Of a stretch of DNA of 64,000 nt, positions 1 to 64,000 are shown one piece after another. The DNA lies in the NCBI GenBank assembly GCA_032622095.1, contig CP136061.1:256567582-256631581 (forward strand). Direction: 5' to 3'. Source of the stretch: Siphonodentalium dalli (lineage: Eukaryota; Mollusca; Scaphopoda; Gadilida; Siphonodentaliidae). The notes below the pieces were generated by a model. The model saw only the letters and a program-made list of their open reading frames with translations. It had not been told where the DNA came from and did not search any database. Numbering within the stretch: position 1 is the stretch's first letter; the number at the start of each line of letters is the position of its first letter. Both the position numbers and the translations under genes were made by a program.

Positions 1-280
1 TTATACGTATTGGGAGGTTTAGTTATTGTTAATAACTAGGTTCAGCCACAGTACATGTAACGTGTGTTGCCATTACCAACGAAATCATCTGACTCACATG
101 ACCATTCCGCTCACATGTACACCATCAAACAATCGTTTAGACGTTTTGTGTCAAATGTGCAGCATTGCGAAATGCGTATCAGAGGGGTGTCCAATCTTTA
201 TATCAATCGACGAACATGTGCTTAGTTAACTTTTGTTAAATTCTTCAGCAGCGGTGACCACGCCGTTAATTTTCCCAAGG

Positions 281-463
281 GTAACAGTAACCACTATTGT
301 TCGTTAGCTAAACAACTACACTCTTTAGACTAGAAAATATTCGAAATAAAATTAATATCAATCGATAGAAGCATTTATGGACAGGGGTCTTCGATTCAGA
401 TCTAATACTTTATACCCCGGTAACTATATAAAACATGTTTACAAAGAGATAATCCACCTTTAA
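281..463 (+). mobile_element. TTAA MITE family A, truncated 3' end
   Basis: This is the right-hand part of a roughly 530-bp repeat found complete at 5,419-5,946, 50,651-51,175 and 55,249-55,778. It ends with the terminal motif GATAATCCACCTTTAA. The left part is missing at the duplication border. The preceding bases 1-280 hold nothing I can support. Confidence 0.8.
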
Positions 464-1140
464 ATTGTTATTTGAACTAATTGAGATCAATCCCAGTCAC
501 ATGAGTGATATCAGTAGAGTTTTATGCGATTTTAGACCAATTTTAGTGAAATTTTGGGGGGGGGGGGGTGGGTGTCAAAAAATTTGGACTTCTTTTTTTT
601 GCAGGTTTGGGGGTGGTGGATCCCCGAAAATGCCAGATGCAAAAAAAAATCGGCATACCTTCCTGCAAATTTGTTACTACCCCTGAATAGAACAGATGCC
701 AAAATGTCTTAATAATTCGAGCTGTCTGCGCATTTCGTGACACGATTGCTTTTTCGGGCAATGCATCGCTACAGACGGCGGTTTATGTCTCCATTTGATG
801 TTATTCGTGTTGTTGATATCAGCTTATATCTAAAATCAATTATAATGTTATATTTTTTAATTCTGTTTTGATGTTTTGTTTTCGCGTTCACGACAATTGT
901 ATTATTTTTTTATTCGTCCACTCATACGATATGAGGCCAGGTGCCAACACATTAGGAATTAGAGAGATATTTCGAAGGCTCGTCTACGAATCGATGAATG
1001 GCTGCTTTTATTTCGTGTTAGGTCACAGGATGTTGGTAAAATATAACATATATCGCGCTGATACGGCCGATCTCCGGTGTAAATCCATTTGTGAGAAGTC
1101 AAACTTTCCAAACTGCAGAAATGATTTCCCACAAATATCT
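464..1140. other. Non-coding stretch of the duplication
   Basis: No gene is supported. A G-tract (about 557-568) lies here. The same stretch recurs at 57,137-57,780 with small indels in the G- and T-runs. Towards the end, a degenerate zinc-finger unit is visible on minus (about 1,040-1,140), marking the decayed 3' end of ZNF array 1. Confidence 0.7.
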
Positions 1141-1822
1141 CACTGATATGGACCATTCCCACAGACTGGATTCGTATGTGACTTTTTAGATTACTTGATA
1201 GATTAAATACTTTTTTACATACAGTATATCTCACTGATATGGACCATTCCCACAGACTGGATTCGTATGTGACTTTTTAGATTACTTGATAGATTAAATG
1301 CTTTTTTACATACAGTATATCTCACTGATATGTATACCATTCCCAATGAGTGGACTCTTATGTGACTTTTTAGATTACTTGATAGATTAAATGCTTTTAT
1401 ACATACAGTATATCGCACTGAAATGTACCATTCCCAATGAGTGGACTCTTATGTGACTTTTTAGATTACTTGATAGATTAAATGCTTTTATACATACACT
1501 ATATCGCACTGATATGGACCATTCCCACAGACTGGATTCTTATGCGACTTTTTAGATTACTTGATAGATTAAATGCTTTCTTACATACTGTATATCTCAC
1601 TGATGTGAACCATTCCCACTGAGTGGATTCTTATGCGACTTTTTAGATTACTTGATAGATTAAATGCTTTCTTACATACTGTATATCTCACTGATGTGAA
1701 CCATTCCCACAGAGTGGATTCTTATGCGACTTTTTAGATTACTTGATAGATTAAATGCTTTTTTACATACAGTATATCTCACTGATATGTACCATTCCCA
1801 CTGAGTGGATTCTTATGTGACT
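1141..1822 (-). repeat. 84-bp satellite derived from decayed zinc fingers
   Basis: About eight tandem units of roughly 84 bp, exactly one C2H2 finger plus linker (28 codons). On minus each unit reads as a finger relic: CKKAFNLSSNLKSH is recognisable, but the first zinc-binding Cys is lost (RYTVC for the usual CDIC) and stops lie between units. Copy 2 of the duplication (57,781-57,917) has only about 1.6 units, so this block expanded, or copy 2 contracted, after the duplication. Confidence 0.85.
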
Positions 1823-2099
1823 CTGTATATTTAGATTATATTAGATTAGATTATTTATTGGTAATGATACTAATATACACAAATGTATACACAAGTTGTC
1901 ACATGTATACACATTGAATAAGCAATATCATATGATTATGGATGGAACTGTGGTCGACATTAACATATATCTGTAAGTGCGTGATAAATAGAGCTTACTA
2001 TTTAGATGTATGTTATCAAAAAAAGATTTAACCGATGAAGTTTTAAGATGGTTAGTCGGTGGTATTAATATTAATAAATTTTATTAAATTTTAATAAAT
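1823..2099. other. AT-rich spacer without finger periodicity
   Basis: A run of non-finger, AT-rich sequence that interrupts the decayed finger array in both duplication copies (compare 57,918-58,195). It contains TAATAAATT-type repeats. No ORF or family is recognised; it could be an old insertion predating the duplication. Confidence 0.5.
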
Positions 2100-3023
2100 T
2101 GTGCTATTACTTGATATATTAAATGCTGTCTTACTTACAGTATATCGCACTGATATGGACCATTCCCAATGAGTGGACTCTTATGTGACTTTCTATATTA
2201 CTTGATAGATTAAATGCGTTCTTACATACAGTATATCTCACTGATATGGACCACTCCCACAGACTGGATTCTATGTGACTTTTTAGATTACTTGATAGAT
2301 TAAATACTTTCTTACATATACTATATCGCAGATATGGACCATTCTCACATACTGGATTATATGTGACTTTTTAGATTACTTGATATAGATTAAATGCTTT
2401 CTTATATACAGTATATCGCATCGATATGGGCTTTTTTATGTTACTTTCTTATACATGTCGCACTCATGCAGTTGATCTCCGGAGTGGATCCTGGTACGGT
2501 CTATCTCTAGTGTGAAATTTCTTCTTATATGATGTCCCATGCGCTGATCAATACGGTCTATCTACAGTGTGAAATATATTGTATGATGTCCAATGCTCTT
2601 ATACGGCCTATCTCCGGTATGAAATCTCGTGTCATTCTTTTGAGCAGTCAAACTTCCCGACTGCGGAAATGATTTCCCATGAATATCACATGCCCTGATA
2701 CGATCAATCTCCTGTGTGAAATATCTTGTGTGAAGTCAAATGCCCTGATAACATGATTTTACATTTATATCGCACTTATATGGTCTATATATGTGAATTA
2801 TCGTATGTTTCGCCAAGTTACTTGATTGAGTGAATGATTTCTCGCATATATCGCACTAATACGGTCGCTCTCCAGTGAGTATTCTCTTATGCTTCGCAAG
2901 GTTGCTTGATTCTGTGAATGCTTTCTCGCATATATCGCACTAATACGGTCGCTCTCTAGTGTAAATCATCTTATGCTTAACCAGGTTGTTTAATTATGTG
3001 AATGCTTTCTCGCATATATCGCA
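2100..3023 (-). pseudogene. Decayed 3' fingers of ZNF array 1
   Basis: On minus the finger pattern C-x2-C-x12-H-x3-H continues past the stop of the intact array. At least three consecutive units carry the same amber codon: TAT CAG of the linker HTGxRPYQC has become TAT TAG (plus-strand signature CACTAATACGG near 3,020, 2,940 and 2,855). Further downstream (2,100-2,750) the units also lose Cys/His residues and frame. This looks like former coding sequence now in the 3' UTR or dead. Confidence 0.75.
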
Positions 3024-4043
3024 CTAATACGGTCGTTCTCCAGTGTGAATTCTCATATGCTTCGCCATGTTTCTTAATTCTGTGAATGCTTTCTCGCATA
3101 TATCGCACTGATACGGTCGATCGCCAGTGTGAATTCTGTTGTGTGAAGTCAAATGTCCCGACTGGGTGAATGCTTTTGGACAGATATCACATTTATACGG
3201 TCGATCGCCAGTGTGAATCCTCTTATGTTTCGTCAGGTGGCTTGATCGAGTGAATGATTTCTCGCATATATCACACTGATACGGTCGATCGCCAGTGTGA
3301 ATCCTCATGTGTGAAGTCAAATTTCCTGACGTGCTGAATGATTTTTCACATATATCACATTTATGCCGGCGGTCGTCGAAGTGAATTCTCTTATGTTTCT
3401 CTCGATCACATGATGCAGTGAATGCTTTCAGGCAAATATCGCACTGATAGGGTCGATCTCCGGAGTGAATCATCTTGTGTGTAGTCAAATGTCCTGACTG
3501 GGTGAATGATTTTTGACAGATATCACATTTATACGGCCGATCACCAGTGTGGATTCTTTTATGCGTTGTCAGGTTGCTTGAATGATGAAATGTTTTCTCA
3601 CATATATCACACTGATGCGGACTGTCATCGATGTGAATCATTTTATTTGTGACCAAAGTGTTTGATTTATGACGATCACCAGTGTGAATTCTTTTGTGCG
3701 TAGTCAATGATCCAGATAAGGCGAATGATTTGTCACAAATATCACATTTATACGGGCGGTCACCAGTGTGGATTGTTTTATGTTTCGTCAGATCGCTTGA
3801 TTGAGTGAATGATTTCTCACAAATATCGCACTGATACGGTCGATCGCCAGTGTGAATTCTCTTGTGGGTTGTCAAATGTCCGGACTGGGTGAATGATTTG
3901 TCACACATATCACATTTATGCTGGTAGTCACCAGTGTGAATTAGCTTATGCGTCGCCATGTTGCTTGATTGAGTGAATGATTTCTCGCATATATCGCACT
4001 GATACGGTCGATCACCGGTGTGAATTCTCTTGTGTGCAGTCAA
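3024..4043 (-). CDS. C2H2 zinc-finger protein, array 1 (11 fingers, N-terminus broken)
   Basis: An open stretch of 339 codons encoding 11 complete C2H2 fingers of the form C-x2-C-x12-H-x3-H joined by TGDRP linkers (the variant D-R replaces the canonical E-K), plus one finger remnant (RHKSNTLVTNKMIH) that has lost its Cys pair. Such proteins bind DNA in the nucleus through tandem fingers. Variable helix residues (QSSNMAT, QSGHLTT, RSSHLTK, ASCDREK) suggest diverged specificities. The open frame begins inside a finger, so no start codon is supported. Upstream fingers continue to about 4,275, but TAA at 4,101-4,103 (TCA in copy 2) and another stop near 4,170 interrupt them. A paralogue with 13 fingers lies at 59,147-60,334. 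It is either a recently broken gene or one with an unseen upstream exon and start. Confidence 0.65.
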   Translation of the reverse strand: MTAHKRIHTGDRPYQCDICEKSFTQSSNMATHKLIHTGDYQHKCDMCDKSFTQSGHLTTHKRIHTGDRPYQCDICEKSFTQSSDLTKHKTIHTGDRPYKCDICDKSFALSGSLTTHKRIHTGDRHKSNTLVTNKMIHIDDSPHQCDICEKTFHHSSNLTTHKRIHTGDRPYKCDICQKSFTQSGHLTTHKMIHSGDRPYQCDICLKAFTASCDREKHKRIHFDDRRHKCDICEKSFSTSGNLTSHMRIHTGDRPYQCDICEKSFTRSSHLTKHKRIHTGDRPYKCDICPKAFTQSGHLTSHNRIHTGDRPYQCDICEKAFTELRNMAKHMRIHTGERPY

Positions 4044-4300
4044 ATTTCCTGACAGGGTGAATGATTTTTGACAAATATCACATTCATGCGGGCGATCACC
4101 TTAGTGGATTCTCTTATGTTTCGTCAAATCGCTTGATTGACTAAATGCCTTCTCGCATATATCGCACTGTCAAAGTAGGTCTCCAGAGTGAATCATTTGG
4201 TGCTTACTTAAATCGCCCGACATGCATGTAGTGATAGATTTTTCACAAATATCACATCGATATGAACGGTCGCCGGAATATTTTATCTTACTTACAGCGT
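4044..4300 (-). pseudogene. N-terminal fingers of ZNF array 1 interrupted by stops
   Basis: Three finger units continue upstream of the intact array on minus. Stops replace the Ser of one HSGDRP linker (TAA at 4,101-4,103) and the PY of another (TGA near 4,170). The first finger follows a GTAAGTAAG word and a short basic leader. The ATG seen at the same place in array 4 (54,355) is not present here. Confidence 0.65.
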
Positions 4301-4319
4301 TAGACTTCGTTCAGTTAAT

Positions 4320-4480
4320 GCGCTAATGTTCTGACGAGGCTTCACGTGAAAGTATTTTAAAACAAAAGAACTAATAGGTCACAGATAAGTGACGACAAAA
4401 TTATGGTCTGCCCGATACGGGAACATTATTGAACGTTTATAAATATTACACATTCTCTGTGTGGGTTACAGTGGTGTACA
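4320..4480 (-). promoter_or_regulatory. Conserved block upstream of ZNF arrays (candidate promoter/5' UTR)
   Basis: About 150 bp strongly similar to blocks at 13,785-13,925, 54,475-54,625 and 60,540-60,690, each immediately upstream (on minus) of a ZNF array. Shared words, written on plus: AAGTATTTTAAAAC, GGTCACAGATAAGTGAC, TCTGCCCGATACGGGAA, ATTGAACGTTTATAAAT. The last contains a TATA-like TTTATAAA on minus. Conservation in four of five arrays suggests a promoter or 5' UTR, but common descent alone could also explain it. Confidence 0.55.
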
Positions 4481-4851
4481 TGGATACTTTCTATAATTAT
4501 ACTTCATTGCTACGAGTGTTGATGTCCGTCTACAGACCAAATTAAAAATGTTCAAACTGCTTTCAGATCATGTGAGCTTTTACTAACAATTGTCTTTGTT
4601 GGGACGGTTATATTCGTTAACGCCCCTTACTGGTTGCTGATAACACGAACCATCTCATATATATTTTGGGACTTCTGTCTATCTATCTATCTAGAATTAC
4701 CTGTCAACTCCCCTTTCGGGTATTACCAAATTACAGATTACTGACATGGTCCAGGTCTCGACTGTGGTCGGTGCTTTGGTGGGCTACTATAACCTACAGC
4801 CGGGTTCTTTAACGTGCACATAGTCACCCATGTACACGGGTCAGCCATTTA

Positions 4852-6354
4852 CAGGTCGGGCACACATCCAAAACGGTCTACGTAGCTCGTTTTGTCTACT
4901 GTAGCCCGATTGAGCTACGTTTTTAATGTGATTTACACACCTCCATCGATTACCGCCATACCACGAGAAAAGCGCATTTCGAATTTTCGTTCATTAGTTG
5001 TGTACCACTATTTCGTCTACAAAGAAGCAAAAAACGACTCACCGCGGCTTAGGCGCAATTAACGATATTTTAATTAAGACCTGTTAGCCTTTGGTAGTGA
5101 CTTTCCCAAAAATATCAGATTTTGCCATAAAAAGTAGGGAACAATCCATTTGTTTTTGCAGGATATTTATTTTTGAAGGTCAAGAACGTCCAGTTTATGT
5201 GGCTCACCTGATTGGATAAAGCGAACAGCTTCACTCGGAGACGAGTATTTGTTAAATGTTTGGCGACCGCCATTCAGAGAAGGCAACCTACGGAAACACG
5301 ATTCACAACTCTACTTTGAAATTTGGAAGCACCTCGCGTAACATTACAGTTATACAAATATGGTTGTCCATTTGTCGTTCCGTACATTCCAACAGATAGA
5401 TGTTACACTGAATTCCCATTAAAGATGGATTATCTCTTTAAATAACAAATTTTAAATAGTTGCGTGGGTATAAAATAATATATATGAACTGAAGACCTAT
5501 GTCCGGAAAAGCTTCTATCAATTAATATTGATTTTATTTCGAATATTAAATCGGGCCCGTTTATGTTACTATTTTTAGAACCGACCATTCGGATGAGACC
5601 GTATTGCGATATAGAGCACTGGGCTGTTCCTACGGCTACGCAACGAATGTCAAATGTCACAGATTGGTTGTTTGTATTGTTTTGTTCCACAGATATAAGC
5701 GATAATGAGTATAATTAACGTTTATTTGTGACAAAATTGCACAATTTAATTTCTGGTCTCTGTTAACGGTAACCACTATTGTTCGTTAGCTGAACAAACA
5801 CACCTTTTTAGACCAGAAAATATTCTAAATAAAATTAATATTAATCGATAGAAGCATTTCCGGACAGGAGTCTTCGATTCAAATCTAATACTTTATACCC
5901 CGGTAACTATATAATATATGTTTACAAAGAGATAATCCACCTTTAAGAACGTACCATTAATCCCCGGCTAAATGCAACCAATCAGATTATCGCCTGCACA
6001 CGGATGTTTACGAACACAATTGCGACCGGAACTACCTCAGATTTGATGAAGATTTACATTTTGATCAAGAGATTTTGATGATCATTTCTTACGGTTTTTC
6101 ATGGTAAATTGACCAAAACAAATCGATTTTGAATCGCTCAAAAGGTATTAAAGCCGTGGTGAGTCGTTGAGTTTTTTGCTTCTTTGTAGACGTGATAGTG
6201 GTACACAACTAATGCACGAAAATTCGAAATGCGCTTTTGTCGTGGTATGGCGATAATCGCAGGAGGCGTGTAAATCACATTAAAAACGTAGCTCAATTGG
6301 GCTACAGTAGACAAAACGAGCTACGTAGACCGTTTTTTATGTGTGCCCGACCTG
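4852..6354. mobile_element. Non-autonomous TIR transposon with ATTTA target duplication
   Basis: Roughly 210-bp terminal inverted repeats begin CAGGTCGGGCACAC and end GTGTGCCCGACCTG. The flanks repeat ATTTA (4,847-4,851 and 6,355-6,359). The sister SINE at 61,042-61,046 holds a single ATTTA with no insertion, giving a natural empty site. A MITE (5,419-5,946) sits inside, leaving about 975 bp of element and no transposase. The superfamily is not recognised: a 5-bp duplication and CAG termini do not fit one family well. Confidence 0.85.
5419..5946 (+). mobile_element. TTAA MITE family A, complete copy
   Basis: 528 bp bounded by TTAA at both ends. Inner termini are inverted: AAGATGGATTATCTC at the left and GAGATAATCCACCTT at the right. 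It has no meaningful ORF. TTAA duplications point to piggyBac- or Kolobok-type mobilisation; which one cannot be told from the termini alone. It lies inside the TIR transposon at 4,852-6,354, so it arrived later. Confidence 0.85.
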
Positions 6355-6599
6355 ATTTATGTCGGCTCCCGATCCGACAGCGTACCGCACTCACGACAAC
6401 ATACCTGGGCTGGCTGGGCATGATGTCGCCGTGAAGGGAAGTCAGTTTTGTATTCGTGTGATCACGAATGAGACTTTTCAGTCATACAACGTGGTAATCT
6501 AACCAAGTTTGGATTTTTGTCAGAATAACCGACCGGGAATCGATCCCCGGACCTTTAGCACGAGAGACCAGTACGCTATCCACTCGGCCACTGACATTC

Positions 6600-7290
6600 C
6601 TTACACGGACATGTATGTGTGTTAGCTATGGCCGGGAAAACGGCTGGGCCGATTGAGCTCAAACTTGCAATCTAAGGTTAAAAATCCACGGGCAGGGTTT
6701 ACCGCCGTTTTGGAGAATCTCCGAGCACCCCTTCTCCAGTCCCAGTCACCAAAATGACCGTCATTGGCACTGTGGGGTTAAAGAGCGTTCGTATCCGCAG
6801 TGTCGTTGATAAAGAGCGTATGCGTGTAACGTAATTATTACGTATGGGTCGTCACGTGAGCGTGACTGTATCCAGAGTCCAGACATGAGCGTGTTGTGTG
6901 ATTCTTATGTTTGTCTTCGTACTAGGGGTTCCAAGGGACGGGGGAGATTTTCATCGTGCAAGTTTTTTCCGCCCGAGGTGATCTTCCCATTGAAACGGGT
7001 ACGCAGTGATCGCGTTTGGCTAACGAAAACGACCTTCTCATATATATATTTGATACCTATGGGTAATTTTGTCCGTGGAGTGTTTGGACGGGTCAAATCG
7101 TGACCCTGACATTGACCTTCAAAATGGTCAATTCAAGGTCAAATCGGGTAAAACTGACTGATTTCGCTAGGTGTACTTTTGTCCGGGGACTGTTTTGGAC
7201 GGGTCAAATCGTGACTCCGACCTGACATTGACCTTCAAAATGGTCAATTCAAGGTCAAAGCACAGACGAAGTCGGGTCACCTGCTAGTAT
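6600..7290 (+). mobile_element. Helentron-like (HINE) non-autonomous repeat
   Basis: Contains the phrases AACGGCTGGGCCGATTGAGC, TTGACCTTCAAAATGG and a terminus resembling GACGAAGTCGGGTCACC followed by TGCTAGT before AT-rich DNA (about 7,265-7,290). The same phrases recur at 46,727-49,247 and 61,300-64,000. No TSD is obvious and no protein is encoded. Helentron membership is inferred from the CTAGT-type end and from similar wording in invertebrate Helitron-like repeats, not proven. Confidence 0.5.
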
Positions 7291-7405
7291 ATATATACAT
7301 GGTATATACGTTTAATTGAGTTAGATAATATCGCACGTGCTTGTTCTATTCGTTCGTCCTTTCTATTCCCAATATTTGGTCCCTCGAACCTCCAACGTCA
7401 AACAT

Positions 7406-8027
7406 TTTACAACAATGGACAAACAGATGCGCGGATACGGAGGGCCCATCGGGGCCAAAGTTCAAAACTTCTTAAACAAATGGAAGAGACAATTGAAGAC
7501 AAGAACTGTACCGAAGCCAGCCTTGTTCTGGAAAATCTCAAGAAAAAAATGGTAACACTTGAGGAAATAGAGTCAAAGACTCAAAGATTGTCGACATGCT
7601 GGATGAAAAGACTGACAACTTCGAAGACATTATAATCGAAGGAGACGAATTATTGTGTGGTCTAAAAAAGAGGATCAATGAATTCAACAGTGCATTGTCC
7701 GCACTAAAGTCTATTTCCATAACCTCAACACCAAAAATAAAAGGACAAATGAACATTGTTCTACCAAAAACTGACTTACCAAAATTTTATGGTGATATTC
7801 TAAAATGGCAGACCTTCTGTGAGATTTTCGACTCGTCAGTTAATTCCTGTGACCAACTGAGAGATATTGATAAATTCACTTATTTGAAAAATTGCCTCAC
7901 TGGTGAAGCACGTCAGTGTATTGAAGGACTCCGTCTCACAAATGTTAATTATAACAAAGCATTGGAGCTGCTGTGGGCCCGATGCCCATTCCATTACATG
8001 CTGCAAAGTGTACAAGATAACGCGTAG
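7406..8027 (+). pseudogene. BEL/Pao LTR retrotransposon gag remnant (DUF1759-like)
   Basis: The clearest piece is an open frame of 143 codons from ATG at 7,596, containing LPKFYGDILKWQTFCEIF and then a helical stretch with KFTYLKNCLTGEARQCIEGL. This is the signature of the DUF1759/Pao gag family, which packages retrotransposon RNA. Upstream (7,414-7,595) a Lys/Glu-rich, coiled-coil-like leader is readable only with frame changes. The frame ends at TAG 8,025-8,027, where family members continue into a protease. No LTR, zinc knuckle or pol is visible, so it is a truncated, dead copy. Confidence 0.75.
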
Positions 8028-9579
8028 TCGGCAGTGAACAGCAACAAAACAAAAAAATGAAATATGCAATCAAATACGATTAGTGTATTGATAACATTGA
8101 CTACGAATGTCAGGATCAACTATCAATTATTATAACTTTGTTCAAATAATTTCATCAAAAGGTCGCCATTTTGTAGCAGAGCCTTTGTTTGTTTTGTCAG
8201 CATTGGCGATACAGTAACTATTATAACTCCTATTGATTTGCTCATGTTACTGTTCTGTATAGAACTGTCAGATATAGACGCCCACTGTCGTGCTCCGAAC
8301 CACAGTCCCTAGGAATCACTGTTAGTTGAATAAAATATTATTTAATAATATTAAATCAATATATTATAGTTAGTTATTATATTAATATATATACCAGTTT
8401 GGCAAGTAAAAATTTTGTGTTCTGCATTTTCATTGGTAGATGATTTGAACGAAATTACAAGAGTACAAATTTTTATGCCACACAAACATTCTCGCTTTCT
8501 GAGTTTATATCATCATATTCCGTATTTTTTTCTTGAAACGCTGGTGTATTCAGATTGTTTCTATCTTTACCCACTTACCAGAAAAATGTCTGTTAGTTCC
8601 TCGAACATTCATTCAAGTCCAACTCTCGGGGATTCCTAATCATTTCTGAGAAAACCACCCAATCTGTAAATAGTTCGTTCGCGTATAGCCAACCGGTGAT
8701 AATCCGAATAAAAGGGATTACGGATGTGAGTAAACAGACGTCGGGTGTGTTAAAACTGGCTCTGTTGTACACTACTAAGTACACATTTTAACTCATTCTC
8801 ATTACTAGAGAAATGTAGAAATGACCATCTCAAACTAATATATCTATATATTTTCAAGTAGGGCCCTGGGGGTGGTTGATATCTTGAGATGTGAAAGCAA
8901 ATTTTATATTCCAAGCTCCCAGTTAACTCCGCATCTCAAGAATGGCAATGGGAGATAACTCGTGCTGGGTTTGGCTGCAAAAGTAATGTGTAATAGGGAA
9001 CTGGATTGATAACTTCCCGTTTTAAACAATTTTGCAGAATTACGTCACTTGATAATTTAGCCGACAGTTATTCAATGTGAATATTGGATGGAAAATTACG
9101 ATTTATGTACAACTCAGACAAGGTACAGTTGATATGACCCGACGAGCACATTAAGAACAATTAACTTAATTGTCACATGTCAAATGTGGGGAGATAAAAG
9201 CATTTTTTTCGAACGAAAAATCGAATTGTTCGTTTTAGTGATAGAGCACAGGGGGTGGTCTGCAGCCAATGAGGTGATGATTTACATAATAACAAAATCT
9301 GAAGTTGCCTAACTGTAGCTTATATCTATATAGTAGAGGTAATATATCTAGATCTATTTGTTATATTTTAATCAAATTTAATATTACATGGACAGTGATT
9401 CCTAGGACTGTGTCCGAACTAAAGGGAGCCGCAAGATGCCTCCGGTTGATTGTAACTATTGTAATAGTAAGTGCGAATGAAGTAGATAAGACCTAGATTG
9501 TATCATATGCATATTTTCAATGATTAGTATTATTGAAAATACCAAAAAATCTCAGATGAAAAAGGCGGTCGTGAATATC
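8028..9579. other. No gene seen
   Basis: AT-rich sequence without a supported coding region. AT-only runs occur near 8,330-8,395. Short open stretches have no recognisable domains or splice signals in agreement. Confidence 0.6.
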
Positions 9580-9738
9580 AGGGACCATTATTGAACATAT
9601 TTTATAGAAAACAAATTCCAAATAAAATCAATATTAATTGATAGACGCGTTTCCGGACATGGGTGTTCGATTCATATGTATTATTTCATACACAGAAACT
9701 ATATAGCTCATGTTGCAGAAGAGATAATCCACCTTTAA
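9580..9738 (+). mobile_element. Short TTAA MITE variant, right part
   Basis: Related to the complete 253-bp variant at 27,045-27,297 (there inverted): both share a CAGGGACCATTATTGAA-like stretch and end GAGATAATCCACCTTTAA. The left end is missing. It is probably a deletion derivative of MITE family A. Confidence 0.65.
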
Positions 9739-9832
9739 TAAATAATATAGAAAAATGAGAAATTACACTTAGGTCATTTCATACAGATTCTTGTCAAATT
9801 GGTCGAGTCTAGCAGCCATACATTTTGAATAA

Positions 9833-10095
9833 TGCCATCTATACCCAACATAGCCCATATAAATAATTACGTGAATACATCTATACACAACGTAGCCCAT
9901 GTAAATAACTACGTGAAGCCATCTCTACACAACGTAGCCCATGTAAATAATTACGTGAAGCCATCTCTGCACAACATAGCCCATGTAAATAATTACGTGA
10001 AGCCATCTCTACACAACATAGCCCATGTAAATAATTACGTGAAGCCATCTCTACACAACGTAGCCCATGTAAATAATTACGTGAAGCAGTTTTAC
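9833..10095 (+). repeat. 45-bp minisatellite
   Basis: About six tandem units of 45 bp. Because 45 is a multiple of three, one frame stays open over 104 codons and gives a repeated NVAHVNNYVKPSLH peptide. The units contain CATAGCCCATGTAAATAA-like words. No signal peptide, splice site or homology supports translation, so I treat it as a non-coding minisatellite. Confidence 0.8.
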
Positions 10096-10140
10096 AAGCA
10101 GAACTTCAAGCCACGTCATTCATATTATAGAAAACTAGCA

Positions 10141-10545
10141 GTGTGAGGTAATTAGCAGTGTGAGGTAATTAACATGTGTGTGTCTACAGTGTGAGGTAAT
10201 TAACATGTGTATGTCTGCATTGTGAGGTAATTAACATGTGTATGCCTGCCTTGTTTTTGTTATGTTTTGATAAGTGTGGACGATTTGCCATGGCGCTTCA
10301 AACGAGATACGGCATATCTAAATATAAAAATAATCTTATATTCCATCCACTCAATTTATCAAGATCATGGTATGTTTGTGTATACACATAGTGCATTATG
10401 TACACGTCGGTGTCTCATAAGATAATGGTATGTCTGTGTATACATATGATGAATTATGTACACGTCAGTGTCTCACAAGATCGTGGTAGGTTTGTGTATA
10501 CACATGATGCCTTATGTACACGCCAGTGTCTCACATGGTGATGCA
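10141..10545. repeat. Two short tandem arrays
   Basis: At 10,141-10,250 a roughly 31-bp unit with GTGAGGTAATTAACATGTGT repeats about three times. At 10,365-10,545 a roughly 60-bp unit with TGTGTATACACAT and TATGTACACG repeats three times. Neither is coding. From 10,546 to about 10,935 nothing further is recognised. Confidence 0.7.
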
Positions 10546-10939
10546 TGTAGTGTTCTCTACTCAAATATGGGCGTATCATACTCAGAAATGATGCAACAGA
10601 TAAGCACAGTATACAACTAAGAGATATACTTTCTATATCACTTTCAACATTTTAATGTTTCCTAATTAATTTTCGATAAATATGTTGATTGGAAAAACAT
10701 TTTGAATCAAACCAACAACCCACCCCCTCTCTGTGACTGATTTTTTGGTGAAAACTCCCCCTGGTAAGATCCTACTAATTTGCACACAAAAGCCCTATAG
10801 GAATCGTATATGAACCCTACAGAAATCCTATAGAAAACTATAGTAATCTTATAAGAAAATCTATAGGAATCCTATAGGAAATTATAGGCATATTCATACA
10901 GGAACGTTTCGTGTGGGATTGTATAATGGTTATGGCCTT

Positions 10940-11500
10940 CAAATCGATTTGATACGGTAGGTTTCCAGTGTGAATCATTTGGCTCTTAACCCTTTACCCA
11001 ACAGAATGGCCCTGTGCCAATGCATTCTCTTATATATGCGAGTCGACCATAGGTCGCCTCGCATATATAAGAGAATGCATTGGCTTAACACATTAAAAAT
11101 GATAAAATTGTCAAAGAATGTAGAAAAATATTATAAAAAATGTAAGAAAAAATTATAAAATTGTTAAAGAATGTAAGAAAAAATGGTCAAAAGTGTTTTT
11201 TAGGCCAATGCATTCTCTTATATATGCGAGGCGACCTATGGTCGACTCGCATATATAAGAGAATGCATTGGCACAGGGCATAACTGTAACCATCACAATG
11301 TGGTCAATGAATCTGTTCCAATGATATCCATATATGTATGGTGTTATTGAGACAGACCCAAGATATTTTAGGCTGTTGAAGCTTTATTTGGGCGTTTTTG
11401 GCCGGTTTGTTGGGTAAAGGGTTAAATCGACCGACACAATGAAAGATTTTTCACAAATATCACATTCATACAGGCGATCACTAGAGTGAATTATCCTGTG
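10940..11500 (-). pseudogene. Decayed 3' fingers of ZNF array 2, split by a MITE
   Basis: Finger relics on minus occur at about 10,940-10,985 and resume at 11,426-11,500. The interruption falls where a finger reads GGCTC/TTAA/ATCG, exactly at the TTAA target of the piggyBac-like MITE. Reading frames are not kept, so this end of the array is not coding. Confidence 0.65.
10986..11425. mobile_element. piggyBac-like MITE with paired palindromes
   Basis: 440 bp flanked by TTAA (10,986-10,989 and 11,422-11,425). Termini are TTAACCCTTTACCCAACA and its inverse. The CCCTTT start next to TTAA is typical of piggyBac. Inside, two inverted copies of a roughly 73-bp near-palindrome (about 11,015-11,085 and 11,203-11,276) each fold on themselves around GCGAGTCGACC/GGTCGCCTCGC and also pair with each other. 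It encodes nothing and sits in ZNF array 2. Confidence 0.85.
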
Positions 11501-11504
11501 TGAA

Positions 11505-11765
11505 GTCAAATGTCCTGACTGGGTGAATGATTTACCTGTGTGAAGTCAAATGTCCTGACAAGGTGAATGATTTATCATGTGTGAAGTCAAATGTCCTGAC
11601 TGGGTGAATGATTTATCATGTGTGAAGTTAAATGTCCTGACAAGGTGAATGATTTATCCTGTGTGAAGACAAATGTCCTGACTGGGTGAATGATTTATCC
11701 TGTGTGAAGTCAAATGTCCTGACTGGGTGAATGATTTATCCTGTGTGAAGTCAAATGTCCTGACT
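11505..11765 (-). repeat. 41-bp half-finger minisatellite
   Basis: About six tandem units of roughly 41 bp made from the second half of a zinc finger (on minus: DKSFTQSGHLTSH). As 41 is not a multiple of three, every unit shifts the frame, so translation ends within two units (INHSPSQDI then stop). It lies at the 3' end of ZNF array 2. Confidence 0.8.
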
Positions 11766-12035
11766 GGGTGAATGATTTATCACAATATCACATTTATACG
11801 GGCGATCATCGAAGTGAATTCTCTTATGTTTCGTCAGATCGCTTGATTTAGTGAATGATTTGGTACATATAACGCACTGATGTGGCCGACCTCCGGTGTG
11901 TATCCTCTTGTGAGAAGTTAAACTTCCCGACTGTAGAAATGATTTCCCACAAATATCGCACTGATACGATCGACCATCAGTGTTAATTCTCTCGTGTGCA
12001 GTCAAATTTCCTGACAGGGTGAATGATTTTGACAA
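11751..12035 (-). pseudogene. ZNF array 2, segment 3 (3' frame fragment)
   Basis: A 94-codon open piece with about three C2H2 fingers (CDICGKSFLQSGSLTSH, CVICTKSFTKSSDLTKH). It is joined to the preceding piece (12,002-12,703) only through a one-base loss in a T-run (ATTTTGAC where other fingers have ATTTTTGAC). It ends because another finger lacks one A (CACAATATC for CACAAATATC). Both are homopolymer differences, so assembly error must be considered as well as gene decay. Confidence 0.6.
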
Positions 12036-12703
12036 ATATCACATTTATACGGGCGATCACCGGCGTGGGTTATTTTATGTCTCGACAGGTCGCTTGATGT
12101 TGTGAATGATTTCTCGCATATATCGCACTGATACGTTCGATCTCCGGTGTGGATTCTTTTATTCAGTGGCCATGATGTAGTGAATGTTTTCGTGTACATA
12201 TCACACCGATAAGGTCGGTTATCTGTGTGAATCCTCCTGTGTGAAGTCAAATCTCCTGACAACGTGAATGATTTTTCACATATATCGCACCGATAAGGTC
12301 GGTTATCTGTGTGAATCCTCCTGTGTGAAGTCAAATCTCCGGACAACGTGAATGATTTTTCACATATATCGCACCGATAAGGTCGGTTATCTGTGTGAAT
12401 CCTCCTGTGTGAAGTCAAATCTCCTGACAACGTGAATGATTTTTCACATATATCGCACCGATAAGGTCGGTTATCTGTGTGAATCCTCCTGTGTGAAGTC
12501 AAATCTCCTGACAACGTGAATGATTTTTCACATATATCGCACCGATAAGGTCGGTTATCTGTGTGAATCCTCCTGTGTGAAGTCAAATCTCCTGACAACG
12601 TGAATGATTTTTCACATATATCGCACCGATAAGGTCGATTATCTTTGTGAATCCTCTTGTGTGAAGTCAAATCTCCTGACAAGGTGAATGATTTTTGACA
12701 CAT
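12002..12703 (-). CDS. C2H2 zinc-finger array 2, segment 2 with homogenised fingers
   Basis: 233 open codons. The first finger (CQKSFTLSGDL) is followed by five almost identical fingers reading CDICEKSFTLSGDLTSH, joined by RRIHTDNRPYR, then a broken finger (CDMYTKTFTTSW, shortened before the His pair) and one normal finger (CEKSFTTSSDLSRH). The linker here is TDNRP, not TGDRP. Identical helices would contact identical base triplets, implying a repeated target, if it is expressed. The frame connects to segment 1 only through a 2-base difference at about 12,714 (TATAGGCGAT for TATACGGGCGAT), which is not a homopolymer. Most likely this is part of one broken gene. Confidence 0.6.
   Translation of the reverse strand: MCQKSFTLSGDLTSHKRIHKDNRPYRCDICEKSFTLSGDLTSHRRIHTDNRPYRCDICEKSFTLSGDLTSHRRIHTDNRPYRCDICEKSFTLSGDLTSHRRIHTDNRPYRCDICEKSFTLSGDLTSHRRIHTDNRPYRCDICEKSFTLSGDLTSHRRIHTDNRPYRCDMYTKTFTTSWPLNKRIHTGDRTYQCDICEKSFTTSSDLSRHKITHAGDRPYKCDICQNHSPCQEI
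12235..12640 (-). repeat. Five near-identical 84-bp finger repeats
   Basis: Tandem 84-bp units with only rare base changes (one unit has CCGGAC for CCTGAC). Elsewhere in the array neighbouring fingers differ widely. This indicates recent unequal exchange or gene conversion within the array. Confidence 0.85.
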
Positions 12704-12710
12704 ATCGCAT

Positions 12711-13775
12711 TTATAGGCGATTGTCGAAGTGGATTATCTTATGCGTCGCCATGTTGCTTGATTGAGTGAATGATTTCTCGCATATATCGCATTGATACGG
12801 TCGATCTCCAGTGTGAATCCTCTTGTGTGAAGTCAAATTTCCTGACTGGGTGAATGATTTATCACATATATCACATTTATACGGTCGGTCGTCGAAGTGG
12901 ATTGTTTTATGCTTCGTCATGCTGCTTGATGTAGTGAATGCTTTCTCGCATATATTGCACTGATACGGTCGATCGCCAGTGTGAATCCTTTTGTGTACAT
13001 TCAAGTTTGTCGAGTGCAGAAAGGATTTGTCACAAACATCACATTTATACGGTCGATCACCAGTGTGAATGAACCTATGCGTCGCCAGGGCGCCTGCTGC
13101 AGTGAATGCTTTCGGGCATATATCGCATTGATACGGTCGATCACCAGTGTGAATTCTCTTATGCCTCATCAGGGAGCGCGCCGTAGTGTATGCTTTCGGG
13201 CATATATCGCATTGATACGGACGATCACCACTGTGAATTCTCTTATGCCTCGTCAGGGCGCTCGCTGTTGTGAATGCTTTTTCGCATATATCACACTGAT
13301 ACGGTCGATCTCCGGTGTGAATTATCTTGTGTGTTGTCAGTGGTCCTAACAACTTGAATGATTTGTCACAAATATCACATTTATATGGACGGTCGTCGAA
13401 GTGGATTGTTTTATGCTTCGTCAGATCGCTTGATTGAGTGAATGATTTCTCGCAAATATCGCACTGATCCGGTCGACCGCCAGTGTGAATCCTCTTGTGT
13501 GCAGTTAAATTTCCTGACAGGGTGAATGATTTTCTACAAATATCACAATTATACAGGCGATTACCTGGGCGGATTCTCTTATGATTCGTCAAGTCGCTTG
13601 ATTGACTAAAAGCCTTTTCGCATACATGTATATCGCACTGATACGGTAGGTCTCCAGAGTGAATCATTTGGTGCTTACTCAAATCGCCCGACACAGTGAA
13701 TGTTTTATCGCCAGTGTGAATTCTCTTGTGTGCAGTCAACTTTACTGAGGTGAATACTTTTTTGACAAATATCAC
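12711..13775 (-). CDS. C2H2 zinc-finger protein, array 2, segment 1 (10 fingers)
   Basis: 354 open codons on minus with ten complete C2H2 fingers and TGDRP or FDDRP linkers. Helix residues vary (QSSDLTK, TASALTR, TARSLMR, AAGALAT, HSTNLNV, TSSSMTK), the pattern of a sequence-specific DNA-binding protein. The N-terminal part is damaged: a finger has CDIHVCEK in place of CDICEK (two extra residues between the Cys pair), and an earlier finger is reduced to TFTVSGDLSKH. The first codon is not ATG, so the start is uncertain. It ends HFDNRL-stop, where a 2-base loss shifts the frame into segment 2. A fragment of this gene (about 12,937-13,101) has been copied to 32,083-32,245. The conserved upstream block follows at 13,785. 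Confidence 0.65.
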   Translation of the reverse strand: MIFVKKVFTSVKLTAHKRIHTGDKTFTVSGDLSKHQMIHSGDLPYQCDIHVCEKAFSQSSDLTNHKRIRPGNRLYNCDICRKSFTLSGNLTAHKRIHTGGRPDQCDICEKSFTQSSDLTKHKTIHFDDRPYKCDICDKSFKLLGPLTTHKIIHTGDRPYQCDICEKAFTTASALTRHKRIHSGDRPYQCDICPKAYTTARSLMRHKRIHTGDRPYQCDICPKAFTAAGALATHRFIHTGDRPYKCDVCDKSFLHSTNLNVHKRIHTGDRPYQCNICEKAFTTSSSMTKHKTIHFDDRPYKCDICDKSFTQSGNLTSHKRIHTGDRPYQCDICEKSFTQSSNMATHKIIHFDNRL

Positions 13776-13784
13776 ATTGACTCT

Positions 13785-13925
13785 GCTTCACAGGAAAGTA
13801 TTTTAAAACTAAAAAAAATATTAGGTCACAGATAAGTGACCACAAAGAGTTCTGGTCTGCCCGATACGGGAATGTTATTGAACGTTTATCAACATCACAC
13901 ATTCTATGTATGGGTTACAGTGGCG
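13785..13925 (-). promoter_or_regulatory. Conserved block upstream of ZNF array 2
   Basis: Carries GCTTCACAGGAAAGTATTTT, GGTCACAGATAAGTGAC, TCTGCCCGATACGGGAA and ATTGAACGTTTATCAAC in the same order and spacing as the blocks upstream of arrays 1, 4 and 5. The TATA-like word is weakened here (TTTATCAA for TTTATAAA). Confidence 0.55.
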
Positions 13926-14287
13926 TCCATAGATATTTTCTGTATACTTCAATGTTACGACTGTTGATCTGCACTAAAAGGGCGAATTGGAAATGCTCAA
14001 ACTGCTTTCAGATTATATGAGCTTTCAGAAACAATATGGCGATATCCACGACACTTATTGTTGTAGTCTTAACCATAATATTAAATGAAATAAAATTAAA
14101 ACACGCATTTTTGACATAGGTTGTTCTTAATGTTATCAGAGGATTACCTTTGCGCGATATCCAAAAAACTAATCATCGCCTTTCCGTTTTCTTTGTATGG
14201 AATCAAATACGATTGTCGTATTGGTAACATTGGCGCGATATCCCCCCCCCCCCCAAAAAAAATCATCACGTTTCCGTTGTCGATGAA
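13926..14287. other. No gene seen
   Basis: Intergenic DNA up to the left end of the large transposon. It contains a C-tract at about 14,241-14,254 and a partial duplication of an AATCATCRC-TTTCCGTT phrase (14,171 and 14,262). Confidence 0.5.
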
Positions 14288-14295
14288 CCCTTATA

Positions 14296-14565
14296 AAAAA
14301 GTACCACAGTAAACCGAGGTAAACCAAGGTAAACCGTGGTGCACCAAGGTACGTAGACACAGTACCGCGGTAAACCGAGGTGTACCTGGGTGCATCATCT
14401 GAAATACCCAGGTAAACCACGGTAAACCGAGGTGCATAGTATAATACTGTGATGTACCACGGTACATCTGGTGATGTACTGCGGTGCAATATGTGGTGTA
14501 CCACGGTTTCCTATTTCAACACCTCGGTACACCACGGTGCATCTAGTGGTGTACCCGGTAATATA
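14296..14565. repeat. Left subterminal GGTAAACC motif array (outer)
   Basis: About twenty copies of a roughly 12-bp motif in both orientations, such as GTAAACCGAGGT, GTGGTGCACC and TACACCACGGTGC. Many are near-palindromes. The sequence matches in kind the array at the right end (30,586-31,075). Confidence 0.8.
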
Positions 14566-14783
14566 TTTTCCCATGCATTTAGGTTGAGAAATGTGCAACC
14601 ATGTTAGTGGACGAAAGAAGTGGATATGTATAATGGGCCACAATTCAGGATGAAAAATAGACACTGAATGATAATAGACATGTATTATCAGGGTCTTTTT
14701 ATTCCTCAAGGGGGTTAGCTGTATCTCACTTCACAAACTAGTAGATTGATTACAGCCACCATGCAAGGCCGGTAGAGATTGGT

Positions 14784-15249
14784 TTAAAGGTACTCAATGC
14801 GATTATATGGTCTCCATATCATCAGATTCCAACAACAACAATTTATTTGAAATGCCGCTTCAGTTATCAGAATCAATTAATTGCCCAAAAATAATGCTAA
14901 CCACATTCAACTATAGTATCAAATTTGGCCAAATCCTGTTAGTTATCAACAATTTGTTCAATGAAATTTTGCCGGTTTGTCAAATATCTGACACAAAAAA
15001 GCCACTTTATCCATCTTCATGCGCAATTTGGTCCGAGACACTCTTCGCGTCGACTTTTACTGCACCACTAAATATTCCAGGTGGTGAAAAATAATACTGG
15101 TACATTCGAAAAAATTGATATCTGATCATTCTGAGCTTTGATGGGTGGGTTCCTCGACTCGAACCAAAATATTGTTCACCCCCCCCCCCCCCCCCCGATG
15201 CCAAATAAATAGTAATTTAGGGCCGCTTAATCAGATTGAGTACTTTTAA
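14784..15249 (+). mobile_element. TTAA MITE family B, copy 1
   Basis: 466 bp between TTAA duplications, with inverted ends AAGGTACTCAATSCGATTA. The second copy lies inverted at 29,571-30,007. An internal C-tract (about 15,179-15,196) is present only here. A TTAA target fits piggyBac or Kolobok type elements. No ORF. Confidence 0.8.
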
Positions 15250-15487
15250 GTTCAGGGAATTACATGTACATGTAGTTGAAACCACCAGATGTGATAAGAT
15301 GTGATATGATATTTCAAACAATGCCAACAATATTAAATACCGTTATTGCCATAATTGTACAAATGTACAGTATATCAACAGAGTTAGCCCAGTTATGTTG
15401 ACAACAGATGTAAAATGTTAAAAACAGCTTAAACTATGCAGATATCAGTGCAATTTCATACTCTAGTACACAATGTATCGCAGTTCA

Positions 15488-15715
15488 ATCACCGTGGTAA
15501 ACCACGGTTTACTGTAGTAAACTGCTGTCTGTTTACTGTGGTTCACCGTGGTAAACCATGGTAAACCACAGTTCATTTACTGTGATTTAAACCAAGGTTT
15601 ACCACGGTAAATCTACCGTGGTTAACCACAGTTTGCCGTGGGGTACCACAGTAATTAGACTGTGATTAACCAGTCAATTGCATGTGGTTTACCAAAGTGA
15701 ATGAACTGTGATACA
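15488..15715. repeat. Left subterminal GTGGTAAACC motif array (inner)
   Basis: Dense palindromic words such as GTGGTAAACCACGGTTTAC and GTGGTTAACCAC in both orientations. Separated from the outer block by MITE B and about 240 bp on either side. It could fold into hairpins or act as clustered binding sites. Confidence 0.8.
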
Positions 15716-16543
15716 TCGCGTCACATGAACAGGTCTACTTAATATACTGGCACATAGTATTTAGAGATGGTGATCTTTTGCGATGATAGTGCTTTGATAC
15801 TACTACATATACATCATGTCATCATACCGGTATAAATATATTCTTTGCAAATGGATAATGATTTTTTTGTCGTCATCACAACCCACCACCGAGGCAATTT
15901 GTGGCTTTGACAGGAGCATGGTACGATCAATACAATAAAGATTGCTAGGTTTTCAATTGAAAATGAACTAATAATTTTATTAAATTCTAAAGAATTAATA
16001 TAAATATAAATAGTAAATAAAATGTGAGCCTGATTAACCCTATAGCCACGTCTCTGTACATGTATCTGTGATTGAATTAAGAGAATTTATATTTTTAGCC
16101 CATTCTTTAATGGAACAACATTGATGGGTAGTTATATGTGCCTTCGAAAATGTTCAGACAATAAGATCAACAACATTATATGTTCTGTTTTTAACATTAT
16201 CTGGACATTTACATTTGATAACTGCATAAAAATATCATGTCTGCTTTATTGTGAAACTGCCTCTCAAAATTATTCAACAATGATAATATTCCAGTCCCAT
16301 TTCAGAAACATGTTCATTAAAGACATTTATCATGTTTATCTTTAAAGATGTGTTCAGGGTTCTTAGTCAAATTTAAAAGTTTTATTTTAATACTTATGTG
16401 TTTTCCGATGTCCAAATGACGCTACTCGTATTTTGTTCAATACTTGATACGGCAATTGTATCCATCTATTTCATATAATTTTCAATGATGAATTCATGTC
16501 CATTTAATTTTAGGATATTGCAATTTTCCTTGTATGTTGATGC
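15716..16543. other. No gene seen
   Basis: AT-rich DNA between the inner motif array and the hairpin downstream of the transposase gene. No recognisable coding or repeat family. Confidence 0.5.
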
Positions 16544-16666
16544 ACAGGAGCTTGGAATTTGGTCAAAACCCATCTTTTATTGGCGGAACCATCACCCGGG
16601 ACCAGGTCCCGGGTGTGATGGTTCCGCCAATAAAAGAGGGGTTTTGACCAAATTCCAAGCTCCTGT
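16544..16666. repeat. Long hairpin, about 60-bp arms
   Basis: A near-perfect inverted repeat centred on CCCGGGACCAGGTCCCGGG. The arms carry CAGGAGCTTGGAATTTGG, and both strands therefore encode the same meaningless peptide. It lies 74 bp beyond the transposase stop codon. It may be a tiny foldback MITE or a 3'-end structure of the transposase transcript. Confidence 0.85.
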
Positions 16667-16739
16667 GGTTGATGTCTGAACCCTGAATACATGTATATCT
16701 AAAGGCTGCTAATGATCAATGAGACAATATAAATTTCTT

Positions 16740-19700
16740 TCAATCAATCTCAAAAGGAATGAGTCCAATGGCAAAAGATTTCTTGGAATTATTAATAATC
16801 ATACACTTATTTACAATATCACTCGGTTTGAATGATATACACACATACCGGTGATCAATATCAATTTGTGTGAATGGCTCCATCAGATTATAATCTGCAT
16901 ATGAGTCAAGAAGCTTATATGATGCCCTTGTTGTTTGCTTCATAATATTACCACAAATAATTAGTTCACGTTCACATTCACAGTCAGAAATTTCATGAGA
17001 ACATAAGAAACTTCCCACGACAACACAATTAATTTGAATTATTTTGCCATTTCTTAGTCTGACAACAGAGTTATCTCTCCTGAATTTAGAAGCATATGAT
17101 GCTGTTGAAAACATCGATCCATTGGTACAAAATCTGTTGTACAATGAACATTCACTGTTCAGAACAGGCAAACCTTTCAATCTCATTATTGATAGTTTCT
17201 GCTGCACAGTCAGTTTTCCAAGCAAGTGACTTCCCAGAACAGTGCAGCCACTTATTGTTGCTGCCTTTTTCAGTGGTTTGTTAGAACAGTTCAGTCTATC
17301 GAATGCTTCTATCACATCAGTTGAAGCATGAGTTAATTGTGATTTTGCAAACCAATTCAATCTCTGTTGTGCCAAAAACCACTTGAATGCCTGAATATCA
17401 ACTCCTTGTGTCCCGTGAATTAGCGATAATAGCTTTCCATTCCCATCTTCAAATAAGAAAGCAGAAGATGACGGTAATGGTCCAGAGTGTTCCACACATT
17501 GAGTCAAATGTGTCATTAAATGAACATTATAGGAGATATTTTCAATACCATACAATAATTTGAACTTGACAACAAACTTGTCCAAGCACCTTTTCGCTAC
17601 CATTATGTCATTCTCGGTTATTCCGGTTTTTATAAGAAGGCATACACCATTCACAAGTAGTAACCAGTGCCTGTAGTAGTCAGCTGGTAGAATATTAGCC
17701 AAAATTATTGGCGAATAAAACAACAAGAATGATCGCCATTCCGCGGCTTTCCAGTATTTCCGTTCTCTCATTGTTCTAGGTAACCTGCGAACTTCATTCG
17801 GTGGTTTAATATCCAACATCAACTTGTCAATAATCTCTGTTTTTCTGCCAAGATAGAAGGCTTTCTCATGATGACTGCTATCTATCCAGAGTTCTGACAC
17901 TTGACGAACTACGCCCAGGAGAACAGAGTGCATGTAGTCTGGAGGAAAACCGTTGATCACATCAAAATGTGGTAACCTCATGAAAACATTCATCCCTTTG
18001 ATGCCTGATATTGTCATTTTCGTTTCACATGCTTCCTTCGCGTGTTCAACAGTTTCTTTGTGATTTCTCAGAGGAGGCATAGTTTTTTTAACAGGGTACA
18101 CCCTCGTTTCACCATGACCTTTTTTCACTCTCTCGCCCTCGTGAAGACAGTAGGAACATCCATATGCACCATTGAATTGTTTCATATTCTGGAATACTGG
18201 CCGTGCAATTGTGTCACACACGCACAATAACGGTAAACATTTTGTTCTTCTCTCCATATTCTGGGAATCCTCCCAAACAATTCCTGGATTTTCAGGATTG
18301 TTGATATGTTGAATTTCGTTTATAAAGGGCTTCATGTACTGAATTGGATTCGGCTTTGAAGATCCAAACCACAGTGAATAAAGAATCATGTACTCAGATT
18401 TTTTATCTTCTTGCACTTCATTTATAGTGCAAAACACGGGCCAGAATGATTTGTTTGACGAATTGAATACAGGTGCACCATCCGCACTTATCGTAAGTGT
18501 TATGTTATCAGTGTGTCTTACAAATTTTTGGATCGATTCCTGTCTGTATAGTTTTCCATCTCGAATACTGCTGATAGATACATTATCGTCAGAAACAGAA
18601 TCCGATTTCACTAGGAAATTACTGAGGTTATGTTTCTCGAAGAAGTTCTTGATTTGATATTCCAATGGAAGTGAAATGAAATAATTCTTTTTGGCATGTG
18701 CTTTCTGTCTGTCAAAGTTGACGTCACAGAAAGAACATTTATTCATACCCGAATCTACGAGGGATTCACAACTTTCACAAAAATAGTTGAAGACCAGTTC
18801 ATCTGAATTGTTGAAAAAGTGTTTGTCAAAGAGATACTTTGATGCTGGTAAACTATTTGGCAGAATAGTGTTGAAGAGATCTATTAAATCTCTGATAGCT
18901 ACTCCACTCAATTTATGTCGCACTGTATATGCCATAATGAGAGTCAGAAGCTGTCCTCTGCTGAGGTCCGATTCATTTGTTGCTGGAGCATTTAATTCTG
19001 ATTCCATTGGCACATTGACATCGTCATTGATTACTATGTCATTTTCCTGAAATATAGACAGGTACAAATTTATTGATTAATAACCCTCTTATAATGACTT
19101 ACATACTGAATGGATTTTCCTACTTAGTAAAAAAAAAAAAAAGTATACATTGGAATTGTCTATTATATACTGTATATGGAGGGGTGTTCAGGAAAAATAA
19201 GCAGACGACAGTTAATATAAGTAAGAATGAGTCCTATTTATTAAGGGAAATGTTCTTCACTTGCCATGTGGTTGGACAATTGACAGGCCGAAACATATCA
19301 ATGGTAATTGTCGCTAAGAAGAGCCTAAGAAGATGCGCATGTATTTTATGTTAAAGTACCGGTAGCCACGGTAGGTGTAATTACTGGTGTAGTACTAGTA
19401 ATTTAAAAACTCACAACTGCATTTTTTGTTTGAATAATGAATAGTGATACCGGTACAGGTATGTCTCTGTCAAAAAGTAGTGACTAGTACGGTATTTATA
19501 ATTTAATACATGCATACCCTTTTAAATAAGCATTTCGTGCCCACTTACTAGTAACCACGGTGTGGTTAGCATTGCCACCACGGCCGAAATGCAACTACAC
19601 CACGGCGGCTCCACCGGCTAACTACAGCTGGGCCACGGCGTATTTGCCATTCGGCCATGGTGTAGTTGCCACTGTGTACATTCATTAAACTGAAAAAAGA

Positions 19701-20611
19701 CAACACAAACCAGAAATCTAACCACGGTGTACATGCCATTCGGCCCCGTTGTAGTTGCTTTTCGGCCATGGTGTACAATGTAGATGTGTACTTGACGTTC
19801 GGCCACTCGGTCGCGGTGCTCAACTGCAGTTACAAACTCTGACACCTCGGTCGAACGGCAAATACACCACGCACGGTGCCAATGGACACTTGTTTTGTCC
19901 AGCAGGGTATTACTATACCGTACCTTACTCATATTTAAATTTATGCAGTATTCATTTTCGAGCACCCGTAGGTGCGTAAATTTAAAACTGAGCAAAAAGT
20001 AGTACTACGAATAATTCAGAACTGCAAATGAATATACCGGTAGTTGAAAAAATGATTTTCAAATTTTACGATGCTATTTTTAAAATTGCGCACCAGGATG
20101 CACAAAACTAAGCAAAAAATAATATTGCACAAATTTAAATACATGTATGAGTAAGGTATTTCAATGAAAAACATGTACAAAATCTATATGGTATATAGCT
20201 TACCAGATGCATATCATATGAAGATTCAGCATTGAGACCACATTCAGTTTCATTATCATCATCAACATCACTTGGCGAAGGATCGACTGAGTCTAAACTG
20301 CTCATAGTAGAATCGGTAGTGGCTTCGATTAGTAATGGGATTTCTGTCTCTGGTTCTGAACACAATTCCATGCTTTGTGAACTATCAACTGTCTCTGTAC
20401 TAGGTGCAGACATATGAGACGTTGATGAAACTGTAGATGAAGGTCCTACATCGGACTGATCAGTTGAACTTGAACAGTTTATCTCCCATCGGTGTAAAGA
20501 TCGCTTTGGAATAAATTCTGTTTCTTCTCGGAGATATTTTTTATAGGAACCACGACTCACAGGAGGCTGTATGTCCACAGTAAACTTCCTTTTTCTTTCT
20601 GACTCGTCCAT
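16740..20611 (-). CDS. Transposase_21 (tnp2/CACTA-type) DDE transposase, two exons
   Basis: Exon 1 is 20,204-20,611 (ATG at 20,609-20,611; donor CTG/GTAAGC). Exon 2 is 16,740-19,046 (acceptor TATATTTCAG/GAAAAT). Both junctions are phase 0, giving 904 aa. Exon 1 is basic, then Ser/Asp/Glu-rich, without known domain. Exon 2 has a Cys4 zinc ribbon (C226, C229, C240, C243), then the RNase-H-like catalytic core: ADGAPVF (D325), CDTIARP (D414), the CxxC insertion GCSYC (C433, C436), DYMH (D506) and SAFLFEDGNG (E669). These match the CMC/EnSpm family, which cuts and pastes DNA; the D-D-E assignment is by analogy. No stop or frameshift is seen, so the gene may be functional. It diverges from the BEN gene across 683 bp. 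The family is firm; EnSpm subfamily is not resolved. Confidence 0.88.
19555..19880. repeat. Degenerate CGGCCATGGTGTA motif cluster in transposase intron
   Basis: Within the 1,157-bp intron (19,047-20,203) a motif like TTCGGCCATGGTGTAGTTGCC or its inverse recurs roughly eight times at irregular spacing. Core words are GGCCATGG and CACGGTG. It is locally GC-rich compared with the AT-rich surroundings. Function unknown; possibly a decayed minisatellite or additional binding sites. Confidence 0.5.
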
Positions 20612-21294
20612 GACGGTTTACGCTCGTATAAACTTGAAACAAATCACTTTAGCGTTGGTCCATACACTGATGTAAACAAAACACAAATGCAGCTCGTCGA
20701 CTTTCTCAATTTCGTTGTATGTAAATAATGACAAATCTCATCAATATATGCAATATATTCTTTGCGATAACAGGTTATCCCCAAGAAAATATCCACGTTC
20801 AATGGTTACTCGACAAAGGTATCATTATTGGAGTGGTCGTAACGTTGGCTTACAATAGTTTTATACTTTTAACTTCTCGGAAAACATTGATTAATCAGAA
20901 CAAAATTTGTTACGGGAGACTACTCTATTTGCAAACCAATACAAAAAGTCGCCCAACTTGGTGGAACGAAATATATGTAATTTCAATGAAATTACAAGAA
21001 ATTTCAATGAAATTACAAGATGACTTAAATAAATCACGTTTGATGTGAAGAAAAATTGCTATAATTGTGAAGTTGGTGCAAATCAAATGTTTAATAACAA
21101 ATATGAATAGAAGAGACCGTGTCATATTAATATCAGGACACCTGCATTCGATTCGTTTTAGACTCTGCGATGCGATTCCTGCAAGTTCCGCGGTCTCCTA
21201 GAATTGGCGCTCTTTTTGATTATTATTGCCTTTGTTGGACACTGTTAACACAATCGAATATTTCCAAGTTATTTTACAATTTATACACACAAAC
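20612..21294. promoter_or_regulatory. Divergent intergenic region of the transposon
   Basis: 683 bp separate the ATG codons of the transposase (minus) and BEN (plus) genes, so both promoters must lie here unless untranslated exons exist. Contains the repeated ATTTCAATGAAATTACAAG (about 20,978-21,019) and CpG-bearing DNA near 21,160-21,210. No clear TATA box is identified. Confidence 0.55.
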
Positions 21295-24200
21295 ATGCGT
21301 TTCGCCTTAGTTGAATTCATTGCATATGATTCATATGAAATTATTGAATCAAAAGCCATTCTTGATGCCGACGATGCGGATCTGAATAATGATGATTTTG
21401 ATTTCACAGAGGAGTACCAGATTTGTACTAGTACCAGTAACACTGGCGCAAAGAAAAAAATATCTCAAGCGGATATACATGAAGTGAAAGTTTACAGATT
21501 CAGTGGTGAGTTGAACATATTATTTGATCATGCATGATATCTCAGAGTCAACTTTATAAAATACTAATTGTTAAATTGGAATAATAATTAATATATAAAT
21601 TTATATTAATTATTATTAATATTATTATTATAATATTAATATTATATATAAATTCTAATTATAAATATAATTGATAAATTAATTTAAATATTTTAATTCC
21701 AAAAAAACTGGCATTTATAAATTATAATTAATATGATATAGATGTTATTGTTAATTCAATGTTATATTGCATATTTCAATTTAAATTTGGTTGCAAATTA
21801 ATTTTTGCAGTTCACAAAAATAATGTGCATGCAGCTATAGTGTATACAGGAACTTGACACTGCATGCTAGCTGGTCCATGGAATTAACTGCTCATGATCG
21901 AGCTAGCGATCACCCTCCCCCCCATTTTGGTACGCAGGATTCAGGGTGTTTTGAAGCAATATATAGGCGGGATTCGTATACCCCGGGCCTAGAATTAACT
22001 GCATGGTATTCAGGTTCATGCAAGCAAAACATCTTGGGCGCGCAGGTTTTGATGGCGCGAAATAATATTTTTGTGCTAGTTATATATCGTTATATGAATG
22101 AGTGGGTAGAATTAATAGCTTCTTGGGCATATATATATCGCGACCATGGACATGGCATCATAATAAAGTATCATAACGGCCTCATAATGCCCATAACACG
22201 ACCGGCAATAATTTGTGTGTCATTTATCGCATATTATTTTCTAAATTGTATTCAGGATTCACCCCCCAAAATTAACTGTTATTCAGGATTCACCCCCCCC
22301 CCCCCCCCCAAAAAAATAACTGGTATTCACACCCAGAACCGGACCCATTTATTTTTTTATTTGATCCATTGTTAGGATATCTATACCGGTAGCAGCTATA
22401 TAGCTAGGCGACATACCGGTAGTTACTAAATTAATATAGAAATAAAATTTACACATTTTCCGGCCAGATTGATATCTATTTCTCTTGCATACTGGTACAT
22501 GTGTATATCCTATGCTACAGTAAACAATTGGAAACTCTAATTGAAACTCGTTTACTTTTCAGATGACCGACAGGAACTTGTAGAAATTACAAATATTTTG
22601 AAGTCGCCTGAATGCGAACTGTCAGTTGAGGCTGCTGTGAAGGAGTTTATGACTCAGGGCAAAGAGAATGCGGGTAGAGGAAAAAGGAAGAAGTATCCCG
22701 CTCAAAAATTAAGGGAAGAATCCACAGATGATGAGGTTAGTAAAACTTATACTACATGTATAATAAAATATAATAGTTGAGAGTCTAAACCAGTAGTGGA
22801 ATAACTGGTCAGCAGTGGAGTTGTAAGATGTAATTGTCCCGGTGTATTTTTCAACCCCCTGTAAACACTATTTAGATAAAAGACATGTGCTAGTATATTA
22901 TATTTTGAATTTATGGAATTGTTTGGTTGCATGAAACTGATAGTGATAAGTTACTATAGTATATAGACACTATGTCAATCAGCGAAATTATCAAATAAAG
23001 CAATCATCCCTGGCACTACATAAAATATATCAACTGAACATACTACTCAGTACTGGTACTTAACTATTAACTTCTGAAATCAGACACAACTACTAATATT
23101 GTCTACTTTTTACATCCATTGTCAAAATTTAAATCAACGAACACATTCATAATTGAAGACCATTTTTAAACTATTCAGGAAGAACCACTTATGAACAAGG
23201 CAAAGAATGTGAGTACCGGTATGAAGAAACTAAGAAAAGAGGCAGACAGGAATGAGGAGAAGGAAATTCTAGACGAGTTGATGAGCAGTGCTAAATGTGC
23301 CAGCAGCGGGCAGATAGAAAAACCTGATAATGAAATACCAAAGAAAGTAAAGTCAAATGTGAGTCTTCCAAAATCTTATGAAGTGATGCATAAACTTGCC
23401 ATGCATTTGTGTACACTTCTCATAAATAATCTTAAGTACTCTGTCAAATCCTGTGTTGCGCATTAAAAAGAAAACATCTTAACTGTTCCAGCCCTCATAA
23501 TTGGCTACAACAATCGGCAATGCCGAAGCCATTTGCTGAAGCAAACTGGGCCACGGTAAAGGGTTGCCATAGCAGATTGCCGAAGCCAAACAATCTGAAT
23601 TAAAAGGGCTGCTGTTCACATTCTCTATACACTGAAATGTGCGATTCCATTCAATTGAAAATCTAGTTGAGAACTAATAATCGCTGGAAAACACTGTTTA
23701 ATATGGAATCCTATTACGGCCACTTGCTAATGGCGCTTTCGGCGCACTTTTTGTCGCTTTCGGCGCATCGCGCCGAAAGCGCCGAAAGCGACAAAATGTG
23801 CGCCGATCGGCGCACTTTTTGTCGCTTTCGGCGCTTTCGGCGCGCGCGCCGAAAGCGACAAAAAGTGCGCCATTAGCGTTGTTTCGGCGCGCGCCGAAAG
23901 CGCCGAAAGCGCCGAAAGCGCCGAAAGCGACAAAATGTGCGCCGATCGGCGCACTTTTTGTCGCTTTCGGCGCTTTCGGCGCGCGCGCCGAAAGCGACAA
24001 AAAGTGCGCCATTAGCGTTGTTTCGGCGCGCGCCGAAAGCGCCGAAAGCGCCGAAAGCGCCGAAAGCGCCGAAAGCGACAAAATGTGCGCCGATCGGCGC
24101 ACTTTTTGTCGCTTTCGGCGCTTTCGGCGCGCGCGCCGAAAGCGACAAAAAGTGCGCCATTAGCGTTGTTTCGGCGCGCGCCGAAAGCGCCGAAAGCGCC

Positions 24201-27200
24201 GAAAGCGACAAAATGTGCGCCGATCGGCGCACTTTTTGTCGCTTTCGGCGCACCGCGCCGAAAGCGACAGAAAGTGCGCCATTAGCGCGGTGCGCCATTA
24301 GGGCATTCGGCGCGGTGCGCCATTAGCGCATGTATACAATTAAGTATGTGATCAGCCCAGCAGGGGTGCCGGAAGAGGGGGCAGCTGATCCCCTGCCCTT
24401 GACCAAGGGGGCAGGACTTGCCCTTTTTCTGGAGACAGAAAATGCTGTGTTTAATCTCGTGTTTTTTATAGCAAAATGTAACTTTTTGGGTCCAAATACC
24501 ACCAATTTCACAAGGAATATTAATTTTTTGTCAAAAACGGCCATAAAAACCGACAAATACCTTTAAAATAGGGATTTTTGCCACAATGAATTTATGGTTG
24601 TTTTTTCCGAGTTTGCGGAGAAAATTCCCTTTTTTGGGCAGAAAAGTGCCATTTTTGTAGGCTCTCCCCCCCCCCCCGATGCCCTTGGATGCCCCCGGCA
24701 CCTCAGTGCAGATCGGACATGGCCATATGTGTACAATGTATAGGCCTATGTATCAATTTTAAAAGGGAGGGGCTGAATTTTGCTGTAGATACACCTCTAA
24801 ATGCTATAATTTGTCATTATTCAGATTTAAAATTATTTATTAATATGGTACTTAACACATGTATGAATTTTCACTATAAATGAGTCTAAATATAGTCAAG
24901 TGATTAGTATGCATACATTTGAGCAACTTTTTAAGTGAGTGTTGCCGCATGTAATTAAATGTAATATAATGAAAAAGTCTGTTAATAATTGAACACCACA
25001 ACTGACTGTCACTAGCTGTGATAGACTTGCAGTGAATATATTGATTGAGTAATTGGCAATCATGAATATTTTTGTGGGACAAACCCCAGCTTCTGGCATG
25101 ATTCAGGGTACGTTCATACGCTGGCAAGTTTGCAAGATACATTTTTGTGGGCATTTCGTCATAGAAAACCACATGGTGCCAGAATATGAACGGAAATATG
25201 CACCTAACATGCATCTTTACCAGAGCGAAAGACATCGGAAGTAACATTTATATAGTTCCACTTGTACTACCAGTGCTACCTCCAAATACCTGTATGATTT
25301 ATTCTTGTGAGATAATTTGCATGATATTTACAGGCAAATTCCGGTAGCATCGTTACCAGTGGAACTACAGAGATTTATTTCGCACGTATACTAGTAGTTA
25401 GCCCCCCAACTTTGGTCAAAAGTATAACAGTTGGAAATTTCATACTTGCCAAAACATTAGTTGGAAATTTCACACCAACAATAGGTGAAATATGTTCTTG
25501 TAGTTTGATTATAAAACAATTTATTGGGGGGGGAAATGTTCCTATGTTTGGTAAAAACTTTGGACAGAAATGGTCATCAGTTGGAAATTTTCCAACCTTA
25601 GGGGGGGTAACAGATTGGAAATTTCCAACACTTGGAAAGCTTGTGTCCTGGTCCCTCCCCCGTGGCCAGTCAAAAACTTCTAGTTAATTTAAGAAAACAA
25701 TATTGTCATACATTTGGTCAACATTGTCATTGGAATTGTCATCAGTTGAAAATTTTCCAACCTAAGTGGGGGGTGTAGGGTTTAAATTTACAACGGTAGG
25801 AAGGCTTGAGGCTAGTGTAGATGTTACGATTTCAAAATTTTCTTGTTAAGATTTCTAAATTTTCGCACACCGGATCGAACCATGGTCGGCCCGGTGTGTC
25901 ATTGCCCCACATCCACATGGCCAATACAAAACTGCTAATTAGTTTAGCAAAACAATATTTTACTACATTTGGTCAAATTTGTGGACAGAAATGGTCATCA
26001 CTTGAAGAATTTTCCAACCTGAGGGGAGTATGAGGTTTGAAATTTTCAAATAACTAATAAATGTTCAGGTTAAAATATCTGTCAATGTTCTCATACCAGG
26101 AATATAGAAATATAAAACCATGGCTTATGAATATATTATAAATTAGGCCTGACTGAGGTTCAAGGGGGGGGGGGGTGCAAATGGAATTATTCAAAAACTT
26201 GTGTTGGTCTGATTCTGACTAAAGGGGGGATGCAGTTGGAATTTCCCAAGGTGGACACCCCCCCCCCCAAACATGTAGTTGAAATTGAAGTCAGAAGAAC
26301 CCCTCCCCCCCAGATTGTGCCATGAAACTTTACTCTGCATAGTGCTTGTAGAGATATTATTCCATCAGTGCAAAACATGGGAACTTTTTTTATGTTCTAA
26401 CATGGAACTTTATAACATTGAACAAACAAGGCAGAGAACATGTTGGACTCTCCGTTACCACATCCCTGCATCCATGCGAATGGGGGGGGGGGTTCAGGAG
26501 CTGTGGCTTTTGAAGTTCACTCACCTAATTGTAATTCCATATTTCTGATAAAACTTATAGATAATTTCACGGTGTGTAAAATTTAGAAAAAAATTGTCAA
26601 CAATAAACGCCTCCATTTTAATGGCATACAGAAGTTACACCTCGTTACGCATGCCGGAAACGCTGCACTTTTTGTCGCTTTCGGCGCTTTCGGCGCGTTA
26701 CTAACGGCGCATATTTTGTCGCTTTCGGCGCGGTGCGCCGAAAGCGCCGAAAGCGCCGAAAGCGACAAAAAGTGCGCCGTAACGGCGCATATTTTGTCGC
26801 TTTCGGCGCTTTCGGCGCGCGCCGAAATAACGCTAATGGCGCACATTTTGTCGCTTTCGGCGCACAAGCGCCGAAAGCGCCGAAAGCGACAAATAGTGCG
26901 CCGTTACGGCGCACTTTTTGTCGCTTTCGGCGCTTTCGGCGCGTTACTAATGGCGCACTTTTTGTCGCTTTCGGCGCTTTCGGCGCATCGCGCCGAAAGC
27001 GCCGAAAGCGCCATTAGCAAGTGGCCGTAATAGGATTCCATAGTTTAAGATAGATTATCTCTTCTACAACATGTTTTATATAGTTAAGTGGGTATGAAAT
27101 AATGAATTGAATCGAATACCCCTGTCTGGAAACACTTCTATCAATTTTATAAATGGAGTTTATTTCGGTTATTTCCTTGTAAAATAAATCTGTACCATTC

Positions 27201-30200
27201 AATAATGGTCCCTGATATTCATGACTCTTTTATCTGAACTAATTTGAGATACTATCTAAAATTAGTTTATATATTAAAAGTGATAATCTATCTTTAAAAT
27301 TTCTACATCAAGGCTGAAACTCAATTAGGAGTGGAGGAGAGATTTAATGTATATGTACATCTACATGTATCGCTGATTCCATTTACAAACAAATTACCTT
27401 ACCAAGTTATTATTTCAGAGTATTTCGACCAGTACCACTACTATAAATTCGGATTTGGCCAAGATCAGTCAAGAGAATTTAACTCTCACCCAAAGGATGA
27501 ACTCCCTGGAACAAGAGAACGAGTTTCTTGTTAGAAGAATTAAGGAGTTGGAAGGGCAAGTGCTAGCCAACAAATGTAAGTACTTGTATGATAATAAAAA
27601 TAATGTTCAGTGGCAGGGGTCGATTTAAAACACACATACAAAAAAAAAATACTCATGATAAGTTCTATTCTACGGCATCAAAGATTTATTATTTGTACAA
27701 ATCTTGTTTGGTTTTATCAAAATTTCCAGATAAAATGAAGTCATAATTACTTTTTGTAGTAACGTCAGTCACACATGTCCATTTGTGTTAGATTGTGGGG
27801 ATTGTTCTGATTGGGCGCATTAAATCTTGGTACATATTGCTTTGAATCCTGGGGCTCGCTGGGGGTTGGGAAATATAATCTACCATAGTATGTTAGGCCC
27901 TGGCCCCGATATTACATTATGTGGATATGAGTAGGTTTGACAAGGACAATAAAGGATATTTAATAGAATAATAATTTACATAACTAGTATGTAACGCATC
28001 TAATGGGTAATGTGGAATTTCTATAAAACATTGAATTTGAACGAATAGGAGCCTCGAGCGGGGAAAACTAAATATTGTTAGATTGTATTCAGATTATCAA
28101 AGGGTGTGAAAATTTACTTATTTACGTTTTATTATAGCATTGCCAGATATTGTCAAACAGTTGACATCAATTCAACAGAAGTTATCTGTGGCCAACAGCA
28201 CACCTCCACCCAACAGCACACTTGCACCAGCGCAGGAATCATGCAATCTGACAAGCATTTCCAGCAGTACCGGTAGTCAACCATTCCCAAAAATATCCTT
28301 TGTAAGTTTCTAGACTATATTCTGCTACATTATGAAATATTTCATGTTAAATGCTGAGAAGAGTCACAGGCAGAGACACAGATGAAAAGTTTGGGGGGGG
28401 GGGTATGGGCTCTTGTCTGTTTTCCGTCTGTCAGTTACAACTTTGAAGCTTTATTATATTGGTCACTGTTAGTCATATTTCAATGATATATGGTATGTTG
28501 AGGAACCAACATGGGGGAAAAAAGTATTCACAAACAGCAGGTTTCAGCAATTTTTTTCCAAATTTACGGCCCTTATTAAGTAAATGGGACTAAAGTTTGA
28601 AAATGAATTTTTCTCTTCGCATGTTTCATGAATCGCCTTCTGATCACATCGCTCATCACCAAACTTCATGTGGATCTTTAAGGTGGTTTATGGCCTTTAG
28701 ATGGCAGCTGTCAATGTTTTTCAAATTGTTTTTGGTCTGTCTGGCTAGATATTAACTCAATCAGATATGAACCAATTTCAATAATTTGATATTCATGCAT
28801 GTGTTTATTCAGTCAATTACCCTGGATTCTCGTGAAAAAGTATGTATGGATTCTCGCAAAATCAGATGAAACATATTCCCTGGCCAGATTAAAACATCTT
28901 TCAAATTAAGGCACCTGAGAAAATTAGTAAATCTTTGAAGAAAACCACCTTTGTATGGGATACTCTTGGTATTGCATTTGCTTGTTATTTGTTTTTTCTA
29001 AACTACAGATAATTCCTGATTATCCATGCTCTAATAAATGTGAATTATTATATAGTGATTGCACTCTGGTGATCTTGCGACACAAAAAAAAAATAGAACC
29101 CTAATTTTGACTACTTTTTCCACAGCTTAAGCGTGATGCAGTGGATAAAGCGAGGAAAACGAATGCTCAAAAGTTGACCAATGAGCTGATGATTTCGGCC
29201 TATACGAGTGATCACATGGCATGCCACAGCGTGACGGGAAATAGCAACAAGGGCGTGAGTGATGGTGCTAAACCGGGGTTGGAGCCAGGTGAAGTGAAGG
29301 AGATCGAAGGTAAGTTAAATCAATTGTCTCAAAGATACTGATTAACGCTATTTTACATCACAACTTCAATATAATATTTTGTCTGTAATGATTGAATATA
29401 TTTATGCCTTGATGACTAATTTGGACAAAAAGGAAATGTGTCTTATATGCAGATTCTATAAGCTGTAACATAAAGTAAATGTACTTCATCACAGGTATCA
29501 GATACATATTTGTGTACCATTTGATTGTATCTTCTTATTGAGAGAATTCATATCACACCAAACTGCAGTATTAAAGGTACTCAATCCGATTAAGCGGCCC
29601 TCGATTACTATTTATTGTCATCAAGGGTGAAAAGTATTTGGTTTGAGTTGAGGAACCCACAAATTAATGATCAGTTATAGATTTTTAAAATGTATAATTT
29701 TATCACCACCTGGAATATTTGGCGGTGCAGTAAAAGTCGACGCGAAGAGTGTCTCGGACCAAATTGCTCATGAAGATGGATAAAGTGGCTTTTTTGTGTC
29801 AGATAATTGACAAACCAGAAAATTTTGTTGACCAAATTGTTGATAAATAACAGGATTTGGACAATTTGATACTATAGTTGAATGTGGTTAGCATTATTTT
29901 TGGGCAATTACTCAATTTTTCTGATAACTGAAGCGGCATTTCGAAAAAATTGTTGTTGCTGGAATCTGATGATATGGGGACCATCTATTTGGTTTGAGTA
30001 CCTTTAATTTCCACTGTGCTATTACTTACTGGCTTTGTTACATAATGTAGTGTAGATCTCGACGATAACATGCTAGTATTTATGCAATATTTATGTTTGG
30101 TATGAGAACAAACTTATTTGTGAACATGCAAACGCTGACCGGGTAGACAAATTATCTGTGATCATTTTTCCTTAGTTCAGATATTGGGGTATAAGAACAA

Positions 30201-30389
30201 ACTTAAGGTAGTCGATAGCTTAAAGCTACAAACTCACAAACATATATGTTTATGTTATCTTTTTCAGATGTTGTGAGATACTACTTCCCACATAAGAAGC
30301 CATCTGACATCAGGTTTTACATGTGTCAGAAGATGAGGAATTCTTACAAGACACAACAGAGAAAAGTTTCAAAGAACACAACTATTTAA
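21295..30389 (+). CDS. BEN-domain protein with coiled coil, seven exons
   Basis: Exons: 21,295-21,505; 22,563-22,735; 23,179-23,358; 27,419-27,575; 28,138-28,301; 29,126-29,309; 30,268-30,389 (TAA). All introns are GT-AG, phases agree at all six junctions, and the 1,191 nt give 396 aa without a stop. The N-terminus (RFALVEFIAYDSYEII) precedes an acidic stretch; exon 2 has a basic GKRKKYPAQK segment; exon 4 forms a heptad coiled coil (about residues 200-240); exons 6-7 (about 296-390) match a BEN domain, with AQKLTNELM, PGLEPGEVKEIEDVVRYYFP and CQKMRNSYK. BEN domains bind DNA and recruit repressors. I infer a DNA-binding accessory of the transposon, comparable in role to TnpA. It could instead be a host gene next to the transposase. 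The first exon and start are the least certain. Confidence 0.75.
23730..24329. repeat. Left arm: tandem palindromes (GGCGCTTTCGGCGC)
   Basis: Units of about 139-148 bp repeat roughly three and a half times, built from AAAGCGCCGAAAGCG, GACAAAATGTGCGCCGATCG and GCGCCATTAGCGTTGTTTC. Each unit contains several nested palindromes, among them GCGCCGATCGGCGC and CGGCGCGCGCCG. It is far richer in GC and CpG than its surroundings. The many long open frames here are artefacts of the repeat. Confidence 0.85.
24330..26649. other. Core of the foldback element, no gene
   Basis: Contains a possible smaller repeat bounded by GGGGTGCCGGAAG and CCCCCGGCACCTC (about 24,363-24,706), a region with repeated GTTGGAAATTTCC words (25,425-26,045) and several poly-G/C tracts (26,164, 26,260, 26,481). 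No protein family is recognised. Confidence 0.5.
26650..27015. repeat. Right arm: palindrome array of the foldback element
   Basis: The same GCGCCGAAAGCGACAAAAAG modules as in the left arm, in inverted order, ending GCGCCATTAGCAAGTGGCCG. It is shorter than the left arm (about 0.37 against 0.6 kb) and uses a variant junction module (GCGCCGTTACGGCGC for GCGCCGATCGGCGC). Confidence 0.85.
27045..27297 (-). mobile_element. Short TTAA MITE variant, complete (253 bp)
   Basis: TTAA at 27,045-27,048 and 27,294-27,297 with inverted ends AAGATAGATTATCTC and GATAATCTATCTT. Related to the partial copy at 9,580-9,738 and to MITE family A. The foldback element inserted at its left TTAA. Confidence 0.75.
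29571..30007 (-). mobile_element. TTAA MITE family B, copy 2 (inverted)
   Basis: 437 bp bounded by TTAA, inverted relative to 14,784-15,249, in the last intron of the BEN gene. Ends AAGGTACTCAATCCGATTA. Shares the internal GTCGACGCGAAGAGTGTCTC word with copy 1. Confidence 0.8.
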
Positions 30390-30585
30390 TTGCCATATTG
30401 ATTATTGAAAGTGACTCATATAAAATTATATTACAAATTGCTACAAATTCTCATTTATAAGCCCATGTTTATTCTACATGTGATATATCCATCAAAATTT
30501 CCAATACTCCAAACTCCATAATTAATTACTGTGCAGTTCCTCTAATTAACCAGCCATGATAACTCAGGGAGAAATCAGTATTATC

Positions 30586-31075
30586 ATACCCCGTACCGCG
30601 GTGCTGCATCTAGGTTTTTGGTCGAGGTAAACCATGGTATATGTGGCACGATGTACCATTCACTGTGGTAAATCAGTCTATTTACTGTGGTAAACTGTGG
30701 TTAACCATGGTTCTTTTACTGTCGTAAACCATGGTTTAATGTGGTAAACCGTGGTTTACTGTAGTTAACCATGGTACATTTACTGTGGTTAACCATGGTA
30801 AACTGTGGTTAACCACGGTGTATTTACTGTGGTAAACCACAGTTTACTGTGGTTAACCACGGTGTATTTACTGTGGTAAACCACAGTTTACTGTGGTTAA
30901 CCACAGTAAATGAACCGTGGTTTACCGTGGTAAATAGACCGTGGTTAACCACAGTAAACCGTGGTTTACCATGGTGAATGAACCGCGGTACATTGTGTCA
31001 AATGTACCGCGGTTTACCTCGACCAAAAAACCCCGGTACAGCACCGCGGTATTTTTTAGCAAGGTTTACCGCGGT
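30586..31075. repeat. Right subterminal GTGGTAAACC palindrome array
   Basis: About 35 copies of ACTGTGGTAAACCACAG, GTGGTTAACCAC and related words in both orientations. A roughly 50-bp unit with GTGTATTTACTGTGG is duplicated near 30,810-30,880. Flanked outward by TTTACCGCGG and the TIR. It begins about 200 bp after the BEN stop codon, so it may overlap that gene's 3' UTR. Confidence 0.8.
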
Positions 31076-31348
31076 AAATTTTTATAAGGGAAGTCACGAT
31101 CTATCCAGAATGTGAACATGACACTGATATAATCTGCTGGTGTTTGTGTACAAAGTTCTAGAATCGGTTGTGTGTCTGGACTCAGTGTTGATGTTGAAAT
31201 TTACAGTGCTATGACTATCAAAACACAGATACATTTACTGACACAAGATGATACAGGTGTTGTATTTATGGGTTTTCATAGTAAGGCCTGGTAGAATAAA
31301 ATATGTACCAAATACGTATACGTCTCGGCCAACGGCTCCAACATAGCT

Positions 31349-32080
31349 TTATTATGTCAGTTCCTGCAATTAGCCAATCAGCGTCGATATATAGTGACGG
31401 TAGCCTATATGAACTCATATTAGGTCGGTGACCTAATATGAAATCAATATTAGGTACTTATCGGCCATCTTGTTTTTCAGAAACTCAGTCGCCTCGGGAA
31501 TATTTTTGGTGTATTTTGGCGCCAAGAAAGTTGATATCTGTCGGAAATCATTTTCTGTGAATTTAAAGACATAGTAGCATCTACCAAAACCTGCATGCGA
31601 TATATTTGAGGAATTCTAAAGACTCATAAATTAACTATCAAACTCAACAAGTTGTCCTACTTCTGGAAATTAGCCATTGACTGAATGCGTTGACGTTCAA
31701 CGCTCATGACGCGTCACTGTGACGTTACATAAGTTAATGGCCATAGACGACACATTTATCTTACCAAATTACAATAAATTACAGCGACAATTAATTATTT
31801 AAAGGGATATGCTGGCTTTTGTCCACTGACATAATAAATACGTTACGGGGCGCTTAGTGATCGGATATGGTGTCATGTGAGGCTCAGCGAGATCAATATT
31901 AGGCTCGGCCTACGGCCTCGCCTAATATTGATCTCACTTCGCCTCACATGACACCATATCCGACCACTAAGGGTCCTGTAACTTATATTATGTCAGCTCT
32001 TGCAATTAGCCAATCAGCGTCGATATATAGTGACGGTATATGAACCCATATTAGGTCGGTGACCTAATATGAAATCAAGG
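31349..32080. repeat. Direct repeat pair enclosing a long palindrome
   Basis: A stretch of about 95 bp (TTATGTCAG...GCAATTAGCCAATCAGC...GGTCGGTGACCTAATATG) occurs at about 31,354-31,465 and again at 31,988-32,080 in the same direction. Both contain the short palindrome AGGTCGGTGACCT. The remaining DNA has no gene. This may be a solo or tandem non-autonomous element. Confidence 0.65.
31853..31971. repeat. Long palindrome, about 55-bp arms
   Basis: Arms read CTTAGTGATCGGATATGG ... and, inverted, CCATATCCGACCACTAAG, centred near 31,912 on GGCTCGGCCTACGGCCTCGCC. Mismatches are few. It is a strong hairpin or cruciform candidate. Confidence 0.8.
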
Positions 32081-32082
32081 GC

Positions 32083-32245
32083 AGGCGCCCTGACGACACA
32101 TAAGTTCACCCACTGGTGATCGACCGTATAAATGTGATGTTTGTGACAAATCCTTTCTGCACTCGACAAACTTGAATGTACACAAAAGGATTCACACTGG
32201 CGATCGACCCTATCAGTGCAATATATGCGAGAAAGCAATGGTACC
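32083..32245 (+). pseudogene. Captured zinc-finger fragment from array 2
   Basis: About 163 bp on plus match 12,937-13,101 on minus, including [16 protein letters not shown] and [17 protein letters not shown], whose helix occurs in no other array here. It starts abruptly after the direct repeat (at GGCAGGCGCCCTG) and ends abruptly after GAGAAAGCAAT. It has no stop within the fingers but no start or context, so it is a transduplicated fragment rather than a gene. Confidence 0.8.
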
Positions 32246-33146
32246 ATTAAAGCGACGGGATTTTTCTGACAATGTTGATATGATTTGTATTGGTCTAGCC
32301 CTATAGTCGTTCATTTTGGTTGTAATTAATAATAATAATAATGACAGTTTTATATAGCGATTAACCAATTACTTGCTGCAACACGCTTTTAAACATTAAA
32401 ATATACCCAAGTAATATTGTATAAGCCAACCAATTAGCAGACTACAGCAAATTGCAGGCGCTCTTCTAGTTTGATCAGAACAAGCTCTGTTACTCAACAG
32501 TATGACAGACTGACTGGTTATTGTTTACCACATGAGTGGTACGAGTGATCTTGCTCAAAGGTTACAACTTTGCGCGAGATTTGAAACAGCGAACAATCCC
32601 ACAATTTCACGTCGTTCAAATTGGCCAAGCCACTGCTGTGTGAAAGCTCACACTAGACCAGAGACAAGCTGCAAACTCGCAACGCTGTGTTTACATCGAA
32701 TACAGGTCCGACATGCTAACCATGGAGCTCCACACAAAATTAAGTTTTAGGCACTTTGATTTCTGTCGCTACTCTCAACAAGAAGACATTCATGATTTTA
32801 AAACGTTGATTGTATTTTATTTCAGTGGCGCCAAATATTCCGTTTGAAATATAGTCATATATTTAGGCGCTAATTTAATTGGGGGGGGGGGGGGGGTAAT
32901 TGTGGTGCCTGATAAAAGGAGATTCAAGATAAAACACAATGTACCATGGTTCATGCTATCATAGGCCAATGGCCACTTATTATTTGAAAATGGCCAGTCA
33001 AAATTTCATTAGGCCAAACTTTGGACAAATATTTTTACCCCAAAATTTGAAGTCTAATTCAAAGACAAAAAATAGATTTATAACGAGAACAGAATGTGAA
33101 TCAGATGTATATTATGATTATCTGCTAAAATATCAGAATGATTAAT
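32246..33146. other. No gene seen
   Basis: AT-rich DNA with a TAATAATAATAA run (about 32,329) and a G-tract at 32,881-32,896. No feature supported. Confidence 0.5.
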
Positions 33147-33600
33147 AAATAGTTTACAATGCTTTAGCATTGACCGGGCAGCTAATTGATTAGGTGATAC
33201 AGCTAATGGTAATAAAATACATCAGGGTAAATGAAACAAAACAGTAATATTGACTGACCCTAATGAATCCATTGTCCGTCACATGATATTTTTGTATGAT
33301 AAAATGAGTAATAAATAGTTTACAATGATTTAGCATTCACCGGTCAGCTAATTGATTAGGTTATACAGCTAAATGGTCATAAAATGCATCAGGGCAAATG
33401 AAACAAAACAGTAATATTGACTGACCCTAATGAATCCATTGTCAGTCGCATGATACGTTTGCATGATAAAATGAGTAATAAATAGTTTACAATGATTTAG
33501 CATTCACCGGTCAGCTAATTGATTAGGTTATACAGCTAAATGGTCATACAATGCATTAGGGCAGATGAAACAAAACAGTATTATTGACTGGATCCATTGT
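33147..33600. repeat. Tandem repeat, about 165-bp unit, 2.7 copies
   Basis: Units begin ATAAATAGTTTACAATG near 33,147, 33,310 and 33,478 and share CGGTCAGCTAATTGATTAGG and TGACCCTAATGAATCCATTG. The third unit is truncated and carries a deletion near its end. Confidence 0.8.
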
Positions 33601-33769
33601 CTGTCACAAGGCTGACTGGTAGATGATGAGTAGTGGCATATTGTAAAGTTACAATGGTGAGATTTAGGAAATCTGGACAAAGTATTTGGCACGTTGTCGA
33701 ATTATATTGTTTCACTTGGTTAAGAGAAATTTTATTTTAATTATAATTATATAGAACGGCTGATGTGCC

Positions 33770-34085
33770 CGACTTCTTCCGGGCTATTTAGGGATTTCAT
33801 TGTGATCGCCTCCGCCTGGGAAGAATATACACCGTCTGAACTTGTCTGTGAACAATACTGAGCGAATAATGTTGAAAAGTATTAGGAGAAAAAAAAAATA
33901 TATTGTTCGATCGGTCCAGAAACATGCCTATATCAGCTAGGTCAAGGATATGGTCGCACGTGAAATTTAACCCACCCGTATTGTTCCCGGGATCACAGTA
34001 GGCCTACATACCAAATTTGAGTCGAATCGGTTGAGCAGTTTACGAGTCTATAACACATACATACATAGACACTGGCAGAAGTTCC
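33770..34085 (+). mobile_element. Possible LINE (RTE-like) 3' tail or related SINE
   Basis: Ends in CCAAATTTGAGTCGAATCGG and a CATA-type repeat, wording typical of RTE-clade LINE 3' ends in many animals. No coding sequence is left. Weak evidence. Confidence 0.3.
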
Positions 34086-35020
34086 AAAATGTATAATAGA
34101 TGTTAGATGTTAAATAAAACAGATTCATTAAAGACATATTATGTACTTGTTCGGGCGCGTGAAACTGATAAGTTAGTACTAAGGTACTATGCCAACTGGA
34201 TGGATGTAGCATTCTACTAACATCACCGAAAATCTCAAGCAAATCGACAGTACCACTCCATAGAAAACATCGTCTGAATAACGCTAAATTGTAAATATTC
34301 ACTACTTGAATCGGGACGCATCCATCGGCGATAAACTAACGAAAAAGTTTTCTACATCGGCAGTCACTGCATTAATTAATATATAAGAATGACGGTGTGT
34401 GTTGTAAATTTAGATATGATATTTGTAAAAATAACTACTTTGAACAAGATTATTCTCCATTTCTATTTGATCACCCTACCGGAGTGTTTCACATCACTTT
34501 AATTAATTGTGAGCTCAGGAAATGAGGATTTAATTTGGCCAAACATTTGGATAGTCATACCTCCCAAAGAATTTAATTTTTGTAAATTTATTTAAATTTA
34601 AACAATTCATATTAAATTAATTCGATTCTAATTGCATTTACTTGAACACACACACACAGATGCACACACACATGTATGTATACATGTAAATATATTTGTC
34701 ATTCGGCGAGGGGAGTGGTCAAAGAGTCAGCTCTAACATGTGGGGGGGGGGGCTAGAGCCCCTTCCTTTTGTGGAAGGTTAGCCTCGCCATGTCGGTGAA
34801 ATCTGCAATGGTCAATCCGGTAATTTCCGGGATCCTACTAGTCAACCACGCCCATATCGGGGATTGTATCCCCTGCGTCGTGAAAATCTTGAAGCCACCC
34901 TACCTTTGTCGGCATACTGGTATATGAGAGAGGTCCCCTCTCCCTTGGACAAAATATGGAGAAGTGACACATTTTACAGATAATATATATCGCAAACCGC
35001 CATCATGGCGGATCGCTGGT
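34086..35020. other. No gene seen
   Basis: AT-rich DNA, a CA-rich run at about 34,648-34,675, and a G-tract at 34,742-34,752. No recognised family. Confidence 0.5.
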
Positions 35021-35024
35021 GTGG

Positions 35025-37385
<2,361 letters not shown>

Positions 37386-37727
37386 ATACAACGTAGAAAA
37401 TGAGAAAGTATAGTCGGAATTGGTGTGTCGATATTCTCTTCGGGATTATTGCACACACATTAAGAAATATGGCCAATTTTATTTTAGACATTCAGACATA
37501 TTTAACTCCACATGCAAGGAACAGTTATTAAACCTTGAATTAAGTACAGAAACACGATCAAGGTTCTATACTAATGCATGTAATATAATTCGGATTATTT
37601 CAGTTTGCACTATGCAAGGGAGTCAAAGTGACTGATAACATCATCTGGAAGAACATCGATCGTGGTTTTGTACTTAATTCGACGTGTAAACGCCGTAGCA
37701 TCAGTTTGAATCTAACATGCCACCTTG
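37386..37727. other. No gene seen
   Basis: Unique DNA between the broken 5' edge of ZNF array 3 and the next MITE. No promoter block of the ZNF type is present. Confidence 0.5.
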
Positions 37728-38031
37728 TTAAAGATGGATTATCTCTTTAAATAACAAATTTTAAATAGTTGCGTGGGTATAAAATAATAGATATGAACTG
37801 AAGACATATGTCCGGAAAAGCTTCTATTTTATTTCGAATATTAAATCGGGCCCGTTTATGTTACTATTTTTAGAACCGACCATTCGGATGAGACCGTATT
37901 GCGATATAGAGCACTGGGCTGTTCCTACGGCAACGCAACGAATGTCAAATGTCACAGATTGGTTGTTTGTATTGTTTTGTTCCACAGATTTAAGCGATAA
38001 TGAGTATAATTAACGTTTATTTGTGACAAAA

Positions 38032-38286
38032 TTGAGAGCTTTCCGATGAATGGCAACAAGCCATATTTCGGACTAAATCCTGAAAAGTTACCCATAATTC
38101 TGCTGTGGTTAAGAAGTCGATTAATTAGAGCATTACTGTACTTGTGAGATGCGATTACATGAAAATAATTTAAGAGCAAGCAACAAGTGTATACATACAT
38201 GGGGGACAATACATACATGGGGACAACACATACATGGGGGACAACAAGTGTATACATACATGGGGGGTGGGGCAACAAGTGTATAT
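38032..38286. other. Insertion within the MITE, with 30-bp repeats
   Basis: Not found in other copies of MITE A. It includes four imperfect repeats of ATACATACATGGGG-GACAACA (about 38,185-38,275). Origin unknown; no TSD was identified. Confidence 0.55.
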
Positions 38287-38453
38287 GCACAATATAATTT
38301 CTGGTCTCTGTTAACAGTAACCACTATTGTTCGTTAGCTGAACAAACACACCCTTTTAGACCAGAAAATATTCGAAATAAAATTAATATTAATCGATAGA
38401 AGCATTTCCGGACAGGAGTCTTCGATTCAAATCTAATATTTTATACCCCGGTA

Positions 38454-41400
38454 TAGTCCAGACGCCAAGTCTGAAAAGGGCTCTATTTTAGGAGTTAGTT
38501 CAACCGGTCACCAAGAAAATTTCCACGTGTTGCCTGTTGTGGGGGACTACAGTGCGGTCCATGCAAGGGTGGATGTAATTTCTGAAAGTGTTGCAATTTT
38601 TTTCTATTCATGGTTTTTAATTCAATTAAGCCTAAAATTACCATAAACTGAAAACTCAAACTACAGATGACAGTTTATGTCATTTTGGCATTATTTTCCT
38701 TCAAAATCTTAGTAATAGATATATTATTCCACATCGCCACACAAGATTTTGGAACATAAATACTATTTTCGAAAAACAAATATTTAATGGGTTTTTTTGG
38801 GCAAATATTTGCTTTCGTTTCAATTTATTTCGGAAACTGATGGCACACAGCTTGTAATCTCCCTAATGAATTCCTTGTGTCAAAGCTTAATAAATTTCTA
38901 CAATAAACTGGGAAGTCAAATTGCCAGATACAAACTTCAGATAGTGCCTTTAATGATTATTGTTTGTAAAAAATATAACCATCCCCCCTAAAATTAGAAA
39001 ATTGTCATTTTTTTTTGCAGTTTCGTTAAAAAGACGCTTGTTCTGTAATATTACAATGGAAATACACCCGTACCGATCTCACCGTGTTCACAATGTCACC
39101 AGAGGGTCAAGTTAGTACCGGGCTGTAGCTTTAAACCAAACCCTTGGATTGAATATAAATATTAAAGACGACTTCTACATCCAATAAGCGAAATCAGACC
39201 ATACGGATGTGATCAATTTATATTTAGTTGCAGGACTTAAAACCCAAGTTTGAACAACTTTTGTATGTCTAGAAGTTCATACAACAACTGAAAAAAGTTA
39301 ACTTTCATAGTTTCGTAAAGTAATATAATCCTGAGTTATAGGAATTTACATGTACAATAAACACTTAACTGGCAATATTATTTTGTTGTGTGAAAAAGTT
39401 ATTTTTCGCCATCATTCATCGTTATCCGCTTAAAATAACCATAAACCGAAAACTCTAACTAGCTATGACAAGTTATGGCTTTATGGCATTAATAATCATC
39501 ATTATGTTAAAATAAAGATTTCATATACCGTAGCTACAACACAAGCTCTAATAGTTATACTGATTTCGAGAAATACGCAATGAAGTGCATTTTTAGGGCT
39601 AAAATCAGCGTTCGATTCATTAATGTTTTCTAACTGATACTGCCCGCTTTGTAATTTTCCGGAAAATTCCTGGTATCAAACCTTAATAATTTGCTGCATT
39701 TAACTGGAGATTACAGTGATTCAATTGAAATGGAGACGAGTCCTCTCAAATTAATACCCGTTGCCAAAAAGTGTAAACTTTCGTTGAATTTCAAACGGTG
39801 TTTAGTATGTCAGAAATTAAAAGACGAGAATCTGCGGAAAGCTTCCGATTCTTGTTTGGAATCAATTTCAGTTGCTCTGGATGTTCGTCGATCATCATAT
39901 GAAGAATATGGAAATGACCTTAAAGATCTCAACATAAGTTTGCATAAGAGTTGTTTCTCCAATCTCCAGTTTCACAAGTTCTTCAGATCTCAGATTAGTC
40001 AAACAGCCCACATCCACGACTATTGATCAGACAAATCCACAAGTTACAAGAGAATATTTCGACTTCAAAACTAGATGTCTTATATGCTCAAAGTTGTCTC
40101 ACTTGGGAGTAAAGACATTAGTTCGGGTCAGTACATTTACATCTTGCGAAACTACCGAACGATGTGCGAAGAAAAAGGAGGATGACATAATGCAACGGCG
40201 TGTTGGGTTTGACTTTTCGAAGTTGATAGCACTTGAGGCAAGACATCACCGGTTGTGTCATAGTAAATATCTGCTGGAGACCACCACCTCCAGTAACACG
40301 ATTACCCCACACGATGTTGCACTGGAACATTTGATGGGTGTATTATCCCGGACTTTGAAAAAGGTGTCACATATGATATGGGTCATCTACTATCAAAGTT
40401 CCTGGACATATTACGACAAATAGGCAAACCGAAGTGTAGCAAGGTCTACACTAGACAGAAACTGAAGGAAAAGATTGAACTGAATTACTCTGACAAAGTG
40501 TGTTTTATTGATAAATCACGGACTAAACCCGAACTCGCGATCAGTAAATCCCTTAATATACAGAATGCCATCAATGTCGCATCAAACACCAGGGCTATGC
40601 TCAAGGAACTGCAGTTATCGTCCAGTACTACACATGTTTTGAACAAATTGAGAGAGACGGATTGACAGTGCCAACCAATATGACATATGGGGCAGCGACA
40701 GCATCTGTAGGTGGATATAACCACGACGTGGTGAATATGGTGTTATATCAGGCAGCTGATCTTAGTAGGTTTGCTTCGGTGTGATTCCAAAGAAGGATGA
40801 ACGCCAACGAGAAACCCATATTTCATTTGATAATACTATTCGTGTGTGTCCCAACCTCAGAGGGAAGCAACCGGGCCCAGTGCATATAACTGGAAAATGC
40901 GCATTCGTTGGTTCAACGTGTGTCCCAAAGAACATGCATACATGAGACAAAAACTATGTTCTCTTACACAATACCGACTAAGTTATTCGATGTACATTTT
41001 GAGAGAGGTAAATCGGGATATGTTCCTGGTTGGAGTGTATATCATGCTAGTGTCACTAATCGAATCAACGTGACGAAGACTAACATTGGATGTTGTCCGA
41101 TGGTTCCTGGTTCAGCGACTGATTTGGAAACAGTATATACAACGACGAAACGATTTCAGAATTTGTTCAGGACTCTAGGACATAATTGGTCTTATGTAGC
41201 ATACGACGAAGCAACATACTGCAAGGCTCATATGATTGAACGGAGGAACCCTGATGAATTTGATAACGACGCTGATAGGGATGTACGGAGCTATGAAGTG
41301 GCTTCGAATACATTGTTATAGAAGCTGGGTGCATGGTGGCGCCACTTTAAACCGGATTGTATGCGGAAAGTCGTATAACCGTGGACTTCGTTTGCATAAG

Positions 41401-43873
41401 CTGATTAACAAAATATTTGGACAGTTGAGGTGGAAGTCGTTTTAGACTGGCTTAGTTGCAACGAAGAACACATTGAACCGCCGCATCTAATTGACCATGA
41501 TAATGTGTTGCATGAAATTGGGACACCAGCACAAATGATTCCTCTGGATTTCATGTGTAAACATGAAAAACTACGCCCTGTGGGGCCATAGTCAATGTAG
41601 CGGAGTCGAGACTAATGTTCGAGAAGAAACTGCATATAGCATTTGTCGTTTTTCCGAAAGACACATGCCAGCCTTGCTCTGAAGTTTGGCATGTTATGGC
41701 CATAAAACAATCCATAAATATGGACTGTGGTAAATATCGGGATTTTTGTTGCCAGTCTGCAGCTCTAAACCGGTTCTATATCACGCCCCATTCAAAATCC
41801 TCAGTTGCGTTGCAAACTTTGGAAATGAGTGGAATGCATGACTCGAACAGAACTTCACAAAATAAACATGGTCAACTTGTTATCCAATAATTGGTCCCTA
41901 AAGATACCATTGTTATTGCCGCATGACCAGCAAGTGTTTCTTGCAGGTGGATTTCCAGATTCAAAGAAAGTAATGTTTTTATCAAAGGATGGTTGCGGTT
42001 GGTCTGGGTATCTTGAGTCCGACCGCGAAGAAACTTGACTTAAGAATGTTCGTACACATGGGGCATGCAGCAAGTGAACTGCAAGTTGAAATATTCATTG
42101 TTTGGAGTGGTGACCCAGACGTTCTGGCGATGTGCCCAATGTTTTGTGTACCACTGGGTATACGAGTTATTCTTCCTAACTGGTAATGGCAAAAGACGTC
42201 GATATATCCCAGTGCATGATTGTGCAAAGGTTGTGGGCAAGGACATGTCACTGTTTATTCCAGCAGTTCATTAATTGAGCGGATGCGGTTCGACAAAACG
42301 CATTCAGTTCTATTAGGAAATTGAAATGGTTCAGAACATTGAGAGATTACCCAGAACTGATCCCGGCGTTTACGCAGAGGGGGGAGGACCTGACTCGCAT
42401 TCCGAACCATATGAGGGAAACATTTGTGTCTCTTGTTTCTTTGGTTTATTCCAACCATGATTCGACATCCCTGGATGACTTGCGCTACGAAGAACGTGAG
42501 AAGGGACAAACTGCCACCGACCATGGACTCATTCAATTCGCACCCAAAACGCGTTAACTATCGAACGTATATATGGACTCATGCTCTTTTCCCAATGTTG
42601 TTGCTGCCATTACCACGACCCAAATGGCTGGATACTTAATAATTATAATTGGCACCTTGTTCCTGAAATGATGTCACTCGCTCCAGCTCCGACTGCCGTT
42701 CTCGAACTTACCATATGCAAGTGCAAGTCCGATTGCAGTACATGACGTTGCCGTTGTAGGAAAGAGGATGTTCAATGCACCGATGCATGTGGCTGCGATC
42801 AATAACTGTGTGACAATAACTGTACGAGTGACGGAGAAGTGAGCGATGGGAAAAGTTTATAACTAGTTTTATTTCGTACCAATTACTATTTGCACATGTT
42901 ATTTTACTTAGTGGCGAAAAATTCAATTTTTCCCAAAAAACAAAATGATTATATTGCCATTTCAGTGCTTGTTGTGAATGTAAATTCTCACAACTCAGGA
43001 TTATATCACCTTACAAAACTATGGCAGTTAACTTTTTCAGTTGCTGTATGAACTTTTAGACATTCAGAAGTTGTTCAAACTTGAGCTTTATGTCCTGCAA
43101 CTAAATATAATATGATCACATCCGTATGGTCTGATTTCACTTATTGAATGATAGAGGCAGTCTTGAATACTTATATGCAATCACTAGGTTTAGCTTAAAG
43201 CTACAACTCGGTACTAATTTCACCCTCCGTTGACATTGTGACAACGGTAAGATCGGGTACTGGTGTATTTCCATTGTGATATTACATAACAAGCGTCTTA
43301 TGATCAAAACTGCCAAAAATGACAATTTTCTAATTTTGGGGGGGGGGGGGGGGAGGTTTATATTTTTTACAAAAAATAGTCATTCAAGGCATTATCCAGA
43401 GTTTTTTTCTGGCAATTTGACTTCCCAGTTTGTCGTAGAAAATTATTACGCTTTAACATTCGGATTTAACTAGGGAAATTACAAGCTGTGTGTTATCAGT
43501 TTCATAAATAAATTGAAACGAAAGCAAATATTTGCCCAAAAAACGCACTTAAATAATTTGTTTTCGAAATTAGTATTTATTTTCCAAAATCTTGTGTGGC
43601 GATGTGAAATAATATCTCTATTCCTAACATTTTAAAGGGAAATAATGCCAATATGACATAAAGTGTCATCTGTAGTTTGAAATATCAGTTTATGGTTATT
43701 TTAAGCTTTATTCAATCAAAAACCATGAATTAAAAAAAATTGCAACACTTTCAGAAATTACATCCACCCTTACATGAACCGCAATGTAGTTCCCCAAAAC
43801 AGGCAATAGGCGGAAATTTTCTTGGTGGCCGGTTGAACAGAATCTAAAAAAATAATTCCTGGCGTCTGGACTA
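38454..43873 (+). mobile_element. Long-TIR DNA transposon, 5.4 kb, GTA target duplication
   Basis: Starts TAGTCCAGACGCC and ends GGCGTCTGGACTA. Flanks GTA (38,451-38,453; 43,874-43,876) reconstitute the MITE sequence CCCCGGTAACTATA seen uninterrupted at 5,900. Inverted arms are about 0.95 kb (38,454-39,410 and 42,912-43,873), with recognisable shared words such as CATCGCCACACAAGATTTTG. Between the arms lies a decayed gene on plus. A 3-bp duplication occurs in Academ, Zator, PIF/Harbinger and some CMC elements; I cannot assign it. Confidence 0.8.
39691..42860 (+). pseudogene. Decayed multidomain transposon gene of an invertebrate-wide unnamed family
   Basis: Pieces in changing frames, in family order: a Cys-rich N-terminus (CLVCQKLKDENL, 39,730-40,026); CLICSKL...LVRVSTF with EARHHRLCHSKYL (40,053-40,423); VPGWSVYHASVTNR, TNIGCCPM and VYTTTKRFQNL (40,908-41,321); GKSYNRGLRLHKL (about 41,370); AIKQSINMDCGKYR with HSKSSVALQTLEMSG (41,615-41,890); PVHDCAKVVGKDMSLFIPAVH (42,190-42,274); and a C-terminal Cys cluster (CKCKSDCS, CTDACGCDQ, about 42,710-42,810). 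I know this order from uncharacterised repeat-encoded proteins of cnidarians and molluscs. At least seven frame breaks make it inactive. A catalytic domain cannot be named with confidence, but its position between TIRs supports a transposase role. Confidence 0.7.
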
Positions 43874-43917
43874 GTAACTATATAATACATGTTTACAAAG
43901 AGATAATCCACCTTTAA

Positions 43918-44450
43918 GGTGTCAGTTTTAGATCATTTGTGATTGCATAGAGATGTTCATGTATATATACATGGTTAATGATTGATAGAGCATATGTTCA
44001 CACTGATGCATGTATACAAAGATTTTGTGTTGATGGATAAGGGATACATACATGTCATACATATTAAAGAGGTGTATTGGGTTCTAGCATTTGGTTACCT
44101 TAAGTTACTATTCAGCTGTTTTTCATCAATAATAATTGTAAGAACATATAACTTGAGGGGTTGTCATACCCATACTTTTGGAAAAAATATATATGCATAT
44201 ATATGAACATATACCAGAACCCATAATACCTGCATAATGAAAAATATAGATATATATATACTTATCTATGTATATACACTTACATAATGGCAATCATAGA
44301 TAATAGTGGTCATACCACTATGCTTATATACACACATTTACTGCTGTATGGATGCATATGCATATACGATTTAAAGGTGCATATGTGATCCATACTGATT
44401 TTCTCTAATGTATACTAATGTTTGTGATTAAGAAATGGTAATTTACAATT
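43918..44450. other. No gene seen
   Basis: AT-rich DNA with many ATATATACAT words. No coding or family assignment. Confidence 0.5.
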
Positions 44451-44516
44451 TTAAAGGTGGATTATCTCTTTGTAAACATGTATTATATAGTTGCCGGGGT
44501 ATAAAATATTAGATTT
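44451..44516 (-). mobile_element. TTAA MITE family A, left end only
   Basis: Begins TTAAAGGTGGATTATCTC and stops at about 44,516, where LINE sequence starts. The rest of the MITE is missing. Confidence 0.75.
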
Positions 44517-45415
44517 GCTTAATTCGTGAGATAAATCCTTCAATATTCTCGGATGCATTCCGTCTGGTCCTAGAGATTTGTTTCGATTTAGCTTCGATAG
44601 TCTGATCTGAATTCCTTCCGCTAACACTTCCAGATCTTCTATTTCATGTTCTATTGTCAGGTCTTCAAGTTGTGGAATTTTTCCTTGTGGCTCGTTTGTG
44701 AAGACGCTAGAAAAGAATTCTGCTAGTACATCATCTTTCTCTGCATCTGTTGTTGTTGTTGTTGCATCTTTCTTCTCCAGATTTGGGACACCATTTCTTG
44801 TTTTTGAGCGTCTCGCTAAGTAGTTCCATAATTTTTTGGGGTTAGTTTTCGCCTTGTCGGCAATGTCTTCTCGTGTACCATCTGTTTCTGTCTTGTTGCT
44901 GCCCTTACTTGATTTCTCAGGCGAGTGTACTTTTTATAATTCTCTTCTGTTCTGTTTTCCATGTATCTTGTCCACATTCTATGTTTCTTCTTCACAAGCT
45001 CCCTGGGTTTTTTGTCAAGTGGCATTCTGTTTTTAGATTTTGTTCTCTCTGGTATATTTTTTTCAACTGTGTCTTCCAACACTAGACAGAAGCGCTCCCA
45101 TTGTGTTTGTATCATATTTGCAGTCATCTAGAAATTGGTTCCAGTCCATGTCAAGATCTTTCTTCATCTGTGCGTAGTTTCCAGTCGAGTAGGCTTTTTT
45201 CTTTATGTTATTTATTTGTGTGTAGCACTTGAAGTTGAAGTCAATCATGGAGTGGTCACTCTTTCCTTGTGGGCTGCACATCTTTATGTTGCCTAACTGT
45301 ATGAAGACGACGTCGGGATTCCATCTTTCGAGTTGGTTCAGTGTGGTTGTGGTTTTGTCACCAACCTGTCCTGTGTGAGGCATATCGTTGAATTTGATAT
45401 TTTTTGTTATCATTA
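44517..45415 (-). pseudogene. Non-LTR retrotransposon (LINE) ORF2 fragment
   Basis: On minus, pieces in order: the end of an endonuclease domain (SDHSMIDFNFKCYTQI, 45,063-45,413), a linker (KKHRMWTRYMENRTEENYKK, 44,816-45,127), then the start of reverse transcriptase (RNKSLGPDGMHPRILKDLS, about 44,517-44,640). The GPDGxHPR motif is typical of Jockey/CR1-type LINEs. Frameshifts near 45,100 and 44,815 and loss of both ends make it dead. It adjoins a truncated MITE at 44,516. Confidence 0.8.
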
Positions 45416-46726
45416 CGTGCGCTGGCGCAACAGTATGGCAATCAGACAGATTCGTAGGTTGGTGTCACCCTACTCCGTTTCACTCCATGACGTCACCAAA
45501 AACGACGTAAAACCTCGTGGCGTTCTGACATTTTTACTGTGCCGCGTTTTTGCCATGTTTATTTTATGTGTTGTTTTCGATTATTTGTTTGTCGCCGATA
45601 TCGCCATTTTGTCGGGATTCCCTGTTTCTATATTTAAAACTGGCATGCTCGTAGTGAGCCTCGATTTCGATTTTTTCTCCCAGGTCAAAATACGTCAGAG
45701 TTATGACAAAAATAGATCGACCTACATTTTCTCCATCAGAACTCTACATCAAAGAGTCTATAGACTCCTTCGGGACCTTCCTAGACTCCTTCGTTTGGGT
45801 AGTTTTACTTATAATTGGGAAGTTTTATCATTTTTGGTTCGTGCGAAGACCTCTTTTTATCGTGCGGGAAAAGAGAGACATTCAAAACGCGATTTCGTAA
45901 TTCGACGCAATAGGCTGAATAGCCTAACCTTCAGCCGAGTTCCGGGTCAAATACGACGAATGACGTAACACAAAATAAAACGCATTTGTTGACACAAACA
46001 CCGTTTGAAGAGTTTATTATTACATAAAATGATCGTTATTGATTAATTATTGATTAATTATTGATATTTATTGTTGCATATTGGCTGCTATCAATATTTA
46101 CACAAATAGTATTAATTATTTCTTATAATTGCTCCTTTGGTCAACTTTGACTATCGGAAAATGAAAATATGCCGCTGAAAAAAATGTAATCGATATTAAA
46201 GTCTCATCCTTTCGGCAACATGGAATTGGTTTTAATTACTTAAATGATTAATATAGTAATTTGCCATTTATCTGTGATGAAATGAGAAATGGTAATTGTC
46301 TTTTTTTGCTAACATTAAATTAAATTAAATAAATTAAGTAAAATACAGTGAAATTATTTTTTTAAATATTGTTTATTACATTTTTGCGCACGTTGGCATC
46401 TCTCTGAGTGCAATCTAGTTTATGTAGGCTATTATGCATAGTTTTGTCATACTTGTGACATAAATATTCAGATAGTTGTCTCGGTTTCGTCTCCATTGAT
46501 TTGTCAACGTTATTGGCAGCACGTATCTTATAGACGGTAGTGATGGCGACATGGTCTGAACTTGGGGGTTTGATACCGAGACCACTATTTTAATATTAAT
46601 GTGCACTTCATAAATTTCATTGAGTTTGATATATTTGTCATGTATTGTGTTTGATATCTTTTGTTAACAGTTTATAAATCATGTTTGTATGTCTCGTGTT
46701 TGTTATTATATGTTACTAGCATATTA
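45416..46726. other. No confident gene; one open frame at 45,333-45,968
   Basis: An open frame on plus spans 211 codons, but its first third lies antisense to the LINE fragment and it shows no domain. The stretch 45,450-45,970 is richer in CpG than its surroundings (ACGACGTAAAACCTCGTGGCG-like), which could mark a promoter or a recently arrived repeat. 45,970-46,726 is AT-rich and featureless. Confidence 0.4.
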
Positions 46727-49247
46727 GCCGGCCACTGGCGGCATTTGTCAGAAACATGACTATATGAGCATATGAGCAAGGACACGGGCGCATGCAAAAT
46801 TGGACCCGACTTGCAGATTAGCCCGCCACTGGCGAGATTCGACCCATGGATTTGGTCGATCCATTATTTTTTGTAGTAACCCCGTACAGGCACGCCGACA
46901 GCATGCTGATGCCCGAAATATCATTTGCGGGTACCCGTTTGAAGGTCAAAGTCACGTCCTGAGTTGACCATACATAACAAATTTCACGTTGCTGCTGATG
47001 CCCGAAATATCGCCGAAGGTCATTTGCAGATACTCGTTACAAGTATTCCCTGTCCCGTGTTGAGCGCAGCGATTGAGCTAACAAAGCAATCTCGACTCCA
47101 ATCCCCACCTGGACAATTACTGACCACTCGACACGTCGCAGAATGCGGAGAACAGATAATTTTCGGAAAGCATGCAAACAGCCGTATGCGAAAACACAAT
47201 GCAATAAAGAGCGTTATTCGGTTGACAAAACCAAATATGGAAAATTAGCTCGCAAACAGCCGTAGGCGAACCCCAAGGCAATAAAGAGCGTTATTCGGTT
47301 AACAAAACCAAACATGGAAAATTAAGGAGCGTTATTGCGTTAACCACACCATGCCAAGGACGGTGACAGGGGGGAAATGGGTGCTCGGACCTTCTGAAAA
47401 GCGGTGCGATGACACTGTCCGTGTCTTTTTACCCTTAGATATGAAATTTGGGCTCAATCGGTCCAGCCGTTTTCGAGTCTATAAAATATATATATACACC
47501 GAAGTCTCAAAATATATAGTAGACTAGCAGATTAGCCCGCCACTGGCGGCATTTGTCAGAAACATGACTATATGAGCGTATATGAGTAAGGACACGGGTG
47601 CATGCAAAACTGGACCCGATTTGCAGATTAGCCCGCCACTGGCGAGATACGACCCATGGATTTGGTCGATCCATTATTTTGTGTTTTTCAAGGTAACACC
47701 GTACAGGCACGCCGACAGCATGCTGATGCCCGAAATATCATTTGCGGGTACCAGTTTGAAGGTCAATGTCACGTCCTGAGTTGACCATACATAACAAATT
47801 TCACGTTGCTGCTGATGCCCGAAATATAGCCGAAGGTCATTTGCGGATACCCGTTTCAAGTATTCCCTGTCCCGTGTTGAGCGCAGCGATTAAGCTAACA
47901 AAGCAATCTCGACTCCACATCCTCACCTGGATAATTACTGACCACTCGACACGTCGCAAAATTCGGAGAACAGATAATTTCCGGAAAGCTTGCAAACAGC
48001 CGTATGCGTAAAACACAATGCAATAAAGAGCGTTATTCGGTTGACAAAACCAAATATGGAAACTTAGCTCGCAAACAGCCGTAGGCGAACCCCAAGGCAA
48101 TAAAGAGCGTTATTCGGTTAACAAAACCAAACATGGAAAATTAATGAGCGTTATTGCGTTAACCACTCCATGCCAAGGACGGTCACAGGGGGAAGGGAGA
48201 ATGGGTGTTCGGACGTTCTGAAAAGCGGTGCGATGACACTGTCCGTGGTTTTTTATCCTTAGATTGGAAGTTTGGGCTCAATCGGTCCTGCCGTTTTCGA
48301 GTCTATAAAACATATATATATATACGGAAGTCTCAAAATATATAGTAGACAAGCAGGTTAGACCGCCACTGGCGGCAATCGTCCCATCGCTTTGTTCGAA
48401 AAAGCAATTGCAACAGCTTCCGATACACGCGTGCTGCACCTCGGTGTAACATTTCGTCAAAATCCGCCAGTTTTACCCGATTTGACCTTGAACTGATCAT
48501 TTATAAGGTCAAGGTCAGGTCGGGGTCACAATTTGACCAGTCCATGACACTTCCCGCACACAAGTATCCATAGGTAGCAAGTTTGAGCTCAATCGGTTAG
48601 AGTCTATAAAGGACACACACATATATATCATTTGTGTGTACCCGTTTCAATGTGAAGATCACCTCTGGCGGAAAAACTGACCCGACGAAAATCTCCCCCG
48701 TCCCTAGGAAGCCCTAAGTACGTAAGAATTACACAACACGCTCATGTCTGGATACAGTCACGCTCACATCTGGACCCAGACGTAAGAATCACACTACACG
48801 CATACGCTCTTTATCAACGACACTGCGGATACGAAAGCTCTTTAACTATCAATGCGATTAACACCACAGTGCCAAGGACGGTGACTGTGTGTGGAGAAGG
48901 GGTGCTTGGAGCTTCTCAAAAACGGCGCGACGACGCGTCCCGTGTGCTTTTACCCTTAGATAGGAAGTTTGGTCTCAATCCGTGCAGCCGTTTTCGATTC
49001 TATAAAGTATACACACACATATATACGGAAGTCTGGCGTGGTTCGTCACAGTGCCAAGGGCGGTCATTTTTGTGACTGACAGTGAGGAACGGGTGCTCGG
49101 AGTTTCTCCAAAACGCCGCGACGACGCATCCCGTGGGTTTTTACCCTTAGATAAGAAGTTTGGTGTCAATCGGTCCAGCCGTTTTCGAATCCATAAAGGA
49201 CACACACACACACATATATATACGGAGTTCTCAAAATATATAGTAGA
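46727..49247 (+). mobile_element. Helentron-like repeats in three tandem units
   Basis: Units of about 785, 830 and 900 bp begin near 46,727, 47,513 and 48,346 with a TTAGCCCGCCACTGGCGG-like word and end with AAGTCTCAAAATATATAGTAGA. The first two are close copies, including GCATGCTGATGCCCGAAATA and CAATAAAGAGCGTTATTCGG. The third has a different interior shared with 6,600-7,290. No protein is encoded. The Helentron assignment rests on termini and repeat wording. Confidence 0.55.
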
Positions 49248-49421
49248 TGTGTTTATTATATATATGCATTATGATTAAATAAAGTTGTCATTTAAAATAA
49301 ATGTATTCACTTTCTAAATTATTATTTCGCCAAAAACCTCAAATGCCCCAAAAAACACAATAGTCTAGACTCGCCAATTAGTTAATCTGATTAGATCTAC
49401 CTACAACGCTAAGCACATAAG

Positions 49422-49870
49422 CCGCTTACACCTTTTAATTGGAGCCGACCGCTTGCACTTTATAGAACGAGAGAACGAAAAGTTGAATAAAATCAACATA
49501 TTTGTAAATTTAAAAACAATTCAAACGTTAATGTATTCCATGTCATAACCCGGACATATATATGTACTAAAATTCAGTCATATCCATATGCGACATCAAG
49601 TCCGCTTACACCTTTTATTTTGGAGCCGGCCGCTTACACTTTATAGTGTGTTTCAGAACGAAAAAGTTGAATAAAATCAACAAATTTGTGAATTTGAGAA
49701 CAATTCAAACGTTAGTGTGTTCCATGTCTCAGTCCGGACATATACACAAAATGTCATTAATATCCATTGAGAAACAACGGACCAAACTCCACATAACACC
49801 CCGCTTACACCTTTTATTTGGTACCGGCCTCGGCTTACACTTTATAGTGTGTCCCATTAATGGGACACTT
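49422..49870. repeat. Tandem repeat, about 185-bp unit, 2.3 copies
   Basis: Units start CCGCTTACACCTTTTA near 49,427, 49,609 and 49,801 and share GTTGAATAAAATCAACA and CAATTCAAACGTTA. The third copy stops after the opening 70 bp. Confidence 0.8.
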
Positions 49871-49898
49871 CTTTGTTCTATAAATATACATGTAACTT

Positions 49899-50480
49899 TC
49901 AGATAAAGACCTCCAGTGTGTATGGATTTACCATGTTACCAGTTACTACCGACACAATATAGGAGACGGCTGTCGCATCTGCCAGCATACGATTCACGGA
50001 TGCCTCCTTGTAGGAAGTTCTGCTCGCGCCATGCAGTCCACTTATTTCAAAAGTTTGCAACGCAACTGAGGCTAAAAGATGCGCCGTGAGATAGAACCGG
50101 TTCAGATGTGCAGTCCGGTAACACAAATTCCGATATTTACCACAGACCCTATTTATGGATTGTTCTAAAGCCATATCATGCGAAAATCCAGAGAAAGGCT
50201 TACATGATTGTGTGATGAACAGATGTATCTTTTTGAAAAACGACGGATGCTATATATATATATGCGGTTTCTTCTCGAACATTAGTCTCGACTCCGCTAC
50301 ATTGAATACGCCCCACCGGGCGTAGTTTACATGTTAACACATGAAATCCACAGGAATCATTTCTGCTGATGTCTCCATTTCAAGCAACATATTGTCATCG
50401 CGCTTAGCAGCAATGTAATCAAGCAACAGCTGTGAGAAATTAGAGACATAGTTGTCCCAGAAATGCACCGATGCATGTGG
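49899..50480 (-). pseudogene. Inverted fragment of the long-TIR transposon gene
   Basis: The 91-codon open piece at 49,899-50,174 corresponds to the segment at 41,690-41,900 of the other copy, with conserved QSINxxCGKYR and SVALQT-EISGLH. Upstream on minus (to about 50,340) the DNA still matches 41,500-41,690. Truncated and lacking both flanking domains. Confidence 0.7.
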
Positions 50481-50650
50481 CTGCGATCAAGAACTTTGTG
50501 ACAAAAACTGCATTATTAGACCCAGGCAGAACACGCGTTCTTCATCAATGTCATATGTATGGCATAGTTACAAGGTGCATACTATAGTGGGGGGGGGGGG
50601 GGGGGTTTCAGAGAAACTTACGTAAATTGCCTATTAGTCGAATATTTCTC

Positions 50651-51175
50651 TTAAAGATGGATTATCTCTTTAAATAACAAATTTTAAATAGTTGCGTGGG
50701 TATAAAATAATATATATGAACTGAAGACCTATATCCGGAAAAGCTTCTATCAATTATTATTGATTTTATTTCGAATATTAAATCGGGCCCGTTTATGTTA
50801 CTATTTTTAGAACCGACCATTCGGATGAGACCGTATTGGGATATAGAGCACTGGGCTGTTCCTACGGCTACGCAACGAATGTCAAATGTCGCAGATTGGT
50901 TGTTTGTATTGTTTTGTTCCACAGATATAAACGATGAGTATAATTAACGTTTATTTGTGACAAAATTGCACAATATAATTTCTGGTCTCTGTTAACAGTA
51001 ACCACTATTGTTCGTTAGCTGAACAAACACACCTTTTTAGACCAGAAAATATTCGAAATAAAATTAATATTAATCGATAGAAGCATTTCCGGACAGGAGT
51101 CTTCGATTCAAATCTAATATTTTATAACCCGGTAACTATATAATACATGTTTACAAAGAGATAATCCACCTTTAA
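50651..51175 (+). mobile_element. TTAA MITE family A, complete copy
   Basis: 525 bp between TTAA sites, very similar to 5,419-5,946. Nested in the rearranged transposon copy. Confidence 0.85.
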
Positions 51176-52199
51176 AATGCCTCACACAAAACTTCAAAAT
51201 AATTCCCGCTTAGTGGATTGTACATGTTATTTTACTTTGTGGCGAAAAATAACTTGTTCATAAAACAAAATGATTATATTGCCTGTTCGGCGCTTGTTGT
51301 GAATGTAAATTCCTATAACTCAGGATTATATCACCTTACGAAACTATGACAGTTAACTTCTTTCAGTTGTTGTGTGAACATTTCGCTATACAGAAGTTGT
51401 TCAAACTTGAGTTTTATGTTCTGCAACGAAATATAATATGATCACATCCGTATGGTCTGATTTCACTTATTGGGTGTGGAGGCCGTCTTGAATATTTATA
51501 TGCAATTCCAAGGTTTGGCTTAAAGCTACACATCGGTACTAATTTGACCCTCCGGTGACATTTTGATCACGGTAAGGTCGGGTACGGGTGCATTTCCATT
51601 GTTATATTACATAACAAGCGTATTATTAACGAAACTGCCAAAAAATAACAATTTTATAATTTTAGGGGGGAGAGTTATATTTTTTTTACAAAAATTCATA
51701 ATTGAAGTTACTATCTGAAGTTTTTTTCTGTCAATTTGATTCCCAGTTTATTGTAGAAAATTATTACGCTTTAAAAAACACTAGGAATTCATTAGGGAAA
51801 TTACAAGCTGTGAGCCATCAGTTTCAGAAATAAATTGAAACGAAAGCAAATATTTGCCTAAAAAACGCACTTAAATATTTATTTTTTTCGAAAATAGTAT
51901 TTATTTTCCAAAATCATGCGTGGCGATGTGGAATAATATATCTATTACTAACATATTAAAGGAAAATAATGCCAACATGACATAAACTGTCATCTTTAGT
52001 TTTATTTTTCAGTTTATGGTAATTTTAAGCTTTATTCAATTAAAAACCATGCATAAAAAAAATTTGCAACACTTTCAGAAACTACATCCACCCTTGCATG
52101 GACCGCAATGTAGCCCCCCCCCCCCCCCCCCACAACAGGCAACACGCGGAAATTTTCTTGGTGACCGGTTGAACTAACTCCAAATTGGCGTCTGGACTA

Positions 52200-53027
52200 A
52201 TCGCACTGATATGGTCCATTCTCACATACTGGATTCCATGTGACTTTTTAGATTACTTGATATATGTTAAATGCTTTCTTACATACAGTATATCGCATTG
52301 ATATGGGCTTTCTTGTGTTACTTTCTAACACATGTCACACTCATACAGTCGATCTCCGGGTTGATCCTGGTACGGTCTGTCTCCAGTGTTATACGGTCTA
52401 CGTTATCTCATGTGTGAAATCTCTTGTATGTTGTCCAATGCGCTTATACGGTCTATCTCCAGTGTGAAATCTCTTCATGATGTCCAATGCGCTTATACGG
52501 TCTATCTCCAGTGTGAAATCTCTTGTATGATGTCCAATGCGCTTGTGCGGTTAATCTCCAGTGTGAAATCTCTTGTGAGCAGTCAAACTTCCTGAAATGA
52601 TTTCCCATGAATATCGCATGCACTGATACGGTCAGTTTCATGCATGAAATATCTTGTGTGAAGTCAAATGCGCTGATAACATGAATGATTTTACACTTAT
52701 ATTGCACTTACATGTACATGTATACGGTCGATCCCCAGTGGGAAGTATCGTATGTTTCGCAATTGAGTGAATTATTTCTCGCATATATCGCACTGATAGG
52801 CCCTACGGTCGATACGGCGGATTTGTTATGCGTCGTCAGGTCGCTTGATTTAGTGAATGTTTTTGAGAATTTATCGCACTGATAAGGTCGGCCACCAGGG
52901 TGAATTATCTTATGCTCCTCCAGGTGGTTTGGTTATGTGAATGCTTTCTCGCATATATCGCACCGTTAAGGTCGGCCACCAGTGTGAATTCGCTTATGCC
53001 TCGACAGGGCGCCCTCAATAGTCAATG
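52200..53027 (-). pseudogene. Decayed 3' fingers of ZNF array 4
   Basis: 84-bp finger relics on minus. 52,200-52,330 resembles the satellite at 2,330-2,450; 52,380-52,610 has four TCTCCAGTGTGAAATCTCTTG units with short spacing; 52,730-53,027 retains more finger-like units with frame breaks. The transposon at 49,897-52,199 cut the array at its far end. Confidence 0.7.
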
Positions 53028-54182
53028 TTATCGTGCATATATGATATCACATTTATGCGGTCGATCACCAGTGTGAATTATCTTATGCTTCGCCAGGTTG
53101 CTTGATTGTTTGAATGCTTTCTCGCATATATCGCACTGATACGGTCGATCTCCAGTGTGAATCCTCTTATGTGCAGTCAAATTTCCCGACGTGGTGAATG
53201 ATTTTGGACAAATATCACATTTATACCTGCGATCACCAAAGTGGATTATTTTATGCGTTGTCAGGCTGCTTGATTCGGTGAATGCCTTCGGGCAAATATC
53301 GCACTGATACGGTCGATCTCCAGTGTGAATTCTCTTATGATTCGTCAGGTTGCTTGATTTAGTGAATGATTTCTCGCAAATATCGCACTGATACGGTCGA
53401 TCTCCAGTATGAATCCTCATATGTGAAGTCAAATTTCCTGACTGGGTGAATGATTTTTCACATATATCACATTTATGCGGGCGGTCATCAAAATGAATGT
53501 TTTTATGTTTCTTCAGACCGCTTAATACAGTGAATGCTTTCGGGCAAATATCGCACTGATACGGTCGATATCCAGTGTGAATCCTCTTGTGTGCAGTCAA
53601 ATGTCCTGACTGTGTGAATGATTTTGGACATATCTCACATTTATACGGGCGATCACCAAAGTGGATTATTTTATGCGTTGTCAGGTTGCTTGCTTGATTG
53701 AATGCTTTTGGGCAAATATCGCACTGATACGGTCGGTCTCCAGTGTGAATTCTCTTATGATTCGTCAGGTTGCCTGAGTTAGTGAATGATTTCTCGCATA
53801 TATCGCACTGATGCGGTCGATCGCCATTATGAATCCTCATATGTGAAGTCAAATTTCCTGACTGGGTGAATGATTTTGGACATATCTCACATTTATACGG
53901 GCGATCACCAAAGTGGATTATTTTATGCGTTGTCAGGTTGCTTGCTTGATTTAATGCTTTTGGGCAAATATCGCACTGATACGGTCGGTCTCCAGTGTGA
54001 ATTATCTTATGATTCGTCAGGTTGCCTGAGTTAGTGAATGATTTCTCGCATATATCGCACTGATGCGGTCGATCGCCATTATGAATGCTCATGTGTGCAG
54101 TCAAATTTCCTGACTGGGTGAATGGTTTTGGACATATCTCACATTTATACGGGCGATCACATGTGTCGATTCTTTCTCGCAT
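53028..54182 (-). CDS. C2H2 zinc-finger protein, array 4 (13 fingers)
   Basis: 384 codons with 13 complete C2H2 fingers joined by TGDRP, NGDRP, FGDRP and FDDRP linkers. The ATG at 54,182 is real but falls in what was a finger read in another frame (MRERIDTCDRP), so the current N-terminus is probably secondary. The original start seems to be 54,355. Fingers 1-3 and 4-6 are a 252-bp tandem duplication (CEICPKxFTQSGNL, CDICEKSFTNSGNL, CDICPKAxNQASNL). The C-terminus ends CDIIYAR-stop. As a poly-finger protein it should bind DNA in the nucleus; its target is unknown. No KRAB, SCAN or BTB domain is seen in the window. Confidence 0.75.
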   Translation of the reverse strand: MRERIDTCDRPYKCEICPKPFTQSGNLTAHMSIHNGDRPHQCDICEKSFTNSGNLTNHKIIHTGDRPYQCDICPKALNQASNLTTHKIIHFGDRPYKCEICPKSFTQSGNLTSHMRIHNGDRPHQCDICEKSFTNSGNLTNHKRIHTGDRPYQCDICPKAFNQASNLTTHKIIHFGDRPYKCEICPKSFTQSGHLTAHKRIHTGYRPYQCDICPKAFTVLSGLKKHKNIHFDDRPHKCDICEKSFTQSGNLTSHMRIHTGDRPYQCDICEKSFTKSSNLTNHKRIHTGDRPYQCDICPKAFTESSSLTTHKIIHFGDRRYKCDICPKSFTTSGNLTAHKRIHTGDRPYQCDICEKAFKQSSNLAKHKIIHTGDRPHKCDIIYAR

Positions 54183-54220
54183 ATATCACACTGCTACGGA
54201 CTGTCATCGATGTGAATCTT

Positions 54221-54355
54221 TTACTGGGTGATCGATTTATGACACTGATACGGTAGATTTCCAGTGTGAATCATTTGGTGCTTAATTATATCGCCCGACA
54301 CAGTGAATGATTTATCACAAGTATCACATCGATATAAACTGTCGCCCATGTTCAT
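54221..54355 (-). CDS. N-terminal ZNF exon or fragment with the likely original start
   Basis: 45 codons from ATG at 54,353-54,355: MNMGDSLYRCDTCDKSF followed by the helix TVSGDIIKHQMIH and linker TGNLPYQC, then a frame break to stop. The ATG directly follows GTAAGTAAGAG, matching the GTAAGTAAGA upstream of arrays 1 and 5, which have lost the ATG. It supports a short leader directly followed by fingers as the family's N-terminus. Confidence 0.55.
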   Translation of the reverse strand: MNMGDSLYRCDTCDKSFTVSGDIIKHQMIHTGNLPYQCHKSITQ

Positions 54356-54474
54356 CTCTTACTTACGAGCGTTCAGAAAATGCTTTATCGCAAATTTAGA
54401 TTGCATAGGTGCCGTGTTAACAACAGCATGACAAGAGACAAAGTACGGTTGTATTTAATGCGAGCGCGACTTGA

Positions 54475-54625
54475 AGCTGCTTCACAGGGAAGTATTTTAA
54501 AACTAAAACAAATATTAGGTCACAGATAAGTGACCACAAAGAGTTATGGTCTGCCAGATAGGGAAATGTTATTGAACGTTTATAAATAACACATATCTAT
54601 ATCGGTTACAGTGGTTAGAAAGAAA
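54475..54625 (-). promoter_or_regulatory. Conserved block upstream of ZNF array 4
   Basis: Shares CTTCACAGGGAAGTATTTTA, GGTCACAGATAAGTGACC, ATGGTCTGCC and ATTGAACGTTTATAAAT with the blocks at arrays 1, 2 and 5, in the same order. The TATA-like TTTATAAA (minus) is intact. From 54,626 to 55,248 no gene is seen; a short repeat CACACCACGC-ACTAGTTCA occurs twice (54,793, 54,829). Confidence 0.55.
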
Positions 54626-55248
54626 TAAATGTGTTCCATAGGCCCCAGTGTTAGCGTTTAACCACGCCCACTAAATTTCCTACATACAGATTGCACGATA
54701 AATGTCTTGAAGTCCAATCCTTCCTGCATCTTTTGCCATATATGTGAGCTACTAGCCGAGCCATACCTTTTTTGAACTTTTCAACACACCTATTCCACAC
54801 CACGCCACTAGTTCAACACACGTTTTCCACACCACGCTACTAGTTCACACAAGCTAACGAAAGCAAATACCCAGTCTTATTCTCCCGTCATTGTTTTGAC
54901 ACGAACGCATTTCAGATTTGGGAAAACCCACATTTATACATGCCATGGGTAATATATTTTTTTAATTTGTGAATTTAATTGAAATATACACTAATCGCGT
55001 GCCAGAATGTTTGAAACTCGTATTCGAGATTGGGTGTAAAAACTAGTTGCCGTATTAGGGAAAAAGTGTTAATCCTGTTTCAGAAGATATGCTTCGTTAA
55101 ACTGAAATTCCAGGGTTTATTTTAATAAAATTACTGATTGTGACACACCCCCTCTCTGTACATGAAAGCCAGGAATTTCCATGTTATCGACAAGTTGGCA
55201 GCTACATGGTTAAAACTATGAAGATATCGATGTGATGTGGTTCCTCTC

Positions 55249-55778
55249 TTAAAGGTGGATTATCTCTTTGTAAACATGTATTATATAGTTACCGGGGTAT
55301 AAAATATTAGATCTGAATCGAAGACTCCTATCCAGAAATGCTTCTATCGATTAATATTAATTTTATTTCGAATATGTTCTAGTCCTAAAAAGGTGTGTTT
55401 GTTCAGCTAACGAACAATAGTGGTTACTGTTAACAGAGAGCCGAAATTTTATTCTACAATTTTGTCACAAATAAACATTAATTATACTCATTATCGCTTA
55501 TATATGTGGAACAAATCAATACAAACAATCAATCTGGGACATTTGACTTTCGGTGCGTAGCCATAGGAACAGCCCAGTACTCTATATCGCAATATGGTAT
55601 CATCCGAATGGTGTGTTCTAAAAATAGACACATAAACGGTCCCAATTAAATATTCGAAATAAAATCAATATTAATTGATAGAAGCTTTTCCCGACAGGGT
55701 TCTTCAGTTCATATTTATTATTTTATACCCACGCAACTATTTAAAATTTGTTATTTAAAGAGATAATCCATCTTTTAA
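55249..55778 (-). mobile_element. TTAA MITE family A, complete copy, inverted
   Basis: 530 bp, TTAA at 55,249-55,252 and 55,775-55,778, running opposite to the other complete copies. Confidence 0.85.
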
Positions 55779-56639
55779 GGAGCACACCAGATACAGAATG
55801 ACGATAAATATGTGAAAATCTCACTGAGGTCGATATATGCAAATATTCTCCACGCCGTGAAAAGTAGCATAAAATAAAAACTCCGGTGCGGTGAAGATTA
55901 ATGTCCAACTTTGTATGCTTCGCCAATGATGTGATATTCCACCATAGTTATTCATCACAGTCTGAAATACGAAAAACTCGATGTTTGAGATTATTTTGCG
56001 GGTATTATATTTATCGAATTCGTAGATCTAATTGAAATATTATGCGCCAATCGCGTGCCAGAATTTTTTTAACTCGAAGGGACGTAATTCTACTTATTTA
56101 GTTCCTTCTAGTGAGTTACACAGTGGTGTGAATATTTTCACTAGAATTCAAAGCTATTGTATGTGCATGACAAGCTGTATCTATACATGTTCAGCGTCTG
56201 TATTTCCCGACAACAAAATTCATTGTATGTAAACTAGATAGACTTCCATTTCTAACGACGCCCGGCACAAAGCTCCAATGGCTACAATTCCGAAAACAAT
56301 ATTCACGAATATTATCAACTAACAAGTTTCTAAAAAATATCCAATTCATGACAAGATGATCAATGTGATAGATGTAAACGAGACAGAACACATCGCCCAT
56401 ATGTTTTGGAACCCATAAAGAAACTCAGCGATTGAGGAAAACTAACCGCATTCATATGTGCCCCCAACAAATCGCAATGATTGTCGGCTCTTCATAAAAT
56501 ATTCGGATCATAACTTTACAACAAACTTGCTATGGAGTTTGTGGCCATTCGAAACAGAGTCATCTATATTGCGTATATATAGTTGTGATCTAATGCTTTT
56601 GTGTATATATTTATATTGGGATGATTATGTGTAAATGTT
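55779..56639. other. No gene seen
   Basis: AT-rich DNA without recognisable coding capacity or repeats shared with the rest of the window. Confidence 0.5.
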
Positions 56640-57136
56640 TTTAAATAGTTGCGTGGGTATAAAATAATAAATATGAACTCGAGACCCCTGTCCGGAAAAG
56701 CTTCTATCAATTAATATTGATTTTATTTCGAATATTTAATCGGAACAGTTTATGTGTCTATTATTAGAACAGACCATTCGGATGATACCATATTGCGATA
56801 TAGAGCACTGGGCTGTTCTTATGGCTACGCACCGAAAGTCAAATGTCCCAGATTGATTGTTTGTATTGTTTTGTTCCATACTTATAAGCGATAATGAGTA
56901 TAATTAATGTTTATTTGTGACAAAATTGTACAATAAAATTTCTGGTTTCTGTTAACAGTAACCACTATTGTTCGTTAGCTAAACAACTACACTTTTTAGA
57001 CTATATAAAATATTCGAAATAAAATTAATATCAATCGATAGAAGCATTTCTGGACAGGAGTCTTCGATTCAGATCTAATACTTTATACCCCGGTAACTAT
57101 ATAAAACATGTTTACAAAGAGATAATCCACCGTTAA
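56640..57136 (+). mobile_element. TTAA MITE family A, lacking its left tip
   Basis: Starts at TTAAATAGTTGCGTGGG and continues to GATAATCCACCGTTAA (57,133-57,136). Its right half corresponds to the fragment at 281-463, so the segmental duplication begins inside this MITE. Confidence 0.8.
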
Positions 57137-57780
57137 ACTGTTATTTGAACTAATTGAGATCAATCCCAGTCACATGAGTGATATCAGTAGAGTTTTATGC
57201 GATTTTAGACCAATTTTAGTGAAATTGGGGCGGGGTGGTTGTCAAAAACTTTGGACTAAAACTTTTTTTTTTGCAGGTTTGGGGGTGGTGGATCCCCGAA
57301 AATGCCAGATGCAATTTTTTTTTTGTACTACCCCTGAATAGAACAGATGCCAACATGTCTTAATAATTCGAGCTGTCTGCGCATTTCGTGACACGGTTGC
57401 TTTTTCGGGCAATGCATCGCTACAGACGGCGGTTTATGTCTCCATTTGATGTTATTCGTGTTGTTGATATCAGCTTATATCTAAAATCAATTATGTTATA
57501 TTTTTTAATTCTGTTTTGATGTTTTGTTTTCGCGTTCGCGACAATTGTATTTTATTCGTCCACCCATACGATATGAGGCCAGGTGCCAACACATTAGGAA
57601 TTAGAGAGATATTTCGAAGGCTCGTCTACGAATCGATGAATGGCTGTTTTTATTTCGTGTTAGGTCACAGGGTGTTGGTAAAATATAACATATATCGCGC
57701 TGATACGGCCGATCTCCGGTGTAAATCCATTTGTGAGAAGTCAAACTTTCCAAACTGCAGAAATGATTTCCCACAAATAT

Positions 57781-57917
57781 CTCACTGATATGGACCATTC
57801 CCACATACTGGATTCTTATGTGACTTTTTAGATTATTTGATAGATTAAATGCTTTTTTACATACAGTATATCTCACTGATATGAACCATTCCCACTCAGT
57901 GGATTCTTATGTGACTT
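57781..57917 (-). repeat. 84-bp finger satellite, short version
   Basis: Only about 1.6 units of the satellite expanded at 1,141-1,822. It joins the same AT-rich spacer (57,918-58,195). Confidence 0.8.
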
Positions 57918-58195
57918 CGTATATTTAGATTAGATTAGATTATTTATTGGTAATGATACTAATATATACAAATGTATACACAAGTTGTCACATGTATACA
58001 CATTGAATAAGCAATATCATATGATTATGGATGGAACTGTGGTCGACATTAACATATATCTGTAAGTGCGTGATAAATAGAGCTTACTATTTAGATGTAT
58101 GTTATCAAAAAAAGATTTAACCAATGAAGTTTTAAGATGGTTAGTCGGTGGTATTAATATTAATAAATTTTATTAAATTTTAATAAATTTTGCTA

Positions 58196-59146
58196 TTACT
58201 TGATAGATTAAATGCTTTCTTACTTACAGTATACCGCACTGATATGGACCATTCCCAATGATTGGACTCTTATGTGACTTTTTTGATTATTTGATAGATT
58301 AAATGCTTTCTTACATACAGTATATCGCACTGATATGGACCATTCTCACATACTGGATTATATGTGACTTTTTAGATTACTTGATAGATTAAATGCGTTC
58401 TTACATATACTATATCGCAGATATGGACCATTCTCACATACTGGATTATATGTGACTTTTTAGATTACTTTATATAGATTAAATGCTTTCTTATATACAG
58501 TATATCGCGTCGATATGGGCTTTCTTATGTTAATTTCTCATACATGTCGCACTCATACAGTCGATCTCCGGAGTGGATCCTGGTACGGTCTATCTCTAGT
58601 GTGAAATTTCTTCTTTATGATATCCAATGCGCTGATACGGTCTATATACCGTGTGAAATCTATTGTATGATGTCCGATGCATTGATACGGTCTATCTCCT
58701 TTGTGAAATCTCTTGTATGATGTCCAATGCTCTTATACGCCTATCTCCGGTATGAAATCTCTTGTCATTCTTGTGAGCAGTCAAACTTCCCGACTGCGGA
58801 AATGATTTCCCATGAATATCACATGCCCTGATACGATCAATCTCCTGTGTGAAATCTCTTGTGTGAAGTAAAATGCCCTGATAACATTTATATCGCACTT
58901 ATATGGTCTATATATGTGAATTATCGTATGTTTCGCCAAGCTACTTGATTGAGTGAATGATTTCTCGCATATATCGCACTAATACGGTCGCTCTCCAGTG
59001 TGAATTATCTTATGCTTCGCCAGGTTGCTTGATTCTGTGAATATTTTCTCGCATATATCGCACTAATACGGTCGCTCTCCAGTGTAAATCATCTTAGGCT
59101 TAACCAGGTTGTTTAATTCTGTGAATGCTTTCTCGCATATATCGCA
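58196..59146 (-). pseudogene. Decayed 3' fingers of ZNF array 5
   Basis: Equivalent to 2,100-3,023. The amber codon in the PYQC linker (CACTAATACGG on plus) is found at about 59,143, 59,060 and 58,977, the same units as in copy 1, so these stops predate the duplication. Confidence 0.75.
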
Positions 59147-60334
59147 CTAATACGGTCGTTCTCCAGTGTGAATTCTCATATGCTTCGCCATGTTTCTTAA
59201 TTCTGTGAATGCTTTCTCGCATATATCGCACTGATACGGTCGATCGCCAGTGTGAATTCTGTTGTGTGAAGTCAAATGTGCCGACTGGGTGAATGCTTTT
59301 GGACAGATATCACATTTATACGGTCGATCGCCAGTGTGAATCCTCTTATGTTTCGTCAGGTGGCTTGATCGAGTGAATGATTTCTCGCATATATCACACT
59401 GATACGGTCGATCGCCAGTGTGAATCCTCATGTGTGAAGTAAAATTTCCTGACGTGCTGAATGATTTTTCACATATATCACATTTATGCGGGCGGTCGTC
59501 GAAGTGAATTGTCTTATGTTTCTCTCGATCACATGATGCAGTGAATGCTTTCAGGCAAATATCGCACTGATAGGGTCGATCTCCGGAGTGAATCATCTTG
59601 TGTGTAGTCAAATGTCCTGACTGTGTGAATGATTTTTGACAGATATCACATTTATACGGCCGATCACCAGTGTGGATTCTTTTATGCGTTGTCAGGTTGC
59701 TTGAATGATGAAATGTTTTCTCACATATATCACACTGATGCGGACTGTCATCGATGTGAATCATTTTGTTTGTGACCAAAGTGTTTGATTTATGACGATC
59801 ACCAGTGTGAATTCTTTTGTGCGTAGTCAATGGTCCTGACAAGGCGAATGATTTGTCACAAATATCACATTTATACGGGCGGTCACCAGTGTGGATTGTT
59901 TTATGTTTCGTCAGGTGGCTTGATCGAGTGAATGATTTCTCACAAATATCGCACTGATACGGTCGATCGCCAGTGTGAATTCTCTTGTGTGCAGTCAAAT
60001 TTCCGGACCCAGTGAATGTTGTTTCGCATATATCACACTGATACGGTCGATGTCCGGTGTGAATTCTCTTGTGTGTTGTCAAATGTCCGGACTGGGTGAA
60101 TGATTTGTCACACATATCACATTTATGCTGGTAGTCACCAGTGTGAATTAGCTTATGCGTCGCCATGTTGCTTGATTGAGTGAATGATTTCTCGCATATA
60201 TCGCACTGATACGGTCGATCACCGGTGTGAATTCTCTTGTGTGCAGTCAAATTTCCTGACAAGGTGAATGATTTTTGACAAATATCACATTCATGCGGGC
60301 GATCACCTGAGTGGATTCTCTTATGTTTCGTCAA
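59147..60334 (-). CDS. C2H2 zinc-finger protein, array 5 (13 fingers)
   Basis: 395 open codons with 13 complete fingers plus one remnant (RHKSNTLVTNKMIH) shared with array 1. Linkers are mostly HTGDRPY. Compared with array 1 it has an additional finger, CDICETTFTGSGNLTAH (about 60,001-60,085), and an intact TCA where array 1 has TAA. Helix differences from array 1 are few, so the duplication is recent. The open frame starts within a finger; upstream a stop (TAG in CACTAATACGG, about 60,374) again separates it from the first fingers. The protein ends HTGERPY-stop. DNA binding is expected from the family; expression is unknown. Confidence 0.7.
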   Translation of the reverse strand: MTKHKRIHSGDRPHECDICQKSFTLSGNLTAHKRIHTGDRPYQCDICEKSFTQSSNMATHKLIHTGDYQHKCDMCDKSFTQSGHLTTHKRIHTGHRPYQCDICETTFTGSGNLTAHKRIHTGDRPYQCDICEKSFTRSSHLTKHKTIHTGDRPYKCDICDKSFALSGPLTTHKRIHTGDRHKSNTLVTNKMIHIDDSPHQCDICEKTFHHSSNLTTHKRIHTGDRPYKCDICQKSFTQSGHLTTHKMIHSGDRPYQCDICLKAFTASCDREKHKTIHFDDRPHKCDICEKSFSTSGNFTSHMRIHTGDRPYQCDICEKSFTRSSHLTKHKRIHTGDRPYKCDICPKAFTQSAHLTSHNRIHTGDRPYQCDICEKAFTELRNMAKHMRIHTGERPY

Positions 60335-60539
60335 GTCGCTTGGTTGAGTAAATCCCTTCTCGCATATATCGCACTAATACGGTAGGTCTCCAGAGTGAAT
60401 CATTTGGTGCTTACTTAAATCGCCCGACATACATGTAGTGATAGATTTTTCACAAATATCACATAGATATGAACGGTCGCCGGAATATATTATCTTACTT
60501 ACAGCGTTAGACTTCGTTCAGTTAATGCGCTAATGTTCT

Positions 60540-60690
60540 GACGAGGCTTGACATGAAAGCATTTTAAAACAAAAGAAATATTAGGTCACAGATAAGTGGC
60601 AAAAAAATTATGGTCTGCCCGATACGGGAACATTATTGAACGTTTATAAATATCACACATTCTCTGTGTGGGTTACAATGGTGTACATGG
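60540..60690 (-). promoter_or_regulatory. Conserved block upstream of ZNF array 5
   Basis: Near-copy of 4,320-4,480 with AGCATTTTAAAAC, GGTCACAGATAAGTGGC and ATTGAACGTTTATAAAT. Confidence 0.55.
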
Positions 60691-60873
60691 ATACTTTCTA
60701 TAATTATACTTCATTGCTACGATTGTCTAAAGGCCAAATAAAAAATGTTCAAACTGCTTTCAGAACATGTGAGCTTTTACTAACAATTGTCTTTGTTGGG
60801 ACGGTTATATTCGTTAACACCCCTTACTGGTTGCTGATAACACGAACCATCTCATATATATTTTTGGGACTTC

Positions 60874-61284
60874 TGTCTATCTATCTATCTATCTATCTAG
60901 AATTACCTGTCAACTCCTCTTTCGGGTATTACAGACAGGGTCCAGGTCTCGATTGTGGTCCGTGCTTTGGTGGGCTACTCTAACCTACAGCCGGGTTCTT
61001 TAACGTGCACATAATCACACGTACATGTTCACGGGTCAGCCATTTATGTCGGCTCCCGATCCGACAGCGTACCACACTCACGACAACATACATGGGCATG
61101 ATGTCGCCGTGAAGGGAAGTCAGTTTTGTATTCGGATATATATTGTGTGATCACGAATGAGACTTTTCAGTCATACAACGTGGTAATCTGACCAAGTTTG
61201 GATTTTTGTCAGAATACCCGACCGGGAATCGATCCCCGGACCTTTAGCACGAGAGACCAGTACGCTATCCACTGGGCCACTGAC
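60874..61284 (-). mobile_element. tRNA-derived SINE, intact, with empty insertion site
   Basis: About 410 bp. The tRNA-like head is at 61,211-61,284, the body word ACGTTAAAGAACCCGGC near 60,990-61,006, and the TAGA tail at 60,876-60,900 (longer than in copy 1). The single ATTTA at 61,042-61,046 is the unoccupied target of the transposon in copy 1. Confidence 0.75.
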
Positions 61285-61299
61285 ATCCCTTACACTGAC

Positions 61300-63090
61300 A
61301 TGTATTTGTGTTAGCTATGGCTGGGAAAACGGCTGGACCGATTGAGCTCAAACTTCCAATCTAAGGTTAAAAATCCAGGGGGTTAATCGCGTTGATAGTT
61401 AAAGAGCGTTCGTATCCGCAGTGTCGTTGATAAAGAGCGTATGCGCGTAGTGTGATTATTATGTCTGGGACCAGACGTGAGTGTGTCTGTATCCAGACAT
61501 GAGCGTGTTGTGTGATTCTTATGTCTGTCTTCGTGCTTAAGGGTTCCAAGGAACGGGGGATATTTTCATCGGGTAAGTTTTTTCCGCCCGATGTGATCTT
61601 CACCTTGAAACGGGTACGCAGTGATCGCGTTTGGCTAACGAAAACGACCTTCTCATATATATCCCCCGTTCCTTGGAACCCCTAAGTACGAAGACAGACA
61701 TATATCTCCTATATATTTTGAAGACCTCTGTTTGTCTGTCTGTCTGTATGTATGTATGTCATTTATACAAATATACGATTCTCGACTGATCGGGACGAAA
61801 CTTGGTACGTGTGTGTAGTTTGACCAGGCGGTGGACGTTGTCGTATTGGCGAGCCCGTGCGGCGCCCGCTTCGCGCATGCGCAGACGAGATATCGGAAAC
61901 GGATGGAGCTATCGACTTGAAATTTGCTATGTGAATGTATCTTGCCCCGGATACGAATTTTATCGGGTCGCCGAGCCCGTGCGACGCCAGCTTCGCACAT
62001 GCCCAGACGAGATCTCGGAAACGGGTGGAGCTATCGACTTGAAATTTGCTATGTGAATGTATCTTGCCCCGGATACGAATTTTATCGGATCGCCGAGCCC
62101 GTGCGACACCAGCTTCGCACATGCGCAGACGAGATCTCGGAAACGGGTGGAGCTATCGACTTGAAATTTGCTATGTGAATGTATCTTGCCCCGGATACGA
62201 ATTTTATCGGATCGCCGAGCCCGTGTGACGCCAGCTTCGCGCATGCGCAGACGAGATCTCGGAAACGGTGGAGCTATCGACTTGAAATTTGGTTTTTGAA
62301 CGTCGGGCTCATCGGCTAGTCTATTATATATATTGGAAGATATGTGTCTGTGAGTGTGTCTGTCTGTTCGCCACGGACTCGAAAACGACCGAACCGATTT
62401 CGATGAAACTTGGTATGTGAGGGTACTTTCGGCCGTGGAATGGCATGGGCCTGTTAATTTGCCCGTGCGACGTGACCTTGAAATCGGGTCATTTCAAGGT
62501 CAAACGCCCGAATATCACGGGATTTCGATTAAACTTGATATGTGGGGGTACTTTCGGCCGGGGAGTGGTATAGGCAAATTAATTTACCCGTGCGACGTGA
62601 CCTTGACCTTGAAATCGGGTCATTCAAGGTCAACCGCCCGAACATCACGGGATTTCGATGAAAATTAGTGTCTAGGGATACTTTCGTATGGGGAGTCTCA
62701 TAAGCCTATTCATTTGCCCGTGCGGCGTGACCTTGAAATCGGATCAATTCAAGGTCAAATCGCGAATTTTTATGGGATTTCGACGAAATTTTATACGTAG
62801 GGTTACTTTTGTCCACTGGATGTTTTGGACGGGTCGAGTCGTGACCCCGACCTGACCTTACCTTCAAAATGCTCAATTCAAGGTCAAATCAGGTAAAACA
62901 GGATGGATTTCGACGGGTACTTTTGTCCGGGCAGTGTTTTGGACGGGTCAAATCGTGACCCCACCTGACCTTGATCTTCAAAATGGACAATTCAAGGTCA
63001 AATCGCGCAATTCGCCGAAAAGCAGAGAGGAAACAGCCCGGACGAAGTCGGGTCCACCTACTAGTCTATACTATATATTTTGAGACTTCG
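61300..63090 (+). mobile_element. Helentron-like repeats
   Basis: Contains GCTGGACCGATTGAGCTC, ACCTTGAAATCGGGTCA and TTCAAGGTCAAATCG phrases repeated between 62,390 and 63,010, and termini of the GTCGGGTC-ACC-CTAGT kind at about 62,305 and 63,045. AT-rich TATATAT follows each terminus. No Rep/helicase ORF is present. Confidence 0.5.
61862..62290. repeat. 122-bp tandem repeat, 3.5 copies
   Basis: Units share CGAGATCTCGGAAACGGG, TATCGACTTGAAATTTGC and CCCCGGATACGAATTTTATC, with period 122 (61,917, 62,039, 62,161). The same unit restarts at about 63,845 and continues beyond the window end. Confidence 0.85.
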
Positions 63091-63129
63091 TATATATGTG
63101 TGTATATGTGTGTGTGTGTACTTCATAGA

Positions 63130-63806
63130 ATCCAAAACGCGTGTAAAGATTGAGCTCAAACTTCCTATGTAAGTGTCAAATCCCACCGACACGACCGTGG
63201 TCGCGGTTTAGAAAAGCTCAGAGCACCCGTTCTCCACTCCCATTCATCAAAATCAGCCCAAACGGCACGGCCGGGGTTAATAACGTCATTATATATATAT
63301 ATGAAGTCAGAGTCTCCAGAGTTATACTGGAACAAACACGTGTTTACGTCGTCTTGGGGGTCCACGATGGGAGTCTGACTTCAATGCAATGTTATCGCTC
63401 GAAACACGTGTTTACTTCGTGTTGAGGTTCACGATGGGAGTCTGACAATTGTTATCGCTCGAAATAGTACAACGGCTGGACAGATTGAGCTCAAACTTCC
63501 CATCTAGAGGTAAAATCACACGTACGATGTCGTCCACGCGTTTTCCAGAAGCTCCGAGCACCCGTACTCCACTCCCAGTCATTAAAATCAGCTCAAACGG
63601 TACGGCCGGGGTTAATAATGTCATTATATATATATATGAAGTCAGAGTCTCCAGAGTTATACGGGAACAAACACGTGTTTACGTCGTCTTGGGGGTCCAC
63701 GATGGGAGTCTGACTTCAATGCAATGTTATCGCTCGAAACACGTGTTTACTTCGTGTTGAGGTTCACGATGGGAGTCTGACAATTGTTATCGCTCGAAAT
63801 AGTACA
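63130..63806. repeat. About 338-bp tandem duplication
   Basis: Two units (63,130-63,471 and 63,472-63,806) share GTCAGAGTCTCCAGAGTTAT, GGTCCACGATGGGAGTCTGA and TGTTATCGCTCGAAA; the last phrase is itself repeated within each unit. Non-coding. Confidence 0.8.
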
Positions 63807-63844
63807 TTAGGACGGGTACGAAATGCATTTATCTCGATTAAAAA

Positions 63845-64000
63845 GGCAGATCTCGGAAACGGGTGGAGCTATCGACTTGAAAATTGCAATGTGAATGTAT
63901 CTTGCGCCGGGTACAAATTTTATCGGGTCGCCGAGCCCATGCGACGCCCGTGCAGCGCATGCGCAGACGAGATATCGGAAACGGGTGGAGCTATCGACTT
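63845..64000. repeat. 122-bp repeat, second array, cut by the window end
   Basis: Begins AGATCTCGGAAACGGGTGG and carries the same CTTGAAA-TTGC-ATGTGAATGTATCTTG order as 61,862-62,290, with point differences (CTTGCGCCGGGTAC). The array leaves the window. Confidence 0.8.

What the first reader, a model, noticed from the sequence alone, without database searches (positions are those of the whole stretch)
14288..31090. Large CACTA-like transposon pairing a tnp2-type transposase with a divergent BEN-domain gene
Seen: inverted ends CCCTTATAAAAA, subterminal GTGGTAAACC-type arrays at both ends, an intact 904-aa Transposase_21 gene on minus and a spliced 396-aa gene with coiled coil and BEN-like domain on plus. 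Known: plant En/Spm has TnpD (catalytic) and TnpA (binds subterminal repeats). Inference: the BEN protein plays the TnpA role here. I know of no described CACTA element with a BEN partner.
Basis: partly seen in the sequence, partly recalled or inferred. Interest (0 to 1): 0.88.

Follow-up and report, generated by a model that had tools for sequence, protein, structure and literature searches.

The report
Animal CACTA transposon with BEN-domain partner
This is a large cut-and-paste jumping gene of an animal that carries, back to back with its cutting enzyme, a second gene for a BEN-domain DNA-binding protein; the same pair recurs in many copies and in distantly related families of this genome, which suggests that a protein type known mainly from chromatin control helps the transposon find its own ends.

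Summary
Confirmed and extended. Window 14288-31090 is a 16,803-bp DNA transposon: 12-bp perfect ends CCCTTATAAAAA, 2-bp AA target duplication, palindromic subterminal arrays, an intact 904-aa tnp2-type transposase (minus) and an intact seven-exon 396-aa gene (plus) with coiled coil and a true BEN domain (PF10523, 35.3 bits; cut-off 23.2). CCC ends with 2-bp duplications fit the animal TRC branch of the CACTA superfamily, not En/Spm proper.

The 2.23-Gb host genome holds many copies; 11 of 13 examined show a matching 2-bp duplication. BEN is not a chance neighbour: 10 of 24 transposase loci of at least 42% identity have it in the same divergent arrangement (random placement 0.0004), among them all 6 with a long open transposase frame; the 14 without it are broken or partial. 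The pairing holds in families with 46-50% identical transposases, and another BEN subtype sits likewise beside 4 of 24 loci of 29-38% identity. Models give the transposase a RAG1/Transib-like core and a BAH-like C-terminus.

Most likely the BEN protein does TnpA's job: binding the arrays and recruiting the catalytic subunit. That role is inferred. My paper searches found no BEN-bearing eukaryotic transposon.

The parts
14286..14287 (.). target-site duplication, left copy (AA)
   Evidence: sequence; 11 of 13 copies examined show a matching 2-bp duplication
14288..14299 (+). left terminal inverted repeat CCCTTATAAAAA (24 of 28 bases match the other end)
14288..14570 (.). left subterminal array, outer block
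   Evidence: 10 GGTNNACC and 6 ACCRYGGT sites against shuffle means 0.3 and 0.2
14784..15250 (.). nested MITE-like repeat (not part of the system; approximate limits)
   Evidence: inverted partner at 29575-30007; matches in 6 of 20 sampled stretches of the genome
15471..15720 (.). left subterminal array, inner block
   Evidence: 7 GGTNNACC and 6 ACCRYGGT sites against shuffle mean 0.1 each
16740..19046 (-). transposase exon 2 with stop codon: catalytic core and BAH-like C-terminus
20204..20611 (-). transposase exon 1 (start codon at 20611)
   Evidence: motif RGSYKKYLREETEFIP 69% identical over 16 residues in P0057
20612..21294 (.). shared divergent 5' region between the two genes
   Evidence: gene models; promoter function inferred
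21295..21505 (+). BEN gene exon 1 (start codon)
   Evidence: relatives
22563..22735 (+). BEN gene exon 2 (GRGKRKK basic motif)
23179..23358 (+). BEN gene exon 3
23702..27042 (.). nested GC-rich foldback repeats in BEN intron 3, absent from the C7 copy (not part of the system)
27419..27575 (+). BEN gene exon 4, coiled-coil stretch
   Evidence: heptad pattern read from the sequence
28138..28301 (+). BEN gene exon 5
29126..29309 (+). BEN gene exon 6; BEN domain begins about 29171
29575..30007 (.). second nested MITE-like repeat, opposite orientation (approximate limits)
30268..30390 (+). BEN gene exon 7, end of the BEN domain about 30332 and stop codon
30581..31090 (.). right subterminal array
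   Evidence: 18 ACCRYGGT and 14 GGTNNACC sites against shuffle means 0.2 and 0.6; 14 near-palindromic 16-mers against 0.45
31079..31090 (-). right terminal inverted repeat
31091..31092 (.). target-site duplication, right copy (AA)

Best explanation
A TRC-type (animal CACTA superfamily) cut-and-paste transposon that encodes two subunits from a shared divergent 5' region. Shown: mobile unit with fixed ends and 2-bp duplications; two intact genes; recurring BEN-transposase pairing in several families; palindromic arrays at the ends. Inferred: the BEN protein dimerises or oligomerises through its coiled coil, binds the ACCRYGGT-cored palindromes of the arrays, brings the two ends together and recruits the RAG1-like DDE transposase, which binds the 12-bp tips, cuts, and inserts with a 2-bp stagger; the BAH-like C-terminus may read a histone mark at target or donor chromatin. 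Short copies that keep the ends are moved in trans.
Against: No binding, expression or transposition evidence. 14 of 24 nearer and 20 of 24 more distant transposase loci have no BEN found; 4 of 7 open loci of about 30% identity have none found, and 8 kb 5' of one of them gave none. At C8:58.0M BEN exons lie near a transposase but not divergently. The E-family BEN is below the Pfam cut-off (19.1 bits) though it matches BEND6 at 2.3e-11. Only one host genome could be examined; two protein searches with the BEN protein found no relative. BEN also occurs at many places without a transposase hit.
Confidence: 0.66

Rival explanations
1. The BEN protein is the element's own regulator or chromatin shield (repressor, insulator or anti-silencing factor) that binds the arrays but is not needed for the cut-and-paste reaction.
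For: Described BEN proteins act in repression and boundaries (abstracts and listings); TnpA itself also regulates its promoter (PMC1636069 passages). Conservation of the pair fits this equally well.
Against: Sites are packed at the two ends rather than at the shared 5' region (2 half-sites in 20612-21294), as expected of an end-binding subunit.
Confidence: 0.2
2. The BEN gene is captured host cargo carried by this element, of no use to it.
For: CACTA elements of plants carry captured gene fragments (PMC8978399 passages); the BEN domain resembles host BEND6.
Against: Same orientation, same place and homologous exons in copies and families far apart, and a second BEN subtype in the same place; frame kept open in the C7 copy (5 synonymous and 5 non-synonymous codon changes in 393, dN 0.005, dS 0.021, small numbers).
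Confidence: 0.08
3. A transposase gene and a host BEN gene are neighbours by chance, or the BEN gene belongs to another element nested inside.
For: Other elements are nested here.
Against: The whole 16.8-kb unit including BEN has a second copy of 14,840 bp with its own TG duplication and the pair recurs.
Confidence: 0.01

Closest known systems
TRC elements of animals (SmTRC1 of Schistosoma and relatives; CACTA superfamily)
   Same: CCC ends, 2-bp direct repeats, Transposase_21-type transposase, further proteins encoded beside it (PMC1636069, passages)
   Different: The second proteins of SmTRC1 showed no similarity to anything in other TRC elements according to that paper; here the second gene is divergent and codes for a BEN protein
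Plant En/Spm (CACTA) with TnpD and TnpA
   Same: Two proteins required, tnp2-type catalytic subunit, subterminal repeat arrays (passages; details of TnpA binding recalled)
   Different: CACTA ends and 3-bp duplications there, CCC and 2 bp here; TnpA there comes from alternative splicing of one transcription unit, here a separate divergent gene; BEN in TnpA is not described in the passages seen
RAG1 / Transib / ProtoRAG
   Different: About 10% identity over the fold; BEN protein instead of RAG2; BAH-like C-terminus; 2-bp duplication
BEND6 and other BEN-solo DNA-binding proteins
   Same: BEN domain with matching exon-spanning alignment, E=9.5e-11 to 7yul
   Different: Encoded in a transposon; of four BEND6 base-contact residues named in PMC10206803 (passages) the window protein keeps two and the E family all four (hand alignment)
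Tn3-family TnpA, DBD1
   Same: BEN-like fold used to bind transposon inverted repeats (PMC9579193, one passage)
   Different: Bacterial, a domain inside the transposase itself, no sequence relation tested here

Membership tests
TRC branch of animal CACTA elements | ends begin CCC | tested here: met
   CCCTTATAAAAA at both ends and in copies
TRC branch of animal CACTA elements | 2-bp target-site duplication | tested here: met
   11 of 13 copies; two of the 11 share the same flanks, so 10 independent; 1 mismatch, 1 with right end missing
TRC branch of animal CACTA elements | Transposase_21 domain | tested here: inconclusive
   exon 2 E=1.2e-5 but below the curated cut-off; 36 of 42 aligned relatives match at E<=1
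CACTA superfamily (CMC/CMCT group) | DDE triad with C(2)C and H(3-4)H between second D and E | tested here: met
   D189, D278, C297-x2-C300, H509-x3-H513, E533 conserved; motif definition from PMC12730594 passages
CACTA superfamily (CMC/CMCT group) | RAG1/Transib-like catalytic fold | tested here: met
En/Spm (CACTA in the narrow sense) | CACTA (or CAC..GTG) ends | tested here: not met
   ends are CCC..GGG
En/Spm (CACTA in the narrow sense) | 3-bp target-site duplication | tested here: not met
   2 bp
En/Spm (CACTA in the narrow sense) | second protein binds subterminal repeats and is needed for transposition | not testable with these tools
   needs binding and excision assays
BEN domain proteins | PF10523 over curated cut-off | tested here: met
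   35.3 bits against 23.2; L036 protein 29.3; family E 19.1, below
BAH domain proteins | BAH fold | tested here: inconclusive

The most novel reading that the evidence does not exclude
BEN proteins are the standing end-binding subunit of an old branch of animal CACTA-type transposons, and the BEN transcription factors of animals (BEND5/6, Insensitive, NAC1 type) were domesticated from such subunits, a second case beside RAG1 of one transposon machine giving its parts to animal genomes.
Probability: 0.15. Interest if true: 0.92.

Novelty: new variant of a known kind. Interest (0 to 1): 0.74.

Why it matters
The second protein of animal CACTA-type elements has been an open question since SmTRC1, whose accessory proteins matched nothing (PMC1636069, passages). 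Here that slot is filled by a recognisable DNA-binding family with solved structures and known ways of reading DNA, so the TnpA question in animals becomes directly testable with binding sites in hand. If the role is right, BEN, so far discussed as a chromatin and viral domain, is also a transposition module, a parallel to the BEN-like fold in Tn3 transposase, and a possible source of host BEN factors. A RAG1-like transposase with a BAH-like tail and a BEN partner would join catalysis, end recognition and chromatin reading in one element.

Tried and rejected
Rejected: chance neighbourhood and recent capture of BEN. Rejected: ends as mere coincidence (copies). The left end of the E-family element was not found in the stretch fetched. 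Paper searches on BEN and transposons: and in part; none listed a BEN-bearing eukaryotic transposon, but one search shows 15 of 6,952 papers, and of PMC5043383 (Elba2, with the words transposable element) I saw the listing only. The 2008 paper that defined BEN is not held.

Full report
Observation. The element runs from 14288 to 31090 (16,803 bp) with 12-bp perfect inverted ends, 24 of 28 bases matching overall, and a 2-bp AA duplication. The transposase (904 aa, two exons, minus) and the BEN gene (396 aa, seven exons, plus) are both open and start 683 bp apart in divergent orientation. The BEN domain passes Pfam's cut-off and its nearest solved relative is human BEND6. The transposase has 62 relatives at E<=0.001 in the protein collection, 29-46% identical; of nine scanned, eight match Transposase_21, six of them over the cut-off; the window protein itself is just below it.

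Mobility. In the host genome (G000, 2,226,750,531 bases, 9 contigs; the window lies at C1:256567582-256631581) the right end matches 19 places over at least 480 of 501 bases, the window included (40 of 240 candidates scored, so a lower bound), and the left end matches four places nearly in full and many more in part. A second large copy on C7 is 14,840 bp, 98-99.6% identical in its main blocks, flanked by TG, and lacks the foldback block at about 23702-27042, so that block came and went independently of the element. Of 13 copies examined 11 have a matching 2-bp duplication: AA, TG, CT and AC, CA, TG, TG, TA, TC, TT plus AC next to a variant right end, read by eye. The two TG cases share flanks and count once. 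One copy (C9) has a variant end and no match; one (C6:181.7M) has lost its right end. Sixteen places keep only the last BEN exon beside the right end; several are about 3.2-kb units with both ends: internally deleted, non-autonomous derivatives.

The pair. BEN hits were laid against transposase loci by script. Ten of 24 loci of at least 42% identity have a BEN gene on the opposite strand 5' of the transposase within 25 kb; random placement gives 0.00044. All six loci with an open stretch of at least 650 aligned residues have it. The other 14 lack it and are all partial, split or interrupted by stops; at one of them (C8:58.0M) BEN exons lie near but not divergently. The C7 and C3:200.8M copies carry all seven BEN exons while their transposase frames are interrupted. 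In family E (three 776-codon open frames 46% identical, and two loci 49% identical) the BEN gene has homologous exons 1, 2, a coiled-coil exon and both BEN-domain exons, with identities of about 29-46% per exon. Family D (C6:15.7M, transposase 50%) shows exons 1, 2 and 6. Family B (L031, 6,588 bp, CT duplication) keeps BEN exons 1, 2 and 7 but only a 43-residue remnant of the transposase.

Deeper. At C3:88.3M a 31% identical, open transposase has on its 5' side, divergent, a BEN domain of another subtype split by an intron at the corresponding place; exon alone 20.4 bits, spliced 29.3 bits, over the cut-off. A genome search with it and a script put such a gene divergently within 25 kb of 4 of 24 transposase loci of 29-38% identity (3 of 7 open ones and one partial), against 0.0004 at random. 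Twenty of the 24 have none found, among them four open frames and eleven near-identical 32% copies on C7. So the pairing is wide and old in this genome but not shown to be universal.

Arrays. In family A the two ends hold GGTNNACC sites and the palindrome ACCRYGGT; family B likewise; family E shares ACCRYGGT (10 sites, shuffle mean 0.1) and TACYRTGGTA (16, mean 0.3) but has no GGTNNACC. Bodies of the three hold 3, 0 and 0 ACCRYGGT sites. Near-palindromic 16-mers are 14 in the right array against 0.45 in shuffles. Of the four BEND6 base contacts named in PMC10206803 (passages), family E keeps four, families A and B two (hand alignment), in step with the changed array; two lineages are too few to call this co-evolution.

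Mechanism. I take the element to be a two-subunit machine: BEN protein on the arrays, transposase on the tips. Shown are anatomy, mobility and association; binding, pairing of ends and need for both proteins are inferred from En/Spm (passages, and recall) and from the BEN-like end-binding domain of Tn3 TnpA (passage). The main rival is that BEN regulates or shields the element; the present data separate it from the TnpA role only by the placement of sites at the ends.

Novelty. By ends and duplication it is a TRC-type member of the CACTA superfamily, not En/Spm proper. A BEN partner was not described in the papers listed or in the passages I read. I therefore call it a new variant of a known kind, with a bolder reading, that host BEN factors descend from such subunits, left open.

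Noticed in passing
window 16743-17250 (transposase residues about 600-763): C-terminal part of the transposase models as a BAH domain (BAHCC1, DNMT1), also in relative P0001.
   Followed up: partly
window 23702-27042: Dense GC-rich foldback repeats built on a GCGCACTTTTTGTCGCTTTCGGCG-like unit in both orientations, nested in BEN intron 3 and absent from the C7 copy.
   Followed up: partly
window 14784-15250 and 29575-30007: Two inverted copies of an abundant MITE-like repeat, matched in 6 of 20 sampled genome stretches; both also present in the C7 copy.
   Followed up: partly
window 19047-20203: Transposase intron has a second cluster of CCACGG/GGT half-sites, 17 or 14.7 per kb against about 2-4 per kb elsewhere.
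   Followed up: no
window 12711-13787: Open 358-aa frame of tandem C2H2 zinc fingers on the minus strand just outside the left end.
   Followed up: no
host genome C7:18.86-23.97 Mb: Eleven near-identical transposase fragments (32% identical, 382 residues, one TAG each) clustered on one chromosome arm, no BEN found nearby.
   Followed up: no
host genome C1:122880383, C7:136818081, C8:144647714, C3:144875959, C4:134722322, C2:86821571: Six unsplit BEN domains over the Pfam cut-off, two of them with equal scores, none near a listed transposase.
   Followed up: no
host genome, many places: About thirty dispersed, similar hits covering residues 7-73 of the L036 BEN query, many with one TGA: another multi-copy BEN-like family.
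   Followed up: no
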